Origin: Nitrosophilus kaiyonis
GTDB lineage: Bacteria; Campylobacterota; Campylobacteria; Campylobacterales; Nitratiruptoraceae
Length of the DNA stretch: 64,000 nt
Assembly: GCF_027943725.1 (NCBI RefSeq)
Contig: NZ_AP025696.1
Coordinates: forward strand, 1,403,501 to 1,467,500
Direction of reading: 5' to 3'
Shown here: one piece after another, positions 1 to 64,000 of the stretch
Layout of the letters: each line of letters opens with the position of its first letter
Numbering within the stretch: position 1 is the stretch's first letter
The notes under the pieces: model-generated
Seen by the model: only the letters and a program-made list of their open reading frames with translations
Told to the model about the DNA's origin: nothing
The model's database searches: none
Position numbers and translations under genes: made by a program

Positions 1-1047
1 AAAAATTCTATTTATATCATTATAAATTCCAAGTCCCATAAGCATTAGTAAAATCATCCAACCAAGAAGAGTTAGTTTATATATTATATCTTCACTTGGA
101 ACTTTTTTTGTTATAAGCTCATATAGATTAAAAACTATATGTCCACCATCTAATGCTGGGATTGGCAAAAGATTAAGCACGCCAAGGTTTACTGAAATCA
201 GTGCCGTTAATGAAAATAGGGCTGCTATTCCAACTTGAGATGCTTTTGCAGTAATATCCATTATTGATATTACTCCTCCAACCTCTTTTAAAGGAACAAC
301 TCCTTCTATCATTTTTTCTATTCCTTTTATTATCATTAAGCTTGCCGCAACTGTTTTATCATAGGCAACTTTGATTGCTTCAATTGGTGAATAATAGACT
401 TTTATTACATCGCCTGATGGAGATATACCTATCATTTTTCTTTTTACTTTTTCTCCAAAAATGTTTTTGACTTCTAAAATTTTTGGCTCAATTATAACAA
501 TTTTTATTTGATTATTTCTTATTATTTCAACTCTTAAAGCACCTTGATATTTACTAATGGCTTTACTGATATCTTCCCATTTAGTTATAGGTGTATTATT
601 TATCTTTACTATTTTATCTTTTGGCATCAATCCTGCTTTTTGAGCAGGCGAATTTTTCATAACTTCTCCAACAACTGGTGCTAATGTATTGCTTCCCATA
701 ATTGAAATAATATAATATAGTAAAAATGCTAAAAAAAAGTTTGCAAAGGGTCCTGCAAAAAGTATTACTATTCTTTGCCAAGGTTTTTTAGAGTTGTAAC
801 TATTTGGGTCACTGCTTCTCTTTGTGGGATCAAGATCATCTTGACCTTTCATTTTTACATATCCGCCAAGAGGGATAGCACTTATTGCCCATTCAGTTCC
901 TTTAAAATATTTTTTTGCAATAATGGGACCAAAGCCTATACTAAATCTCTCAACTTTTACTCCAAAAAATCTTGCAGCTAAAAAATGTCCAAGTTCATGA
1001 AAAAATATTAAAAAAGATAAAACAAGTAAACTAACTATTATTCCCAT
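1..1047 (-). CDS. rseP: RIP site-2 zinc metalloprotease RseP (C-terminus cut by window edge)
   Basis: Inner-membrane intramembrane protease of the site-2 (M50) family, which cleaves anti-sigma factors and remnant signal peptides within the membrane. Translated by hand from the ATG at 1047. Residues about 17-21 read HELGH, the zinc-binding HExxH motif, inside the first membrane segment. A PDZ domain follows at about 110-190 (GEVMKNSPAQKAGL), and the second catalytic motif LPIPALDGGH lies near residue 300. About 349 codons are present and the frame is open to base 1, so only a few C-terminal residues should be missing. It is the last gene of the minus-strand run from murJ. A repeat-filled gap separates it from pgsA, so it may have its own promoter or depend on read-through. 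Family assignment is firm; the client protein is unknown. Confidence 0.93.
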   Translation of the reverse strand, partial: MGIIVSLLVLSFLIFFHELGHFLAARFFGVKVERFSIGFGPIIAKKYFKGTEWAISAIPLGGYVKMKGQDDLDPTKRSSDPNSYNSKKPWQRIVILFAGPFANFFLAFLLYYIISIMGSNTLAPVVGEVMKNSPAQKAGLMPKDKIVKINNTPITKWEDISKAISKYQGALRVEIIRNNQIKIVIIEPKILEVKNIFGEKVKRKMIGISPSGDVIKVYYSPIEAIKVAYDKTVAASLMIIKGIEKMIEGVVPLKEVGGVISIMDITAKASQVGIAALFSLTALISVNLGVLNLLPIPALDGGHIVFNLYELITKKVPSEDIIYKLTLLGWMILLMLMGLGIYNDINRIF

Positions 1048-1066
1048 AAAATTCCTTAAATTAAAA

Positions 1067-1189
1067 TTTGGACATTTGGTTATTAGTATATTGGTTATTG
1101 GTATATTGGGGATTATGAATATTACTTTTACTAAATCCTAAATCTATTTCCTTACCTCCAATAACTAATAACCAATATACCAATTACCA
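1067..1189. repeat. Intergenic degenerate tandem repeat with inverted arms (copy 1)
   Basis: Fills the gap between rseP and pgsA. The left part is built of TTGGTTA, TTAGTATA and TTGGTATA units (7+8 base alternation). The right part (1156-1189) is the complementary type (CCAATAACTAATAACCAATA). The arms could pair as a long imperfect hairpin. Bases 1156-1189 match 55628-55661 at 33 of 34 positions by direct reading. Confidence 0.8.
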
Positions 1190-1198
1190 CTTTTAATT

Positions 1199-1729
1199 CT
1201 ATTTCAAATATTCTTTGATATACTCATATCCACTATAAAGTGTGATAAACACAGCAAGCCATAAAAGCAGTGTTCCTCCTGGCCAGTTCATAATCAAAAA
1301 ACCTATAGCAAACATTTGTGTTATTGTTTTTATTTTTCCTAAAAATGATGCTGATATCTCTTTATTTTCACTAACTGCAGCTACTCTTAAACCTGTTATA
1401 AAAAACTCTCTTGTGAGTATTAGATAGATTGCCCATGGATTTGCTCTATCTAACATCATTAGACCTAAAAAACCTGCAAGAGTTAGCATTTTATCAGCAA
1501 GAGGATCAAGTATTTTTCCAAGTTGTGTTATTTGATTGAATTTTCTTGCAATATATCCATCAAAAAAATCTGTCAAAGAAGCAAAGACAAATAAAAATGC
1601 TGCCAAAAAATCAAGCCATGATGGATGAATATTTGCAAATAGATCCCTATTTACTAAAAACATAAACATAATTGGAGCAATAAAAAGCCTAATAAAGGCT
1701 AAAATATTTGGAATGTTTATGTTAGTCAA
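1199..1729 (-). CDS. pgsA: CDP-diacylglycerol-glycerol-3-phosphate 3-phosphatidyltransferase
   Basis: Integral membrane enzyme joining CDP-diacylglycerol and glycerol-3-phosphate to phosphatidylglycerophosphate, the committed step to phosphatidylglycerol. The CDP-alcohol phosphotransferase signature D-G-x2-A-R-x8-G-x3-D-x3-D is complete (DGYIAR, then GKILDPLAD). Several hydrophobic segments follow. I start it at the TTG at 1729 (LTNINIPNILAFIRL) because AAAGGA lies about 5 bases upstream and family members begin just before the NxPN motif. Longer upstream starts would overlap fabL and add a hydrophilic tail without homology. Length is about 176 residues, normal for PgsA. It lies 10 bases after fabL in the same operon. 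Confidence 0.92.
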   Translation of the reverse strand: MTNINIPNILAFIRLFIAPIMFMFLVNRDLFANIHPSWLDFLAAFLFVFASLTDFFDGYIARKFNQITQLGKILDPLADKMLTLAGFLGLMMLDRANPWAIYLILTREFFITGLRVAAVSENKEISASFLGKIKTITQMFAIGFLIMNWPGGTLLLWLAVFITLYSGYEYIKEYLK

Positions 1730-1739
1730 AATTATCCTT

Positions 1740-2507
1740 TTATTTAAAACTGCTTCCACCATCAATTATTAATGTCTGTCCAGTTATCCAGCCAGCTTCA
1801 TCAGAGCATAAAAAAAAGCATGCTCCAGCTAAATCTTCAGGTTGTCCCATTCTTTTTATGGAAGCTCTTTTTATAGTTTCAGCTTTTACCTCTTCATAAT
1901 TTGGAAAAGCTCTTAGAGCATCAGTATCAATTGGTCCACCACTTACTGCATTTACTCTAATATTTTTCTCACCAAGTTCAGCAGCTGCATATTTGACCAT
2001 AGTTTCAACTGCAGCTTTAGAACTTCCATGTCCAGCATAATTTGGTGTATATACTATATTTCCTGTTGAACTCATAGATATAATGCTTCCACCACCAACT
2101 TTTTCCATTCTTTTTGCAGCTTCTTGAGCCCCAACAACAAATGCTAAAACTGTTGCTGTATATATATTATTAAGCCCTCTAGGTTTTAGTCTCATAAAAG
2201 GAGCAAATCCTCCTACTACCGGCCTTCCAGAAATAATTGCATTTGAAATAAAAAAATCAACTCTATCAAAATCTTGATCTATCTCTTTAAAAAGGCTCTT
2301 ATATTCATCAGGCTCTAATATATTAAGTTTATATGCTTTTGCTTTTATGTTATATTTTTCTTCTAGCTCTTTTGCCAAAGAGTTTGCAAGTTCTTCATTT
2401 GTATTATAAGTAAATGCAACATTAACACCAGCTTTTGCAAATCTCTCAACTATAGCTTTGCCTATACCTCTTGTTCCGCCACTTATAACTAATGTTTTTC
2501 CTTTCAT
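1740..2507 (-). CDS. fabL: Enoyl-[acyl-carrier-protein] reductase, FabL-like (SDR family)
   Basis: Short-chain dehydrogenase of 255 residues. The N-terminal nucleotide motif is GGTRGIG. The catalytic Tyr and Lys are spaced Y-x6-K (YAGHGSSK), as in enoyl-ACP reductases, instead of the Y-x3-K of ordinary SDR ketoreductases. The C-terminal stretch [13 protein letters not shown] ... FPN ... GQTLIIDGG closely recalls Bacillus FabL (enoyl reductase III). The inferred job is the last reduction of fatty-acid elongation using NAD(P)H. It overlaps dapA by 4 bases (ATGA), so it is translationally coupled. FabL-type enzymes are usually poorly inhibited by triclosan (family knowledge). If the FabL reading is wrong it remains an SDR oxidoreductase. 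Confidence 0.78.
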
Positions 2508-3391
2508 TTTACTACCTCATATTTTTCTAATATTTTTTCTATTTTTTTCATATTTTCTTTACTTGGTGGCACTAATGGAAGCCTATATTCTAGATTGTCT
2601 AAAAGACCAGCTATATACATTGCCGCTTTTATTGGAATTGGATTGCTTTCAATAAAAAGTATCTTATTTATCTCAAATAGCTCATCATTTACCATTTTTG
2701 ATGTATCAAACTGTCCTGCAATACCTGCATGAATTAATGTGGCAATTTTATCTGGAAGAAGATTTGCAGTTACAGAGATACAGCCCATTCCACCATTTGC
2801 AATTATTGGATAGTTTATTGCATCATCTCCACTTATAACATAAAGTTCTGGTCTTTTTGCAAGAAGTTCTACACATCTTTCAATAGATCCACTGGCCTCT
2901 TTTACACCATAAATATTTTCTACTTCATCAAAAAGTCTAAAAATTGTTTGAGGTTGAATATCTACCGAAGTTCTACCTGGAACATTATATAATAACACCG
3001 GAATATCAACAGAATTAGCTATAGCTTTATAATGTTGATATATTCCTTCTTGAGTTGGTTTATTATAGTATGGAGATACACTTAAAATCGCATCTGCTCC
3101 AGCATTTTGTGCAAATAAAGCAAGATCTATTGCTTCATGGGTAGAGTTGCTTCCAGCTCCAGCCATAACTCTTGTTTCAGTACCTTTACAAACTTCAACA
3201 GCAATTTCGATACATCTTTTATGCTCATCATGAGTTAAAGTTGCACTCTCACCTGTCGTACCTACTGGAACAACAACATCTATCATATTATCAACTTGCC
3301 TTTGAATAAGCCTAGCATATTTTTCTTCATCAATTTTTCCGTTTTTAAAAGGGGTTATTAATGCAGTCATAGCACCTTTTAGTTTTCTCAT
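2504..3391 (-). CDS. dapA: 4-hydroxy-tetrahydrodipicolinate synthase
   Basis: Condenses pyruvate with aspartate-semialdehyde in the diaminopimelate/lysine pathway (cytoplasm). The 295-residue length fits the family. Visible signatures are GTTGE near residue 44, the YYNKPTQEG tyrosine segment, and the Schiff-base lysine in GVKEASGS. The gene overlaps both neighbours by 4 bases (M16 peptidase upstream, fabL downstream), so the three are probably translated in series. The product feeds both lysine and the meso-diaminopimelate of peptidoglycan, in line with murJ, murF and ddl elsewhere in the window. Confidence 0.95.
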
Positions 3392-4689
3392 CTCTTTTCC
3401 TTTCTTAATATAACAGTTGTAGAATTTTCTTTATAAAAATATTTTTTCGCTACATCTTGAAGATCTTTTGGTGTTAGTTTATCAATATTTTCCTCATATT
3501 TTAGTAAAGGTTCAATATCTCCTCTTGCAAAATAGCTTCCAAAAAGGTCAGCCACATTGCTTGAATTTTCTAAAGAGAATATAAAATCTGCTTTTGTATT
3601 AATTTTTATTTTTTCTAGCTCTTTTTTGCTAATTTTTCCCATTTTTAAATTTTCAACCTCTTTTAAAATCTCTTTTTCAACATCTTCAGCTTTAATTCCT
3701 GGATTGCAAACTGCCATAAAAAGAAAAATTCCTGGGTCTTTTAGGTCCATATTGTATGCATATATGGTATTAACCATCTTCTTTTCATCAACAAGTTTTT
3801 TATAGAGTCTGCTACTTTTACCATCACTTAAAAGAGCTGAAATTGCAGAGAGGGCAAATTGGTCTTTATGAGCAAAATTTGGTATATGATAAGCAATTGC
3901 AACTATTTCTACTTCGCTTTGTTTATAAATAACAACTCTTTTTTCACCATCTTGTTTAGGTTCAACCATATGAACTTTAGGAATATCACAGCAGTTTTTT
4001 ATATGGTCAAAATATTTTTCAGCCTTTTTAAACACTTCATCTTTATCTATATCTCCAGCTACTACAATTATGGCATTTTTAGGTTGATAGTAAATTTTGT
4101 GAAAATTTCTAATATCTTCGATACTCCAATTTAAAATGTCTTGCATAAAGCCTATTGGAGTCCAATGATATGGATGATAAATAAATGTGTTATTAAAAAG
4201 TCTAAAATAAAGATATCCTACTGGATTATTATCTGTTCTCCAGCGTCTCTCTTCAGCTACAACATTTCTTTCAGGCTGAAACTCTTCATCTTTTAATGAA
4301 AGATTTTCCATTAATTCTGCAAAAAGCTCTAAAGACTTATCTAAATTTTTTGAACTAGATTTTATATAGTAATGTGTATAATCAAAACCTGTTGAAGCAT
4401 TATCAACACCACCAAAACTTTTTACAATTTCATCAAATTCACCAGCTTTTAGATTTTTTGTTGATTTAAAATTCATATGTTCAAGCATATGGGCTATTCC
4501 ACTTTTTCCCATTACTTCATTTCTACTTCCAACTTTATAAAATATATTTGTAGTAATCACATTTGAGTTATTGTGCATAGGAATTGCAACTACTTTTAGT
4601 CCATTTTTCAAATCTTTTTCATAATATTTTGGCAAACTGCTACCCATTAATCCCCCTATTAAAATAAGTATAAAAAATATCTGTTTCAT
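3388..4689 (-). CDS. M16 family zinc peptidase (pitrilysin/PqqL-like), secreted
   Basis: 433-residue insulinase-type protease. The inverted zinc motif HxxEH is present as HMLEH in [11 protein letters not shown] near residue 68, with the distal glutamate region in NVVAEERR. A hydrophobic N-terminus ([18 protein letters not shown]) looks like a signal peptide, so a periplasmic location is likely. The second M16 half lacks the zinc motif, as usual. It sits between pyrD and dapA with 4-base overlaps on both sides, an arrangement I recall from Campylobacter jejuni (Cj0804-Cj0806). Substrate unknown. Confidence 0.9.
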
Positions 4690-5744
4690 TTTAAATCTGC
4701 TCCAACTGCTTCAGAAATATGTTCAAATCCGTCATTTTTTAATAATTGTATCAAACCTTCATTTATATTTTTTATAAGTGATGGTCCTTTGAATATTAAA
4801 GCAGTATATATTTGAACTAATGATGCCCCAGCTTTAATTCTTCTATAAGCCTCTTGTGCATTGTCTATTCCACCAACACTTATAAGAGTAGTCTTCCCAA
4901 AAAGCTCTTTTGATACTGCTTTGAAAATTTCAAAACTTTTCTCTTTTAATACTTTACCACTTATTCCTCCAAAATCTTTAGAATTTGGAATAAGTGAATA
5001 ATCAATTGTAGTATTTGTAGCAATTATTCCATCCGCGCCATTTTCAACAGCTAATGAAGTTAAATTTACAGCTTCCTCTTTTGACATATCTGGAGCGATT
5101 TTTAATAAAATAGGCTTAGATGTTATGTCTTTTGCCATTGTAAAAAGAGCTTTTATAAAATTTTCATTTTGAAGATCCCTAAGGCCTGGTGTATTTGGAG
5201 ATGATATGTTTACCACCATATAATCACATAAATCTTTGAATCCTTTTATCAATTTTTCATAATCATTTAAAGCATCTTTTTGTGGAGTTTTTTTATTTTT
5301 TCCAATATTTATACCTATTGGTGTTGCAAATGGATAGAATTTTTTTACTCTTTTTTCTATTTTATACATACCATCATTATTAAAACCCATAGCATTTTGA
5401 ATAGATTCATATGTGGGATATCTAAAAAGTCTTGGTTTTGGATTTCCGCTTTGTGGAAGAGGTGTTATGGTTCCTAATTCAGTAAATCCAAAGCCAAGAG
5501 CTAACATACCTCTAATCATTGTTGCATTTTTGTCAAAACCTGCAGCAAGTCCAACTGGATTATAAAATGTTTTATTGAAAATTTTTTGATTAAGGATTTT
5601 ATCATCTATGAAATTTTTCTCTATAAAAGGGTTAAATAATGATGGAATATTATCGATACTTTTTAAAGAAAACTCTACTAAATTATGAGCATTTTCTGGG
5701 TCTAATTTGAATAGTATTTTTTTGAAATTTTCATAATCAAACAT
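4686..5744 (-). CDS. pyrD: Quinone-dependent dihydroorotate dehydrogenase (class 2)
   Basis: Oxidises dihydroorotate to orotate in pyrimidine synthesis, passing electrons to quinone through FMN at the inner membrane. The 352 residues include the amphipathic N-terminal extension of class 2 enzymes (LDPENAHNL) before the barrel. Visible family segments include NPVGLAAGFDKN, GFGFTELGTITP, NISSPNTPGLRDLQ with the catalytic serine region, and ISVGGI near the FMN phosphate. It overlaps the M16 gene by 4 bases and follows msbA by 9 bases, in the same operon. Confidence 0.95.
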   Translation of the reverse strand: MFDYENFKKILFKLDPENAHNLVEFSLKSIDNIPSLFNPFIEKNFIDDKILNQKIFNKTFYNPVGLAAGFDKNATMIRGMLALGFGFTELGTITPLPQSGNPKPRLFRYPTYESIQNAMGFNNDGMYKIEKRVKKFYPFATPIGINIGKNKKTPQKDALNDYEKLIKGFKDLCDYMVVNISSPNTPGLRDLQNENFIKALFTMAKDITSKPILLKIAPDMSKEEAVNLTSLAVENGADGIIATNTTIDYSLIPNSKDFGGISGKVLKEKSFEIFKAVSKELFGKTTLISVGGIDNAQEAYRRIKAGASLVQIYTALIFKGPSLIKNINEGLIQLLKNDGFEHISEAVGADLK

Positions 5745-5753
5745 TTTTTACCT

Positions 5754-7469
5754 TTAATCTTTGTTTTTATAAATATTATGTAATTTTTGATATTCATCAC
5801 ATTTTTCAAGTAGTTCTTGATGTTTGCCTTCACAAACTTTTTTGCCTTCTTTCATAACAATTATTTTATCAGCATTTTTTATAGTTGAGAGCCTATGGGC
5901 AACAATAAATGTAATTTTATCTTTTGTAATATCTTTTAGAGCCTCTTGAATTTTTTGCTCGCTTTTTGTATCAAGAGCACTTGTTGCTTCGTCAAGAATT
6001 AAAATTTGAGGATTTTTATATATTGCCCTAGCTAATGCAATTCTTTGTCTTTGTCCGCCACTTAGATTCGCACCATATTCATCAAGTTCAGTATAGATAC
6101 CATTTTCCATCTCTTTTACAAAATCATAAGCGTTAGCCTTTTTTAATGCATCTATAACCCTTTTTTCATCTATTTCCTCGCCATAGGCTACATTTGCAGC
6201 AATGCTATCTTGAAAAATATATATTCTTTGTGTAACAAGAGCTATTTTTTCTCTCAAACTTTTTACATCAAAATCTTTTATATCTTTATCATTAAAAAGC
6301 ACTCTTCCACTGCTAGGATCATAAAATCTTACCAAAAGATTTACAATAGAGCTTTTTCCACCCCCACTATCTCCTACAAGAGCAATAACTTCACCTTTTT
6401 TTGCTTCAAAGCTAACATTATCGAGAGCTTTTTTATCTTTATAATAAAGAGAAACTTTATCAAATTTGATATTTTTTATCTCCTCTTCAAATCTTTTATC
6501 ACTTGTTTTAATTGTAGGTTTTAGATCAATTATTTCAAAAATTCTCTCTCCAGCAGCAATTGCATCTTGGAGTTTATTATATATTCTTGATACATTTTTT
6601 AAAGGGGCATAAAGCATAAAAAGAGCAGTCATAAAAGAGAAAAATGCTCCTACGCTCATCTTATCTTCAATTACTTCATTACCTCCAACAATTATAACTA
6701 TTGCTACTACAATTGCACCTAAAATTTCCATCAATGGACTAACAGCTTCGCTTGTTTTTACACTTTTCATAGTTATATTAAAAAACTTTTTATTATGTTT
6801 TTTAAATCTTTCTAACTCTTTTTTTTCACTAACATGAGATTTTATAATTTCGATATTATTAAAAATTTCTGTTAAATGTGATGTTATGTCTGATATTTTT
6901 TCTTGAGATTTTTTTGAAATTCTTTTCATTCTTTTTGCAAGAAGTGAAAGAGGGTAGAGTGACAGAGGCATAATAACTAAAAAATAAAGAGCTAGTTTTG
7001 GGCTTTGATATATCACAACTCCTGTCAAAGCAATAATAGTTAAGCTCTCTCTCAATAAAGAGGGCACCATATTTGCTACAACACTTCTTATTCTATTGAT
7101 ATCATTTGTTATTCTAGAAATTAACTCTCCACTTCTTATTTTTACAAAATATTCCATATCCATATTTAAAAGAGAATTTAACATTTTATCTCTGAGTTTT
7201 CTTATAATATCATGACCAATATATTGGGTGTAATATGTTTGAACATATCTTCCTAAACTTTTTAGTAGATACATAAAAACAACCAAAAATGGAAGAAATT
7301 TTAGCATCTCTTTATCTTTATTTATAAAAATCTCATCCATTACAGGTTTTACAAGATATGCTGAAGCAGAAGAGCCAATTGCAGCTGCAATCATTCCTAA
7401 AATTGCAAAAAAAAGCTCTAATTTATAATCTTTTAAATATGGAAGCAGTCTTTTTAAAACTATTTTCAA
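5754..7469 (-). CDS. msbA: Lipid A/phospholipid ABC exporter, MsbA-like
   Basis: 571-residue half-transporter: six-helix exporter domain at about 1-300, then an ATPase domain. Walker A reads GDSGGGKSS, the ABC signature LSGGQRQR, Walker B ILILDEATSALD, and the switch histidine lies in VAHRLSTI. Length and domain order fit MsbA, which flips lipid A core across the inner membrane. The substrate cannot be proven from sequence, and other lipid-linked exporters (PglK/WlaB) share this architecture. It lies 1 base downstream of cysS and 9 bases upstream of pyrD. Confidence 0.85.
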   Translation of the reverse strand: MKIVLKRLLPYLKDYKLELFFAILGMIAAAIGSSASAYLVKPVMDEIFINKDKEMLKFLPFLVVFMYLLKSLGRYVQTYYTQYIGHDIIRKLRDKMLNSLLNMDMEYFVKIRSGELISRITNDINRIRSVVANMVPSLLRESLTIIALTGVVIYQSPKLALYFLVIMPLSLYPLSLLAKRMKRISKKSQEKISDITSHLTEIFNNIEIIKSHVSEKKELERFKKHNKKFFNITMKSVKTSEAVSPLMEILGAIVVAIVIIVGGNEVIEDKMSVGAFFSFMTALFMLYAPLKNVSRIYNKLQDAIAAGERIFEIIDLKPTIKTSDKRFEEEIKNIKFDKVSLYYKDKKALDNVSFEAKKGEVIALVGDSGGGKSSIVNLLVRFYDPSSGRVLFNDKDIKDFDVKSLREKIALVTQRIYIFQDSIAANVAYGEEIDEKRVIDALKKANAYDFVKEMENGIYTELDEYGANLSGGQRQRIALARAIYKNPQILILDEATSALDTKSEQKIQEALKDITKDKITFIVAHRLSTIKNADKIIVMKEGKKVCEGKHQELLEKCDEYQKLHNIYKNKD

Positions 7470-8867
7470 TTAAATCTTCTCCCAAAAGGTTCCCTGAGGT
7501 GTATCCATAATAGATATACCCATTTTTAAGAGTTTTTCTCTGATTAAATCTGCCTTTTCATAATTTTTCTCTTTTTTCGCTTTTGCTCTTTCTTCAATGA
7601 GTTTTTCTATCTCTTTTTTTCTGTTTTCATCGATTCCGATTTGGAAATATTCAAATGGGTTTTTATTCCCAACACCTAATAATTTATCGATAAAATCGAT
7701 ATTTGCTTTAACTGTTTTTTTATAATTTTTGTCTTTTGGATTTTTATCAAGATATTCATTTGCATTTGAGATAAATTCATCTATTACAGACAATGCTTTT
7801 GATATATTTAAATCATCATCTAAAGCTTCAAATAAAGATAACTTGAAACTATCATCTATTTCAGATTCATTTACATCAAAAACTCTTTTTTTAAGCCTAT
7901 AAAGTTTATCAAGTCTTTTTTTTGAATTTAAAAGATCCTCTTCATTAAAATTGAGTGAACTTCTATAATGAGTTGAAAGTAGATAAAATCTAAGTATCTC
8001 GCCATCATATACTTTTAAAGCATCTTTTATAAAAAAGCTGTTACCAAGACTTTTACTCATTTTTTCCCCACTAATGGTTACAAATCCATTATGCATCCAA
8101 TATTTTGCAAGTTTTTGATTATATGCACATCTTGTTTGAGCCGCTTCATTTTCATGATGTGGAAAAAATAGATCAGCACCACCTCCATGAATATCTATCT
8201 GATACTCTTCATCTTTATATGCAAGATATTTATAAATCATTGCTGAGCACTCTATATGCCAGCCTGGTCTTCCTCTTCCAAAAGGTGATTCAAAACATAT
8301 ATCCTCTTCATTTTTACACGCTTTCCATAATGCAAAATCTGCAGGGTTTCTTTTTTTTGGATTTGGCTCAATTCTACTTAAACCCTCTTCATCGCATTTA
8401 TGTGAAAGAGAGCAGTAATTTTTATCTTTTGATGTATCAAAATATATATCTCCATCATCTGTTCTATAAGCACACCCTTTTTCTAAAAGTCTTTCTATCA
8501 TATCAAACATTGCATCAAGACTTTGGGTCGCTTTTGGCTCAATATCTGCTCTTAAAACACCAAGAGCTTCCATATCTTCAAGATATCTTTTTATGTAATA
8601 TTGTGTAATCTCTTCTAAAGATTTCTCAGTTTCTTTAACTTTTTTTATAATTTTGTCATCAATATCTGTAAAATTTTTCATAAAGGTAACTTTATAACCT
8701 TTTAAAATAAGAAATCTTCTTAAAAGATCAAAAACTATTGAGCTTCTTGCATGACCTAAATGAGCATCATCATAAACAGTTGGACCACATACATAAATTC
8801 TAACTTCTTTGTCTTTTATAGGGATTAACTCTACCTCTTTTTTTAAAGAGCTATCAAATATACGCAT
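7470..8867 (-). CDS. cysS: Cysteinyl-tRNA synthetase
   Basis: Class I aminoacyl-tRNA synthetase of about 465 residues. Zinc-site and HIGH-like segments are visible as CGPTVYDDAHLGHARS, further zinc ligands in HIECSAM and HHENE, and the KMSKS loop as EKMSKSLGNSF. The ATG at 8867 follows an AAAGG box at a normal distance and lies inside the last codons of murJ, so the two are coupled. A TTG immediately upstream at 8870 is in frame but worse placed. Confidence 0.95.
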   Translation of the reverse strand: MRIFDSSLKKEVELIPIKDKEVRIYVCGPTVYDDAHLGHARSSIVFDLLRRFLILKGYKVTFMKNFTDIDDKIIKKVKETEKSLEEITQYYIKRYLEDMEALGVLRADIEPKATQSLDAMFDMIERLLEKGCAYRTDDGDIYFDTSKDKNYCSLSHKCDEEGLSRIEPNPKKRNPADFALWKACKNEEDICFESPFGRGRPGWHIECSAMIYKYLAYKDEEYQIDIHGGGADLFFPHHENEAAQTRCAYNQKLAKYWMHNGFVTISGEKMSKSLGNSFFIKDALKVYDGEILRFYLLSTHYRSSLNFNEEDLLNSKKRLDKLYRLKKRVFDVNESEIDDSFKLSLFEALDDDLNISKALSVIDEFISNANEYLDKNPKDKNYKKTVKANIDFIDKLLGVGNKNPFEYFQIGIDENRKKEIEKLIEERAKAKKEKNYEKADLIREKLLKMGISIMDTPQGTFWEKI

Positions 8868-10260
8868 CAATAAAACCTTTTATAAAATATAAAAAAATGG
8901 ATTCAATTATCAGTAAAATAAGCAAAATAAATGCAATTTTAGTTGAAATTATATCTAAAAACTTTTTTACACCAAACTCTTTAATTGTAAATATAAAAAG
9001 CACAAATCCTGCTATACTTGAAGCGAGTGCTAATCCTGCAGCTTTTAAAAAAAAGATTAAAATAATTGATAATAAAATATTGGTAATCAGCGAGTATGTT
9101 GCAATTTTAGCAGCTATGAGCTGTTTATGGTTTGCATATAGCCATAATGAAAATAGTTTATTTAATCCATAAGGCAAAAGGCCTATGAGATACATAGATA
9201 AAACTGCTGATGTGTTTATTGTATCTTGAGAAGTGAAAGAGCCTCTTTCAAACAAAAGCCAAACAATCTCTTTTGATAAAAATATACCACCAAGTGTTGA
9301 AATAGACAAAATAAAAGTTAAAAACCAAAAACTCTTTTTCATATGAAAAAGAGCTTTTTCATAATCTTTTCTTTTTATATTTTTAGAAACAGTTGGGAAA
9401 AGAGCTGTTGCAGTAGCAATTGCAAAAAGAGCTAAAGGAAGCTGAAAAACTCTATTTGCATAGTAAAGATAACTAATTGAGCCGCTAACTAAAAATGATG
9501 CAAGCCAAGTATCTAAAAATGCAGATATTTGGGCTGTTGAATTTCCTAAAATTGCAGGAAAAAAATTTTTATAAAATCTATTTAAATCATTTTTTACTAT
9601 TTGACTCTTTTTTTTAAAACCTTTACACGCTAACACTAACCTTTTTAAAATATTTAATTTTTTTGCCATATAAAGATGGGATAAAAATTGTAAAAAGCCC
9701 CCAATTAAAACAGCAATACTCATAGCTAATACAATATCACTTTTTTCACTATTTTTAAAAAGTATCAAAGAAGCTATTAATGATAGATTTAAAAGAGCAG
9801 TAGAAAAAGCGGTTGTAGCAAAATGCTCTTTATATTGAAGAAGTGCAGCTAAAAAAGTAACACAAAATATAAAATCAAGATAATAAAAATTTATTGCAAC
9901 ATAAGGGGCAGCTTGTAAGATAAGATTTTCATCAAATCCAATTGCAATCATTTTAGTAAATATTGGAGAAAAAATAGTTACTAAAATAGAGAAAATTAAG
10001 ATAATAGAAAAAAATCTTATAAAAATAGAAAAAGCAAAAAGATTTTTATGTTTTGATGAGATAAAAGAGGGTAAAAAACTTTGGGTAAATGCACCTTCAG
10101 CAAAAATTCTTCTAAATAGATTTGGAAATTTAAAAGCAACAAAGAATATATCGCTATATATGTTAGCTCCTAATATAGAAGCAGTAAGAAGGTCTCTTAT
10201 AAATCCAAGTATTCTTGAAAAAAGGATTCCAAAACTATTTGTAAAAATCTTTTTAAACAT
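8854..10260 (-). CDS. murJ: Lipid II flippase MurJ (MviN)
   Basis: 468-residue membrane protein with about 14 hydrophobic segments, of the MOP superfamily. The N-terminal motifs SRILGFIRDLLTASILG and FRRIFAEGAFTQSFLP are characteristic of MurJ. It moves lipid-linked peptidoglycan precursor to the periplasmic face. It is the first gene of the long minus-strand run and is divergent from the endonuclease V gene, sharing the 92-base control region 10261-10352. Its 3' end overlaps the cysS start. Confidence 0.94.
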   Translation of the reverse strand: MFKKIFTNSFGILFSRILGFIRDLLTASILGANIYSDIFFVAFKFPNLFRRIFAEGAFTQSFLPSFISSKHKNLFAFSIFIRFFSIILIFSILVTIFSPIFTKMIAIGFDENLILQAAPYVAINFYYLDFIFCVTFLAALLQYKEHFATTAFSTALLNLSLIASLILFKNSEKSDIVLAMSIAVLIGGFLQFLSHLYMAKKLNILKRLVLACKGFKKKSQIVKNDLNRFYKNFFPAILGNSTAQISAFLDTWLASFLVSGSISYLYYANRVFQLPLALFAIATATALFPTVSKNIKRKDYEKALFHMKKSFWFLTFILSISTLGGIFLSKEIVWLLFERGSFTSQDTINTSAVLSMYLIGLLPYGLNKLFSLWLYANHKQLIAAKIATYSLITNILLSIILIFFLKAAGLALASSIAGFVLFIFTIKEFGVKKFLDIISTKIAFILLILLIIESIFLYFIKGFIDAYI

Positions 10261-10318
10261 TTAATGTCCAAGTTTTTTTCAAAGTTTATCAAAAAAATTT
10301 TAGAATAAATTTTAATAG

Positions 10319-10329
10319 TTTGTTAAAAT
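10319..10329 (+). promoter_or_regulatory. Putative extended -10 promoter element for endonuclease V/ruvA
   Basis: TTTGTTAAAAT lies 23 bases before the ATG at 10353, in the divergent gap with murJ. The same string TTTGTTAAAAT recurs ahead of the genes at 17194 and 58872. It reads as a TGnTAAAAT-type extended -10 box. No clear -35 is visible, which is usual in Campylobacterota. Confidence 0.5.
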
Positions 10330-10352
10330 AGATAAAAAATATTTATAGGAAA

Positions 10353-10859
10353 ATGGTGATTTTAATAGTTGATGTTGGATATAAAAAAGATAAAGCTTGT
10401 GTAGTTGGTTTGGAGATTGAAAATTTTGAAAATGAAAAAATAAAGAATATATATAAAATAGAATGCAAAAATTTTGCAGAGTATATACCTGGTAAATTTT
10501 ATAAAAGGGAGCTTCCTTGCATTATAAAATTGATAAAAGAGTATAAATTAAATCCAGATATAATTATTATTGATGGATATGTCTATCTTGATGGATTTAA
10601 TCAAAAAGGATTAGGGGCTTATTTATATGATAAACTAAATAGAATAGTAAAAATTATTGGTGTTGCAAAAAACAAATATTTTTTAATTTCAAATCATTTT
10701 GAATTATATAGAGGAAAAAGTAAAAAACCTTTGTATATAACTTCTGCTGGAATTGATTTTGAAAAGGCCAAGAATATAATAAAAAATATGAAAGGGGATT
10801 TTAGAATACCAAATCTATTAAAAAGAGCAGATAAAGAATCAAAAGATTGTTTAAATTAA
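10353..10859 (+). CDS. nfi: Endonuclease V (deoxyinosine 3' endonuclease)
   Basis: 168 residues, slightly short for the family. Endonuclease V nicks DNA one base 3' of deoxyinosine to start repair of deaminated adenine. Three acidic catalytic positions can be placed: the Asp in LIVDVGY near residue 7, the Glu in the conserved YIPGKFYKREL segment (E. coli has a similar YxPGxLxxRE), and the Asp in IIIDGYV. The family then has a DG-(Q/Y)G-x-(A/L)H loop; here the sequence reads DGYVYLDGFNQKG, so this loop is degenerate. The C-terminal RIPNLLKRADKES resembles the family's PxPLRxADxLA. It is the first plus-strand gene, 68 bases before ruvA. Function is assigned from motifs and is likely but not certain. 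Confidence 0.72.
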   Translation: MVILIVDVGYKKDKACVVGLEIENFENEKIKNIYKIECKNFAEYIPGKFYKRELPCIIKLIKEYKLNPDIIIIDGYVYLDGFNQKGLGAYLYDKLNRIVKIIGVAKNKYFLISNHFELYRGKSKKPLYITSAGIDFEKAKNIIKNMKGDFRIPNLLKRADKESKDCLN

Positions 10860-10927
10860 TTATCAAATAGTTTTAATGAGTTTAAAGCTTTTTTAAATAA
10901 AATAACAAAAATTTTTTGGAGTATGTT

Positions 10928-11479
10928 TTGATAGTAGGTTTAATTGGAACGATAGAAAAAAAAGAGCCGACATTTTTACATATTAATGTAAATGGTGTAA
11001 TTTATGAAGTATTTATCTCTATAAATTGTAGCAGTGAGATAAAAGATAAAAATGTAAAGCTTCATATTTCTCACATAGTAAGAGAAGAGAGTGAATCTTT
11101 GTATGGTTTTATAGATATTAATGAAAAAAAGATGTTTGATAGATTATTGAAAATTAATGGGGTTGGACCAAAGGTAGCCATAGCTATATGCTCAACTTTC
11201 AAACCAAATACTTTTGCAAAAATTGTAAATGAAAAAAATGTATCAATGCTGAAAAAAGTTCCTGGAATTGGACCAAAGAGTGCACAAAGAATATTAGTAG
11301 AGCTTGGAGAGTTCTCTTTAGAAGAAGGGGCTCTCTCATCTTCTCATATTGAAGCACAAATGGCTTTAGAATCACTTGGATTTAAAAAAGACCAAATTCA
11401 AAAAGTTTTACAAAAATGTGAGTCAACTGATACCGCTTCATTGGTAAAAGAGGCGCTAAAAAAGATACAAAAGATATAA
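10928..11479 (+). CDS. ruvA: Holliday junction branch migration protein RuvA
   Basis: DNA-binding tetramer partner of the RuvB motor. The protein begins [12 protein letters not shown] when started at the TTG at 10928, which has GGAG at 10918-10921 about 6 bases upstream. The in-frame TTG at 10916 overlaps that ribosome binding site and is rejected. Helix-hairpin-helix motifs are visible as [16 protein letters not shown] and [15 protein letters not shown]. The flexible acidic linker and C-terminal domain III ([13 protein letters not shown]) complete a normal-length protein of 183 residues. Neighbours endonuclease V and ddl recall the order near ruvA/ddlA in Campylobacter. Confidence 0.95.
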
Positions 11480-11483
11480 GTAA

Positions 11484-11616
11484 TTTGGTTGAGTGGTTGA
11501 GTTGTTAAATAGATGAGTGGGTGAGTTGGCTATAAAACTACTTAACTAATTTAACTATTAAACCACTCAACAACTCAACTTTTTTAACCATTTTAACTAT
11601 TCTAATTTTTTTAACT
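11484..11616. repeat. Intergenic degenerate tandem repeat with inverted arms (copy 2)
   Basis: Occupies almost the whole ruvA-ddl gap. The left arm is 8-base units (AGTGGTTG, AGTTGTTA, AATAGATG, AGTGGGTG). The centre is AACCACTCAACAACTCAACT, complementary to the left arm. The right part is 9-base units (TTTAACCAT, TTTAACTAT, TCTAATTTT, TTTAACTAA). It ends just before the AAAGGAG of ddl. Confidence 0.78.
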
Positions 11617-11635
11617 AAATATTAAAGGAGTTTAA

Positions 11636-12670
11636 TTGGTATATGCAATTATTTTTGGCGGAAGTAGCTATGAGCATGAGATTAGCATTGTAAGTGCGAT
11701 TGTATTAAAAGAGAAAATTAAAGAAAAAAAGATATTTATCTTTATAGATGAAAATAGAAATTTTTATCTTATCGATGAAAAAGATATGAAAGCAAAATAT
11801 TTTAGTAGTAAAAATTATAAAAATTCTCCAATTTTACATTTAAAAAAGGGTGGTTTTTATCAAAAAGCACTTTTAAAAGAGAAAAGAGTAGATTTTGATG
11901 TTGCTATAAATCTTGTTCATGGAAGAGATGGTGAAGATGGAAAATTAGCTTCACTTTTTGATTTTTTTGAAATAGATTATATTGGGCCAAGAATAGAAGC
12001 AAGTGTAATAAGTTATAACAAACATTTTACTAAAATGTATGCCGAAGAGCTTGGTATAAAAGTCATTGACTATCAAATAATTAATAAAGATAATATTGTG
12101 CCTTTAAAATTTGAATATCCGGTAATTATTAAACCTTTAAGACTTGGTAGTAGTATAGGTGTAAGTATAGTTAGAGATGATGATGAATTGAGTTATGCTT
12201 TAGATGTTGCATTTGAGTTTGATGATGAGGTAATTGTTGAGCCATTTATTGAGGGTATTAAAGAGTACAATCTTGCTGGATGTAAAGCGGGTAGTTTTAT
12301 ATTTTCTATTGTAGAAGAGCCAAAAAAAAGTGAATTTTTAGATTTTGAGAAAAAGTATCTTGATTTTTCAAGGTCAGAAAAAGTTGAAGCTGCAAAAATT
12401 CAAGATGATTTAGAAAAAAGATTAAAAGAGGCTTTTATAAAAATATATGATCCTATTTTTAGTGGCGCATTAATTAGATGCGATTTTTTTGTAAAAAATG
12501 GAGATATATATTTAAATGAGATAAATCCAATTCCAGGAAGTCTTGCAAATTATCTATTTGAAGATTTTAATACAGTTTTAAATAGATTATCTTCTAATTT
12601 AGTAAAAGAGAAAAAGATAAAAATAGATTATAACTATATCCATTCTATTCATGGAATGAAGAATAAATGA
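11636..12670 (+). CDS. ddl: D-alanine-D-alanine ligase
   Basis: ATP-grasp enzyme making the D-Ala-D-Ala dipeptide used by MurF. The TTG at 11636 is the start, with AAAGGAG ideally placed and the protein beginning MVYAIIFGGSSYEHEIS, the standard N-terminus. VHGRDGEDG, the ATP-grasp segment PVIIKPLRLGSSIGVS and the metal-binding NEINPIPG near the C-terminus are all visible. At 344 residues it matches the longer epsilonproteobacterial Ddl form. murF, which uses its product, lies about 5.5 kb downstream on the same strand. Confidence 0.94.
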   Translation: MVYAIIFGGSSYEHEISIVSAIVLKEKIKEKKIFIFIDENRNFYLIDEKDMKAKYFSSKNYKNSPILHLKKGGFYQKALLKEKRVDFDVAINLVHGRDGEDGKLASLFDFFEIDYIGPRIEASVISYNKHFTKMYAEELGIKVIDYQIINKDNIVPLKFEYPVIIKPLRLGSSIGVSIVRDDDELSYALDVAFEFDDEVIVEPFIEGIKEYNLAGCKAGSFIFSIVEEPKKSEFLDFEKKYLDFSRSEKVEAAKIQDDLEKRLKEAFIKIYDPIFSGALIRCDFFVKNGDIYLNEINPIPGSLANYLFEDFNTVLNRLSSNLVKEKKIKIDYNYIHSIHGMKNK

Positions 12671-12811
12671 GCGAGGGCAAAACAAAGTTTTAGGACAACA
12701 ACTGCTTGTTGTCTGTGCCCGAGCGAAAGCTATGAGTATATGCGAAGCCAAAATTCAATGAATTTTGTGTCTGAGCATACGAATAGCTGATTTACCTTGA
12801 AGAAAATCAAG
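12671..12811. other. Unassigned structured intergenic element (three potential hairpins)
   Basis: Immediately after the ddl stop. Hairpin 1: GACAACAA (12694-12701) pairs perfectly with TTGTTGTC (12706-12713) around the loop CTGC, enclosed by GGGCA/TGCCC (12675-12679/12716-12720). Hairpin 2 is nested: GCTAT/ATAGC (12729-12733/12783-12787), TATGC/GCATA (12739-12743/12775-12779) and AAAATTCA/TGAATTTT (12750-12757/12759-12766). Hairpin 3: CTTGA/TCAAG (12796-12811). A GAG...CGAA motif recurs four times. It could be a small RNA, a 3'-UTR structure or a mobile repeat. I recognise no named riboswitch. No T-run follows, so it is not a simple terminator. Confidence 0.55.
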
Positions 12812-12850
12812 TGAGTAATACGAACGAAGATTTTTGGTTGAATTAATTTA

Positions 12851-12897
12851 TTAAGGTGAGCATGATTAGTCATTAGTCATTAGTGATTTGAAATTTA
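12851..12897. repeat. Heptad repeat before the TRIC gene (copy 3)
   Basis: TTAGTCA, TTAGTCA, TTAGTGA, TTTGAAA in exact 7-base register from 12866. The leading TAAGGTGAGCATGATTAG resembles the start of the repeat at 24774. It sits between the structured element and the start of the next gene. Confidence 0.75.
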
Positions 12898-12913
12898 CCA
12901 AAAAGAGATAAAA

Positions 12914-13519
12914 TTGACTTTTTTAGACATAGCTGAAATTATAGGTATTGCAGCATTTGCTTTAAGTGGATTTTGGGTTGCTGTTGAAGAGAAACTGGAT
13001 TTATTGGGTCTTTTTATAATCTCTTTTTTAACTGCACTTGGTGGAGGGATAATCAGAGATGTTATAGTTAACAAAATCCCATACTCATTTATAAATTTTT
13101 TACCTTCTATTGTAGTTATTTTAGTAATTTTAATTGCATTGATTTTGAAACTTCAAAAAAATATTGATTTTAAAAAAAGAAAAATTTTTATTTTTAGCGA
13201 TTCGATTGGTCTTGTATCTTTTTCTGTTTCTGGGTCTTTGATAGGATTGGATGCGAAATTAAATTATTTTGGTGTAGTTCTTTTAGCATTAATAACTGCA
13301 GTTGGTGGAGGAATATTAAGAGATGTATTGTTAAATAGGGTTCCTATGATTTTAAAAGCTGAATTTTATGGCACTATAGCTATTATCATAGGAACATTTT
13401 TATATATTATGAATACTTTTTCATATTTAAATATTTTTACTTTATCTACAATTTTTATTTTGGGATTAATTCTTAGACTATTGGCATATTTTAAAAAATG
13501 GCATCTTCCAAAAATCTAA
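12914..13519 (+). CDS. TRIC-type (UPF0126/YicG-like) membrane protein
   Basis: 201-residue inner-membrane protein with about seven hydrophobic segments and two internally repeated halves, each carrying the family glycine/arginine motif: GGGIIRDVIVNKIP in the first half and GGGILRDVLLNRVP in the second. Such proteins form trimeric intracellular-cation (TRIC)-like channels. A glycine-export role has been proposed for some members, and the substrate here is unknown. The start is the TTG at 12914 behind an AAAGAGA box. It stands after a repeat block and is probably transcribed separately from ddl. Confidence 0.88.
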   Translation: MTFLDIAEIIGIAAFALSGFWVAVEEKLDLLGLFIISFLTALGGGIIRDVIVNKIPYSFINFLPSIVVILVILIALILKLQKNIDFKKRKIFIFSDSIGLVSFSVSGSLIGLDAKLNYFGVVLLALITAVGGGILRDVLLNRVPMILKAEFYGTIAIIIGTFLYIMNTFSYLNIFTLSTIFILGLILRLLAYFKKWHLPKI

Positions 13520-13598
13520 AGGTCAATTGTTTATAAAATATATTTTGTTATGATTTGAAAAGTTTAGAAAGTAATAAAAAATATAAAAAAGGCTAAAA

Positions 13599-13922
13599 GT
13601 GTCTTCTAAAATATATACATGGGCAATTGGAGAGATAAAAAGTGTAAGACTTTTAAAAGGACAAAACGGTAAAGAGTTTGTAGAAGTTGCATTAAATTTT
13701 ATAATTCAAGATAAAGAAAATCAAGATGTATTTATGACAACTTATCTAAATTTTAATAAAAAAGAGTATGAAAAATTAAAAAATTCCATTGGTAAATATA
13801 TGGCTACAGTTTTTAAAACCTACTTAAAAAGCGATGAAAAAAGTGAACTTAAAACCTTTACACATGATAAAAGTATAAATTATTTAATATTTGAGAAAAA
13901 TCCGCTAGATGAAAAACTATGA
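13599..13922 (+). CDS. Hypothetical small protein, unknown function
   Basis: 107 residues starting with GTG at 13599, preceded by AAAAAGG. No membrane segment or signal peptide. The composition is a mix of beta-type and charged stretches (WAIGEIKSVRLLKGQNGKEF, MTTYLNFNKKEYEKLKN) that could form an OB-like or small beta fold, but this is only an impression. The last 14 bases overlap the start of the flavoprotein gene, so the two are cotranscribed and probably coupled. I do not recognise the family. Confidence 0.75.
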   Translation: MSSKIYTWAIGEIKSVRLLKGQNGKEFVEVALNFIIQDKENQDVFMTTYLNFNKKEYEKLKNSIGKYMATVFKTYLKSDEKSELKTFTHDKSINYLIFEKNPLDEKL

Positions 13923-15063
13923 TATTATAATTCTTGGGGCTGGTGCTTCAGGACTTATGTGCGCTTCTTTTTTAAAGAATAGTAATTTTGCCATTATTGA
14001 ACATAATAGTGATATTGGAGAAAAAATAAAAATTTCTGGTGGTGGAAAATGTAATATTACCAATAGATATTTATCTCCAAAAAACTATCTTGGAGATAAA
14101 GATATTATAAAAAATATTTTAGACGAATTTTCAAATGAAGATCTTTTAAAATGGGTAAAAAGTAAAGGATGTAATCTTATTTTAAAAAAAGAGAGACAAT
14201 ATTTTTGTGAAAAATCTTCTAAAGACCTTATAAATATTTTTAAAAAAGAGATAAAAAGTAAAAATATTTTTCTAAATCATGAAATAAAAGAGGTTTTTTT
14301 AAAAAATGGAGTTTTTACAATTAAAACAGATAAAAATCTATTTAGCTCAAAGATTTTAATAGTTGCTACTGGAGGATTAAGTTATAAAAAGATTGGGGCA
14401 ACTGATATAGGATTTGAGATTGCTAAAAAATTTAATCATAAGATATTGCCATTAAAACCTGCATTAGTAGGATTTACAGTTCAAAAAGAGCAGTTTTGGT
14501 TTAAAAATCTAAGTGGGATAAGTTTTAGGGCAAAAGTAAAAATAAAAGATAAAATCTTTAGTGATGATATTCTTTTTACTCACAAAGGTATCAGCGGTCC
14601 AGCAATATTAAATGCTTCATTATATTGGGATAAAGGAAATATTGAGATAGATTTTTTAAATGGAAAAAGTTTGAGAAATTATTTAAAAAATCCAAATAAA
14701 ATTATTTCTACTCAGCTAAATCTACCTAAAAGATTTATTAAAGAGTTTTTAAAAAGTATTAATACAGAAGATAAAAAAGTAAAAGATTTAACTAAAGAAG
14801 ATGTGAATAAATTAAATCTCCTTTTAAATTATAAATTTGCTCCTGCTGGAACTTTTGGTTTTGAAAGGGCAGAAGTTACAAAAGGCGGAGTTGATACTAA
14901 TGAATTAGATAACAATCTTATGAGCAAAAAAATTAAAAATCTATTTTTTATCGGTGAAGTTGTAAATGTGACAGGCGAGTTAGGAGGGTACAATTTTCAA
15001 TGGGCTTTTAGCAGTGCAGTTAAGGTTGCAAGATATTTAAATAGTAATATAAAAAAAGATTGA
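13909..15063 (+). CDS. BaiN/HI0933-type NAD(P)/FAD-dependent oxidoreductase
   Basis: 384-residue flavoprotein. The N-terminal dinucleotide motif is IIILGAGASGLMCAS, followed by the family signature KISGGGKCNITN. The central LIVATGGLSYKKIGATDIGF and C-terminal FIGEVVNVTGELGGYNFQWAFSS segments (quoted in parts: GEVVNVTGELGG, NFQWAFSS) are hallmarks of the HI0933/YhiN family. The physiological substrate of most members is not known. It overlaps the small gene upstream by 14 bases and converges on the DUF4197 gene. Confidence 0.9.
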   Translation: MKNYDIIILGAGASGLMCASFLKNSNFAIIEHNSDIGEKIKISGGGKCNITNRYLSPKNYLGDKDIIKNILDEFSNEDLLKWVKSKGCNLILKKERQYFCEKSSKDLINIFKKEIKSKNIFLNHEIKEVFLKNGVFTIKTDKNLFSSKILIVATGGLSYKKIGATDIGFEIAKKFNHKILPLKPALVGFTVQKEQFWFKNLSGISFRAKVKIKDKIFSDDILFTHKGISGPAILNASLYWDKGNIEIDFLNGKSLRNYLKNPNKIISTQLNLPKRFIKEFLKSINTEDKKVKDLTKEDVNKLNLLLNYKFAPAGTFGFERAEVTKGGVDTNELDNNLMSKKIKNLFFIGEVVNVTGELGGYNFQWAFSSAVKVARYLNSNIKKD

Positions 15064-15083
15064 TTTGAATTTATTATTTAAAA

Positions 15084-15875
15084 TCAACTAAATACTTTCT
15101 TAAGAAGTGTAGTTGTTCTCTCAACAGGATTTTTTCTTATTTTTTTCTCTTCCTCTTCAATCATTTTAAATATTCCATCTAATGTTTTAGATGTTGTATA
15201 TTCATAAATATCTTTTTGGCTAAATTCATCTAATTCATTTTTTTGTTTTTTGTTATTAAAAAACATATTTTTAATAGAAGAAAAAGTTTGATTTTTTGTA
15301 TATGGTTTTGCATATTTATTATATATCTCTTTGATTTGATTATAATATTTTATACTTCCTACTTTATCAATGTTTTCTTTTACAATTGGATAAATTAAAG
15401 AGTATAGTTTATCTTGAGTTTTTTCTCGTAGATATAGTGTAGCCGCATTATCGCCGCCTTTTAGAATTTTTTTAGCATCTTCAATACTCATATTTTTAAT
15501 AACATTAATAAAAATTTCTGCAGTTTTTGGAGTAGCTTTTTCTGCTGCTCTATTTAAAGACAATTCAAACTCATCTACATATTTTTCAAACCCAGCTTTT
15601 TTAAGATATGTGGCTACTTTTTGCAAACTATTTGGCAAAGGAATTTTTACTTTTGTATTTTTCCAAAAACCATCTGTTTTTCCTAGATTTTCAACAGCAT
15701 ACTCTACACCTTTTTGTAAAGCTTCTTTTAATCCTGAGGATATTTCATATTGGCTAAGATTTGAGTTTTGTATAGTGCTATTTTTTGATTCTGATGGAAA
15801 AAATTTTTTTAGTGAGTCAAAAAAACCAGCATTAAGAGTTAATAATATTGCAGAAATTAAAATAATTTTTTTCAT
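15084..15875 (-). CDS. DUF4197 family secreted protein
   Basis: Start at 15875 (MKKIILISAILLTLNAGFFD), 6 bases after AAAGGA; the in-frame ATG five codons upstream would spoil the signal peptide. About 263 residues. The N-terminus is a signal peptide, possibly cleaved before GFFD. The body fits DUF4197: an ALKEAL-type start (GLKEALQKGVEYAVENLG), VKIPLPNSLQKV, and SIEDAKKILKGGDNAATLYL. Function is unknown for the family; a periplasmic or outer-membrane location is inferred. It lies 38 bases downstream of the OmpA-like gene on the same strand. Confidence 0.85.
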   Translation of the reverse strand: MKKIILISAILLTLNAGFFDSLKKFFPSESKNSTIQNSNLSQYEISSGLKEALQKGVEYAVENLGKTDGFWKNTKVKIPLPNSLQKVATYLKKAGFEKYVDEFELSLNRAAEKATPKTAEIFINVIKNMSIEDAKKILKGGDNAATLYLREKTQDKLYSLIYPIVKENIDKVGSIKYYNQIKEIYNKYAKPYTKNQTFSSIKNMFFNNKKQKNELDEFSQKDIYEYTTSKTLDGIFKMIEEEEKKIRKNPVERTTTLLKKVFS

Positions 15876-15913
15876 AATTTTTCCTTTCATCTGGCAAAAA
15901 AGCCAGATGAATA

Positions 15914-17089
15914 TTAATAATATAGATGAGCTTCAACTCTTCTATTTTGTGCTCTTCCTTCTTCAGTAGAATTATCGGCAATTGGCATAGTTTCGCCATA
16001 GCCTTTGTAAGAGAGTCTATCTTTTTCAATTCCTAATTTTATAAGTTCATCATAAACAGCTTTTGCTCTTTTTTGAGATAATTTTAGGTTATATTCAAAT
16101 GAACCTTTACTATCTGTGTGGCCTTGAATCTCAGCTTTATATTTTTTATTTCTTTTTAGAAAATCAGCAAACTCTTTGATTTTCTTGAAATATTGAGGTT
16201 TTATTTTTGCACTATCAAAATCAAAATTTATTTTAAAATTAAATATTGCTGGACACCCATTTTTATCTACTTGAAACCCTTCAGGTGTATTTGGACATTT
16301 ATCTTTATAATCTGGGACTCCATCATTATCACTATCTAAACAGCATCCATTTTTATCAACTTTTACTCCAGATGGCGTATTTGGACATTTATCAAGATAG
16401 TCATATACTCCGTCTCCATCACTATCAGGCGGACATCCATCAGGATCAACAATTAGACCTTCAGGTGTATCTGGGCATTTATCATCAACATCTGGTACAC
16501 CATCATTATCACTATCTTTTGGAGCTTCTGTTTTAATAGGTTTAGGTTTTGGTGCTTCTTTGGTTTCATATCCAAAAGGTATTGATAATCCTGCTGAAAT
16601 AGCAAAATTATTTGCACTATTTTCAAAATCTCTAATATATTTTCCTTCTATAAGAAAATTGAGATATTCAGTTATTTTAGTCTTCCAACCAATACCTACT
16701 TGTGCAATTGTTCCACTTTCAAATTCATCTATTTCATCTTTAACATCTTGATATCCTAAACCAGCAATAATATATGGAGTATAACTTTTGTTTATGTTAA
16801 ATTGATAAAAAGCATTTAAAAAATATCTATTAATATCTGTATCATCTTTACTGCTTTTTTCATAATCAGCACCACTAAATCTTTGATAACCAAGTCCTGC
16901 AAGCCAATTATCGTCAATCCTATAATTTCCTCTTATACCAAACCCTTTTAATGAAGATTCTAAGTCTAAATCATTATCTGTATATTCAACATTTCCTAAT
17001 GCTTCTACCTCATATTTATTTGTATCAGCATAACTTCCAACGCTTAAAAAGCTTACAAGAGCAAGTGAAACTAATATTTTCTTTTTCAT
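15914..17089 (-). CDS. OmpA-family outer-membrane protein with thrombospondin type-3 repeats
   Basis: The ATG at 17089 is chosen, with AAAGGAG close upstream and a classical signal peptide (MKKKILVSLALVSFLSVGSYA). Residues about 22-185 have alternating aromatic strands typical of an 8-stranded barrel. Next come three calcium-binding type-3 repeats of the form DSDNDGVPDxxDKCPxTPxG. The C-terminal OmpA/Pal peptidoglycan-binding domain includes INFDFDSAKIKP, IQGHTDSKGS and NRRVEAHLYY. Total about 391 residues. It is probably an abundant cell-envelope anchor and porin-like protein. It is divergent from the hydrolase at 17194 and shares a 100-base promoter region. Confidence 0.93.
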   Translation of the reverse strand: MKKKILVSLALVSFLSVGSYADTNKYEVEALGNVEYTDNDLDLESSLKGFGIRGNYRIDDNWLAGLGYQRFSGADYEKSSKDDTDINRYFLNAFYQFNINKSYTPYIIAGLGYQDVKDEIDEFESGTIAQVGIGWKTKITEYLNFLIEGKYIRDFENSANNFAISAGLSIPFGYETKEAPKPKPIKTEAPKDSDNDGVPDVDDKCPDTPEGLIVDPDGCPPDSDGDGVYDYLDKCPNTPSGVKVDKNGCCLDSDNDGVPDYKDKCPNTPEGFQVDKNGCPAIFNFKINFDFDSAKIKPQYFKKIKEFADFLKRNKKYKAEIQGHTDSKGSFEYNLKLSQKRAKAVYDELIKLGIEKDRLSYKGYGETMPIADNSTEEGRAQNRRVEAHLYY

Positions 17090-17155
17090 GATTTCTCCTT
17101 TATTATTCAATTGTATCACAAATGTTTTTATATTTTGCAAATATTGCCAATATAT

Positions 17156-17166
17156 TTTGTTAAAAT
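17156..17166 (+). promoter_or_regulatory. Putative extended -10 promoter element for the hydrolase/acyP/murF run
   Basis: TTTGTTAAAAT, identical to the element at 10319-10329, ends 27 bases before the TTG start at 17194. It lies in the divergent gap with the OmpA-like gene. Confidence 0.5.
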
Positions 17167-17193
17167 TTTATATAAAAAACAAAAAGGTTAATT

Positions 17194-17919
17194 TTGGCCA
17201 TAAAAGAGATAAGTTATAAAGATAAAAGATTTGTATTAAGCTATGATATATCTAATTTAAAAGAGAAAAAAAATATTATATTTTTGCATGGTTGGGGTAG
17301 CAATAAAGAGATTATGAAAAATAGTTTTGATAAATATGTAAATGATTTTAAAGCTGTATATATTGATCTTCCAGGATTTGGAAAGTCTATAAATAAAGAG
17401 ATTTTAACAACAAAAGATTATGCAAATATAATAGAAATTTTTTTAAAAGAGTTAAATATAAAAAAAGATATTATAGTTGGTCACTCTTTTGGTGGAAAAG
17501 TTGCTACTCTTTTAAATCCAAATCTTTTAGTTCTTTTAAGTAGTGCCGGGATATTGGAAAAAAAGCCATTTTCAGTAAGATTTAAAATTACTATTTTCAA
17601 GATGTTAAAGCCATTTGGCGGAAAAAAAATAAGAGATTTTTTTGTTTCAAATGATGCTAAAAAGATGAGTGAAAATATGTATGAAACTTTTAAAAATGTA
17701 GTTAATGAAGATTTTAGCGAGCATTTTAGAAATTATGATAAAAAGGCTTTAGTTTTTTGGGGAAAAGATGACAAAGCAACTTCATTAGATAGTGGGAAAA
17801 AAATAGCATCTCTTATAAAGCAAAGCAAATTTTATGAATTTGAGGGCGATCATTACTTTTTTATTAATAATGCAAAAAAGATAATGGATATTATAAGGAA
17901 AGAGTATGAAAACATATAG
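17194..17919 (+). CDS. Alpha/beta hydrolase
   Basis: 241 residues, TTG start at 17194 behind AAAAAGG. The oxyanion-hole HGWGSNKE segment, nucleophile elbow GHSFGG, late acid FWGKDD and the catalytic histidine in EGDHYFF form a complete hydrolase triad. It has no signal peptide. It overlaps the acylphosphatase gene by 14 bases, with murF after that. A hydrolase next to murF is a common arrangement in Campylobacterota, but I know of no established substrate. Confidence 0.88.
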   Translation: MAIKEISYKDKRFVLSYDISNLKEKKNIIFLHGWGSNKEIMKNSFDKYVNDFKAVYIDLPGFGKSINKEILTTKDYANIIEIFLKELNIKKDIIVGHSFGGKVATLLNPNLLVLLSSAGILEKKPFSVRFKITIFKMLKPFGGKKIRDFFVSNDAKKMSENMYETFKNVVNEDFSEHFRNYDKKALVFWGKDDKATSLDSGKKIASLIKQSKFYEFEGDHYFFINNAKKIMDIIRKEYENI

Positions 17920-18175
17920 ATTTATTGTAAGTGGAAAAGTACAAGGAGTCTGGTATAGAAAGTTTACTAAAGAAACTGCTGATTCTATGGGGATTAGCGG
18001 ATATGTGAGAAATTTAAAAAATGGAAATGTTGAAGTAGTTGCAACAATGAAAAAAGAGCAATTTAATGACTTTTTGTCTGCTTTAATGAAAGGTCCTCCA
18101 CTTGCAATTGTTAATAATATAGATATCGAAGAATTAAATGAAAAATATGATGGCGAATTTGAAATTATTAGATAA
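17906..18175 (+). CDS. acyP: Acylphosphatase
   Basis: 89-residue protein with the two family signatures, GKVQGVWYRKF (phosphate-binding loop with the essential Arg) and GISGYVRNLKNG (with the catalytic Asn). It hydrolyses acyl phosphates such as acetyl or carbamoyl phosphate. It overlaps the hydrolase upstream and ends 8 bases before murF, in the same transcript. Confidence 0.95.
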   Translation: MKTYRFIVSGKVQGVWYRKFTKETADSMGISGYVRNLKNGNVEVVATMKKEQFNDFLSALMKGPPLAIVNNIDIEELNEKYDGEFEIIR

Positions 18176-18183
18176 GGTTAACA

Positions 18184-19614
18184 ATGGTAAAAATATTTCA
18201 TTTTATTGAGCATATAATATTTATTTTGTCACTTGGATACTATTTTATTTTAAATCTTCAATGGTATAACTATAAAATAGATAGAGTTTTATTACATCAT
18301 CACAGACCCTCTCAGCATATTTATCTTTTCTTATTGCCATTTTTTTTATATATAGCCTTTAGAGAGCTTTTTTTACCATTTTTATTAATTTATATTCTAT
18401 ATTTATATTTTTGGCAGAAAAAACTGGATAAAAAGTTGGTATTTACTGCAAGAGTAAAAAGATTTTTTTTAATTTTAGTATTTTTTGCATTTTTTATAGA
18501 TATTTTATGTATTGCAAAATTTAATTGTAAAATTTTTCCAACTCTACTTCCTTTGATTTTGGCTTTTATAGTTTCAAACTTAATAGAAAAATTTTTATTT
18601 ACTGCATATAAAAGCGAAGCTGCTAAAAAATTAAAAGAGATAGACCCTTCTATTATCGGAGTAACAGCAAGTTATGGAAAAACAAGTATAAAAAATTTTT
18701 TATTTCAAATATTATCTCAAAAATATAATACATATGCAACTCCAAGAAGTGTAAATACATTAGGAGGAATTATAAAAGATATCAATCAAGACCTTCCTAA
18801 AAACACTCAAATATACATAGTGGAAGCAGGAGCAAGAGAGAGAGGAGATATCTATGAGATAGCTTCATTTTTAAATCCTCAATATGTAGTTATAGGAAAA
18901 TTGGGACCTCAACATATTGAATATTTCAAAACTATGGAAAATATTATTGCAACAAAACTTGAGCTTTTGTCTTCAAATAGACTTAAAAAAGCATTTTTAT
19001 ATGATGAAATACCAGTAAAAGATAAAGAAAATTTTGTAAAGTTTGGGAAGAATATAAATAATTTAAAAAGTAGTCTTGATGGAATTAGTTTTGATTTAGA
19101 AATTGATAATAAACTCTACCATTTTGAAGCTCCTGTTCTTGGAGCATTTAATGCTATAAATATTACTGCTGCTATTATGGTTGCTTTGGAGTTTGGCTTT
19201 AGTATCGAAAATCTGCAAAAAATAGTAAAAAATTTAAAATCTGTAGAGCATAGGCTTCAAAAAATAGAGTCTAATGGTAAAATAATTATTGATGATAGTT
19301 TCAATGGAAATTTTGAGGGGATGATAAGCTCATATGAACTTGTAAAAAATTACCCAAAAAGAAAGGTAATTGTAACGCCAGGCATTGTTGAAAGTACAAA
19401 AGAGGCAAATGAAAAACTTGCAAGAAAAATTGATGAAGTTTTTGATTTAGTCATAATAACAGGAAAAATAAATAGAGAAATTTTGGATAAAAATATTAAT
19501 AGAGCTAAAAAAATAGTCTTAGAAGATAAATCAAAACTACAAGAAGTTTTAGCCCAAAACACAAAGCCTGGTGATTTGATACTTTTTAGCAACGATACGC
19601 CGGCATATTTGTAA
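18184..19614 (+). CDS. murF: UDP-N-acetylmuramoyl-tripeptide-D-alanyl-D-alanine ligase, with N-terminal membrane domain
   Basis: 476 residues. The first ~145 residues contain several hydrophobic helices (FIEHIIFILSLGYYFIL, HIYLFLLPFFLYIAF and others), not found in enterobacterial MurF but typical of the epsilonproteobacterial form. The Mur ligase ATP loop reads GVTASYGKTSIKN; the family's APRSVNTLGGI-like segment and the ADP-binding EHRLQKIESNGKIIIDDSF region (cited as EHRLQ and IIDDSFNGN) follow. It adds D-Ala-D-Ala (from ddl) to the muramoyl tripeptide. The membrane domain may place the step near MraY and MurJ (inference). Confidence 0.9.
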   Translation: MVKIFHFIEHIIFILSLGYYFILNLQWYNYKIDRVLLHHHRPSQHIYLFLLPFFLYIAFRELFLPFLLIYILYLYFWQKKLDKKLVFTARVKRFFLILVFFAFFIDILCIAKFNCKIFPTLLPLILAFIVSNLIEKFLFTAYKSEAAKKLKEIDPSIIGVTASYGKTSIKNFLFQILSQKYNTYATPRSVNTLGGIIKDINQDLPKNTQIYIVEAGARERGDIYEIASFLNPQYVVIGKLGPQHIEYFKTMENIIATKLELLSSNRLKKAFLYDEIPVKDKENFVKFGKNINNLKSSLDGISFDLEIDNKLYHFEAPVLGAFNAINITAAIMVALEFGFSIENLQKIVKNLKSVEHRLQKIESNGKIIIDDSFNGNFEGMISSYELVKNYPKRKVIVTPGIVESTKEANEKLARKIDEVFDLVIITGKINREILDKNINRAKKIVLEDKSKLQEVLAQNTKPGDLILFSNDTPAYL

Positions 19615-19620
19615 AATTTT

Positions 19621-19690
19621 GTTGAGTAGTTAAGTAGTTGAATAGTTGAGTTGTTTTCCACTCAACCAATTTAACCATTTTAACCAATAC
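19621..19690. repeat. Intergenic degenerate tandem repeat with inverted arms (copy 4)
   Basis: The left arm is four 8-base units: GTTGAGTA, GTTAAGTA, GTTGAATA, GTTGAGTT. The right part is 9-base units: AACCAATTT, AACCATTTT, AACCAATAC. The two parts are partly complementary. It lies between murF and the small membrane protein gene. Confidence 0.8.
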
Positions 19691-19711
19691 ATATCAAATT
19701 TAAGGATTATT

Positions 19712-19828
19712 TTGGAAGATATTAAAAATTTTTCAGTTGAATTTTTAGCAATAACTGTTTTAGTTTTTGTAATAGTAGGGTTGCAGAAGATATTTGAATA
19801 TATCTTAAAAAGGAAAAGAGGTGAATAG
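19712..19828 (+). CDS. Small single-pass membrane protein upstream of TRAP permease
   Basis: 38 residues from the TTG at 19712 (AAGGAT box 6-7 bases upstream): MEDIKNFSVEFLAITVLV..., one hydrophobic helix and a basic end (LKRKRGE). The frame is open further upstream to an ATG at 19646, but that part is read through the repeat block and has no ribosome binding site. Its stop overlaps the GTG start of the TRAP gene by 8 bases. It may be an accessory subunit of the transporter; no homologue is recognised. Confidence 0.55.
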   Translation: MEDIKNFSVEFLAITVLVFVIVGLQKIFEYILKRKRGE

Positions 19829-21674
19829 GATTTCTTTATTTTTTGATAATATCAATAAATTTTTTGGCTCAATTAGTGCCTTTGCAGCAATATTTTTAGC
19901 TTTTTTAGTATTTTATGATGCTTTTATGAGATATCTTTTCCATTTAGGTTCAATTGCACTTCAAGAGCTTGAGTGGCATTTTTTTGATATTACATTTCTT
20001 TTTGCTCTTGGCTATACTTTAAAACATGATAAACATGTGAGAGTTGATATATTTTATGAGAAATTTTCAAATAAAACAAAAGAGTATATCAACATTTTAG
20101 ACAATCTATTTTTAATAATTCCATTTTCTTTGATTATTGCCTATTATAGTTTTGATTTTACAATGCAAAGTTTTTTACAACATGAAGCATCTGGTGATCC
20201 TGGAGGGCTTTGCTGTAGATATATAATAAAATCTGCAATTTTCATAGGTTCAATTCTTTTATTGATACAATCAATTTCAGAAATAATTAAATCATACGAA
20301 AAAGTAAAAAATCTAAAATTTATAATAATCTCTTTAATTGTTTTTTATATTTTTATATATATTTTTACATCTGATTACTATTTTGTTATAAATCCTTCAA
20401 TTTTAATGTTTATAGTATCATTAATTTTTTTAATGCTTGGATTTAGAGTGGCATTTGTTTTTGGAATGGTTGCAGTTTTGTTTGCTATTATTGATTATGA
20501 TCTTTCTTTAGAGATATTTAAAATGCTTCCTATGAGAATATATGGGATAATGCAAAATTTTACTTTAATGGCGGTTCCTCTTTTTATATTGATGGGGCTT
20601 ATTTTAGAAAAGAGTAACCTTGCAAAAAATCTTCTTGAAAATCTTGGGGCAGCTTTTGGTGAAATAAGAGGGGGCTTAGCAGCAAGTATTGTAATAGTTG
20701 GAGCTATACTTGCTGCAGCAACAGGAATTGTTGGTGCAAGTGTTGTAATGATGAGTATTATAAGTCTTCCTATAATGCTAAAATATGGATATAGTCGCTC
20801 TTTAGCATCAGGAACAATTGCAGCTAGTGGAACACTTGGTCAAATTATACCTCCATCTATTGTTTTGATTATTTTGGGTGATGTTATGAATATAAGTGTA
20901 GGGGATTTATTTAAAGCTGCAATTGTTCCAGGACTGCTTTTAGTAGTTCTTTATCTAATTTATATATTTTCATACTCTTTTATAAAAAAAGATGCTGCGC
21001 CTCCAGTTAAAATTGAAAAAGAGATTTCAAAAAAAGATATTTTATATTCAATAATTCCTCCATTTTTACTTATTTTTGCAGTTCTTGGCTCCATCTTTGC
21101 CGGAATTGCTACACCAACTGAATCAGCAGCTATGGGTGTGATAGGTGCTCTGATTTTATCGATATTAAATAAGAGTTTTTCTTTTTCAATGCTTAGATAT
21201 GTTTCTATTGAAACAGTCAAATTAACAGCAATGATTTTTATGATATTAATAGGTGCAACTGCATTTAGTCTTGTATTTAATGAGTTTGGAGGTGGCGAAC
21301 TTGTCCATCAGTTTTTCTCACAAGATATTGGAAGTAAATGGGCTTTTATATTTATTGCAATGTTAGCTATATTTTTACTTGGCTTTTTTGTTGATTTTGT
21401 TGAAATCTCTTTTATTGTAGTTCCACTGTTTGTACCAATTATCAAAACATTTGGTATTGATCCTATATGGTTTGCAATTTTAATAGCTATGAATTTACAG
21501 GCAAGTTTTTTAACTCCACCTTTTGGATTTTCTCTATTTTATCTAAAAGGAGCAGCTGGAAAACTTGTAACAACAAAAGATATATACAAAGGTGTAATTC
21601 CTTTTATTATTTTGCAATTGATAGCTCTTTTAATATTGATATTTTTTCCAAATATTATAAACTTAACTTTATAA
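19821..21674 (+). CDS. TRAP transporter permease, DctQ-DctM fusion
   Basis: 617 residues starting with GTG at 19821. Residues 1-~160 form the four-helix DctQ small subunit, with the conserved tryptophan in LQELEWHFFDITF. The rest is the 12-helix DctM large subunit (GMVAVLFAIIDY, LFILMGLILEKS, SGTIAASGTLGQIIPPS, GIATPTESAAMGVIG, LTPPFGFSLFYL). TRAP systems use a periplasmic DctP protein to import organic acids with sodium. No dctP is present within at least several genes on either side, so the binding protein is unlinked or this permease is unusual. Substrate unknown. Confidence 0.92.
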   Translation: MNRISLFFDNINKFFGSISAFAAIFLAFLVFYDAFMRYLFHLGSIALQELEWHFFDITFLFALGYTLKHDKHVRVDIFYEKFSNKTKEYINILDNLFLIIPFSLIIAYYSFDFTMQSFLQHEASGDPGGLCCRYIIKSAIFIGSILLLIQSISEIIKSYEKVKNLKFIIISLIVFYIFIYIFTSDYYFVINPSILMFIVSLIFLMLGFRVAFVFGMVAVLFAIIDYDLSLEIFKMLPMRIYGIMQNFTLMAVPLFILMGLILEKSNLAKNLLENLGAAFGEIRGGLAASIVIVGAILAAATGIVGASVVMMSIISLPIMLKYGYSRSLASGTIAASGTLGQIIPPSIVLIILGDVMNISVGDLFKAAIVPGLLLVVLYLIYIFSYSFIKKDAAPPVKIEKEISKKDILYSIIPPFLLIFAVLGSIFAGIATPTESAAMGVIGALILSILNKSFSFSMLRYVSIETVKLTAMIFMILIGATAFSLVFNEFGGGELVHQFFSQDIGSKWAFIFIAMLAIFLLGFFVDFVEISFIVVPLFVPIIKTFGIDPIWFAILIAMNLQASFLTPPFGFSLFYLKGAAGKLVTTKDIYKGVIPFIILQLIALLILIFFPNIINLTL

Positions 21675-21683
21675 AGGATTTTG

Positions 21684-22181
21684 ATGTATGATATTTTATA
21701 TGCCCCTTGGAGAAGCGAATATATAACAAATGAAAAAATAGAGGGTTGCGTTTTTTGCCATATAAGTAAAAATCCAAATCTTGATGAAAAACATCATGTT
21801 TTATACAGAGATGAAAAATGTTTTATCGTTATGAATAAATACCCATATACTCCTGGCCATTTTATGATAATACCTCATATTCATATAGATAATCTTGAAA
21901 ATTTGGATAAAGAGATATGGCTTAGAATGAATGAGCTTGCTCAAAAAGGGGTTAAACTTTTAAAAGAGAAATTTAAAGCTGAAGGTGTTAATATAGGAAT
22001 GAATCTTGGAGCAGCAGCGGGCGCTGGAATTGCTGAGCATATTCATTTGCACCTTGTTCCAAGATGGCAAAGGGATACTAACTTTATCACATCTATTGCA
22101 AATACAAGAGTTTATAGTACAGATTTTGAAAAAGTTTATAAAAAATTAAAAGAGTTTTCAGGAGAATATTTTGAAGGGTAG
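21684..22181 (+). CDS. HIT family nucleotide-binding hydrolase
   Basis: 165 residues from the ATG at 21684, behind AAAGGA; a TTG one codon upstream is less likely. The histidine triad is complete in AEHIHLHLVPRW. The N-terminal CVFC pair and a second histidine-rich loop (FMIIPHIHIDNL) are seen in the bacterial HIT/Ap4A-hydrolase-like group. Probably hydrolyses dinucleoside polyphosphates or AMP-conjugates. It overlaps the next gene by 11 bases. Confidence 0.92.
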   Translation: MYDILYAPWRSEYITNEKIEGCVFCHISKNPNLDEKHHVLYRDEKCFIVMNKYPYTPGHFMIIPHIHIDNLENLDKEIWLRMNELAQKGVKLLKEKFKAEGVNIGMNLGAAAGAGIAEHIHLHLVPRWQRDTNFITSIANTRVYSTDFEKVYKKLKEFSGEYFEG

Positions 22182-22512
22182 TTTATATGAACTTCAAAAA
22201 ATTTTAGATAATTTTGTTAAAGAAAGAGATTGGGAAAAGTATCATACTCCAAAAAATCTTTCAATGAGTATTGCAATAGAAGCAGCTGAATTAATGGAGC
22301 ATTTTCAATGGTGTGATAAAAAGCCAGATGAATTTAGCGAAGATGAAAGAAAAGAGATTGGCGAAGAGATGGCAGATGTACTTCATTTTTTATTAAGACT
22401 CTCTTCTGTATTAGATATTGATCTTTATGAAGCCTCAATTAAAAAAATAGAAAAAAACAGAAAAAGGTTTCCTATAGAGTATGCAAAAAGTATGAAAAAA
22501 AGCGGATGTTAA
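22171..22512 (+). CDS. MazG-like nucleotide pyrophosphohydrolase
   Basis: 113 residues, TTG start at 22171 behind AGGAG. All-alpha NTP pyrophosphatase with the metal-binding EAAELMEHFQW and EEMADVLHFLLRL helices that form the ExxE12-28ExxD signature. Members hydrolyse dCTP or noncanonical dNTPs to monophosphates (house-cleaning). Cotranscribed with the HIT gene by overlap; both act on nucleotides. Confidence 0.88.
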   Translation: MKGSLYELQKILDNFVKERDWEKYHTPKNLSMSIAIEAAELMEHFQWCDKKPDEFSEDERKEIGEEMADVLHFLLRLSSVLDIDLYEASIKKIEKNRKRFPIEYAKSMKKSGC

Positions 22513-22521
22513 AAAAGTATA

Positions 22522-22530
22522 TTGTAAAAT
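22522..22530 (+). promoter_or_regulatory. Putative -10 element TTGTAAAAT
   Basis: TTGTAAAAT ends 16 bases before the ATG at 22547 and 10 bases after the preceding stop. It resembles the TTTGTTAAAAT elements elsewhere. Evidence is sequence resemblance only. Confidence 0.35.
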
Positions 22531-22546
22531 GACTTAAGGAGTCAAA

Positions 22547-23314
22547 ATGGTTGAAAAATCCAATATAAATGCATTAAAACTTGCTTTTTCTTTTTTTAAA
22601 GGAAATATTGCTCTATCTTTAGCTGCAATTGCAATATTGCTTGTTATAAGCTTCTTTTCAATTTTACCTTTAATAGGTATAGTTTTTGTTTTTGCTTACT
22701 CAATTTTGAGTTTATCGATTCAGATATATTTTGGAAGAGGTATAAAAGAGGTAAAAAGTATTGAAGAAATGGAAAATTTTGCAAAAGATACAAAGATAGG
22801 TGATTTTTTAACAAAATATATCGCTGAAGCAACTGGAGCGTTTTTGGCTCTATTTTTTATATCTTTAGTTTTTATTTTTGCTTTTGCACTGTTAACTGCA
22901 ATTTTTAGTGGAACCATTTCTATGGAAGAGATAAAAGGAATGAATGAACAACAGATTATTTTTTATATGATGAGTAGTTACTCTATTCCTGGAACTGTTA
23001 TGTTGTTGATTGCTGGATTTTTTTTCTATATTTTTCCAGCTGTGATGGGAGAAGTGATATTATCAGAGGGATTTAATGAAGCTTTTAAAAAAGTTTTTTT
23101 ATTAATCAATCCTGCTTTTTGGAAAAAAACATTTAAAAAAGACTATTTTTTACTTATTCTGTTTTGGTCAATTATAGTTTTTATTTTTGGAATTTTTATA
23201 GTTTTTCTATCTTCAACTATAATTTTGTTGCCAATCGTTTTGATACTTGCTTATATTTTGAGTCTTTATAATGCAGGTATCTATCTTTTCGCAAAAGATT
23301 TAGCAAAGGAGTGA
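22547..23314 (+). CDS. Multi-pass membrane protein, unknown function
   Basis: 255 residues with about six strongly hydrophobic segments (SLAAIAILLVISFFSIL, AFLALFFISLVFIFAFALL, FLLILFWSIIVFIFGIFIV and others) and no soluble domain. AAGGAG precedes the ATG. The layout recalls DUF4013 / glycerophosphodiester phosphodiesterase membrane-domain proteins, but I see no decisive motif. It converges with the aminotransferase gene, overlapping it by 15 bases. Confidence 0.75.
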   Translation: MVEKSNINALKLAFSFFKGNIALSLAAIAILLVISFFSILPLIGIVFVFAYSILSLSIQIYFGRGIKEVKSIEEMENFAKDTKIGDFLTKYIAEATGAFLALFFISLVFIFAFALLTAIFSGTISMEEIKGMNEQQIIFYMMSSYSIPGTVMLLIAGFFFYIFPAVMGEVILSEGFNEAFKKVFLLINPAFWKKTFKKDYFLLILFWSIIVFIFGIFIVFLSSTIILLPIVLILAYILSLYNAGIYLFAKDLAKE

Positions 23315-24412
23315 GGTTAATCTTTTCACTCCCTCTTCTAAATGCTTTAAATCTCTTGTATATGAAAATCTTATATATTTTTTAGTTTCGTTTTTCCCAA
23401 AATCTGTACCAGGTGTAACTGCAACATGAATCTTTTCCAACAGAAATTTTGAAAACTCAAAACTGTTATTGCTATATTTTGATATATCTGCCCAGATATA
23501 AAATGCTCCATCAGGAAATTTGTTAATTGTAAAAATATTTTTTAATTCATTATATAGAAAATCTCTTCTTTTTTTAAAAGTTTCATTCACAAATTTTAAA
23601 TATTCATAATCAAAAGCTTCAACTGCTGCATATTGACTTATTGTAGGCGCTGAAATGAAAATATTTTGTGCAAGCATAACAGCTTTTCTTTTTAAATTAT
23701 CTGGAACGATAATCCATCCTATTCTAAATCCTGGCATACAAAAATATTTTGAAAAGCCGTTTATAATGATTGCATTTTTATTATATTTTAATGCTGTTTG
23801 AACATTTTTATCATATACTAAACCGTGATATAGCTCATCGCTTATAAGATTAATCCCATTTAATTCACAATATCTGCATAAATCTTTTAAACTGTTATCT
23901 TCATATATATTTCCTGTTGGATTTGAGGGATTTGAAATTTGAAGAGCATCAATTTTATATTTTTTTAAAATATCTTTGGTTATGCAATAGTTGCTATCTT
24001 TATCAACATTTATAAAAACTGGCTCAATTCCAAGCATATATGCAAAATTTTTATAGGAAGGGTAACCTGGATCTGCAAATCCTATTCTTTCATTTATATC
24101 TAAAAGCAAAGAGTATGCGAGCAAAAAAGCCCCACTTGTTCCAGGTGTGATTAAAATATTTTCTGGGTTTATTTTTACATCATAAACTTTTTTATAATGC
24201 AAAGCTATTTTTTCTCTTAAAATTTCCAAGCCTTCTGTTTGTGTATATGAGAAATTTTTATTTTTTATAGCTGTTTGAGCAGCTTCTATAACTTTTGGAG
24301 ATGGAGAGATATCTGGTTGACCAATCTCAAAATGAATAGTATCATTAAATTTGCTTGCCTCTTTTACAATATCCATAACAATAAAAGGTGTTAGATTTTT
24401 TAATCTTTTCAT
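23300..24412 (-). CDS. Class I/II pyridoxal-phosphate aminotransferase
   Basis: 370-residue fold-type I aminotransferase. FEIGQPDISPSP near residue 30, YTQTEGLEILREKIA, the PLP-contacting SNPSNPTGN and the Schiff-base lysine in NGFSKYFCMPGFRIGW are typical of the aspartate/aromatic aminotransferase group. The GFSKxFxMPGxRxG form is close to putative aminotransferases of Campylobacterota and archaea. The amino-acid substrate cannot be fixed. It converges on the membrane-protein gene and diverges from the gene at 24465. Confidence 0.9.
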   Translation of the reverse strand: MKRLKNLTPFIVMDIVKEASKFNDTIHFEIGQPDISPSPKVIEAAQTAIKNKNFSYTQTEGLEILREKIALHYKKVYDVKINPENILITPGTSGAFLLAYSLLLDINERIGFADPGYPSYKNFAYMLGIEPVFINVDKDSNYCITKDILKKYKIDALQISNPSNPTGNIYEDNSLKDLCRYCELNGINLISDELYHGLVYDKNVQTALKYNKNAIIINGFSKYFCMPGFRIGWIIVPDNLKRKAVMLAQNIFISAPTISQYAAVEAFDYEYLKFVNETFKKRRDFLYNELKNIFTINKFPDGAFYIWADISKYSNNSFEFSKFLLEKIHVAVTPGTDFGKNETKKYIRFSYTRDLKHLEEGVKRLTSLLC

Positions 24413-24423
24413 AAAACTCCTTT

Positions 24424-24431
24424 TGTAAAAT
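24424..24431 (+). promoter_or_regulatory. Putative -10 element TGTAAAAT
   Basis: TTTTGTAAAATTATAA in the divergent gap between the aminotransferase and the gene at 24465. TGTAAAAT is 33 bases before the ATG. Weak, by resemblance. Confidence 0.3.
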
Positions 24432-24464
24432 TATAACTAAAAGATAATTTTTAAAAGGATAAAA

Positions 24465-24773
24465 ATGAGTGTTTTAATGGAAATTGCAATGTTTCCAACC
24501 GATGTTGGCGAGAGTAAAAGCAGATATGTTGCTGAGGTTTTAAAAGTTATAAAAGATAGTGGATTTGAGTATCAATTAACCCCAATGGCTACAATAATAG
24601 AGGCTGATAATATTAAAGAGCTAACAGATTTAATTCCAAAAATGTATGAAGCATTAGAGAAGATGGGAGTAGGGCGAGTTTATAGTGTAGTAAAATTTGA
24701 TATAAGACCTGGAAAAAAAGATAGATTAAAACAAAAAGTTAAATCGGTTGAGAAAAGATTGAATATAGGTTAG
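24465..24773 (+). CDS. MTH1187/YkoF-type thiamine-binding family protein
   Basis: 102-residue cytoplasmic protein of the MTH1187 (DUF77) family. MEIAMFPTDVG at the N-terminus, the YQLTPMATIIEAD segment and VVKFDIRPGK are the usual landmarks. Family structures are ferredoxin-like and members have been suggested to bind thiamine or a related ligand; the role here is unproven. It stands alone: divergent from the aminotransferase and convergent with pdxA across a long repeat. Confidence 0.87.
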   Translation: MSVLMEIAMFPTDVGESKSRYVAEVLKVIKDSGFEYQLTPMATIIEADNIKELTDLIPKMYEALEKMGVGRVYSVVKFDIRPGKKDRLKQKVKSVEKRLNIG

Positions 24774-24923
24774 TAAGGTGAGTATGATGAGTGTGGTGAA
24801 TAGGAAGATAAGGGAGTAAAGTGATAAGGTAGTAAGGTGGTAAAAGGGGAGGGGAGTGAAGAGGTCAATTTCAAATTTTAAATTACTAATGACCAATTAC
24901 TAATTACTAATGACTAATGACTA
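24774..24923. repeat. Compound 9-base and 7-base tandem repeat between convergent genes (copy 5)
   Basis: 24781-24861 is purine-rich 9-base units (AGTATGATG, AGTGTGGTG, AATAGGAAG, ATAAGGGAG, ...). 24882-24923 is exact 7-base units: TTACTAA, TGACCAA, TTACTAA, TTACTAA, TGACTAA, TGACTAT, ending at the pdxA stop. The reverse complement of 24864-24892 matches 63117-63145 except for two central bases and the last one. Confidence 0.85.
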
Positions 24924-25865
24924 TTATTCCTTTACCATATTAACAGCATACTTAACTGCATTGATATAGCTTTTAAGATTTATCTCTCTATCTTTTTTAT
25001 AAGCTATATCAAATGCAGTTCCATGATCAACAGATGTTCTAATAATTGGAAGATTTAAAGATATATTGATGCTTTCTTCAAAATATAAAGCTTTTAAAGG
25101 TATAAGCCCTTGGTCATGATACATAGCTACATAGATTTTATATTTTTCTCTCATTTTTGGAATAAATGCAATATCTGGAACTATTGGACCTATAAAAACA
25201 TCTCTTTTTATATTTTTATTGGCTTTTTTTATAGCTTTTTTTATTTTTTTCTCTTCATTTCCTAAAACTCCATTGTCTCCTGCATGTGGATTTAGAGCAA
25301 GTACTGGAATTTTAAGTGATGAGTTACGAGTGATGAGTGATAAGTAAAAATTTAAAAGAAAATTTTTAAGTTTTTTTGTTTTTATATTTTTAGGAACATC
25401 TTTTAATGGAATATGCTCTGTAAATAGTGCTACAAAAAGCTCTTCACATCCAAGCATCATAATTGCATCTTTTTTGAAAAAATCTCTCAAAAAATCTGTA
25501 TGGCCTTTATATTTTATGCCAGCTTTTTCCCATGCTTTTTTATGAATAGGAAGAGTTACTAAAGCTTCACATATACCATTTTTTGTCATAATTGTAGCTG
25601 TTTTAAAACTCTCAAAACTAAATTTTCCACTATCTTTATCAACTTTTCCAGGTTTTATTTCAAAATCTCCTGGAATATATTCTGTTTCAAAATCTTTTGG
25701 AATCTCTATATTTAGTAATTTTGATGCTTTTTTTAGCATATTATCATTTATAAAATAGAGTGGTTTGCAAAATTTTTTAATTTTTTCATGAGCTTTTAGC
25801 GCTATTTCTATTCCTATTCCGTTGATATCTCCTATGCTTATTGCAATGGTTGGTTTTTCTTGCAC
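24924..25865 (-). CDS. pdxA: 4-hydroxythreonine-4-phosphate dehydrogenase
   Basis: Zinc- and NAD-dependent enzyme of the DXP-dependent pyridoxal phosphate pathway, acting with pdxJ just upstream (3-base gap). 313 residues. SIGDINGIGIEI at the N-terminus, KGHTDFLRDF, the zinc/active-site LALNPHAGDNG and MYHDQGLIPLKAL are all visible. Odd point: bases 25312-25346, just before the LALNPHAG motif, are an in-frame copy of a 7-base repeat (GAGTGAT units on the plus strand) that encodes about SLITRNSSL, an apparent small insertion in a loop. The reading frame is intact, so the enzyme is probably functional. Confidence 0.93.
   Translation of the reverse strand: MQEKPTIAISIGDINGIGIEIALKAHEKIKKFCKPLYFINDNMLKKASKLLNIEIPKDFETEYIPGDFEIKPGKVDKDSGKFSFESFKTATIMTKNGICEALVTLPIHKKAWEKAGIKYKGHTDFLRDFFKKDAIMMLGCEELFVALFTEHIPLKDVPKNIKTKKLKNFLLNFYLSLITRNSSLKIPVLALNPHAGDNGVLGNEEKKIKKAIKKANKNIKRDVFIGPIVPDIAFIPKMREKYKIYVAMYHDQGLIPLKALYFEESINISLNLPIIRTSVDHGTAFDIAYKKDREINLKSYINAVKYAVNMVKE
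25312..25346. repeat. Heptad repeat embedded in the pdxA coding sequence
   Basis: AAGTGAT, GAGTTAC, GAGTGAT, GAGTGAT, AAGTAAA in exact 7-base steps. It is the same style as the intergenic repeats, here inside pdxA and translated. Confidence 0.75.
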
Positions 25866-25868
25866 AGC

Positions 25869-29226
<3,358 letters not shown>

Positions 29227-29291
29227 AATGGCCTATAAAATACTTTTTTTAGGAAAAAATAAATATAATTATAAAAAATTAAGAGGTAAAT

Positions 29292-30335
29292 ATGAAGATT
29301 GATATAGAACTAGTTAAAACAGAGAATAAAAGTTATCCAATTATTATAGATAAATTACCTAAAATTCAATTTGATAATAAAGTTGCAATTATTACAAATC
29401 CAAAGGTAGCAGGATTACATCTGAATTATCTTTTAAATAATCTTGATGCAAAAGAAAAATATATAATAACTGTGCCAGATGGCGAAGAGTATAAAAATTT
29501 TGAATCTTTAAATTTTATATTAGATAGACTGTTTGATCATCAATTAGATAGAAAATCAATTTTAATAGCATTTGGTGGTGGCGTAATTGGAGATATGACA
29601 GGTTTTGCTGCTTCTATTTTTCAAAGAGGAATAGATTTTGTTCAAATTCCAACAACTCTTTTAAGTCAAGTAGATGCAAGTGTTGGCGGAAAAACAGGTA
29701 TAAATAATAGATATGGGAAAAATTTAATAGGTGCTTTTCATCAGCCAAAAGCTGTATATATTGATCCATATTTTTTAAAAACTCTTCCAAAAAGAGAGTT
29801 TAGTGCCGGTGTTGCAGAAATTATAAAGATGGCTGTAACTTTTGATAAAGATTTTTTTGAATGGCTTGAAAAAAACTCATTGGATAATGAAGAAAATCTA
29901 AAGTATGCTATTAAAAAAAGTATAGAAATTAAAGCCGATGTAGTTAAAAAAGATGAAAAAGAAGCAGGTATTAGAGCAGCTTTAAATTATGGCCATACAT
30001 TTGCTCATGTTATTGAAAATGAAACAGAATATAAAAGATTTTTACATGGTGAGGCTGTTTCTATTGGTATTGCCATGGCGAATGAGCTTGCAAAAAAACT
30101 TGGTCTTTTATCAGAAGATGAGTCTATTAGAATAAAAAATTTATTAAAAAAATATAATCTTCCAGTTGAATATAAAATAAAAAATATTGATAATTTTTAT
30201 GAACAGTTTTATCTTGATAAAAAGAGTCAAAATAGAAAAATTAAATTTGTTTTACCTAATCATATAGGGAATTTCGTATTTAAAAGTGATATTGATGAAG
30301 GATTGATAAAAGAGGTATTAAAAATTTTTACATAG
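29292..30335 (+). CDS. aroB: 3-dehydroquinate synthase
   Basis: Second shikimate-pathway enzyme, NAD- and zinc-dependent. 347 residues; PDGEEYKNFES, LIAFGGGVIGDMTGFAAS, FVQIPTTLLSQVDASVGGK (cited as PTTLLSQVDASVGGKTG), RAALNYGHTFAHVIE and HGEAVSIGIAMA are clear. AAGAGG precedes the ATG. It sits between the COG3400 gene and mscS; I recall aroB-mscS-miaB-like order in both Campylobacter and Helicobacter. Confidence 0.96.
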   Translation: MKIDIELVKTENKSYPIIIDKLPKIQFDNKVAIITNPKVAGLHLNYLLNNLDAKEKYIITVPDGEEYKNFESLNFILDRLFDHQLDRKSILIAFGGGVIGDMTGFAASIFQRGIDFVQIPTTLLSQVDASVGGKTGINNRYGKNLIGAFHQPKAVYIDPYFLKTLPKREFSAGVAEIIKMAVTFDKDFFEWLEKNSLDNEENLKYAIKKSIEIKADVVKKDEKEAGIRAALNYGHTFAHVIENETEYKRFLHGEAVSIGIAMANELAKKLGLLSEDESIRIKNLLKKYNLPVEYKIKNIDNFYEQFYLDKKSQNRKIKFVLPNHIGNFVFKSDIDEGLIKEVLKIFT

Positions 30336-30343
30336 GTAAAAGA

Positions 30344-31945
30344 ATGAAAAAATTAATATATTTTATTTTTGGAATTTTATTTTTAAATATTTATTTATAT
30401 GCTCAAAATCCAATTGTTGAAAAAAATGATGAGAATATATCAAAAATTGAAAAATTAAGAGTAATTGAAAATAGATTAAAAAATATTAATGAAGAGTTAA
30501 GTAAAGATATTTGGACTAGAAAATATTCAAACTATATAACCTATCACAAACTTAAAAAAGAGCTTGAAAAAATCAATAAAAAGATAAAACTTTATAAGAG
30601 ATATAAAAAAGATATATCAGAATTAGAAGAACAGAAAAAAGTTATTCAAAATCAGTTAGAGCTTTTAAAAGAGTACAAAGAGTCGCCTTTTGTTGAACTT
30701 TTAAAGCCCTCTACTATTCCAGAACCACCAGCTGTCAAAAATCCAATTGCAATAATAGGTGCCTTTTCATATATAAAACAGATTAATTCAAAGAAAAATT
30801 ATTATAAAACAAAATTGGAAGAAATCAAACATACTTTAGAACTGTTGAAAGAGAAAAAAGAGTTATTAGTTGAAAAATATAAAATTGTAAAGACAGATGA
30901 TTTATTAAAAACTATTAAAACACTTACTTCAGAAATTGATGATTTTGAATCAGCAGTAAAAACTGCAACTCAAACTATTAATGTTTATGAAAAAAGAGTT
31001 GAAGAGGTTGTTTTTAAAGTTACAGAAGATATAAAACAACAAAGTGAAAAAGCTGCAAGAATAGCTGCCATAATTTTGGCACTATTAATTTTTAGTTTTA
31101 TATTGAAATGGATTATTAAAAGATATATAAAAGATAGCGAAAGATTTTATATGGCTAATAAAGCCATAAATTTTACTTTTGCAACAATTGTAATTTTAAT
31201 CCTTCTTTTTGCATATATAGAAAATGTTTCATATATTGTAACAATTCTTGGTTTTGCATCAGCTGGTATAGCTATTGCTATGAAAGATATGTTTATGAGT
31301 CTTTTAGGATGGATGGTTATTGTTTTTGGAGGTTCAATTCATGTTGGTGATAGAATAAGAGTAAAAAGAGAAGGACAAGTTTATGTAGGAGATGTAGTTG
31401 ACATATCTTTGCTTAAAATGACAATACTTGAAGATGTAACTTTAACAAGTTACAGAGAAAATATAAGAAGTGGAAGAATGATATTTGTTCCAAATAACTA
31501 TATTTTTACAGATTTAATAGCAAACTATACACATTCAGGATTAAAAACTGTTTGGGATAATGTAAATTTTTATATTACTTTTGATTCAAATCACAAAAAA
31601 GCCGCCCATATTGCAAAAGAGACAGCAAGAAAATATGCTAAAGGATATATTGAGATAACAAGAAAGCAACTAAACAGACTTAGAAGCTCATTTCATCTAA
31701 AAAATGTTAATGTTGATGTAAGAGTTTATACTTTTGCAGAAGGGTATGGATATTGTATTAGTGTTTGGTTTATGACTAACTCTTATGCCACATTGACTCT
31801 AAGAAGTACAATATCTACAGAAATTATAGATAGTTTTCTAAAAGAGAGTGATATTAAAATAGCTTATCCAACTCAAACAGTAAACTTGACAAAGTTTAAT
31901 AAATTCAATATAAATACTCCAAATATAAATGAGTTGGAGGTATAG
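30344..31945 (+). CDS. Mechanosensitive ion channel of the MscS family with long N-terminal coiled coil
   Basis: 533 residues. A signal-type helix (LIYFIFGILFLNIYLYA) precedes a ~200-residue charged coiled-coil region, probably periplasmic. Three membrane helices follow at about 235-335. The last is the pore helix with GFASAGIAIAMKDMFMSLLGW, matching the MscS TM3 glycine/alanine pattern, then the beta domain GDRIRVKREGQVYVGDVVDI and a C-terminal alpha/beta domain. It releases osmolytes on hypo-osmotic shock. It lies 8 bases after aroB and 3 bases before mtaB. Confidence 0.92.
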   Translation: MKKLIYFIFGILFLNIYLYAQNPIVEKNDENISKIEKLRVIENRLKNINEELSKDIWTRKYSNYITYHKLKKELEKINKKIKLYKRYKKDISELEEQKKVIQNQLELLKEYKESPFVELLKPSTIPEPPAVKNPIAIIGAFSYIKQINSKKNYYKTKLEEIKHTLELLKEKKELLVEKYKIVKTDDLLKTIKTLTSEIDDFESAVKTATQTINVYEKRVEEVVFKVTEDIKQQSEKAARIAAIILALLIFSFILKWIIKRYIKDSERFYMANKAINFTFATIVILILLFAYIENVSYIVTILGFASAGIAIAMKDMFMSLLGWMVIVFGGSIHVGDRIRVKREGQVYVGDVVDISLLKMTILEDVTLTSYRENIRSGRMIFVPNNYIFTDLIANYTHSGLKTVWDNVNFYITFDSNHKKAAHIAKETARKYAKGYIEITRKQLNRLRSSFHLKNVNVDVRVYTFAEGYGYCISVWFMTNSYATLTLRSTISTEIIDSFLKESDIKIAYPTQTVNLTKFNKFNINTPNINELEV

Positions 31946-31948
31946 CTA

Positions 31949-33187
31949 TTGAGAAGAGTTTTTTTTAAAACTTTTGGTTGTAGGACCAATCAATTTGATA
32001 CGCAAGTAATGATTTCTAAATTAAAAAATTATGAAATAGTAGAAAATGAAAAAGATGCTGATATTGTAGTTGTAAATTCTTGTACAGTTACAAATTCAGC
32101 AGATAGTGGTGTTAGAAATTATGTAAATAAAATTCAAAGAGAAACAAAAGCAAAAATATATTTTACAGGTTGCGGTGCATTTACAAAAGGAGAAGAACTT
32201 TTTAAAGAGAAAAAAGTTGCTGGAGTATTTGGACATTCCGAAAAGGAAAAAATTGAAAAATTAATAAAAAAAGATAATTTTTTTGAACTTGGTGATTTAA
32301 ATCATATTGATAAAACTGTAGTTGAACAGTTTATTGGAAAAAGCAGAGCATTTATAAAAATTCAAGAGGGTTGCGATTTTAGATGTAGCTACTGCATAAT
32401 TCCATATGTTAGAGGTAATGCAAGAAGCCATCCAGAGGATTTAATATTAAAACAGATAGAAAAACTAGCCTTTAATGGTTTTGGTGAATTTATTCTTACT
32501 GGAACAAATGTTGGAAGTTATGGAAAAGATATAGGTAGCTCCTTAGCAAAATTATTAAAAAAAATATCACTAATTAGAGGAGTTAGAAGAGTTAGAATAG
32601 GTTCAATTGAGCCTATACAGATTGATGATGAGTTTAAAGAGATATTAAATGAGCCATGGATGGCAAAACATCTTCATATTGCATTACAATATACGCAAAA
32701 TGATATGCTAAAAATTATGAATAGAAGAAATAGTGTAGAGGAAGATTTAGAACTTTTTGAATATATTTCACAAAAAGGTTATGCAATAGGAACAGATTTT
32801 ATAGTCGGTCATCCTGGAGAAAATGAAAAAATTTTTCAAGAAGCAGTTGATAATATTAAAAAATTTCCTTTAACACATATACATCTTTTTACATATAGTA
32901 AAAGAGATGGTACTCCTGCAGCCAATATGAAAGAGAGTGTAAGAGGAGATGTTGCTAAAAAAAGGCAAAAGATTATAAAAGAGATAATTGATGAAAAAAA
33001 TTTTGAGTTTAGAAAGAGAAAAAATAGTTTGCAAGTTTTAGTTGAATCATATAAAGATGGATATTTTTATGGATTGGATCAATATTTTAATAGAATAAAA
33101 ATAAAAAGTGACAAAGATTTAAAAGGAAACTGGATAGAGATTAATGAATATGAAGCAAGAAAAGAGGGCAACTTTGCAAATTTCTAA
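31949..33187 (+). CDS. mtaB: tRNA t6A37 methylthiotransferase MtaB
   Basis: Radical-SAM methylthiotransferase that converts t6A37 to ms2t6A37 in tRNA. TTG start at 31949 after GGAGG. N-terminal cluster cysteines occur in TFGCRTNQFDTQ, VNSCTVTN and FTGCGAF. The radical-SAM cluster motif CxxxCxxC is GCDFRCSYCIIPYVRG. The C-terminal TRAM-like segment is short (VLVESYKDGYFYGL). The FGCRTNQ form and 412-residue length favour MtaB over MiaB/RimO. Its 3' end overlaps the FtsH-like gene. Confidence 0.9.
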   Translation: MRRVFFKTFGCRTNQFDTQVMISKLKNYEIVENEKDADIVVVNSCTVTNSADSGVRNYVNKIQRETKAKIYFTGCGAFTKGEELFKEKKVAGVFGHSEKEKIEKLIKKDNFFELGDLNHIDKTVVEQFIGKSRAFIKIQEGCDFRCSYCIIPYVRGNARSHPEDLILKQIEKLAFNGFGEFILTGTNVGSYGKDIGSSLAKLLKKISLIRGVRRVRIGSIEPIQIDDEFKEILNEPWMAKHLHIALQYTQNDMLKIMNRRNSVEEDLELFEYISQKGYAIGTDFIVGHPGENEKIFQEAVDNIKKFPLTHIHLFTYSKRDGTPAANMKESVRGDVAKKRQKIIKEIIDEKNFEFRKRKNSLQVLVESYKDGYFYGLDQYFNRIKIKSDKDLKGNWIEINEYEARKEGNFANF

Positions 33188-34823
33188 AAAGAGTAAAATT
33201 ATAGCAACTGTTTCTGCTATATTAATCATATCTATTTTGATTTTTGCTTCTATTAGAGATAGAGCGCAGTTAATTGATTATAGTACATATGAAACGTTGC
33301 TAAAAAATGATCTCATTGATAGTGCAAAGATTGATAAAGAGTATATCTATATTTTGAGTGCAGGAAAAAAATATAAAATTCCAAAAGAGACAATTAATCT
33401 TAGTGAACTTTATAAAAAAACTACTGTTACAGTAAAAGAGGATTATTCATATCTATATGATATTATACTTTTAATTATAGTTGCTGGATTTTTTGGATAT
33501 CTTATTTTTTATACAAAAAAATCAAAAGAACAAACAACAATAAAACATCAAATAAATATTGCTCAGCCAGAAATTGATGAATTTTCTACAAAAATAAAAC
33601 CAATAATCAGTGATGTAAGATTTAAAGATGTTGCTGGAATCGAAGATGTTAAAGAAGAGCTAGAAGAGATAATCGAGTTTTTAAAAAATCCAAAAAAATT
33701 TATTGATTTTGGTGTTAGACTTCCAAAAGGTGTTTTATTAGTTGGACCCCCAGGGGTTGGTAAAACTTTAATTGCAAAAGCTGTAGCAGGAGAGGCTGGA
33801 GTTCCATTTTTTTATCAAAGTGGTAGTGCTTTTGTTCAGATATATGTGGGAATGGGGGCAAAAAGAGTTAGAGAGCTTTTTGCAAAAGCAAAACAGATGG
33901 CGCCATCTATAATATTTATAGATGAGATTGATGCTGTTGGAAAAGCAAGAGGCGGAATGAGAAATGATGAAAGAGAAGCAACTCTCAATCAGCTTCTTAC
34001 AGAAATGGATGGATTTGAAGATTCAAGTGGTGTTATAGTTATGGCTGCAACAAATAAGATAGAGATGCTTGATGAGGCACTTTTAAGGCCTGGAAGGTTT
34101 GATAGAAGAATTTTTGTATCTTTACCTAATGCTAAAGAGAGAAAAGAGATTTTAAAGGTTTATTTAAAAAAGGTTCCACATTTTGTTGATTTAGAAAAAC
34201 TATCAAAAATGACAGTTGGATTTAGCGGGGCTGCACTTTCAAGTCTAGTTAATGAAGCTGCTTTGCATGCACTTAGAAAAGGTAAAAAAATTGTTGAGTT
34301 AAAGGATTTTGAAGAGGTAAGAGATAAAGTTTTATATGGCAAAAAAAGGGTTCTTGCATATAGTGAAAATGAAAAAGAGGTACAAGCAACATATCAAGCA
34401 GCTAAAACACTTTGTGCATATTGGTATGAGATAGATTTTGAAAAAGTAAATATTCTTGGTGGTGGTTTTAAAGATATTGATAAAGAGATAGTGTCAAAGC
34501 ATGAATATCTTGCTAAGATAAAGCTTTATCTTTCAGGTTATGCTGCAATGGAGCTTTTTTATAATGAAGAGTTTTCAAATTGTGCATTTGATTTAAGCAA
34601 GGCAAAACAGATAGCTGAAGAGATGGTTGTAAAATATGCTATGGGAGAAAAAATAGTTGGTGATATTGGCGATGTATCAATAATTTTAGACTCTTCTTTA
34701 AAAGAGGTAAAAGAGTTTTTATCTAAACAAAAAAATAAAATAGAAAAAATTAGAGATTTTTTAATAGAAAATGAGTCAATTGCTTATGAAGAGGTCAAAA
34801 ATATAGTAAATGAAGTATTTTAG
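33174..34823 (+). CDS. FtsH-like AAA+ ATPase with degenerate (protease-dead) M41 domain
   Basis: About 550 residues from the TTG at 33174, chosen because AAGAGGG lies 5 bases upstream; ATGs at 33144 and 33150 are in frame but lie deeper in mtaB. Two N-terminal membrane helices flank a small periplasmic domain. The AAA+ module has Walker A GPPGVGKT, pore-loop region FVQIYVGMG, Walker B IIFIDEIDAVG and SRH LLRPGRFDRR. Where FtsH has the zinc motif HEAGH, this protein reads YQAAK (ATYQAAKTLCAY), so both histidines and the catalytic glutamate are gone; the later Asp-containing AFDLSKAKQIAEEM remains. It probably acts as an unfoldase or scaffold. The position after mtaB matches H. pylori HP0286 as I recall it. 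Confidence 0.86.
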   Translation: MQISKKSKIIATVSAILIISILIFASIRDRAQLIDYSTYETLLKNDLIDSAKIDKEYIYILSAGKKYKIPKETINLSELYKKTTVTVKEDYSYLYDIILLIIVAGFFGYLIFYTKKSKEQTTIKHQINIAQPEIDEFSTKIKPIISDVRFKDVAGIEDVKEELEEIIEFLKNPKKFIDFGVRLPKGVLLVGPPGVGKTLIAKAVAGEAGVPFFYQSGSAFVQIYVGMGAKRVRELFAKAKQMAPSIIFIDEIDAVGKARGGMRNDEREATLNQLLTEMDGFEDSSGVIVMAATNKIEMLDEALLRPGRFDRRIFVSLPNAKERKEILKVYLKKVPHFVDLEKLSKMTVGFSGAALSSLVNEAALHALRKGKKIVELKDFEEVRDKVLYGKKRVLAYSENEKEVQATYQAAKTLCAYWYEIDFEKVNILGGGFKDIDKEIVSKHEYLAKIKLYLSGYAAMELFYNEEFSNCAFDLSKAKQIAEEMVVKYAMGEKIVGDIGDVSIILDSSLKEVKEFLSKQKNKIEKIRDFLIENESIAYEEVKNIVNEVF

Positions 34824-35316
34824 TGGTTTTGGTTTTAAAGATGAGATTGAAATATTTTCCTTTTTAAAAAAAAGCGAATTTTTAGTTGCTGGATTTAGTT
34901 ATGGTGCAATAAGAGCTTTTGAATATGTTTATAAAGAAAATTCAAGAGTTGATAAGCTTATTTTAATATCTCCAGCTTTTTTTCAAGATAGAGATGAAAA
35001 ATTTAAAAAGCTACAACTAATTTTTTTTAAAAAAGATCCTAAAAAATATTTTGAAAATTTTTATGAAAATGTAATATTTCCTTCAAACATATATATTGAA
35101 AAATATAAAAAAGATGATAGTTTTGAAAACTTAAAAGAACTTTTATATTATAAATGGAATCAAGATAAATTAAATGAGCTTATAAAAAGAGGAATAAAAA
35201 TAGAAGTTTATCTTGGTGAGAAAGATAAAATAATAAATTCAAATTTAGCATATGATTTTTTTAAAAGTTTTGCAACTGTATACTTTATAAAAAATGTTGG
35301 ACATCTGTTGGTTTAG
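34810..35316 (+). CDS. bioV: Pimeloyl-ACP methyl ester esterase BioV (alpha/beta hydrolase)
   Basis: 168 residues, short for a hydrolase. The N-terminus MKYFSGFGFKDE, nucleophile elbow AGFSYGA, acid in LGEKDKI and terminal histidine in VGHLL form a minimal triad typical of the Campylobacterota BioV group. BioV removes the methyl group that shields malonyl-ACP during pimelate synthesis for biotin. It overlaps the FtsH-like gene by 14 bases. The assignment rests on length, N-terminal motif and lineage; another small esterase is possible. No other biotin gene is in the window. Confidence 0.72.
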   Translation: MKYFSGFGFKDEIEIFSFLKKSEFLVAGFSYGAIRAFEYVYKENSRVDKLILISPAFFQDRDEKFKKLQLIFFKKDPKKYFENFYENVIFPSNIYIEKYKKDDSFENLKELLYYKWNQDKLNELIKRGIKIEVYLGEKDKIINSNLAYDFFKSFATVYFIKNVGHLLV

Positions 35317-35327
35317 ATACGAGAGTG

Positions 35328-35410
35328 GCTATTGGTATATTGGTTATTAGTTATTGGTAAAAAGTTAGATATCTAATATACCAATACACCAATAACCAAT
35401 ATACTAATTC
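35328..35410. repeat. Dispersed inverted-arm repeat (copy 6), homologous to 59503-59575
   Basis: TTGGTATA, TTGGTTA, TTAGTTA units, then an AAAAAGTTAGATATC centre, then ACCAATAACCAATA units, able to fold as a hairpin. Bases 35328-35400 match the reverse complement of 59503-59575 at 66 of 73 positions, and all seven differences are transitions. Confidence 0.85.
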
Positions 35411-35425
35411 ACAAAAAGGATATGG

Positions 35426-35959
35426 ATGGATAAAATTAAAATAGGTGTAGTTACTGCAAGTGATAGAGCAAGTGCTGGTATATATGAAGATATAAGCGGA
35501 AAAGCCATAATGGATACTATGAAAGATTATTTAAAAAATGAGTTTGAAATATTTTATAGATGTATTCCAGATGAGCAAAAAGAGATTGAAAATGCTTTAA
35601 TTGAGTTATGTGATAAAGAAAATTGTGCTTTAGTTGTAACAACTGGAGGAACAGGGCCTGCAAAAAGAGATGTAACTCCAGAGGCAACTGAGGCCGTTTG
35701 TGAGAAAATTTTGCCAGGATTTGGTGAACTTATGAGACAAGTTAGTTTAAAATATGTACCAACAGCAATTTTATCAAGACAGACTGCAGGTATTAGAGGA
35801 AATTCTTTGATTATAAATCTGCCTGGAAAGCCAAAATCTATAAGAGAGTGTTTAGATGCAGTTTTTCCAGCTGTTCCATATTGTATAGATTTAATTGGTG
35901 GACCTTATATTGAAACAAATGAAGAGGTTATAAAGGCTTTTAGACCAAAAAATAAATAG
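35426..35959 (+). CDS. mog: Molybdopterin adenylyltransferase
   Basis: 177-residue MogA/MoaB-type protein that adenylates molybdopterin before molybdenum insertion. IGVVTASDRASAGIYEDISG, the MPT-binding VVTTGGTGPAKRDVTPEAT (cited as TTGGTGPAKRDVTPEA), SRQTAGIRGNSLIINLPGKP and the AVPYCIDLIGG C-terminus are all present. AAAAAGGA precedes the ATG. A repeat precedes and follows the gene, suggesting it is a separate unit. Needed by molybdo/tungsto-enzymes such as nitrate reductase or formate dehydrogenase, not encoded here. Confidence 0.95.
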   Translation: MDKIKIGVVTASDRASAGIYEDISGKAIMDTMKDYLKNEFEIFYRCIPDEQKEIENALIELCDKENCALVVTTGGTGPAKRDVTPEATEAVCEKILPGFGELMRQVSLKYVPTAILSRQTAGIRGNSLIINLPGKPKSIRECLDAVFPAVPYCIDLIGGPYIETNEEVIKAFRPKNK

Positions 35960-35998
35960 AGTTATTGGTATATTGGTTATTGGTGTATTAGTAATTTA
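35959..35998. repeat. Short copy of the TTATTGG repeat after mog (copy 7)
   Basis: Two 15-base units (TTATTGGTATATTGG, TTATTGGTGTATTAG), single-armed, immediately after the mog stop. Confidence 0.75.
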
Positions 35999-36031
35999 GA
36001 ATAAACAAAAGATATAAATAAAGAGAAAAAA

Positions 36032-36226
36032 ATGGATAAAAAGTTTGAAAATTGTGTAAAAGAGTATATAAAAGAGTTAGAAAATGAGTTTATGAAGATT
36101 TTAGAAAATCCTAAAATGGATAAAAAAGCAAAAAATTTAGCTACTAAACCTCTTGTAACCAAGAAAAAGATTTTATTAAATACTCTTGATGCATTAAAAT
36201 TGGTAGAAAGAGAGAGTCAAAAATGA
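36032..36226 (+). CDS. Small helical protein, unknown function
   Basis: 64 residues, lysine- and glutamate-rich, predicted mostly helical (MDKKFENCVKEYIKELENEF), no membrane segment. An AAAGAGA box precedes the ATG. Its stop overlaps the start of the next small gene (ATGA), which supports both being real. I do not recognise the family. Confidence 0.6.
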   Translation: MDKKFENCVKEYIKELENEFMKILENPKMDKKAKNLATKPLVTKKKILLNTLDALKLVERESQK

Positions 36227-36384
36227 AAAAAGTCCATTTAAAACATATACCAATGTATATATTAATTGCTTTTTTAGTAGCTTCAATTTTATTTGTTTTC
36301 TTATCCCCTGTATTTATTATAAATAAAATCCAAGAGGATAGTAAAAAACCAAAGGACCAAAGAGAGTATATTTATAAAAAATAG
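36223..36384 (+). CDS. Small single-pass membrane protein, unknown function
   Basis: 53 residues found by reading the + strand: MKKVHLKHIPMYILIAFLVA... with one hydrophobic helix (about residues 11-33) and a charged tail (EDSKKPKDQREY). It starts in a 4-base ATGA overlap with the preceding gene and is probably coupled to it. A 9-base inverted repeat, GAGAGTATA (36362-36370) and TATACTCTC (36409-36417), flanks its end, in the convergent gap with the dUTPase. Function unknown. Confidence 0.6.
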   Translation: MKKVHLKHIPMYILIAFLVASILFVFLSPVFIINKIQEDSKKPKDQREYIYKK

Positions 36385-36432
36385 TGAATAATCTTAATTT
36401 ATGATTTATATACTCTCCTGTTTTCTAGATAT

Positions 36433-37134
36433 TTAATCATTTTGGACAGTTTTGCTATAAATATTTTCAAGCTCATTATATAATGAATTAAAATCTATAT
36501 CTTCATTTTTATATAAAATCTCTTGCATAATAACATTATCTTCTTTATTATTCCAGATTTTTTTATAATTTCCCTCTTTATAGCCATGGTCTTGTCTAAA
36601 TTTATTTAAAACATTTTTCCCAATATAAAGTTTATATAAATCATCAAAGTTTAAACCAACACTATCACAAGCTTTAAAAAATGTTTCAAGCAGGCTTTCT
36701 TGATATGGCTCGCTATCATTTTTAATTAAAGCGAGAGCCATCAATTCTTCAAAAATATCAAGATATTCATTAATTTTTTTATTATCTTCAAATTCCCATT
36801 TTTTTGGAATATGAATATCAGATTTTGAATCTTTTAGATTATCTATCAAATTTGTCAATTCTAAAGGGGAGTGAAATTTTAAAAGATAACTCATAATAAA
36901 ATGCCAAATATCCACAAGTTCAATTTTTATATTTTCAATATCCAAATCTGCTTCAATATTTTTCCAATGTTTCCAAGGAAAAGAGTCAATTAACTCTGCG
37001 CTTTCCATATAAATACATCTTTTCCAGTTAATAATTTTTCCGTTTTTAGTTATATCTTCTCTCCAATTTGGACCATTTGTATCACTGTTTAATTCATTTT
37101 GCAATTGAAGCATTTCTAATATTTTTTCTTTCAC
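36433..37134 (-). CDS. Dimeric dUTPase (all-alpha dUTP diphosphatase)
   Basis: 233 residues, the all-alpha type found in Campylobacter and some phages, not the trimeric beta type. The N-terminal helix motif MLQLQNELN, WKRCIYMESAELIDSFPWKHWK (cited as ESAELIDSFPWKHWK) and ELVDIWHFIMSYLL carry the metal-binding ExxE and ExxD pairs. DKLYKLYIGKNVLNKFRQDHGY-like C-terminal segment (IGKNVLNKFRQDHGYKEG) is typical. It converts dUTP to dUMP, keeping uracil out of DNA. Stand-alone gene, divergent from the histidine kinase. Confidence 0.9.
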   Translation of the reverse strand: MKEKILEMLQLQNELNSDTNGPNWREDITKNGKIINWKRCIYMESAELIDSFPWKHWKNIEADLDIENIKIELVDIWHFIMSYLLKFHSPLELTNLIDNLKDSKSDIHIPKKWEFEDNKKINEYLDIFEELMALALIKNDSEPYQESLLETFFKACDSVGLNFDDLYKLYIGKNVLNKFRQDHGYKEGNYKKIWNNKEDNVIMQEILYKNEDIDFNSLYNELENIYSKTVQND

Positions 37135-37199
37135 ACCATTCCTTTTTTAATTTTTTGAAATTATAACCAAAAAAGAATGTAAAAATTCAAAAATTAATA

Positions 37200-37205
37200 T
37201 ATAAT
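37200..37205 (+). promoter_or_regulatory. Putative -10 box TATAAT for the histidine kinase
   Basis: TATATAATAAATTATAG in the gap between dUTPase and the kinase; TATAAT at 37200-37205 is 31 bases before the ATG at 37237. Confidence 0.45.
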
Positions 37206-37236
37206 AAATTATAGACGATAAATAAAGAAGGCTATA

Positions 37237-38787
37237 ATGATTATAGAGGCAAGTGCAAAATATTATAATAATCCTATAGTTGAAGCCGCAAATATGTTTT
37301 TGGTTCTTGATGAAAATAGAATTATAAAATATGCAAATAGACATTTTTGTAGGCTTACTGGATATAGTGAAGATGATTTGATTAAAAAAAGCATATATAG
37401 GATTTTCCATCACGATTTTCCAGATAAAATTGATAATGAAATATGGCAAAAAGTCAATAATAAAAAAATGTGGCTTGGTGAGCTTCAAATTGTTTCCAAA
37501 AATCAAAAAAAACTTTGGGTTTTTTCAAGAATTCTACCTATTATCGATGAAAAGAAAGGGAAAATTGTAGAATATGTTGTTTTAAGCAATAATATAACTA
37601 AATTAAAAGAAACTGAGTTAGAATTGATTAAGGCAAGAGATAAAGCCGAGAGAGAAAAACTAAAAGCTATAAAAGCAAATAGGTCAAAATCTTTATTTTT
37701 TGCATCAATGACACATGATTTAAGAACTCCATTAAATGCGATTTTAGGATATTCTGATATATTGCTTGCAAAAAATGATCTTGATGAAGAGGAAAAGGAG
37801 ATATTAAATACTATTAAATTTTCTGCAGAATCACTTAGAGATTTAGTAACAGATATTTTGGATTATTCTCAATTAGAAGCTGGTAAATTATATATAAGCA
37901 AAATTGAGTTTGATATAAATGATACAATAGACAAAATTTTTAAAACAATGGAAAGTCTTGCAAGTACAAAAAATATTGAACTTATTTTAGATAAAGATGA
38001 ATTTACAGAGGATATAATAGGAGACCCTGGACGTCTGAGGCAAGCTTTAATAAATCTTTTAGGAAATGCTATAAAATTTACACAAAATGGATATGTAAAG
38101 TTAAAAGTGAAAAAAAATTTTGAAGATGATGAAAATATTGAGATATATTTTGAAGTTGAAGATACAGGCATAGGGATAGATAAAGATAAAATAGAAACTA
38201 TTTTTAAAGAGTTTAGTCAAGAAGATGAGAAAGTATATGAAAAATGTGGAGGGACTGGTTTAGGGCTTTTTGTAACAAAAAAAATTATTGAACTTCATGG
38301 TGGCAAAATCGATGTAGAAAGCGAAAAGGGAAAAGGAAGTAGATTTTTCTTTACTATTAAATTTAGAAAATCAAAAAATATACCATTTACTCCTAAAAAA
38401 GATGTCTCTGGCAACTTAATTAGCAAATATACTATTCTTTCCGTAGATAGCTGCGATATTAATCAGGCATTAATTGCTATAATATTAAAAGAGTATAAGC
38501 TTAGATTTGCAAAAAGTGCTGAAGAAGCTTTAAAGATATTAAGAAACGAAAAAATTGATCTTATTTTAACTGATGTAAAACTACCTTTGATGAATGGTGT
38601 AGAATTTATACAAAAATTAAAAGAAGATTATAAAGATACACCAGTTTTTGTATTAACAGGATATTTTTATTCACCTATGCAAAAAGCAAAAGAGGCATAT
38701 CTTAGGCTGGGATTTGATGAGTATGTTCCCAAACCTATAAGAGTTACTGAATTTAAAAAATTAATAAAAAAATATTTAAAAGAGTGA
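37237..38787 (+). CDS. Cytoplasmic hybrid histidine kinase (PAS-HisKA-HATPase-REC)
   Basis: 516 residues with no membrane segment. PAS domain at about 15-125 (NMFLVLDENRIIKYAN, RLTGYSEDDL). A coiled linker leads to HisKA with the phosphorylated histidine in ASMTHDLRTPLNAILGYS near residue 165. The ATPase domain has N box LLGNAIKFTQNG, G1 VEDTGIGID and G2 CGGTGLGLFVTKK. The C-terminal receiver has its acceptor Asp in LILTDVKLPLMNG and Lys in VPKPIRV, but the usual N-terminal acidic pair is VDSCD, with Ser in place of the second Asp. No partner regulator is adjacent. An intracellular redox or metabolic signal via PAS is likely; the signal is unknown. Confidence 0.93.
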   Translation: MIIEASAKYYNNPIVEAANMFLVLDENRIIKYANRHFCRLTGYSEDDLIKKSIYRIFHHDFPDKIDNEIWQKVNNKKMWLGELQIVSKNQKKLWVFSRILPIIDEKKGKIVEYVVLSNNITKLKETELELIKARDKAEREKLKAIKANRSKSLFFASMTHDLRTPLNAILGYSDILLAKNDLDEEEKEILNTIKFSAESLRDLVTDILDYSQLEAGKLYISKIEFDINDTIDKIFKTMESLASTKNIELILDKDEFTEDIIGDPGRLRQALINLLGNAIKFTQNGYVKLKVKKNFEDDENIEIYFEVEDTGIGIDKDKIETIFKEFSQEDEKVYEKCGGTGLGLFVTKKIIELHGGKIDVESEKGKGSRFFFTIKFRKSKNIPFTPKKDVSGNLISKYTILSVDSCDINQALIAIILKEYKLRFAKSAEEALKILRNEKIDLILTDVKLPLMNGVEFIQKLKEDYKDTPVFVLTGYFYSPMQKAKEAYLRLGFDEYVPKPIRVTEFKKLIKKYLKE

Positions 38788-38813
38788 ACTCTTATTGAAA
38801 AATCAAACTATAA

Positions 38814-38839
38814 AATAAAAAAGTTAAAACTTTTTTATT
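38814..38839. terminator. Bidirectional transcription terminator between kinase and SulP genes
   Basis: AATAAAAAAGTT (38814-38825) and AACTTTTTTATT (38828-38839) form a perfect 12-base stem around a 2-base spacer, with A-run on one side and T-run on the other. It lies exactly between two convergent genes. Confidence 0.75.
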
Positions 38840-38840
38840 A

Positions 38841-40319
38841 TTAAAAATCTATTGCTACTCTATAGTTAGGATCATCTTCTTCCCATGTGCAGTAAGGGCC
38901 TGCCTCTTTAAGAAGCTGCTTGCATTCTGGACTTAAATGTCTTAAAACTATTGATTTTCCAGCTTCTTTATATTTTTTTGTGATTTTATCAATAGCTTCT
39001 ACACCACTTTGATCCATAACACGAGCATTTTTGAAATCTACCACCACTTCAAATGGATCATTTTTGGGATCAAATTTTTCTAAAAATGAGTGTACAGATC
39101 CAAAAAAGAGAGGTCCTTCTAGTTCATATATTTTACGTTCACCTTCCATATGTACTTTTGTATATATTTTTGCATGTTTCCAAGCAAAAACTAGAGCAGA
39201 AATTATTACTCCGGCAATTACTGCTATCGCTAAATCAGCAAAAATAGTTATAATAGTAACGGTTACCATCACAAAAAGATCATCTTTAGGCATTCTTTTA
39301 AAATGACCAAGACTACTCCAACTAAAAGTTGCAATTGCAACAACAAACATTATTCCTACTAATGCTGCAAGAGGTATCAAAGCGATATATTTACTAAGTG
39401 CAACGACAAAAAGAATAAGCAAAATTGCCGCAGTCAAAGATGATAGTCTACCTTTACCACCGCTTGTGAAGTTGATCATAGATTGTCCAATCATAGCACA
39501 GCCTGGCATTGCACCAAAAAATCCACAAGTCATATTTCCAATCCCTTGTGCAACACACTCTTGATTACCGCTTCCTCTCTCACCACTCATCTCATCTAAA
39601 ACGGAGAGTGTTAAAAGTGATTCAATCAATCCTACAAGAGCTATAATGATAGAATAGGGTAAAATGGTTTTAAGTATATCAAAGTTTAAAGGCACAGTTG
39701 GAATATGAAAGCTTGGAAATGATCCGCTTATGTCTGCTAAATCTTTAATCTGTTTTGTATCGATATGAAATAGAAGAACTAGTGCAGTAATGGCGATAAG
39801 TGCTCCTAAACTTGCAGGTATCGCTTTTGTAAATCTTGGAAGAAAATAGATAATTGCCATAGTTAGTACGACCAAAAAGATTGTCATCAAATTGCTATCT
39901 TTAATCAAAGGTATCTGACTTGTTGCAATTACAATAGCAAGGCCATTTACAAAGCCATAAATTGCAGGTTGTGGGACGAGGCGTATAAATTTCCCAAGAC
40001 GAAAAAGACCAATAAGAATCTGTATAATACCAGCAAGTACTGCCGCCCAAAATATATATTCTACGCCATGTTTTAAAACAAGATCAACTAATACTATTGC
40101 AACTGCCCCGGTAGCACCACTAATCATTCCAGGTTTTCCACCAATGAGAGCAGTTATAAGTCCTAAGATAAAAGCAGTATAGAGTCCAACTTGAGGGCTA
40201 AGACCAGCTATAAGAGAGAATGCAATCGCTTCAGGAATGAGAGCAACTGCTACAACAGTGCCACTTAAAATATCATTTATTGGATTTGTTGTAAAATTAT
40301 AGCGTTTTTTTAACGACAT
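38841..40319 (-). CDS. SulP family anion transporter with STAS domain
   Basis: 492 residues. 11-14 membrane helices with the family consensus region NDILSGTVVAVALIPEAIAFSLIAG (cited as VAVALIPEAIAFSLIAG), GATGAVAIVL and GQSMINFTSGG. The C-terminal STAS domain at about 390-490 includes VVVDFKNARVMDQSGVEAI. SulP proteins carry sulfate, bicarbonate or other anions, commonly with sodium or protons; substrate not resolvable here. No carbonic anhydrase or sulfur gene is adjacent. It converges on the histidine kinase and lies downstream of valS on the same strand (55-base gap). Confidence 0.92.
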   Translation of the reverse strand: MSLKKRYNFTTNPINDILSGTVVAVALIPEAIAFSLIAGLSPQVGLYTAFILGLITALIGGKPGMISGATGAVAIVLVDLVLKHGVEYIFWAAVLAGIIQILIGLFRLGKFIRLVPQPAIYGFVNGLAIVIATSQIPLIKDSNLMTIFLVVLTMAIIYFLPRFTKAIPASLGALIAITALVLLFHIDTKQIKDLADISGSFPSFHIPTVPLNFDILKTILPYSIIIALVGLIESLLTLSVLDEMSGERGSGNQECVAQGIGNMTCGFFGAMPGCAMIGQSMINFTSGGKGRLSSLTAAILLILFVVALSKYIALIPLAALVGIMFVVAIATFSWSSLGHFKRMPKDDLFVMVTVTIITIFADLAIAVIAGVIISALVFAWKHAKIYTKVHMEGERKIYELEGPLFFGSVHSFLEKFDPKNDPFEVVVDFKNARVMDQSGVEAIDKITKKYKEAGKSIVLRHLSPECKQLLKEAGPYCTWEEDDPNYRVAIDF

Positions 40320-40374
40320 TAATACCTTTCATGATTTATAATTGTATAAATTTATTTGTATGAGGGATAAGAGA

Positions 40375-42993
40375 TTAGCGAGTGAGTCTCGCTAATTCCT
40401 CTTCAATTTTAGTAAGTTTTTCTTGAGCTTCATGGAGAGCTTTTTTGTTTTGCTCAACTACATGTGCAGGAGCATTTTTAACAAAGTTTTCATTTGAGAG
40501 CATTTTATTAAGCTTTTCAATCTCTTTATTGATTTTCTCTTTTTGTTTTGTGAGACGATTGATAATTGGAGAAAGATCGATTCCTTCTAAAGGTATAAAA
40601 ACTTCTACATATTCTCCAATATCAGCAACCGCATTTTCAACCGGTTTATTTACAAACTCTACTGTTTCGACTTTTGCAAGTTTAGTGATATAAGCCTTGT
40701 CTGATTCTTGCAAATCAGCTTTAATCAAAACTTTTGGAATATTTTTGTTTGCCATATCAATAAGAGCTTTTGCGCGGCGGATAGTAACAATTGTATCGAT
40801 AATTTTGGCAAATTTAGCTTCAATTTCTTTATCTTGTTCTTTAGCTTGTGGATATTCCATTATCATAATCGATTCATTTGATTCAAGATCACTGCCACTT
40901 AGCATTTGATAGATATATTCACTAATAAACGGCATAAATGGATGAAGAAGCTTCATTGCTTCTTTATATATGGCTCCGAGTTCACCTACTGAGCTTTTAT
41001 CCGCTTTGCTAAGCTCAATACCCCAATCGCAAAACTCGCCCCATAAAAATCTATAAAGTGTTGTTGCCGCATCATTAAATCTATAATTGTCTAGATATTC
41101 TCTTGTCTCTTTTATTGCTTGATTTAATCTACTTGCAAAATATTTTCCTAAATCTGTTTTTATTTCTTTTTTTTCTAAATCATCAAACTTATCTTGATTC
41201 ATAAGTAAAAATCTTGCAGCGTTATATAGCTTATTGGTAAAGTTTCTTGAGAGTTCAAGTTTTTCTTGAGATAATCTTATATCTCTTCCTTGAACTGCTA
41301 AAATTGCTAAAGTAAATCTTAATGCATCTGTTGAATATTTTTCCACCATTTCGATAGGGTCAATTACATTTCCCCTTGATTTGCTCATTTTTTGACCATG
41401 TTCATCTCTAACAAGAGCATGGAGATATATATCTTTAAATGGGATCTCTTTCATAAAATGTTCACCCATCATAATCATTCTTGCAACCCAAAAGAATAAA
41501 ATATCAAATCCAGTAATTAAAAGATCATTTGGATAAAACTCTTTTAGGTCATTTTCATACCATTTTTCTCCTTTTCCCCAATCTCCATTTCCCCATCCAA
41601 GTGTTGAAAAAGGCCAAAGAGCTGAGCTAAACCAAGTATCGAGCACATCTGGGTCTTGATAAATATTGTTTGAGCCACATTTTGGACAATTTTTTTCATG
41701 CTCACTTTTGCTTGCCCATTCATTTCCACAATCTTTACAATACCATACAGGTATTCTATGTCCCCACCAAAGCTGTCTTGAGATACACCAGTCTCTTAGC
41801 TCTTTCATCCAGGCATTAAAACTGTTTATCCAATGGCTTGGATAAAATTTTGCTTTGCCTTCATTAACTTTTTCTACTGCAGGTTTAGCAATATCGGCTT
41901 TTACAAACCACTGTTTTGATATATAAGGTTCTACAACATTTCCACATCTATAGCAATGGCCAACTTGATGTTTATAATCTTCAATTTTTTCAATAAAGCC
42001 TTCTTCTTTTAATTTTTGAACTATTTTTTCTCTTGCTTCTAATCTCTCAAGCCCTTTAAATTCACCTGCATTTTCATTTAAAATGCCTTTTTCATCAAAA
42101 ACTTTTATAAATTCAAGATTATGTCTTTTACCAACTTCATAATCATTTGGATCATGTGCAGGTGTAACTTTAACGGCTCCGGTACCAAACTCCATATCAA
42201 CATAATCATCAGCAATAATAGGAATTTCTCTATTAATGAGAGGAAGTCTTACTTTTTTACCTATTAAATCTTTATATCTTTCATCATTTGGATTTACCAT
42301 TACAGCTGTATCACCAAAAAATGTCTCAGGTCTTGTTGTTGCAACAACAATGTATCTATCTTCTCCAACAATAGGATATCTAATGAAATACAGTTTTCCT
42401 TCTTCTTCTTTATACTCAACTTCAATATCGCTTAGTGCACCATCATGGGTACACCAATTAACCATATAGTTACCTCTAACTATGAAGCCTTCATTATATA
42501 AAGTAACAAATGCCTCTTTTACTGCATTTTTTAATCCTTCATCCATAGTAAAACGTTCTCTGCTCCAAGCAGGACTTACACCTAAAATTTTTAACTGTTC
42601 TACTATGGCATTACCATATTTTTCTTTCCATTTCCAAACTTTTTCTAAAAATTTTTCTCTTCCTATCTCCTCTTTTGTAACTCCCTCTTTTAGTAACTCT
42701 TTTTCTACAACATTTTGTGTTGCAATTCCAGCATGATCTGTTCCTGGCTGCCATAAAGTTTTATATCCATCCATTCTTTTATATCTAACTATTATATCTT
42801 GAAGAGTAAATGTTAAAGCATGTCCAATATGAAGGCGACCAGTAACATTTGGCGGAGGCATCATAATACAAAAATTTTTATTCTTTTTTTGTATGTTTTT
42901 ATTACCATCTACTTCAAAATAGCCTCTATTTTCCCAAATTTTATAAAATTTTTTCTCTATCTCTTTTGGATTATATTTTGTTTCATTTCCCAT
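40375..42993 (-). CDS. valS: Valyl-tRNA synthetase
   Basis: 872-residue class I synthetase. HIGH-type motif PPNVTGRLHIGHAL near residue 48, editing-domain segments TTRPETFFGDTAVMV and FGTGAVKVTPAHDPND, and the KMSKS loop QKMSKSRGNVIDP are intact. The C-terminal coiled coil (LTKQKEKINKEIEKLNKML) is the valine-specific tRNA-binding arm. GNVVEPYISKQWFVK is as in other ValRS. It diverges from the UvrD-like helicase across a 291-base repeat region. Confidence 0.97.
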   Translation of the reverse strand: MGNETKYNPKEIEKKFYKIWENRGYFEVDGNKNIQKKNKNFCIMMPPPNVTGRLHIGHALTFTLQDIIVRYKRMDGYKTLWQPGTDHAGIATQNVVEKELLKEGVTKEEIGREKFLEKVWKWKEKYGNAIVEQLKILGVSPAWSRERFTMDEGLKNAVKEAFVTLYNEGFIVRGNYMVNWCTHDGALSDIEVEYKEEEGKLYFIRYPIVGEDRYIVVATTRPETFFGDTAVMVNPNDERYKDLIGKKVRLPLINREIPIIADDYVDMEFGTGAVKVTPAHDPNDYEVGKRHNLEFIKVFDEKGILNENAGEFKGLERLEAREKIVQKLKEEGFIEKIEDYKHQVGHCYRCGNVVEPYISKQWFVKADIAKPAVEKVNEGKAKFYPSHWINSFNAWMKELRDWCISRQLWWGHRIPVWYCKDCGNEWASKSEHEKNCPKCGSNNIYQDPDVLDTWFSSALWPFSTLGWGNGDWGKGEKWYENDLKEFYPNDLLITGFDILFFWVARMIMMGEHFMKEIPFKDIYLHALVRDEHGQKMSKSRGNVIDPIEMVEKYSTDALRFTLAILAVQGRDIRLSQEKLELSRNFTNKLYNAARFLLMNQDKFDDLEKKEIKTDLGKYFASRLNQAIKETREYLDNYRFNDAATTLYRFLWGEFCDWGIELSKADKSSVGELGAIYKEAMKLLHPFMPFISEYIYQMLSGSDLESNESIMIMEYPQAKEQDKEIEAKFAKIIDTIVTIRRAKALIDMANKNIPKVLIKADLQESDKAYITKLAKVETVEFVNKPVENAVADIGEYVEVFIPLEGIDLSPIINRLTKQKEKINKEIEKLNKMLSNENFVKNAPAHVVEQNKKALHEAQEKLTKIEEELARLTR

Positions 42994-43078
42994 AAAAATT
43001 TTTACCTCTACTTTAAAATTTTTAGCGCAATTATAGCAAATATATGTACAATTAGCTCTTAATTTTGGAATATTAGAA

Positions 43079-43268
43079 TTAAGTGTTAAGTATATAGTGG
43101 ATTAGTGGAATAGGGGTAAGGAGATTAGGTAGGTGGTTGAGTGGTTTTATTCTATTACTATTCAACGATTTTAACCTTTTTAACCACTCAACCAAATTTT
43201 CAATTCCTAATTCCCAATACACCCAAATACCAATCACTAATTCCAATTCCTAATGTCCAATGTCATTA
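43079..43268. repeat. Long compound tandem/inverted repeat between valS and helicase (copy 8)
   Basis: Fills most of the 291-base divergent gap. The left part (AGTGGATTAGTGGAATAGGGG) resembles 59464 onward. The centre has GTGGTTGAGTGG facing AACCACTCAACCA, an inverted pair of the 11484 type. The right part is 7-base units (CAATTCC, TAATTCC, CAATCAC, TAATGTC, CAATGTC). CTAATGTCCAA at 43250-43260 is the reverse complement of the 11-mer TTGGACATTAG found exactly at 55533 and 63106. The rest of the gap (42994-43078) should hold the valS promoter; no confident box is called. Confidence 0.8.
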
Positions 43269-43284
43269 ATTTAAAAGGAGATAA

Positions 43285-45297
43285 ATGCCTATTTCAAGGC
43301 TAAATGAAGAACAGTTTAAAGCAGCAACAGCACCTTTTGGTTATAACCTTGTTATAGCAAGTGCTGGAACTGGTAAAACTTCTACAATAGTGGGCAGAAT
43401 TGGGTATCTTCTTGATAAAAATATTTTACCTGAGAATATTTTACTTCTTACTTTTACAAATAAAGCTGCAGCCGAAATGATAGGTAGAGTTGCAAAATTT
43501 TTTGGTAATGAAAAGGCCAAAAAAATCGAATCTGGAACATTTCATGCTGTATGTTATAGATGGCTTAAAAATATTGATGAAAATATTGTTTTAAAACAGC
43601 CAAAAGAGTTAAAAACCCTATTTAGAAGTATTTATGAAAAAAGAAATTTTATAAATTTTGAAGAAAAGCCATATAAAAGTTCATATCTTTATGATTTATA
43701 TTCACTTTATCAAAATAGTGTAAGTAGTTTAAGTTTTGGAGAGTGGATAGCTAAAAAAAATGAACTACATATTAGTTTTATTGATATCTATAATGATATA
43801 GTAGATGAATTTGAGGTAACAAAAGAGAAATATGGTTTTGTTAGTTTTAATGATCTTTTAATATTTGCAAAAAAAAGAGCCAATAAAATAAAAGAGTTTG
43901 ATGAAATTTTAATTGATGAGTATCAAGATACCAATAATCTTCAATCTTCATTAATTGATTCTTTAAAATCAAAATCTCTATTTTGTGTTGGAGATTATGA
44001 TCAAAGTATTTATGCTTTTAATGGTGCAAATATAAATATTATTGCAAATTTTAAAAAAAGATATAAAGATGCAAGAGTTTTCAATCTTTCAAAAAATTAT
44101 AGATCTACAAAATATATACTTAATTTGGCAAATAAAGTAATATTAAATAATGAAAGAATTTATCCTAAAAAACTTGAAGTTGTTAGAAAAGATGAATATG
44201 AAAAACCAAAACTTTTAATATATGATGAGTTAATGGAACAGTATAAAGATATTGCTAAAAGAATTAAAAATTCAACTACCAAATATGAAGAGATAGCAGT
44301 AATTTTTAGAAATAATTCTAGTGCAGATGGAATTGAAGCAAGTTTAAGAGAGTTTGGGATAAATTGTAAAAGAAGAGGAAGTATTAGTTTTTTTGATGCA
44401 AAAGAGATAAAAATTGTTTTTGAAATGATATCTTTACTTATAAATCCAAAAGATGTAATGAGTTTTATCCATATATTTGAATATGCAAAAGGAGTAGGGC
44501 CTTCAATTGCAAAAGAGATATATGATGGTTTAGAAAAATTAGGTGAAAGAGATCCAATAAAAGGACTTTTAGATCCTATTGAGATAAAAAATCCGTTCGA
44601 GAGAAAAATCAAAAATCATCAGTTAGGCCTTTTTGATGATTTTCTTTTACTGGGAAGTAAAAGTAGATTTAAAGATCTAAATTTTGAAGAAAATTTTTAT
44701 AAAAGTTCTATTTTAACACATCCTAAACTAAGTGTTGATGGTGCTAAATTTTTATACGATTTATATAAGCTTTATAAAGATTTAAAAAAATTCAAGCAAC
44801 CATTAAGTATTGTTTCAAAAATAGTAGATTCAGATCTTTATATAGAGATAAGAGATGTTATTGCTAAAAAAAGAGCAACATTAAAAGATGGCACAATTGA
44901 TAAAAATCTTTATGATGAGCAGATAAATAAAATTTTTAGAAAAACTCTCCTTTTGAAAGAGTTGGCAAAACCATATAAAGATATAGAGAGATTTTATAAT
45001 GCTATGATATTAGGAAGTAATGAAATAAGTGAAGGGGTAGGGGTTAATTTACTTACAGTTCATGCAAGTAAAGGTTTGGAATTTGATGATGTTTATATTG
45101 TAGATTTAGCTGATGGAAGATTTCCAAATAGAAAACTTATTAGTAAGACTGGAAGCTTAGAAGAGGAAAGAAGGCTTTTTTATGTTGCAGCAACAAGAGC
45201 GAAAAATAGACTTTTTTTATCTTATGCCAAGTATGATAGAGTAAAAAAAATGGAGTTTAAACCATCTCCATTTCTTTTTGAAGCAGGTCTTATTTAA
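43285..45297 (+). CDS. UvrD/PcrA-like SF1 DNA helicase
   Basis: 670 residues. Q-motif LNEEQFKAATAP, Walker A ASAGTGKTSTIVGR, motif Ia LLLTFTNKAAAEM, motif II IDEYQDTNNLQ, motif III GDYDQSIYAFNGA, motif IV NYRSTKYI, motif V LTVHASKGLEFDDVYI and motif VI FYVAATRAKNRLFL are all present, so it is a full 3'-5' helicase. It is slightly shorter than UvrD, lacking the long C-terminal Tudor-like tail. Likely in repair or recombination. AAAGGAG precedes the ATG. It converges on the secretion-cluster F gene with a 4-base overlap. Confidence 0.93.
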   Translation: MPISRLNEEQFKAATAPFGYNLVIASAGTGKTSTIVGRIGYLLDKNILPENILLLTFTNKAAAEMIGRVAKFFGNEKAKKIESGTFHAVCYRWLKNIDENIVLKQPKELKTLFRSIYEKRNFINFEEKPYKSSYLYDLYSLYQNSVSSLSFGEWIAKKNELHISFIDIYNDIVDEFEVTKEKYGFVSFNDLLIFAKKRANKIKEFDEILIDEYQDTNNLQSSLIDSLKSKSLFCVGDYDQSIYAFNGANINIIANFKKRYKDARVFNLSKNYRSTKYILNLANKVILNNERIYPKKLEVVRKDEYEKPKLLIYDELMEQYKDIAKRIKNSTTKYEEIAVIFRNNSSADGIEASLREFGINCKRRGSISFFDAKEIKIVFEMISLLINPKDVMSFIHIFEYAKGVGPSIAKEIYDGLEKLGERDPIKGLLDPIEIKNPFERKIKNHQLGLFDDFLLLGSKSRFKDLNFEENFYKSSILTHPKLSVDGAKFLYDLYKLYKDLKKFKQPLSIVSKIVDSDLYIEIRDVIAKKRATLKDGTIDKNLYDEQINKIFRKTLLLKELAKPYKDIERFYNAMILGSNEISEGVGVNLLTVHASKGLEFDDVYIVDLADGRFPNRKLISKTGSLEEERRLFYVAATRAKNRLFLSYAKYDRVKKMEFKPSPFLFEAGLI

Positions 45298-46538
45298 TGA
45301 CCTTTAACTGCTTTTGCCATATCCCACATTGGTAGGAATATACCAAGAGCTAATAATAGAACTAATGCTGCAATGATTGTCAGTAAAATAGGTTCTAAAT
45401 ATGATGACATATTATCTAAAATATAGTTAAATTTCATTCTATAATAGTCTGATACTTTTCTCATCATTGCATCAAGTTGACCACTTGATTCACCAGCACC
45501 AATCATTTGAATAATCATATTTTCAAATAATTCTGTCTCTTTAAATGAATCAGTCAAAGAGACACCTCTTTCAACATAAACTTTAACAGTTTCGAGTTTT
45601 TCTTTTATGAAGCTATTGTCAACCATAGCTACAGCACTATCTAATGCTTCAGCGACTGGTATACCAGCAGCAACAAGTTCTGTAAACACAAGTGTAAATC
45701 TACTTAATGTAGCATAATATATAATATCTTTTATCAAGTAGACTTTTAAGAGATATTTATCTATATTATATTTTATAGATTCATTGTTTCTATAAAGATA
45801 AATAATAACAAAGACTATAATAATTAAGCCAACTAATATTTGAATACCATATGTAGAAAAAGCATGTTCAAGCCATAATAAAATTCTAGTAGGCAATGGT
45901 AATTCTGCATGAAATCTTTCAAATATAGCTTTGAATTTTGGAACAACAAACATAATTAAAACGACAAAAGCTATTGCCATTGCTGTTAGTGTAATAAGTG
46001 GATATCTTATAGCTTTTTTAAATTTTAAAATATTTTCTCTAATCTCTTCAAGAATATTTGCTAAAGTAAAAAGAGCTTCAGGCATATTACCTGTTTGTTC
46101 ACCAAGTTTTATCATAGTAACTGTAAGGGAGCCAAGCTGATATCTAAAATTTTCCACTGATTCAGATAAACTTAGACCAGAATTTATATCTTCAGCTATT
46201 TGATGCAAAATTTCTTGCAGAGTTTTATCAACTGTTGAATTTGCTATCTCTTTTAAAGCATCATATATTGGAATACCTGCATTTGTCATAACAGCAAGTT
46301 GTCTAACAGACGCTATTAAGCTATCTGGTTTTACTTTTTTTTGCTTAAAATAGGAAAGAATTTTATTTTGAATATCTTTTAATCTTTCTTCAAGAGGTGG
46401 AGTAGTTTCTTGAACTCTTATAATCACTCCACCTTTTTTAAGCTTTGCTAAATGTAAAGCTTCTTCCCTATTTTCTGCTTTTACTATAATTGACTCTTTT
46501 CTACCTTTAAGTAGTAAATCTAATTGAAAATATCTCAT
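45294..46538 (-). CDS. Type II secretion/type IV pilus inner-membrane platform protein (GspF/PilC/CtsF family)
   Basis: 414 residues, with two GspF repeats each ending in membrane helices. Conserved segments are LAVMTNAGIPIYDALKEIA, IKLGEQTGNMPEALFTLA and MIGAGESSGQLDAMM. An N-terminal ~60-residue region looks like the MshG/PilC cytoplasmic start. It forms the base on which the ATPase pushes. It overlaps the ATPase gene by 4 bases; last gene of the nine-gene cluster. In Campylobacter the equivalent, ctsF, is needed for natural transformation. Confidence 0.92.
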   Translation of the reverse strand: MRYFQLDLLLKGRKESIIVKAENREEALHLAKLKKGGVIIRVQETTPPLEERLKDIQNKILSYFKQKKVKPDSLIASVRQLAVMTNAGIPIYDALKEIANSTVDKTLQEILHQIAEDINSGLSLSESVENFRYQLGSLTVTMIKLGEQTGNMPEALFTLANILEEIRENILKFKKAIRYPLITLTAMAIAFVVLIMFVVPKFKAIFERFHAELPLPTRILLWLEHAFSTYGIQILVGLIIIVFVIIYLYRNNESIKYNIDKYLLKVYLIKDIIYYATLSRFTLVFTELVAAGIPVAEALDSAVAMVDNSFIKEKLETVKVYVERGVSLTDSFKETELFENMIIQMIGAGESSGQLDAMMRKVSDYYRMKFNYILDNMSSYLEPILLTIIAALVLLLALGIFLPMWDMAKAVKGH

Positions 46539-48271
46539 GTTAATCTCGTTACCCTTAATACTTCTTCTATAGTTGTTTCTCCTTCAAGAGCTTTGTTGAT
46601 GCCATCTTGAAGCATATTTATAAAACCATGTTCAACTGCATAATTTGTGATTTTTTCTTTACTCTCTTCACGAGCAATCATACTTGATAATTGATCATCT
46701 ACAGTTAAAACTTCTGAAACCATCTCTCTTCCAAGATATCCTGTCATATTGCAATGTTTGCAACCTTTTCCTTTGTAAAATTGATAATTTTGAGGCAGGT
46801 ACTCTTTTAGGTCTCTTTCAATATTTGGCAAAATTGTTGTAGGAGCTTTACAATATGGACAAATTTTTCTTACTAACCTTTGGGCTTCTATTGCTATTAA
46901 TGATCCACTTACTAAATATGGCTCAATTCCCATATCAACCATTCTTGTAATTGCACTAATAGCATCATTTGTATGCAGTGTTGATAATACTAGGTGTCCT
47001 GTAAGCGCAGCTTGAACTGCGATTCTTAATGTCTCTTGATCCCTTATCTCACCTATCATTATAATATCTGGGTCTTGTCTAAGAATTGATCTTAATGCAG
47101 TAGCAAAAGTATATCCGATTTTAGGCTGAACTTGGGATTGTTGTACAAGATTCATCTGATATTCAATAGGGTCTTCAACAGTTATTATCTTTTTTTCTAT
47201 ACTTCTAACCATATTTAAAGCACCATAAAGTGTAGTTGTTTTACCACTACCTGTTGGTCCTGTTACAAGAATAATACCATAAGGTGTTTTTAAAGATTTT
47301 ACAAATTTTTTATAATTATAATCGCTCATACCTGCATCTTCAAGCTTTATCATAGCTTTAGATTTGTCAAGTATTCTCATTACTATAGATTCACCAGTCA
47401 TAATAGGAAGAGTTGATACCCTAAAATCATACTCTTTTTTCATAATTGTTGCAGAAAATCTACCATCTTGTGGTTTTCTTTTTTCTGCAATATCAAGATT
47501 TGATAAAAGTTTTATCCTTGAAGATAAAGGGGGATATATATCTTTATCAAAAATAAACTGTTCTGTTAAAATTCCATCAATTCTTGTTCTTACAATACAA
47601 TTTTTTTCTGTTGGTTCTATATGTATATCACTTGCTCTAGAAAGAATAGCTGTTTGAAGAACTATTTGAATTAGCCTAAGTATCGCGCTGGATTCTCTTG
47701 CATCATTTACATTACCTGCATTTATCTCTTTTCTAATCTCACTAATAAGTCCTTTAACACTCTCACTTAACTCTAATTTATTTAAATATCTTTCGATCTG
47801 CTTTACAGGTGAAATAGCAACTTTTATCGGTTTTTTTGGAAAAAGTCTTTGGATCGATTCTTGAGCGCTCATATCCAGAGGATCTTTAAAAGCAACTAAT
47901 ATATTTATATCCTCTTCTTTAATAGGAATAGCTTCATATTTTTTTAATTGACTTAAAGGAACTTTTGAAGCAAGTCTAAAATCTATATCAATAGAATCTA
48001 AATCTATGAACTCTATATTTAAAATTTTTGCAATATATTTTAGAACTTTTTCTTTTAAATTATTTGGGAGAGGTTCAAGATCATCAATACTTAAACTACC
48101 TTCTCTAATTAGGTCTCCAAAAAATTTTATAACAAAATTTTCAGAGATTATTCCTTTTGAAATTAAATTATGTAATAAATTTTTTTCTGTAGTAGTACTG
48201 TTTTTTATATGATTTAAAGTTTCAGGAGGAACAATAGATTTTTCTAAAAGAAGTGAAGTTAATTTTTCCAT
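46535..48271 (-). CDS. Type II secretion/pilus assembly ATPase (GspE/PulE/MshE/CtsE family)
   Basis: About 578 residues from the ATG at 48271, chosen over the TTG at 48286 because AGAGGA is well placed. N-terminal MshEN-type region at about 1-190, then ATPase: Walker A VTGPTGSGKTTT, Asp box ITVEDPIEY, Walker B DPDIIMIGEIRD, His box LVLSTLHTND. The tetracysteine zinc site (CPYC and CKHC) of GspE is present. It drives pilus/pseudopilus extension. It lies 9 bases downstream of the 48280-48831 gene. Confidence 0.93.
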   Translation of the reverse strand: MEKLTSLLLEKSIVPPETLNHIKNSTTTEKNLLHNLISKGIISENFVIKFFGDLIREGSLSIDDLEPLPNNLKEKVLKYIAKILNIEFIDLDSIDIDFRLASKVPLSQLKKYEAIPIKEEDINILVAFKDPLDMSAQESIQRLFPKKPIKVAISPVKQIERYLNKLELSESVKGLISEIRKEINAGNVNDARESSAILRLIQIVLQTAILSRASDIHIEPTEKNCIVRTRIDGILTEQFIFDKDIYPPLSSRIKLLSNLDIAEKRKPQDGRFSATIMKKEYDFRVSTLPIMTGESIVMRILDKSKAMIKLEDAGMSDYNYKKFVKSLKTPYGIILVTGPTGSGKTTTLYGALNMVRSIEKKIITVEDPIEYQMNLVQQSQVQPKIGYTFATALRSILRQDPDIIMIGEIRDQETLRIAVQAALTGHLVLSTLHTNDAISAITRMVDMGIEPYLVSGSLIAIEAQRLVRKICPYCKAPTTILPNIERDLKEYLPQNYQFYKGKGCKHCNMTGYLGREMVSEVLTVDDQLSSMIAREESKEKITNYAVEHGFINMLQDGINKALEGETTIEEVLRVTRLT

Positions 48272-48279
48272 AATGTCCT

Positions 48280-48831
48280 CTACCAAAATTTATGTGTTTC
48301 TACTATTTTACCTTTTTTTATCTTTAAAATCACCATTTTTATAGGTTTTTTATCTTTTTCCAAAAATAGTTTATAAATTATATCCTTTTCATCTGTTTCA
48401 TTAAATATATAAGTATTATCGGAAAAAATATATTTTTTTTCAACAAATAAAGTAAAAATTTTGGAAATAATATGATCAGTTTTTGGGAAAATAAGACCAG
48501 AAATATCAATATTATCAATCAAAGCATGATATAATAGTTTTTTTTGAGCTAAAATTGTTGAAAAATATGCTGCATTTGCTCTTGCTTCTTTACTATTTTT
48601 TAATATTACAATTGGAACTGCTAATCTATCAATATAATCAGATTTTAAACATGATAATGCATACATAGTAACTAATTTTTCATCTTTTTTAATTTTTTCA
48701 AAAATCAAAATTCCTTTTGTGCATACTTTTTTATAATTTTCATCTTTATAATATTTTATAAGATCATTAATAGTTATATTTTTGGAAAATAAAGATGTTA
48801 AAAAAATAGCAATTATAAATAGGTATCTCAT
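48280..48831 (-). CDS. Secreted hypothetical protein of the cts/MSH cluster
   Basis: 183 residues. Signal peptide MRYLFIIAIFLTSLFSK; the remainder is a helical, lysine-rich periplasmic protein (EARANAAYFSTILAQKKLLYHA, cited as ANAAYFSTILAQKKLLYH). No recognised domain. It overlaps the TPR gene by 4 bases and precedes the ATPase gene. By position it could substitute for the small membrane protein CtsX of Campylobacter, but I see no evident similarity. Confidence 0.75.
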   Translation of the reverse strand: MRYLFIIAIFLTSLFSKNITINDLIKYYKDENYKKVCTKGILIFEKIKKDEKLVTMYALSCLKSDYIDRLAVPIVILKNSKEARANAAYFSTILAQKKLLYHALIDNIDISGLIFPKTDHIISKIFTLFVEKKYIFSDNTYIFNETDEKDIIYKLFLEKDKKPIKMVILKIKKGKIVETHKFW

Positions 48832-49589
48832 CTAAATTCTCCATTTGAAATTTGAATAAGAAGTTTTTTAGCTTCATAAGAGTTATGATTTTTAAGATAG
48901 GCTCTTAATGCATTGATTGCGTCATTTTTCTTACCAAGTTTTACAGATGCTTTAGCAAATAAAATCCAACTTTGGTAATTAGAACTGTCTAACTCATTTG
49001 CTTTTATTGCCCAGTAAAGTGATTTTTTATAATCTTTATCTTTATAAAATGTTTTAGATAGAAAAATTGCAAGTTTTGGGTCAGGATTTTTTTCAAATTT
49101 TTTTATAATTGAATCTATGATATCTTCATTACTCTTAGTTTTAATAACAATTTTTGATTTAGGCTGTGGAGTATTTATTTTTTTTATTTGTTGAGAGTTT
49201 TTAGTGACTTCTTTTTTTATATTTTTATCTATTTTTTTTCTTTTTTCTTCTTTCTTTTTTTCTTCCTTAGATTTAATGTTAGATAAAAATGCAATAGAAG
49301 GCTTTAAAAAAACCTCTTTTTTCTCTTTTGAAATTTCTTTTGAAGTTAATTTTTTAGAAACATTTGATTCTTTCTGTGATTGCAATTTTGATACATTTCT
49401 TTCAGAAATATGGTTAGTATTTATATTTTTATGCTTGTTAATAACAATTTTTTCAGTATTATTAAAATAATATATTTTAAGCAAAACATAAGTAGATAAA
49501 ACAATAATGACAAAAAAAGAGATATTTTTTATAAATTTTTTAAATCTATATTTAATCCATCTTTTTTCAAGTTTTTCAATTTCATGCAT
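48828..49589 (-). CDS. Membrane-anchored TPR protein of the cts/MSH cluster (MshN-like)
   Basis: 253 residues. One membrane helix near residues 23-43 (ISFFVIIVLSTYVLLKI), a long basic low-complexity stretch rich in Lys and Ser, then tetratricopeptide-like helices at the C-terminus (DYKKSLYWAIKANELDSSNY, SWILFAKASVKLGKKNDAI). This layout matches MshN-type accessory proteins that bridge ATPase and periplasmic parts. It overlaps the upstream AAA gene by 8 bases and the downstream gene by 4. Confidence 0.78.
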   Translation of the reverse strand: MHEIEKLEKRWIKYRFKKFIKNISFFVIIVLSTYVLLKIYYFNNTEKIVINKHKNINTNHISERNVSKLQSQKESNVSKKLTSKEISKEKKEVFLKPSIAFLSNIKSKEEKKKEEKRKKIDKNIKKEVTKNSQQIKKINTPQPKSKIVIKTKSNEDIIDSIIKKFEKNPDPKLAIFLSKTFYKDKDYKKSLYWAIKANELDSSNYQSWILFAKASVKLGKKNDAINALRAYLKNHNSYEAKKLLIQISNGEFR

Positions 49590-50394
49590 TAATATATCCT
49601 AATTTTATAGCAGCCATTTCTAGAAATTTTTTTGTAATTTTTGAATAATTTATTTTGCTTGGCCGATTTTTTTCATAAAATTCATAAATTTCAAATAGAT
49701 TAAACATAAATTTATTAGTTTCTCTATAATTCCCTTTTGTAAATTTGTATATAAAATTTGTATTTTTTTTATTGATTTGGCTTGCAAGATTAAAAAGATT
49801 TTTCATTAAAAGTTTTTTTTGAATATAAATTTCCAATTCATTAGGAGAGGGCGGAGTAAGTTCTATACTTTCCCATATTCTTGTTTTAAAATGTCCTTTA
49901 GCAATTAGGTCTTCTTCTTCTGTTTTGTGAAGAGTTATAACAAATTTTATTTTTCTAGTATCTGAAAGAATTCTTATTTTTTCCATCTGCGCTTTAGAGT
50001 ATAATTGAGCTTCGTCTAATAAAATAATAGTTGAATTAAATTCAAGTTTTTCATTTATAAGATCTACAAATTTATTAAAATCAATTTCCTCTTCGGTACC
50101 AAATATTTTTCTTTGTAAAGCTTTTTCAAAATTTTTTTCATCTAATATTGGACTTAAAAATATATGAATATTTGGATCATTCTTAGATAAATCCATATAT
50201 AATCTATTTAAAATTATACTTTTTCCAATACCAGGCTCTCCATAAAGAAGAACCATTTTAAGAGGCTTTTTTACAATCTCTTTTAGTTTTTCAAGATAAT
50301 AAATTGACTTATCAAGATTTATAAAATTTTTTGCATCTTCGGTATCAACAAAACACTCTTTGGCAATAGAATATATTGACTCACTATTTTTCAT
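49582..50394 (-). CDS. ExeA/MshM-type AAA ATPase of the secretion cluster (CtsP-like)
   Basis: 270 residues. Walker A LLYGEPGIGKSIILNRL, Walker B STIILLDEAQLYS, sensor region FVITLHKTEEED; no C-terminal peptidoglycan-binding domain is visible. ExeA/MshM proteins help secretin assembly or position the system. In C. jejuni, the nucleotide-binding CtsP sits next to the secretin CtsD, the same order as here. It lies 1 base after the secretin gene. Confidence 0.85.
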   Translation of the reverse strand: MKNSESIYSIAKECFVDTEDAKNFINLDKSIYYLEKLKEIVKKPLKMVLLYGEPGIGKSIILNRLYMDLSKNDPNIHIFLSPILDEKNFEKALQRKIFGTEEEIDFNKFVDLINEKLEFNSTIILLDEAQLYSKAQMEKIRILSDTRKIKFVITLHKTEEEDLIAKGHFKTRIWESIELTPPSPNELEIYIQKKLLMKNLFNLASQINKKNTNFIYKFTKGNYRETNKFMFNLFEIYEFYEKNRPSKINYSKITKKFLEMAAIKLGYINA

Positions 50395-50395
50395 A

Positions 50396-51886
50396 CTATT
50401 TTATTCTATTATAACCTAAATCTTTTAAACTAATTGATCTTTTTTTAGTATTGATAATTTTTGGTTTTATTACAAAAACAAGTTCAATACTTTGATCAAT
50501 TTTCTTTTCACTTTTAAATGCATATCCTAATATTGGGATATCTTTTAAAATAGGAACACCATTTATGCTTAAATTTTTTGTATTTGTGATAAGTCCACCA
50601 AGTATTATTGTTGAACCATCTTTTACTTTTACCACAGATGATATTTTTTTCTCTTTTGTATCTGGGGCAATTTCTCTAAATCTTTGACCTTGAGCAAGTT
50701 GTAATTGTGATGGATCTTTTAATTCTGAAACCGATGGATTTATTCTTAAAATAATTTCATCATCTTCTGTGATTTCAGGTGTTATATTTAACAAAATTCC
50801 AACAAATATAGAAGAAGGAGTATAACTTTGTGTTCCTAGATTTCCTGATTCACTTATAGTTATTTCAGTTGGAACATTATAATTGATAGTTTCACCAACA
50901 GTAATAAGTGCTGGCTGATTATTTAATGTGAGGATTTTAGGATTTGATAAAATAGTAACATCTCCAGTTTTTTTTAAAAAATCTATAAGTCCAGATAGAT
51001 TAAATGCAAAATCAAAGACTGTACTTGCTGTACCATCTGAATTTAAGTTTAAAAAGCTTTTTCCACTTCCTGTATTATGATAAGAAAGCATTGGAACTGC
51101 ATTTGGTGTAAAAATATTATTATTATCTATTCTTCCATTCAAAGCAATAGAGAATTGACTCCAATCAATACCCTTCGTATGAGAGCTATCAAAAGAAACA
51201 GCCAGAATTGATACATCGATCATTACTTCATTATGAAGTCTTGATTCTATTTTATTTAAATATTTTTCTACTCTTTTTATTTGCGGTAAGGTAGCTGTAA
51301 CCGTAATTAGACCAGCTTCAGGGTTAACAACAGGTTTAGGTGCTTTATATGGATCTCCTGGTCTATTTATAATCTGAAAAATCTCTTCTTCAGTATTTTT
51401 CCAAAAATCAAATTCATCTTTTGACTCTATTTTATTTACATCTCTTGTTTTTGTTCCACCACCTCCACCAGCAGTTTCACTACCTACATCTACAGAAGCA
51501 TCAGTTGTTGCCTCACCAGTTCTTTTTGTTGTTACATAATCAACATGAAATGTTTTTGTAATAAGATAGGAGATTTTTAAAATATTATCTTTTAGTTCAT
51601 AAGAAAGATTGTTTTCAGTTAGAATTATATTTAATACATCATCTAAAGTTGCATCTTTTAAATTAATTTTACTAAGTCTTGTATTTAATATTTTTTTTGC
51701 TTCTTTATCTTTTATTAGCACAGTAAAACCACATTCATCACTTATTTGGTTTATAAATTCATTAATTTTAGTCCCAGGAGCAGAAGAGATATTGAAAACT
51801 TGCATATCACAGTTAGCAAATGAAATTCCTGAGGCTACAGTAGCTGCAGCTATTATTGAAATTAACTTTTTTTTGAAATTATACAT
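50396..51886 (-). CDS. mshL: Outer-membrane secretin (MshL/PilQ/CtsD family)
   Basis: About 496 residues. I start at the ATG at 51886 (GGAGG about 8 bases upstream), giving the signal peptide MYNFKKKLISIIAAATVASG. N-terminal secretin/TonB short domain (AKKILNTRLSKINLKDATLDD, cited as NTRLSKINLKDATLDDVLN) is followed by a spacer with a Gly-rich GGGGGTK and an N1-like domain (GLITVTATLPQIKRVEKYL). The C-terminal secretin gate has VTILSNPKILTLNNQPA, GTQSYTPSSIFVGI and VKDGSTIILGGLI. It forms the outer-membrane ring for pilus exit or DNA/protein passage. Confidence 0.92.
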   Translation of the reverse strand: MYNFKKKLISIIAAATVASGISFANCDMQVFNISSAPGTKINEFINQISDECGFTVLIKDKEAKKILNTRLSKINLKDATLDDVLNIILTENNLSYELKDNILKISYLITKTFHVDYVTTKRTGEATTDASVDVGSETAGGGGGTKTRDVNKIESKDEFDFWKNTEEEIFQIINRPGDPYKAPKPVVNPEAGLITVTATLPQIKRVEKYLNKIESRLHNEVMIDVSILAVSFDSSHTKGIDWSQFSIALNGRIDNNNIFTPNAVPMLSYHNTGSGKSFLNLNSDGTASTVFDFAFNLSGLIDFLKKTGDVTILSNPKILTLNNQPALITVGETINYNVPTEITISESGNLGTQSYTPSSIFVGILLNITPEITEDDEIILRINPSVSELKDPSQLQLAQGQRFREIAPDTKEKKISSVVKVKDGSTIILGGLITNTKNLSINGVPILKDIPILGYAFKSEKKIDQSIELVFVIKPKIINTKKRSISLKDLGYNRIK

Positions 51887-51902
51887 ATTAATTGCCTCCA
51901 TC

Positions 51903-52316
51903 TTATTTTCCACTTATTTTAATTTTTCTTGATTTTCTAGGAATAAAAAGAGTTAAAACTTTATTCCCTTTTCTCAATTTTACACAATTATCACATATTT
52001 TATAAAGCCTATAAATACCTACTTTTGATCCTATTTTGTACCAGCGTCTATTTATTTTTGCTTTATCATTTAAAATAGCATAAAGTCTATAATAATGTTT
52101 ATATTTTCTTTTGAGTTTTTTTATTCTTTCTACTTTATACTTTTTTTCATAATAGAAAGGATCTTTTAATTTTTTTATATTTTTGGAATCAATTCCCACT
52201 CTTTTTACTTTTATTTTTGCAATTAAAGAATCAATTTTTTTAAGCTCTTCATTAGCATATAAAGAGGAAAATCCAAAAAATATGATTAAAATAGATATTA
52301 ATAATTTATTCCCCAT
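51903..52316 (-). CDS. Small periplasmic protein upstream of the secretin (MshK/PilP/CtsR-like)
   Basis: 137 residues. A signal peptide (LLISILIIFFGFSSLYA) precedes a highly basic region and a C-terminal segment (YRLYAILNDKAKINRRWYKIG, cited as AILNDKAKINRRWYKIG) that reads like the short beta domain of PilP/GspC proteins binding the secretin. The position directly before the secretin fits MshK or Campylobacter CtsR. Similarity is positional and architectural only. It overlaps the PilO-like gene by 19 bases. Confidence 0.7.
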   Translation of the reverse strand: MGNKLLISILIIFFGFSSLYANEELKKIDSLIAKIKVKRVGIDSKNIKKLKDPFYYEKKYKVERIKKLKRKYKHYYRLYAILNDKAKINRRWYKIGSKVGIYRLYKICDNCVKLRKGNKVLTLFIPRKSRKIKISGK

Positions 52317-52939
52317 ACAGACACCTTTAAATTTGTTTCAATATCAGCTTTACTGGTTAAATCCATACCATAAATATCAACTACCAATTCACTTTGTTCT
52401 ATAGAATTGATAAAACCAATTAAATTTTTAAATTCTCCATCACACCCTATTTCTATTTCAAGTACATGTCCAAAATTTTTACTATTTTTTACAAATTCAT
52501 TACTAATAAAATTTATATTTATATTATGTTTTTTTGCTTTTGCTGCAATAGAATCTAAAAATTTTGCCCAATTTTTCTCGTTATATAAAAGGTTTGATAG
52601 AGTATGTATTTGAAAATCAAGATATTCATTATTATGTTTTATATTTGTAAACTCTTTTTTTAGTTTTTTAATATCTTTTTGTAAAGATTTTATAATAAAT
52701 TCTTTATCCCCATTTACTGTAATAGAAGCTATATAATTTTTATCTTCATTAATTTTCCTCTGAATTTCTCGCTTTTGATTTTCACTTCTTTTTACTATTT
52801 TTTCTGTATATGGAAATAGATATTGATATGACAAAACAAATAGAATAAGAAATATGGAAAAATATATAATTTTTTGTTCACTCGGTTTTTTTGTAGATAA
52901 ATAATTGTCTATTTTTTCCATTAATGATAATCTTCTCAT
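52298..52939 (-). CDS. PilO/MshJ-like inner-membrane alignment protein
   Basis: 213 residues. Short cytoplasmic start, one membrane helix (IIYFSIFLILFVLSYQYLF), a coiled coil (KRSENQKREIQRKINEDKN), and a C-terminal ferredoxin-like fold (GHVLEIEIGCDGEFKNLIGF). This is the PilO/GspM design. It is 4 bases overlapped by the PilM/N-like gene and would form the inner-membrane platform complex with it. Confidence 0.78.
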   Translation of the reverse strand: MRRLSLMEKIDNYLSTKKPSEQKIIYFSIFLILFVLSYQYLFPYTEKIVKRSENQKREIQRKINEDKNYIASITVNGDKEFIIKSLQKDIKKLKKEFTNIKHNNEYLDFQIHTLSNLLYNEKNWAKFLDSIAAKAKKHNININFISNEFVKNSKNFGHVLEIEIGCDGEFKNLIGFINSIEQSELVVDIYGMDLTSKADIETNLKVSVWGINY

Positions 52940-54453
52940 TTTATAACTACCTTTATAGTACTTTTATAAATTTTTTCTTTCTCATCTTTTTCGATTTTAT
53001 TTGTTTCTATATGATATCTATCGCCTTTTTTATGAGAAATATATTTAATAAAATTTGTTATTCTTTTTTCATCTTTTGAAACTACATCCCATTCCATATT
53101 GTTTTCATCTGTTCTTACAGACTTTGTATTTACTTTAAATTTAATAATATCTTGTGAAAGCTCTGCAATAATTTTACCTTTCATTGGATAGTTTACTTTT
53201 TTATTATATATAGAATCTAAAATATTCATTCTTGTTTTATAAATCTTTTGTTCATTTGATATTTTTGCTAAGATATTTTTTTTATCTTTTTTAAGAGAGT
53301 TTATTGTTGTCTCTAATCTTACTCTTTCAGGATGAAGCTTGTTATATTCCTGTTTTAATACATAAGTATCATATTGAAGTTTATAATTGTATGCAAAATT
53401 ATATAATGGATAAGCAAATGCCAATAGCATACTTGCTGCAGTTACTGCAAATAGTTGGCCACTTGGTCTTTGTAAAAGAGGAGGAGGCCTTTTAAAAAGT
53501 GTAAAATTAGGTACTTCCTCTTCATTTTCCAAAGTGATAATTGCAGCGGTATGCAATAAATAATGCAGATCTTCTATAAAAGTTTCTTCAGTTTGAAAAC
53601 CATAATCAAAAGAAAAATCTAAAGACAAAAGACCAAGATAGGTTTGGGCATATTCATCTATTCCTGATATATGCCCAAACTCACTGCTAATAAAGATTTT
53701 ATCTATTTTATCAATATCATTGGCTCTTTTTGCATAAATTAAAACATCATTTAGGTGCATAAAAACTTCACTAAAAAGTTTCATTAAATGTTGTTGATAC
53801 TCAAAATTAGATGTCCTTAATCCTTCTGTAGCAAGAAGATTTATAAAATCCTCTTCATCAATCCTTTCTCCTAAAAGTTCGCTAAATCTTTCTGCCATGT
53901 CATTAAAAGAGTATTTTAAAGATTTAGAATAAAGATATCTACCTTCTTTATATAGTGCTAAAAAAGCGTCATCTCTTTGAAAATATATAAATACATGGCT
54001 ACCTTCATTATCTACTAAATCTTTTTGATAAAGATATTTAAAAAGTAAAGGAGCAGGGTAGATGATATCAATATATTTTATTTTTTCAGCTATTTTTTCA
54101 AAATCCTCCATAATAACAGTAGGATCTGCAACAAATACATGGAATTTTCTATCTTTATCTGAAGGTAAAGTAGGAATTTCTAAATATTCAATTTTATACT
54201 CTATGGTTTGATCAAGTCCTAAGTCTTCATAAGCTTTAATTTCTATAGCATCTTTTAAATCTTCTTCTGGAATATTTTTACTTATGGAAACTTGTGAAAC
54301 TATAAAGTTTTTAGTAGATAAAAAAGAGACATAAAAATTACTTTTACTAAATTTTAGAGAAGGAAGCTTTTTTATCTTAGAGTTTCTACTTTCATAAAAA
54401 GTATTTGAATAAGGATTGATTGAGACAATACTTTTAAATGATCTCTTTTTCAT
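52936..54453 (-). CDS. PilM-PilN (GspL-type) fused platform protein
   Basis: 505 residues and the first gene of the cluster. Residues 1-~310 form an actin-like PilM/GspL cytoplasmic domain (PEEDLKDAIEIKAYEDLGLD is the PilM/MshI-type helix; cited in part). One membrane helix at about 333-352 (AVTAASMLLAFAYPLYNF) leads to a coiled coil and a PilN-like periplasmic domain. The GspL-like fusion of PilM and PilN roles into one chain is the notable feature. 178 bases of AT-rich DNA lie upstream and should carry the cluster promoter; none is called with confidence. Confidence 0.78.
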   Translation of the reverse strand: MKKRSFKSIVSINPYSNTFYESRNSKIKKLPSLKFSKSNFYVSFLSTKNFIVSQVSISKNIPEEDLKDAIEIKAYEDLGLDQTIEYKIEYLEIPTLPSDKDRKFHVFVADPTVIMEDFEKIAEKIKYIDIIYPAPLLFKYLYQKDLVDNEGSHVFIYFQRDDAFLALYKEGRYLYSKSLKYSFNDMAERFSELLGERIDEEDFINLLATEGLRTSNFEYQQHLMKLFSEVFMHLNDVLIYAKRANDIDKIDKIFISSEFGHISGIDEYAQTYLGLLSLDFSFDYGFQTEETFIEDLHYLLHTAAIITLENEEEVPNFTLFKRPPPLLQRPSGQLFAVTAASMLLAFAYPLYNFAYNYKLQYDTYVLKQEYNKLHPERVRLETTINSLKKDKKNILAKISNEQKIYKTRMNILDSIYNKKVNYPMKGKIIAELSQDIIKFKVNTKSVRTDENNMEWDVVSKDEKRITNFIKYISHKKGDRYHIETNKIEKDEKEKIYKSTIKVVIK

Positions 54454-54631
54454 ATATATTCCTAATATTAAAATTGAGAAGTTATTTTAAATTTTATTTT
54501 TATATTTCTATTCTAACTCAATTTAACTTAAATTTTTTTTGAATTGTGCCAATTTAAGGCAAAATTTTTAAAAATAGTGAAAAAATTAATTTATTGAACT
54601 TATTATCGGCAAAATTTTAAATATTTTAATT

Positions 54632-55513
54632 TTAGAATTGATAGCCAAGATCTTCTAAAGCCTTTTTATCTTTTGTCCATCCTTTTTTTACTACAACAAA
54701 AAGTTCAAGATATATTTTTTTCCCACTAAATTCTTCCATTTTTTTTCTTGCGCTTTTTCCTATCCTTTTTATAGTTGCACCTTTTTTACCTATTATTATT
54801 CCCTTTTGAGAAGGCTTTTCTACTATAATCATTGCATTTACAATATCTAAATCTGACCGCTCTTCTATTTTTTCTATAATTACATCGCTTTCATAAGGAA
54901 TCTCTTCGCTTAAATTTTCAAATATTGCTTCCCTTATTAGCTCCTTATAGATATCTCTTATATTTTCTGTAGTTAAGAGTTCTGGATCATAAAAATATGG
55001 ATGGTTTGGAAGATATTTAACTATTGTGTCTAAAAGATCATCTTTTCCTATATTTTTATTAACTGAAACAGGAATTAACTCTAAGAATTTATCCTGATAT
55101 TTTTTAAATTCTTCAATTTTTTCAAGAATTTTTGAATTATCAACTTTATCTATTTTTGTTAATACAACAATATGTGGAGTATTTTTTTTATTTAATTCAA
55201 GAAATTTTTCGTAATATGAAAGGGGATCAGTTACAGGAGATAAGAATAAAATAAGATCGCAATCTCCAATGGCTTTTAATGCTTCTTCAAGCATAAATTT
55301 ATTTAAGAGTCTTTCTTTTTCATGAATTCCAGGAGTATCTACAAATATAATTTGAGCATTTTTATGCATAACAATTGCATTTAATCTTTTTCTTGTCGCT
55401 TGGGCTTTATGGCTAACAAGAGCTATTTTTTCACCCAAAAGCCAATTTAATAGAGAGCTTTTACCAGCATTTGGCCTTCCAATAATAGCCACAAACCCAG
55501 CTTTTGTATCCAT
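54632..55513 (-). CDS. era: Ribosome-assembly GTPase Era
   Basis: GTPase plus KH domain, helping 16S rRNA 3'-end maturation. About 293 residues from the ATG at 55513 (AAGGA upstream); an ATG nine codons earlier has no ribosome binding site and lies in the repeat. G1 GRPNAGKSSL, G3 DTPGIHEKE, G4 TKID, and the KH motif GIIIGKKGATIKRIG are clear. It is downstream of rplI-hslV-hslU on the same strand, separated from hslU by the repeat at 55532-55662. Confidence 0.95.
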   Translation of the reverse strand: MDTKAGFVAIIGRPNAGKSSLLNWLLGEKIALVSHKAQATRKRLNAIVMHKNAQIIFVDTPGIHEKERLLNKFMLEEALKAIGDCDLILFLSPVTDPLSYYEKFLELNKKNTPHIVVLTKIDKVDNSKILEKIEEFKKYQDKFLELIPVSVNKNIGKDDLLDTIVKYLPNHPYFYDPELLTTENIRDIYKELIREAIFENLSEEIPYESDVIIEKIEERSDLDIVNAMIIVEKPSQKGIIIGKKGATIKRIGKSARKKMEEFSGKKIYLELFVVVKKGWTKDKKALEDLGYQF

Positions 55514-55531
55514 TTTTTTCCTTATATTGAT

Positions 55532-55662
55532 ATTGGACATTAGTGTTAAGTATTAAGAGCTAAGTTTTAAGTTTTTAATAATCATCAAACTCTAAGTCCT
55601 CTTACTCATTTAACTATTAAATCATAACTCCAATAACTAATAACCAATATACTAATTACCAT
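55532..55662. repeat. Intergenic heptad repeat between hslU and era (copy 9)
   Basis: TTGGACA, TTAGTGT, TAAGTAT, TAAGAGC, TAAGTTT, TAAGTTT in 7-base register from 55533. The right end (55628-55661) is the CCAATAACTAATAACC type and matches 1156-1189 at 33 of 34 bases. The repeat abuts the hslU stop codon. Confidence 0.85.
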
Positions 55663-56994
55663 TTAAAGTATATACCTTGCAGTATCTTCATTTTTAATAA
55701 TATTGTCAAGTTTTTTATGAACATACTCTTCAGTTATAGTTATTGTTTCACCTTTATGCTCATCTGCTTCAAAGCTTATATCTTCAAGAAGATTTTCAAT
55801 AACTGTATGAAGTCTTCTTGCTCCAATATCTTCCATCTTTTGATTTGCTTGATGAGCAATTTTTGCTATTGCTCTTAGAGCGCTATCTTCAAAAACTAGT
55901 TCAACTCCCTCTACACTTAAAAGAGCCTCATACTGTTTAATTAAAGAGTTTTTTGTTAAGGTTAAAATTTTATATAGTGCTTCTTCATCTAAAGAGTCAA
56001 GTTCTACTCTTAGAGGAAATCTACCTTGCAGTTCCGGTATTAAATCACTTGGTTTGCTAAGATGAAAAGCTCCAGCTGCTATAAATAAAATATGATCAGT
56101 TTTGACAGTTCCCCATTTTGTTGAAACACTACTTCCCTCAACTATTGGCAAAAGATCTCTTTGAACTCCCTCTTTGCTTGGATCTTGTCTGCCTTGAGAG
56201 CTTGAGCTAACTGCAATTTTATCTATTTCATCAATAAATATAATTCCCTCATTTTCAGCTTTTTTCAAAGCTTCTAATTTTATCTGCTCCATATCAAGAA
56301 GTTTTTCACTTGCTTCAGTTTTTAAAATTTCTTTTGCTTCTTTTACAGTAACTTCTTTTTTTATTGCCTCTTTGCTAAGTCCTATTGTAAATATTTTAGC
56401 AATTGATTCTTGAGCCTTTGCAATTTCTGGAGGCAGATTTGTATCTTCTAAATTGAAAGCTGTTTTTGGGATCTCAATTTCAATTTTCAAATCATCAAGT
56501 TCGCCATTTAATAGCTTTTCTTTCATTTTTTCATAACTTTTTTCATACTCTTCTTTTTTTGATTCACTTGCCATTTTTGGAAGTGGTGGAAGTAATTTTT
56601 CAAGTATTTTTTTATTTATATAATCCTCAATCAACTCTTTATTTTTCTCTTTATGCTTTTCTTTAACAAGAATCAAAGAGGCAGCTACTAAATCTCTAAC
56701 CATAGATTCAACATCTCTACCAACAAAACCAACTTCGGTATATTTACTTGCTTCAACTTTTACAAAAGGCAAATCAAAAGATTTAGCAAGTCTTCTTGCA
56801 ATTTCAGTTTTACCAACTCCAGTTGAGCCAATCATTAATATATTTTTTGGCATTATTTCATCTTGAATTTCAGGTGGTAGTTGCATTCTTCTATATCTAT
56901 TTCTAAGTGCAATTGCTATAGTTTTTTTAGCCTCTTTTTGTCCTATTACATATTCATCTAAATATTTTACTATCTGTTTTGGTGTTAGATTCAT
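55663..56994 (-). CDS. hslU: ATP-dependent protease ATPase subunit HslU
   Basis: Hexameric AAA+ unfoldase feeding the HslV chamber. About 443 residues from the ATG at 56994 ([18 protein letters not shown]), with GGAGG close upstream; a longer in-frame ATG lies inside hslV. Walker A GSTGVGKTEIARRL, an I-domain insertion (about 105-240), Walker B GIIFIDEIDKIA, and the C-terminal tail ENEDTARYIL-type end (NEDTARYIL) needed to activate HslV. Its start shares one base with the hslV stop (TGATG). Confidence 0.96.
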   Translation of the reverse strand: MNLTPKQIVKYLDEYVIGQKEAKKTIAIALRNRYRRMQLPPEIQDEIMPKNILMIGSTGVGKTEIARRLAKSFDLPFVKVEASKYTEVGFVGRDVESMVRDLVAASLILVKEKHKEKNKELIEDYINKKILEKLLPPLPKMASESKKEEYEKSYEKMKEKLLNGELDDLKIEIEIPKTAFNLEDTNLPPEIAKAQESIAKIFTIGLSKEAIKKEVTVKEAKEILKTEASEKLLDMEQIKLEALKKAENEGIIFIDEIDKIAVSSSSQGRQDPSKEGVQRDLLPIVEGSSVSTKWGTVKTDHILFIAAGAFHLSKPSDLIPELQGRFPLRVELDSLDEEALYKILTLTKNSLIKQYEALLSVEGVELVFEDSALRAIAKIAHQANQKMEDIGARRLHTVIENLLEDISFEADEHKGETITITEEYVHKKLDNIIKNEDTARYIL

Positions 56995-57530
56995 CAATCC
57001 TCCAAAGTTAAAATTTTTATATTTTTGTTTGTATATATACACAAATCTCCAGCAATTTTCAAGCTCTCTTCTACTAAACTTTTTGGATCAAGATTTGAAT
57101 GTTTATCTAAAGCTCTTGCAGCAGATAGGGCAAAATTTCCTCCACTTCCAATTGCTGCAATTTTTCCATCTTCAGGCTCTACAACATCTCCAGTTCCACT
57201 TAAAATAAAAATATGTTTTGTATTTAATACAATCATCATTGCTTCTAATCTTCTTAAATATCTATCTTTTCTCCACTCTTTTGAAAATTCAACAACACTT
57301 TTTAATAAATCTCCTTTTTTATTTTCTAAAATTCCTTCAAACATATCAAAAAGATTAAAAGCATCAGCAGTACTTCCTGCAAATCCTGCTAAAACTTTAT
57401 CATTATACAGTGTTCTTATTTTTGTAGCATTATTTTTTAATACAGTATTTCCAAATGTTACTTGTCCATCGCCGCCTATTACAGCAAGTTTATCAGTTTT
57501 ATATCCAAGTATAGTTGTTGCTTCAAACAT
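56994..57530 (-). CDS. hslV: ATP-dependent protease subunit HslV
   Basis: Threonine protease of 178 residues forming the double hexamer with HslU. The N-terminus is [11 protein letters not shown], so the catalytic Thr is at position 5, after a short M-F-E-A leader, instead of position 2 as in E. coli. The Helicobacter pylori enzyme, as I recall it, has the same leader. [14 protein letters not shown], the [10 protein letters not shown] loop and [16 protein letters not shown] are conserved. It overlaps both neighbours by one base. Confidence 0.96.
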
Positions 57531-57976
57531 TATTCTCCCTCTACAATTAAATCAAGTTTAGCATGAATACCATGGCCTAATTTTATATCTACTTCATATT
57601 CGCCAGTCTGCTTTATTGGAGGATGGATTTCTATATGTTTTTTATCTATATCAATATTGAAATCTTTTTTTAAATGCTCACTTATCTCTTTATTTGTAAT
57701 TGCACCAAATAAAGCTCCATTAGCTCCGACTTTATGTTTTATTGTTAGTTTTAATTTTTCTATTTTTTCTTTTAATCTGTTTAATCTTTCTATTTCAGCT
57801 GCTTCTTGTTCTGCTTTTTTCTTTTGATTTGCTTGCCACTGTTTAATAACTGCATCAGTAGCAAGTTTTGCCAAACCTTTAGCAATTAAAAAATTTTTTC
57901 CATAACCATCTTTTACCTCTTTTATATCCCCAGCTTTTCCAAGACCTTTTACATCTTTTATAAGTAATACTTTCAT
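57530..57976 (-). CDS. rplI: 50S ribosomal protein L9
   Basis: 148 residues. The N-terminal RNA-binding domain ([21 protein letters not shown], cited as [18 protein letters not shown]), connecting helix, and C-terminal domain ([32 protein letters not shown]) are standard. Its stop overlaps the hslV start by one base; rplI-hslV-hslU form one operon. GGAGA lies before the ATG. Confidence 0.97.
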
Positions 57977-57996
57977 TGATTCTCCCTTTTATTTTT

Positions 57997-58086
57997 TAGT
58001 TAGATAGTTAGATAGTAAAAAAGTTAGAAAGCATTTTCTTAATCAATTTTTTCTCTCTCACTTTCTAACTTTCTTACTCACCTAAA
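57997..58086. repeat. Period-8 repeat with complementary arm before rplI (copy 10)
   Basis: TAGTTAGA, TAGTTAGA, TAGTAAAA, AAGTTAGA in 8-base steps; then the complement type TTTCTAAC, TTTCTTAC, TCACCTAA at 58060-58086. It fills the gap between the FTR-rhodanese gene and rplI. Confidence 0.8.
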
Positions 58087-58818
58087 TTATCCTCTCTCAA
58101 TCTCACCTGGATAGCTTACAATACCATAGGTAAGATTACCAACATGTTTAAAACCTAAATCTTTTAAAACCCTTTGACAATATGCACTTCTGCTTCCAAC
58201 ATGGCAATAAAGAATAATAGGTTTATCTTTTTGATCATTTAGTTGTTCTAAAGATTGATAAAAAGATGTAGTTGGAACAAGATAGTCAGTTCCTTTTATT
58301 CTTGCGGCACGATATTCCATCCATTCTCTAACATCAACTAGATTAAAATCTATCATTCCAAGCTCTCTAGCTTCAATTAAAGCTTCAAGCTCATCACCAT
58401 CAAGTTGCTCTTTTTGTAAAAGTAATTCACACTCTTCTTTATTTAGTCCTCGTGAGTGGGTATGGACAATCTCTTCAATGATTTCTTCTTTTTTATGTTT
58501 TTGTGCATATTCTGGAGTACAAAAAATTCCACAATGACACAATCCATCTTGAGGTATCTCTTTTTCAATCGCTGGTTTACAAGGGCATATTCTATCCTCT
58601 TCTTTATTTCCTGTTACAAAAAAGCATGGGCAATATCTTTTTCCATAAATTAATTTATTTCTTGTTAAACCAAATTGGATAGATTGGTTTATTTCAGGAT
58701 CGGGGTTATATTCCCAGCCAAACTGTTTTATTACTTTATCTGTAAATTTAATCGTTTTTTTGAGTTCTTCTTGAAACTCTTTTGATTCTGGGTCAATTTT
58801 TTTAATATTATCTTCCAT
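58087..58818 (-). CDS. Ferredoxin-thioredoxin reductase catalytic domain fused to rhodanese
   Basis: 243 residues in two domains. Residues about 20-115 carry the FTR-beta cysteine set CPC, CPC and CHC (YCPCFF, ICPCKP, LCHCGIF), which in FTR bind a [4Fe-4S] cluster next to a redox-active disulfide. Residues about 125-243 form a rhodanese domain with active-site loop YCHVGSRSA. The middle (EECELLLQKEQLDGDELEAL) links them. The fusion suggests electron delivery to, or sulfur handling by, the rhodanese; this is inferred. The start is the ATG at 58818 with AGGAG just upstream. It precedes rplI across a repeat. Confidence 0.85.
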   Translation of the reverse strand: MEDNIKKIDPESKEFQEELKKTIKFTDKVIKQFGWEYNPDPEINQSIQFGLTRNKLIYGKRYCPCFFVTGNKEEDRICPCKPAIEKEIPQDGLCHCGIFCTPEYAQKHKKEEIIEEIVHTHSRGLNKEECELLLQKEQLDGDELEALIEARELGMIDFNLVDVREWMEYRAARIKGTDYLVPTTSFYQSLEQLNDQKDKPIILYCHVGSRSAYCQRVLKDLGFKHVGNLTYGIVSYPGEIERG

Positions 58819-58832
58819 AACTTCTCCTAAAG

Positions 58833-58843
58833 TTTGTTAAAAT
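58833..58843 (+). promoter_or_regulatory. Putative extended -10 promoter element for DUF502 gene
   Basis: TTTGTTAAAAT, third exact occurrence, ends 28 bases before the ATG at 58872 in the gap divergent from the FTR-rhodanese gene. Confidence 0.5.
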
Positions 58844-58871
58844 AATAGCATATCCAATATAAAGGTTAAAT

Positions 58872-59471
58872 ATGGGAAGATTTTTAAAAAAGATATTTAG
58901 ATATTTATGGCTTGGAACATTATCAATTTTACCACTTATTATAGTTTTGCAAATCTTTTTTTGGCTGCAAAAAATTCTTATTAACTATTTTCATAAAGCT
59001 TTTGCTATTTCAGAAGGCAATTATATTTTAATAATTTCTATATTCCTTTCAATATTTATATTTTTAATAATTGTTGGTTATTCGATAGAAAAATATGGAA
59101 AATCTATCTTTATTTCTTTTATAGATAGGATAATGCAAAATATTCCTCTATTGAAAACTATTTATAATTTTGTAAAAGATTTTTTAAAAATGGTCTTTGT
59201 AACAAAAGAATCAGAAGTTTTTAGAGATGTTGTGTTAGTTCCTTTTCCAAATTCTGACCTAAAATCAGTTGGTTTTGTTACTAATAAAATTGATGAAGAA
59301 AATTATATTGTTTTTGTACCAACTTGCCCAAACCCAACATCAGGTTTTACATTTATAGTTAAAAAAGATGATATAAAATTTTTAAATATAGGTATTGATG
59401 AAGCTATGAAAATGATTGTGTCAGTTGGAGCAGTAGCAGAAGATAATCTTAAAAAAGATTTAAGTGGATAA
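58872..59471 (+). CDS. DUF502 family membrane protein
   Basis: 199 residues. Two N-terminal membrane helices (LGTLSILPLIIVLQIFFWL and IISIFLSIFIFLIIVGY) then a soluble domain with family landmarks SFIDRIMQNIPLLKTIYNFVKD (cited as MQNIPLLKTIYNFVKDFL), FPNSDLKSVGFVT and FVPTCPNPTSGF. AAAGG precedes the ATG. The family is widespread and uncharacterised. It converges with argG across a repeat. Confidence 0.9.
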   Translation: MGRFLKKIFRYLWLGTLSILPLIIVLQIFFWLQKILINYFHKAFAISEGNYILIISIFLSIFIFLIIVGYSIEKYGKSIFISFIDRIMQNIPLLKTIYNFVKDFLKMVFVTKESEVFRDVVLVPFPNSDLKSVGFVTNKIDEENYIVFVPTCPNPTSGFTFIVKKDDIKFLNIGIDEAMKMIVSVGAVAEDNLKKDLSG

Positions 59472-59575
59472 GTGGAATAGGGGAGTAAGGTTGTTATTGA
59501 TAATTGGCTATTGGTGTATTGATATATTAGATGTTTAACTTTTTACTAATAACCAATAACCAATATACCAATAAC
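59463..59575. repeat. Dispersed inverted-arm repeat (copy 11), reverse-orientation homologue of 35328-35400
   Basis: The left part TAAGTGGATAAGTGGAATAG resembles 43094 onward. Bases 59503-59575 are the reverse complement, at 66 of 73 positions, of 35328-35400. It lies between the convergent DUF502 and argG genes and touches the argG stop. Confidence 0.85.
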
Positions 59576-60792
59576 TATTTTTTCCTCACATGTCCTTCTA
59601 TTATAAATCTTAATGCATTAAGTTTTATAAAGCCTTGAGCATCTTTTTGGTTATATACTGTATCTTCTTCAAAAGTACTAAATTCTGGAGCAAAAAGTGA
59701 ATTTGGAGATTTTCTTCCAACAACGAAAACATTTCCTTTATGAAGTTTAAGTCTTACAGTCCCATTTACATTTGTTTGAGTTTTATCTATAGCTGCTTGT
59801 AGCATCTCTCTTTCAGGCGAAAACCAAAATCCATTATAAATTAGCTCAGCATATTTTGGCATCAATTTATCTTTCATATGAGCCTCTTCACGATCAAGTG
59901 TAATAGATTCCATTGCTCTATGAGCTTTTAGTAAAATTGTTCCACCTGGTGTTTCATAACAGCCTCTACTTTTCATTCCAACAAATCTATTTTCAACAAT
60001 GTCTATTCTTCCAATTCCATGTCTATTTCCATATTCGTTTAGTTTTGCAAGTAGTGATGCAGGAGATAATGCTTCACTGTTTATTGCAACTGGATCTCCT
60101 TTTTCAAACTCTATCTCTATATATTCTGGCTCATTAGGTGCCTCTTGGATTGAATTTGTCCATCTCCACATATCCTCTTCTGGTTCATTCCAAGGATCTT
60201 CTAAAATTCCACCTTCATAAGAGATATGAAGTAGATTTGCATCCATAGAGTAAGGACTCTTTTTACCATGTTTTTCAATAGGAATGTTATGTTCTTGTGC
60301 AAATTTTAAAAGCTTTTCTCGTGAATTTAGATCCCATTCTCTCCATGGAGCTATTATTTTGATATCTGGATTTAGTGCTAAATATCCTATTTCAAATCTA
60401 ACCTGGTCATTTCCTTTTCCAGTAGCTCCATGTGCAACAGCATCGGCTCCAACTTTTTTTGCAATTTCAATCTGTCTTTTAGCTATAAGAGGTCTAGCAA
60501 TACTTGTTCCAAGAAGATATTCTCCTTCATAAATTGTATTTGCTCTAAACATAGGAAATACATAATCTTTTACAAACTCCTCTTTTAAATCTTCAATAAA
60601 AATATTTTCAGGTTTTATTCCAAGTTTTAATGCTTTTTCTCTTGCTGGTTCTACCTCTTCTCCTTGTCCAATATCAGCAGTAAATGTTACAACTTCGCAG
60701 TTATAAGTATCTTGAAGCCATTTTAGTATAATAGAAGTATCAAGTCCTCCACTATATGCTAAAACAACTTTTTTCACCTCTTTTTTACTCAT
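59575..60792 (-). CDS. argG: Argininosuccinate synthase
   Basis: Joins citrulline and aspartate with ATP in arginine synthesis. About 405 residues from the ATG at 60792 ([20 protein letters not shown]), with AAGGGA well placed; an ATG 13 codons earlier is unlikely. The PP-loop [43 protein letters not shown] (cited as [14 protein letters not shown]) and the tetramer-tail region [17 protein letters not shown] are intact. It is divergent from rsmD. Confidence 0.96.
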
Positions 60793-60895
60793 TTTATCCC
60801 TTTTTTGAAAAATTTTTTGAATTTTATCCAAAAATTGTTTATGATAAAATAATGTTTAGAGATTCCCTATATAAAGTGAAATAAAGGAAAATAGA

Positions 60896-61477
60896 TTGAA
60901 ACAAAATTTAGAGACAAGAATAATTGCTGGAAAATATAAAGGCAAAAAAATTAAACTTCCATCATTAAATGTTACAAGAAGTTCAAAAAATATTTTAAAA
61001 GAGTCTCTTTTTAATACACTTCAATATGATATTATAGATAGAAACTTTGTAGAAGTATTTGCAGGAAGCGGAAGTGTAGGTCTTGAAGCACTAAGCAGAG
61101 GTGCATCTCATGTCTATTTTATTGAAATTGATAGAGATTCTTTTGATATTTTAACTAAAAACGCAAAATCATTAGATTTTAAAAAATGTACACTGATTTT
61201 TGGAGATGCATTTGAAAAAATATTTGATGTAATAGAAGATTTAAAAAGAAAAAAAGAGAAAGCTTATTTTTATTTTGATCCTCCATTTTCAATAAGAGAG
61301 GGTAAAGAGGATATTTATGATAGAGTTTTTGAGACAATTAAAAAGATTCCAAAAGAAGTGGTTCATATGATAATAATTGAACATATGACAAAAATGGATA
61401 TGCCTGAAAGTATTGGTAAATATAAGCTTATCAAAAGAAAAAAATTTGGGAAAAGTTCACTTAGTTATTATGAATAA
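60896..61477 (+). CDS. rsmD: 16S rRNA (guanine966-N2)-methyltransferase
   Basis: 193 residues, TTG start at 60896 after GGAAAA. RIIAGKYKGKKIKLP at the N-terminus, TRSSKNILKESLFNTL, the SAM loop VFAGSGSVGLEALSRGA, and the NPPY-type catalytic FDPPFS mark RsmD. It methylates G966 on assembled 30S subunits. Its end overlaps the ABC permease start by 8 bases. Confidence 0.93.
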   Translation: MKQNLETRIIAGKYKGKKIKLPSLNVTRSSKNILKESLFNTLQYDIIDRNFVEVFAGSGSVGLEALSRGASHVYFIEIDRDSFDILTKNAKSLDFKKCTLIFGDAFEKIFDVIEDLKRKKEKAYFYFDPPFSIREGKEDIYDRVFETIKKIPKEVVHMIIIEHMTKMDMPESIGKYKLIKRKKFGKSSLSYYE

Positions 61478-62279
61478 AAAAATCCCTTATATAAGTATAA
61501 CAATCCTTTTTTTTGTTGTAATTTTATCTTTTTTTGGAGATCTATTTTATAAGGTTTCACCATATGAGCTTAATAAATATGCAATACTACTTCCTCCTTC
61601 ATTAGAACATCCTTTTGGAACTGATAGATTAGGAAGAGATCTTTTAGCTAGAGTTATTGAGGGTGGTAAAATCTCTTTAATTATTGGTGTTGGTAGTGCA
61701 ATAATTGCATCCTTTATTGGACTTATTTTAGGAGTTAGTGCTGGATTTTTTAAAGAAAAATTTGATAAAGGTTTTGTTATCTTAGTTGATCTATTTTTAA
61801 CTTTTCCCACATTTTTCCTACTTTTAGCATTGGTCAGCTATATTGAAGCTTCAGCTTATGTTTTAATTATTGTTATATCGATAACTGGTTGGATGACTAC
61901 TGCAAGGATGATTAGAAGTGAGAGTTTTGCTATTGCAAATAAACCATTTATTAAAATATTGAGAGTTGCAAAAGTTCCTTCATATAAAATAATATTAAAA
62001 TATTTTACACCTTTGATTGCACCAATATTTTTTATAAGTTTTACATTTGGAGTAGGGGGAGCAATATTGAGCGAATCAGGCCTTAGTTTTTTAGGCCTTG
62101 GTGTTTTGCCACCTCAAATGAGCTGGGGTTCAATCTTAAGTGAAGGGAAAGAGGTTATAGATATTGCTTGGTGGGTTAGCTTTTTCCCTGGTCTTATGAT
62201 ATTTTTAGTCACTTTTTCACTTATAAATATTTCCGATTTTTTACAAACAATTACAAATAAAAAAGAGAGAGTTTTATGA
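61470..62279 (+). CDS. ABC transporter permease, DppC/OppC type, orphan
   Basis: 269 residues from the ATG at 61470, overlapping the rsmD stop and presumably coupled, as the ribosome binding site is weak. Six membrane helices; HPFGTDRLGRDLLARVIEGG and the BPD loop (AARMIRSESFAIANK-like TARMIRSESFA) and ESGLSFLGLGVLPPQMSWG are the DppC hallmarks. Peptide/nickel importers need a DppB partner, two ATPases and a binding protein; none is adjacent. It overlaps the next gene by 4 bases. Confidence 0.88.
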   Translation: MNKKIPYISITILFFVVILSFFGDLFYKVSPYELNKYAILLPPSLEHPFGTDRLGRDLLARVIEGGKISLIIGVGSAIIASFIGLILGVSAGFFKEKFDKGFVILVDLFLTFPTFFLLLALVSYIEASAYVLIIVISITGWMTTARMIRSESFAIANKPFIKILRVAKVPSYKIILKYFTPLIAPIFFISFTFGVGGAILSESGLSFLGLGVLPPQMSWGSILSEGKEVIDIAWWVSFFPGLMIFLVTFSLINISDFLQTITNKKERVL

Positions 62280-63103
62280 TAAAAAATATCGCCATAACAG
62301 GTGGGGTACATGGAAATGAGTTAACTGGAGCATATTTGATAAAAAAGTTTCAAAAAAGACCAATAAAAACAAAAAATATTAATATTGATTACATTTTAGC
62401 CAACCCTAAAGCTTTTAAAGAGTGCAAAAGATATATCGATTATGATTTAAATAGATCATTTTCAATTAATGCTTTAAAAGAAGATTCTCATTTTTATGAG
62501 TTTGAAAGAGCTAAAGTAATAAAAGAGAGATTAAAAAATTGCGATTTTTTACTTGATCTTCATTCTACAACTTCAAATATGAAAATGAGTGTTGTTTTAT
62601 CAAAAGATGATGAAATTTCAAATTTAATTGCAAAAGAGATAAAAAATCTTCATGAAGATGTATATATTTTAAGGTGGTTTTCAAATAGTGAAGGGGATTT
62701 TATAAATTCTATTGTTCCTCATAGCATTACTTTGGAAGTAGGGCCAATATGTCAAGGTGTTCTTGATGCAGATATTTTTTTCAAAACAGAAAAAATAGTG
62801 AAATCAGTAATAGAAATGTTGGATAATAACAGTTTTAAAAAAGAGTTGAATAAAACTGAAGTATATGATATTGTTGATATTGTTGATTTTCCAAGAGAAA
62901 ATGGTGAAATTTCAGCTATGATTCATCCAAGCCTTATAGGAAAAGATTATTCTTTATTAAAAAAAGGCGATCCTATTTTTGTTGATTTTAATGGAAAAGA
63001 GATTTTTTATGAAAATGAGCCAATGTATGCAGTATTTATTAATGAAGCCGCATATTATGAGAAAAAAATGGCTTTTTGTCTATGTGAAAAGAGGTATATT
63101 TGA
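62276..63103 (+). CDS. Aspartoacylase (N-acetylaspartate amidohydrolase family)
   Basis: 275-residue zinc hydrolase of the AstE/AspA family. Zinc ligands and substrate residues match animal aspartoacylase closely: GGVHGNELTGAYLIKK, RYIDYDLNRSF, DLHSTTSNM with the third zinc ligand, and the glutamate in LEVGPICQGVLDADI. This is nearer to ASPA than to succinylglutamate desuccinylase. It likely cleaves an N-acyl-aspartate to aspartate; the natural substrate in this bacterium is uncertain. It overlaps the ABC permease gene by 4 bases (ATGA), hinting that permease and hydrolase act in one uptake route. Confidence 0.85.
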   Translation: MIKNIAITGGVHGNELTGAYLIKKFQKRPIKTKNINIDYILANPKAFKECKRYIDYDLNRSFSINALKEDSHFYEFERAKVIKERLKNCDFLLDLHSTTSNMKMSVVLSKDDEISNLIAKEIKNLHEDVYILRWFSNSEGDFINSIVPHSITLEVGPICQGVLDADIFFKTEKIVKSVIEMLDNNSFKKELNKTEVYDIVDIVDFPRENGEISAMIHPSLIGKDYSLLKKGDPIFVDFNGKEIFYENEPMYAVFINEAAYYEKKMAFCLCEKRYI

Positions 63104-63157
63104 TATTGGACATTAGTCATTAGTAATTTGGAATTTGAAATTGAGAATTAGCTAATT
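63104..63157. repeat. Heptad repeat after the aspartoacylase gene (copy 12)
   Basis: TTGGACA, TTAGTCA, TTAGTAA, TTTGGAA, TTTGAAA, TTGAGAA, TTAGCTA in unbroken 7-base register from 63106. Bases 63117-63145 match the reverse complement of 24864-24892 with two central differences and one at the end. Confidence 0.85.
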
Positions 63158-63264
63158 CATACCTTTTGTTTAAATTGGTTTAAATTTTAAAGGAGAATGG
63201 CATAACATTTTCTTATACAAATATAGCCATATTGATAAATATGAAGAAATATGAGTTTATTTGA

Positions 63265-63817
63265 ATGAAAATAACTAAACAAGAAATTATTGTAGCAGTT
63301 GAAAAAGCACAAACAAGGTATTAATAAATATCTTGAAATAATGGATTTAATTCTTTATGTTGATGTTAGTGCGATCAAAACTTTCAAACAAAGTTTAATC
63401 ACTTTTATCGCATTCGAAGAAACAAAAAAGGCGTAAAACCTATTATTCATATTTTGAAGCAAATCGTAAATAATAATATATTATTTGAAGATGTAATCGA
63501 TTATCTATTTAAGACTTTAGATCGTTACGAACCTTCATTTTCAAGCAAGTCAGTGGTAACTATCAATCCAAATGAATCAATTTGGGATCAATTTGTTCTT
63601 AAAAATACTGGGCAACAAGCTTCAAAGTATACTGATGAAAATAGAGTTAAAAAAGCAAAAAAGATTTTTCAAAATCTAAGAGATTGGTATACAAATTATC
63701 TAAAAACTTGAGGAAGGAAAACTAATTATTGAGACATTTAATCAAATGGTAAACAAAAGTGATCAAATATCAAATATTAAGAAAGTTGATTTTGTTTTAT
63801 GGCAATTAAGAAACTAA
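63265..63817 (+). pseudogene. Frameshifted relic of an uncharacterised ~185-residue protein
   Basis: No intact gene lies here. Joining three frames gives one continuous protein: MKITKQEIIVAVEKAQTR, then GINKYLEIMDLILYVDVSAI..., then FNHFYRIRRNKKGVKP leading into ...SFSSKSVVTINPNESIWDQF, then EEGKLIIETFNQMVNK... KKVDFVLWQLRN and TAA at 63815-63817. Frame changes fall near 63318, 63396 and 63708. The SSK-x-ATINPN-x-IWD style motif recalls a family of uncharacterised proteins I cannot name. Upstream, AAAGGAG is followed by ATG GCA TAA, so an earlier start may also be broken. Gene decay is the simplest reading; sequencing errors at homopolymers are possible. Confidence 0.7.
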
Positions 63818-63846
63818 CAATATAAATTTAATAATTATAATTAAAA

Positions 63847-64000
63847 TTAAATACATCTATTTAGTTTAGGCAGTTTTCTATAAGTATAAAAATAAGCTGC
63901 TAAAAGTTCTGATTCCATTAAAAATGGCAATATCCCTTTTCCATTTTCATAAGTTACGTACCATTCGAAATACAATGAATCATAATCATTTTCACTAATA
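63847..64000 (-). CDS. C-terminal 50 residues of an unknown protein (start beyond window)
   Basis: Read on the minus strand, the frame enters at the right edge and ends with TAA at 63847-63849. It encodes ...YFEWYVTYENGKGILPFLME... and ends in RKLPKLNRCI. It is aromatic- and charged-residue-rich, with no motif I recognise and no evident membrane segment. Reality is supported by an open frame with normal composition to the edge, but too little is visible to name it. Confidence 0.5.
   Translation of the reverse strand, partial: ISENDYDSLYFEWYVTYENGKGILPFLMESELLAAYFYTYRKLPKLNRCI

Follow-up and report, generated by a model that had tools for sequence, protein, structure and literature searches.

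A dispersed element with a conserved fold behind ddl of Nitrosophilus kaiyonis recurs at gene and CRISPR array ends of related bacteria

The 3´ end of ddl in Nitrosophilus kaiyonis is followed by a 180-nt sense-strand element that belongs to a dispersed family, the members of which share a fold kept by compensatory changes and move or are copied within genomes. This copy lies in a window of 64,000 nt, the whole stretch of DNA analyzed here. The family is probably a new non-autonomous mobile one, in which the fold of the sense strand is under selection and, after landing, would become an RNA structure at the 3´ end of the host transcript.

The boundaries and parts of the ddl copy are given in Table 1. 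The preliminary description of this locus had placed a three-hairpin element at 12671-12811, which proved too short, given that the conserved unit extends 33 bases further on the 3´ side and six bases further on the 5´ side. Two perfect 8-base stems reported there, GACAACAA/TTGTTGTC (12694-12701 with 12706-12713) and AAAATTCA/TGAATTTT (12750-12757 with 12759-12766, nested in outer stems), were found as described, while the third stem, claimed within 12811, is not the last conserved hairpin, which is hairpin E. The element is also, as had been noted, GC-richer than its surroundings (40.4% vs 27.7% window-wide). We interpret the GAG...CGAA motifs as the facing strands of tandem G.A mismatches within helices (TGAG/CGAA); the motif alone shows no enrichment in the window (9 found, 11.3 expected). 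The fold of the + strand was better than that of all 200 shuffled sequences (z = -3.97), and the fold of the - strand was equaled by one shuffle in 200 (z = -3.78). The element contains no ORF of 60 or more amino acids, and promoter-like sites are no more common than in shuffled sequence (3 found, 3.9 expected). Of the origins first proposed, a stand-alone small RNA is thus left without support, and a mobile repeat is borne out by the further copies and the insertion at the ddl site described below. An intrinsic terminator was considered and rejected; a G+C-rich hairpin followed by a T run is absent from the element, and the sole such site in 12400-13100 falls at 12466-12482, inside ddl.

Table 1. 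Parts of the element behind ddl and the neighboring genes (window positions)
Feature	Position	Strand	Remarks
Whole element	12665..12844	+	full-length match to covariance model R1, 192 bits
ddl stop codon TGA	12668..12670	+	supplied by the element's opening bases, where helix A also begins
Helix A, 5´ strand TGAGCGAGGGC	12668..12678	+	two tandem G.A mismatches
Hairpin B AAAACAAAGTTTT	12679..12691	+	
Hairpin C, GACAAC-AACTGCTT-GTTGTC	12694..12713	+	stem covarying
Near-invariant octamer AACTGCTT	12700-12707	+	caps hairpin C
Helix A, 3´ strand GCCCGAGCGAA	12717..12727	+	
Hairpin D	12728..12788	+	outer stem AGCTAT/ATAGCT, tandem G.A steps, TATGC/GCATA, apical stem CAAAATTC/GAATTTTG
Conserved linker GATTTACCTTGAA	12789..12801	+	
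Hairpin E, GAAAATC/GATTTTT and inner stem	12802..12835	+	last conserved hairpin; pairs 12802-12808 with 12829-12835
Conserved 3´ end GGTTGAATT	12836..12844	+	family consensus about GGTTARATT (GGTTR-AATT-like)
ddl, D-alanine--D-alanine ligase	11636..12670	+	host gene, upstream of the element, sense
PF03458 protein gene	12914..13519	+	downstream, co-directional

With the window copy as BLAST query, 28 places in the 1.77-Mb genome matched at E ≤ 1e-16 (73-100% identical), which answers the question of a second copy raised in the preliminary description. A covariance model built from 18 copies found 31 copies in the genome at E ≤ 1e-20, one of them in the window; a second window match, at E 0.96, was disregarded. 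Among 60 genomes, the genome of the window included, 13 matched by BLAST. From the order, 398 genomes were sampled, of which at least 36 (in at least 9 of 87 genera) matched the model at E ≤ 0.01, and at least 19 of 397 genomes sampled from the phylum matched at E ≤ 0.001, all of them from the order of the window, a result to be read with the fact that the share of other orders in the phylum sample is not stated. Since six candidates per genome were scored in the order and phylum searches, these searches give minimum copy numbers and may have overlooked some genomes. Below, f1 denotes the family (taxonomic) of the window, G000 its own genome and G004 a genome of the same genus. An exact-pattern match was also found on the Nitratiruptor MAG contig WGBB01000153.1, with coordinates and score identical to those of the G021 copy, by which f1 would be the Nitratiruptor family.

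The makeup of the copies varies between groups. Hairpin B is missing, by eye, from the f10 copies compared, and two f11 copies (L120 and L121) retain mainly helix A and hairpin C. Weak matches in genus g13 of f11 (at least one per genome in G031, G164, G184, G296, G392, G427, G437, G444, G453 and G471, and at least four in G471) are possibly a minimal form of the element. Separately, we noted a second, shorter family of ~95 nt with the AACTGCTT hairpin and a TATGCGA..GAGCATA-like step (L092, L027, L038, L104, L116 and L175), which adjoins CRISPR repeats and is also nested within copies of the main family. Many copies in the window genome are flanked by low-complexity sequence made up of 7-9-base units (ataagg, gtgag, ttagtca), which occurs in the window at 11470-11600, 12860-12890 and 24807-24923; the copies read in relatives are without such runs, except near one G003 copy.

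The conservation of pairing was examined in an alignment of 103 matches, in which 57 of the 63 modeled pairs showed changes on both sides, as expected of the conserved pairing that the preliminary description had left to be checked. Cells with both-side changes numbered 1236 vs 413 in shuffles, the covariation value was 0.462 vs 0.148 in shuffles and 0.04-0.10 in slid controls, and 82.0% of cells were paired vs 61.9% in shuffles and 33-46% with slid partners. The shuffle test overstates the effect, given the related rows and an alignment that had been fitted to the model. An 86-row alignment gave the same picture. RNAalifold, applied to 40 copies aligned with plain MAFFT, independently found both-side changes in 20 of 35 pairs. 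Modeled pairs that are usually not formed belong largely to the tandem G.A steps (TGAG/CGAA); these had been entered as pairs in the model. The changes are clearest for hairpin C, where stems such as GACAAC, CAAGC, GAAGAC, CGAT, GGAGGAT and AAAAC all have their complement on the opposite side and AACTGCTT is constant. These data show that the fold is under selection and kept by compensatory changes, though exchange among copies or a mechanism that makes inverted repeats could account for part of the covariation. Among the 46 best pairs, G.T cells outnumbered A.C cells (115 vs 56; 22 pairs vs 8), which indicates the sense strand as the folding one, be it RNA or single-stranded DNA; within the window genome alone the excess was small (38 vs 25). 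A pseudoknot between CAAGG in the hairpin D loop and CCTTG in the linker is attractive by eye, with CTAGG/CCTAG in the G002 and G003 copies, and was rejected because it is present in 22 of 85 distinct rows vs a shuffle mean of 21.5.

The element at ddl is an insertion, as ddl and the same downstream gene adjoin in G004, where the TAA of ddl abuts the ATG; in the window, 243 bases lie between them. The left and right flanks of the window copy, ATAAATGAG and ATAAAATTGAC, are imperfectly similar to one another and to the G004 junction, a hint of a target duplication of about 9-10 bases. Other sequence follows ddl in G001, G002, G003, G005, G006 and G008, with no element in the 330 bases read. For two copies of the window genome, the same shorter related element is nested behind hairpin C while the outer flanks differ; most simply, the composite was copied. 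Together, the many copies, the empty site and the nested insertions show that the element has moved or been copied inside genomes.

Dispersed, nested and tandem copies and a gapless empty site could also be produced by purely selfish DNA resembling REP/BIME or IS200/IS605 ends, with the fold serving only a trans-acting transposase, as its single-stranded DNA substrate, and the position at gene ends reflecting no more than avoidance of coding sequence. Hairpins of the d(GCGAAGC) type and tandem G.A steps are stable in DNA too, and both strands of the element fold far better than shuffled sequence. We nevertheless regard this explanation as unlikely, in part because the genome has no Y1 transposase: the search for mobilizers covered PF01797 and PF00078, and no PF01797 match was found in the window genome at E ≤ 0.01, with the control matching in 6 of 14 genomes. 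A RAYT origin was rejected on this absence of Y1_Tnp. Reverse transcription was rejected in the same way, as no reverse transcriptase (RVT_1, PF00078) was found in G000 at E ≤ 1e-5; among the 13 element-bearing f1 genomes (nine others of the family gave no match to the element), RVT_1 was present in four (G003, G006, G008 and G012). Carriage by plasmids or phages was likewise set aside, with no match for the window copy among either, nor for parts of an f11 copy or for a G012 copy. One pattern search of viral contigs gave two stretches, which the model did not confirm, and another gave none.

The position of the copies relative to genes differs between groups. For 30 copies in the window genome, the upstream gene was in sense in 22, antisense in five and unclear in three, and the six genomes of genus g12 (f10) gave similar numbers (22 sense, one antisense and seven unclear among 30 copies). 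The 25 copies of G002 and G003 were without strand bias (10 sense, nine antisense and six unclear), as would be expected of selfish DNA. We then asked how often a stop codon falls 0-14 nt inside the element, compared with a null of 7.4% for random non-coding placement, derived from the window alone. This was the case for 20 of 30 f10 copies (p = 4e-16), 7 of 25 G002/G003 copies (p = 0.002) and 4 of 30 copies in the window genome (p = 0.18, not above chance); these p-values take no account of orthology or tandem arrangement between copies, and the f10 figure does not stand for 20 separate events, because the copies are spread over about 10 host genes. By the sense bias, a preference for gene 3´ ends is shown in two of the three groups, the window genome and g12, and in g12 most copies also have the stop codon inside their first bases. 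That the f10 element starts near the stop codon, and not merely outside genes, argues against the purely selfish explanation. By NCBIfam annotation, the host genes include fabI, guaA, rpsK, hemN, moaA, nusG, genes for a PorB-like subunit and a TRAP permease, rny, rlmH, ppk, infB, frr, grpE, lpxA, a LysR regulator gene and ddl; at infB, the stop codon falls just before the element.

For the f10 copies, the 5´ strand of helix A passes through the end of the host gene. At fabI it is entirely coding, and at guaA, rpsK and other sites it contains the final codon together with the stop codon and continues beyond them. The 3´ strand varies by site to match, with ACAAATTCC/GGAATTTGT, ATAAAATCC/GGATTTTAT and ACAAAATGC/GCATTTTGT at fabI in different species and AGTAAAGCC/GGCTTTACT at guaA. 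Such matching could suggest that the element moves at the RNA level, selecting and marking the points where transcription units end, and that it is installed by base pairing with the target end, in the way that the 5´ exon is paired by group I and II introns, or that this pairing is re-formed afterward by selection. We consider this highly doubtful; were it true, mRNAs and CRISPR precursor RNAs would share one 3´-end module.

Several sites have been retained between species. We found fabI in eight of nine f10 genomes, with a readable 3´ end in seven, and the element was there in six of these seven; the fabI end of G088 is readable and without the element, and in G123 the element is cut by the contig end after 52 nt. 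Across five genomes at this site, 20 of 53 scored pairs had both-side changes, five had one-side changes and 28 were invariant in the model-fitted alignment, with an unpaired cell in four of the 53. Exchange with other copies explains the matched changes in helix A poorly here, because the 5´ strand is fabI coding sequence. At guaA, three aligned copies gave 42 invariant, two one-sided and six both-sided pairs, and the element is present in a fourth genome too. Judged by C-terminal residues, the LysR site is common to G000, G002 and G003, with the sequence between stop codon and element differing in G000, and the grpE and lpxA sites are common to G002 and G003. The retention of the fabI and guaA sites with compensatory changes speaks against purely selfish DNA. 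It would be consistent with a cis-acting RNA that benefits the host, through the processing or stability of mRNA 3´ ends, and spreads by recombination and gene conversion without transposition proper, as would the sense bias in two of the three groups and the hairpin C sequence partly common to the loci of one genome, as in concerted exchange. The empty ddl site in G004 and the antisense copies in G002 and G003 are difficult to reconcile with such an RNA, as are copies inside CRISPR repeats with part of the repeat on either side, and we judge it quite improbable.

The CRISPR copies were seen on inspection of ten arrays or remnants of f1 with the repeat type GACCCGATTTNAAGGGGATTGAGAC (three in G002, one in G003, three in G006, two in G008 and one in G012), of which one G002 array is a single recognizable repeat and some share trailers and so are not independent. 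Eight of the ten end downstream, by repeat orientation, in a sense copy of the family that starts inside the last repeat. Of the other two, one terminates in a short, related element (matched weakly, at 23 bits, in reverse) and the other in nothing. For one G008 array, a short related element and a repeat fragment precede. The remainder of the repeat follows the element in G002, with TTTGAG doubled, and this copy has AGTGAGC/GCTCACT ends; the window-genome copies examined are without the right-hand repeat. Copies L102 and L107 of f7, in sense, and L104 of f10, in antisense, are likewise found next to repeats of this kind, and the window genome has no exact repeat of the GACCCGATTTNAAGGGGATTGAGAC-type pattern. 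Near these arrays, we also observed reverse transcriptase ORFs of 725-761 codons that end about 1.8 kb before CRISPR arrays (G006:C1:1113020, G008:C1:1304202 and G012:C51:8660), compatible with RT-Cas1 fusions. At L174 (G003), a long ORF, by eye resembling an IS110-type transposase, interrupts a CRISPR array between repeats at 625 and 2073.

We therefore return to the mobile family with a selected sense-strand fold, for which the following course of events can be proposed. The sense strand would fold such that helix A, with its tandem G.A steps, encloses the AACTGCTT-capped hairpin and often a second hairpin, followed by two further hairpins. The element inserts or is copied, in two of the three groups largely in sense behind genes and, in its home family, often from inside the last CRISPR repeat. 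Once landed, it would be transcribed as part of mRNAs and CRISPR precursors, where a protein may recognize the AACTGCTT hairpin and the element would act as a 3´-end RNA structure; the same recognition may serve mobilization in trans. Given that the fold is kept by compensatory changes, we infer that a protein-recognized 3´-end RNA structure is its most likely role. The copies, members of a strongly covarying nucleic-acid family outside Rfam 15, occur where housekeeping genes (fabI, guaA, rpsK, nusG, frr, grpE and ddl) and CRISPR arrays end. If transcribed, it would be a 3´-end module common to mRNAs and CRISPR RNAs and, if chiefly mobile, its own stop codon can render an insertion harmless; either way, the defined hairpin cap AACTGCTT offers a handle for finding a partner protein.

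Comparison with known families gave no identity. The absence of an Rfam match, suspected by eye in the preliminary description, held for the window and nine loci: with Rfam 15, nothing in the window scored above the gathering score, and at E ≤ 5 the hits in the nine loci were confined to CRISPR repeats and a single weak miRNA match, all of them outside the family copies. What was found is thus a multicopy element with conserved pairing and no hit to a known family. No description of such an element in this bacterial group was seen in the open library searched, and the family is apparently undescribed. ERIC elements of enterobacteria, transcribed intergenic imperfect palindromes of about 127 bp, may be alike in general kind. 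REPs have a GT(A/G)G head, after which comes a short palindrome (PMC2817692); in f10 copies of the present family, GTAG is found within hairpin E and is absent from the head. The family resembles REP/BIME sequences more loosely, as dispersed extragenic hairpins with a modular layout, and unlike them is a 180-nt multi-hairpin unit with a consensus start AAGTGAGCGAGGG that is without the GT(A/G)G head, in a genome without a Y1 transposase. Closer are the MITE-like Correia/NEMIS, RUP and Caulobacter CIR repeats, for some of which, according to PMC2229807, RNA folds help regulate adjacent mRNAs, CIR having a conserved two-arm RNA fold. Like these repeats, as described there, the family is shorter than 200 bp, encodes no protein and has many dispersed, largely intergenic copies, whereas end repeats and a doubled target are found here only at some CRISPR-end copies. 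Set against the same description, the overlap with stop codons, the location at CRISPR array ends and the covariation across families within an order distinguish the element.

Follow-up and report, generated by a model that had tools for sequence, protein, structure and literature searches.

Dispersed intercistronic repeats of tandem 7-8-base words in Nitrosophilus kaiyonis, probably copied into gene junctions

Degenerate heptamers arranged in tandem between genes, in many copies, are known from the STRR sequences of heterocystous cyanobacteria; they are not known to have a hairpin architecture or an outer-to-inner order of words. The TAACTGA repeats of Beggiatoaceae, Cyanobacteria and Bacteroidetes are tandem heptamers that lie in intergenic positions, in operons, just upstream of start codons (MacGregor 2015, PMC4679880). 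They carry stop codons, are patchy across phyla and are almost all direct (with one indirect set) repeats of one invariant heptamer; their author raised the possibility of mobility and found no mechanism (PMC4679880). REP elements are 20-40 bp long and bear a tag, GTAG or CGTC; a RAYT is often present (PMC3733652, PMC2817692, PMC3116915).

The element described here belongs to the known class of dispersed intergenic palindromic or tandem repeats. It was followed from a stretch of 64,000 nucleotides of the Nitrosophilus kaiyonis genome, called the window below, in which a 73-mer at 35328-35400 is probably one copy of a dispersed intercistronic repeat. Ready-made elements would have been copied into gene junctions and then altered by slippage and exchange, persisting as tolerated transcribed spacers. 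Our best reading is that these are REP/STRR-like mobile intercistronic repeats; no known enzyme able to copy them turned up.

The matching pair in the window

The 73-mer is held by an insert of ~102 nt (35311..35412, + strand) that begins after 'ggacatctgttg' and stops before 'aaaaaggatatgg', its right arm running on to ~35409. Upstream lies bioV, for pimelyl-ACP methyl ester esterase (34810..35316, +; NCBIfam NF033854, 221 bits), the last codons of which are changed by the insert, which supplies a new stop codon. An epsilon-type dUTPase was also matched in the same profile search as bioV, and both matches agree with an origin in Campylobacterota. The downstream neighbour is a moaB-like gene for molybdopterin adenylyltransferase (35426..35959, +; NF006932, 297 bits), and the ribosome-binding stretch AAAGGAT is retained at the junction despite the insert. 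A second copy of the family (59490..59575, - strand) is located between a convergent gene at 58872-59471 and argG, for argininosuccinate synthase (59575..60831, -; NF001770, 668 bits). A single-arm copy (GTTATTGGTATATTGGTTATTGGTGTATTAGT; 35961..36003, +) is missing from relatives.

The first-pass annotation had aligned 35328-35400 with the reverse complement of 59503-59575, and this ungapped alignment was reproduced exactly, with 66 of 73 identities and seven mismatches (C/T, A/G, G/A, G/A, T/C, C/T and A/G) that are transitions only, as described. An independent repeat search returned arms at 35330-35400 and 59503-59573 with a 92% match. Each copy is an inverted repeat built of ATTRGT units that folds, and the loop AAAAAGTTARAYATCTAATAT is common to both. 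When ATTRGT units and the observed spacers were assembled randomly in the same arm-loop-arm layout (5000 trials), the mean was 40.2 (sd 5.5) and the maximum 61 of 73, so that unit shuffling, which the annotation had named as a possible refutation, failed to reproduce the similarity of the pair. Copying and not independent slippage therefore explains the match, as had been claimed; since the observed identity exceeds the simulated maximum and the loop is shared, both 73-mers are copies of one sequence. The restriction to transitions holds for the pair and not for the family. In an alignment of 18 copies, transitions and transversions numbered 14 and 9 in the left arm and 25 and 20 in the right arm, transversions and one-base spacer changes being common across the family, and the left arm and AAAAA were conserved.

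These data bear on a reading in which the repeats were born locally, with 7-8-base units multiplied by slippage where a small hairpin exists, one arm copied onto the other by template switching, and no copying between loci. The units are tandem and degenerate, as such a birth would have them, and across 65 elements an arm matches its partner at the same locus better than it matches arms elsewhere (z -5.2), a result expected from copying of whole arm-loop-arm elements or from local building of arms by template switching. Within the TATTGG subfamily, however, an element's own two arms pair no better than arms swapped between copies, loops and spacers are common to distant loci in the 18-copy alignment, and random unit assemblies never reach the observed identity. 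We consider local birth doubtful.

Placement in the genome and possible RNA roles

The description of a dispersed non-coding element was borne out. A search of the 1,769,550-base genome with the 73-mer gave 88 HSPs at E<=1, in ~40 or more places, and a relaxed unit pattern gave 92 matches versus 6 for the reversed control. Far-apart copies are up to 97% identical. In a 264-kb sample made up of the window and ten 20-kb stretches, six of the ten taking in places where copies had been located before, the ORFs hold none of 76 tandem unit pairs, though 92% of the sample is coding. Among 59 element places, six of which are rRNA regions with unreliable ORF or gene calls, 50 are tandem, 6 convergent and 3 divergent gene junctions, and divergent junctions are depleted of elements (about p=0.005). 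In each of the three rRNA operons, the 16S-23S spacer has the same 108-base element between a tRNA and the 23S gene (L031 1464-1571, L033 1520-1627 and L035 1497-1604), a sign of homogenisation among operons. Of 26 tandem cases counted by hand, 21 have the family oriented in the direction of transcription (p=0.0025), a bias in which gene strand is confounded with, and not separable from, chromosome half. The stop codon of the upstream gene is often supplied by the insert, as the TAG of ATTAG or GTTTAG, with the last few codons altered (L009 / L161 10468-10500; L160 2030-2060; window 35311-35316).

The annotation had further proposed that the changes between copies would often keep G:U pairs in an RNA hairpin. 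This was unsupported, the variable pairs giving 8 G-U versus 7 A-C outcomes, and RNAalifold with a covariation check on 18 copies gave 12 pairs, of which none had a compensatory change. The lack of covariation within the subfamily leaves the RNA-hairpin argument unsupported. A search for terminator-like sites at 35200-35600 returned none, and the longest T-run 3' of the right arm in the 18 copies was only 1-4. In 11 copy-holding loci, the only Rfam matches at gathering score were to rRNA and tRNA. An intrinsic terminator was rejected, given the lack of a T-tract and the position of elements in rRNA spacers.

A selected RNA role is possible. That the elements are intercistronic hairpins kept as terminators, processing sites or mRNA stabilisers would agree with their position after gene ends, with their long stems and the 21:5 orientation bias, and with the three different hairpins that three species carry at the convergent argG site. 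It is nevertheless improbable: besides the missing T-tract and terminator call, elements sit in each of the three rRNA operons, after a tRNA and before the 23S gene, and in many tandem junctions, places where termination would be harmful, and the arms have neither compensatory changes nor, in the subfamily, co-variation.

Word vocabularies and their order

The elements, ~45 to 250 nt long and with ends that vary, follow one plan: the 5' arm is C-free and made of tandem 7-8-base words (consensus AATTGGTATATTGGTTATTAGTTATTGGTAAAAA), a short loop follows, and the 3' arm, looser and G-free, has the complementary words. The words are degenerate, with 7- and 8-base spacing and inverted arms, and TRF gave periods of 7, 8 and 15 at the elements. 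For either strand, a long hairpin of A-T, G-C and G-T pairs is predicted.

The TATTGGT family forms part of a larger system that has several vocabularies. In the 264-kb sample, in part chosen for known copies, a C-poor and then a G-poor arm is found in 35 of 107 sizeable gene gaps, about a third, and the reverse order in none, versus ~3 of each in shuffled gaps. The window, whose choice was independent of this arm-order score, by itself gives counts of 12 to 1 when the threshold is lowered slightly and 7 to 0 when it is raised. The score is noisy in the GC-rich relatives G024 and G045, where reversed cases also occur. G045 (GC 55%; L175-L179) has the same AT-rich TATTGG words along with GAGTGAGG-type arrays, sometimes in C-first order.

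Within the window, a composite copy (1079..1192, -) has TATTRGT arms at 1079-1121 and 1153-1192 that flank other words, and a composite element (55541..55662, -) has GTTAAG-type words inside and a TATTRG arm outside at 55625-55664; the latter site is empty or holds other words in relatives. Elements of like architecture are built of other vocabularies: TGGTTGAG / AACCACTCAAC words at 11486..11605, GTTGAGTA words at 19621..19700, G/A-rich repeats followed by CTAATGAC-type repeats at 24767..24923, TTGAGTGG words at 43094..43264, and GTTAGATA / CTTTCTAAC words at 57997..58078. The TTGAGTGG vocabulary was assigned to three of them (11486-11605, 19621-19700 and 43094-43264). The window also contains, unrelated to the element, three 90-base repeats (16251-16517) within a minus-strand ORF (15914-17140), which likely encode repeated Asp-rich units of 30 residues.

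From outside to inside, the words are ordered as CATTRG, TATTRG, GGAATT, GTTAAG or GTTGAG types, and GATAGTGG. CATTRG lies outside TATTRG in a ratio of 21:3 and outside GGAATT in one of 21:1, further pairs giving 17:3 and 7:0; the order of TATTRG and GGAATT is weaker (19:10). Such a fixed order speaks against insertions having nested at random and independently.

Relatives, other taxa and described repeats

Empty-site alleles, which the annotation had proposed to look for in relatives, are present in the same genus; with these and the further copies, its other refuting condition fails as well. The bioV gene and the moaB-like gene are 2-16 nt apart in four same-genus genomes (G001-G004) and in one same-family genome (G005), and the ~102-nt insert is missing from all of these. 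No target-site duplication is visible at this site. In G004, the same-genus genome nearest in base composition, 31 junctions could be compared, 13 of which are scored as elements here, and 11 of these 13 sites are empty. The other two had an occupied score but, when inspected, proved to be a tRNA region and a conserved stretch and not elements. The summed gap length over the 31 junctions is 3842 nt here versus 1551 nt in G004, and at several G004 junctions the genes abut or overlap where an element separates them here. Further empty or near-empty sites were found in G003. Insertion in this lineage is well supported by these alignments of orthologous junctions; deletion of the element in all relatives, while possible, is less simple.

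At other sites G003 has the same architecture, in 6 of 17 orthologous element sites but in none of the 14 other junctions (p=0.017), although the words differ: GTTGAGTA here versus TATTGG in G003 at 19614-19820, TTGAGTGG versus GTGTGGGT at 43 kb (where G004 is empty), and TATTAG versus GGAATTTGG at C1:1363144. The same architecture with other words points to junction hotspots or to words rewritten in place, and these occupied sites fit in-place rewriting or a hotspot as well as they fit a new insertion. Different words at the same site also count in favour of the local birth considered above. At the convergent argG junction (59475-59575), four species (this one, G002, G003 and G005) carry four different hairpins, of the TATTGG, TTTGGTATATTGG, TCGGTAAATCGG and AGCCGGC types. 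The hairpins of G002 and G003 at this site are shorter than the copy here, and the junction suggests rapid replacement at one place.

From the empty sites and the copy number we infer mobility, and to that extent the suggestion of a possibly mobile element stands; neither an enzyme, a target-site duplication nor an excision was seen to go with it. No sharp, conserved element end was found, and the length range of 45-250 nt is unusual for a transposon. Movement by a RAYT (Y1) transposase, as of a REP/REPIN family, would account for short palindromic dispersed repeats that are found at co-directional and convergent junctions and are rare at divergent ones, as for REPs (PMC3733652). Y1_Tnp (PF01797), which is present in 22 of 60 relatives, has no match in the own genome or in the copy-carrying G002 and G003; the elements are longer and made of tandem 7-8-base words, and of 18 copies only 4 have a GTAG tag near the left end and none has CGTC there, all of which makes this reading very unlikely. 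The reverse transcriptase profile RVT_1 (PF00078) gave no match in the own genome or G002, and an element copied by reverse transcriptase (retron, group II intron) was rejected on that ground.

In the preferred reading, a ready-made element would be copied into a new gene junction, by an enzyme that would be neither a Y1 (RAYT-type) transposase nor a reverse transcriptase encoded by the genome itself. Afterwards the copies would drift apart as the 7-8-base unit slips and words are exchanged among them. An insertion would persist only if placed between a stop codon, often a TAG or TAA word brought in by the element, and the ribosome-binding site that follows; there the element would be transcribed within operons and be mostly tolerated rather than needed.

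The 73-mer was found in 7 of 60 genomes, the own genome being among these rows, and in three genera, several same-genus and same-family genomes being negative. Among other GTDB genomes, 55 stretches contain an exact 21-mer (ATTGGTATATTGGTTATTRGT); their records include Campylobacterota, Chloroflexota, Bacteroidota, Desulfohalobiaceae, Nitrospirae and Peregrinibacteria. A genome often has several such occurrences, and an inverted partner arm often lies opposite. Spread within one genome can hardly account for such a distribution. A repeat of the TAACTGA/STRR kind that is passed horizontally, spread by a mobile agent or kept by a repeat-binding protein, would explain the exact 21-mer in Campylobacterota and other phyla and the patchy presence among relatives, and is compatible with copying into junctions. 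We regard it as rather unlikely: no vector was seen, a plasmid search gave no match, and the single match to the 21-mer among viral contigs (L195, IMGVR_UViG_3300026382_000088, ~7880-7975), which might speak for a carrier, falls on a phage-like contig in what reads as an open frame coding for an N- and Q-rich stretch. The words may also serve as a protein-coding low-complexity linker. A literature search for the words themselves returned no relevant paper.

We tentatively propose that several phyla share undescribed intercistronic word hairpins, with C-free and then G-free arms of 7-8-base words in fixed layers, copied into junctions and rewritten in place by a machinery that is neither RAYT nor reverse transcriptase. 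Were this correct, a third of the sizeable gaps between genes in this genome would be occupied by a repeat system that has driven apart genes which once abutted or overlapped, with a vocabulary common to several phyla and without a known enzyme. The clean insertion alleles between sister species would make the origin and movement of heptamer-built repeats of the TAACTGA and STRR types directly testable.

Of the traits of classical MITEs, a target-site duplication was not visible at the one bioV/moaB-like site, and element ends vary. Like REP, BIME and REPIN sequences, the elements are palindromic, dispersed, placed after gene ends, away from divergent promoters, and many are presumably transcribed; unlike them, they are 45-250 nt long with longer stems, and have no conserved tag and no RAYT. 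With the STRR sequences they share heptamers that are degenerate and tandem, in many intergenic copies. The nearest published case that we found is that of the TAACTGA repeats, with which they have in common tandem heptamer words, intergenic positions in operons just upstream of start codons, stop codons, a patchy occurrence in phyla and possible mobility. Instead of direct repeats of a nearly invariant heptamer, the elements of N. kaiyonis have degenerate 7-8-base words in inverted-repeat hairpins, with several vocabularies and a layered order.
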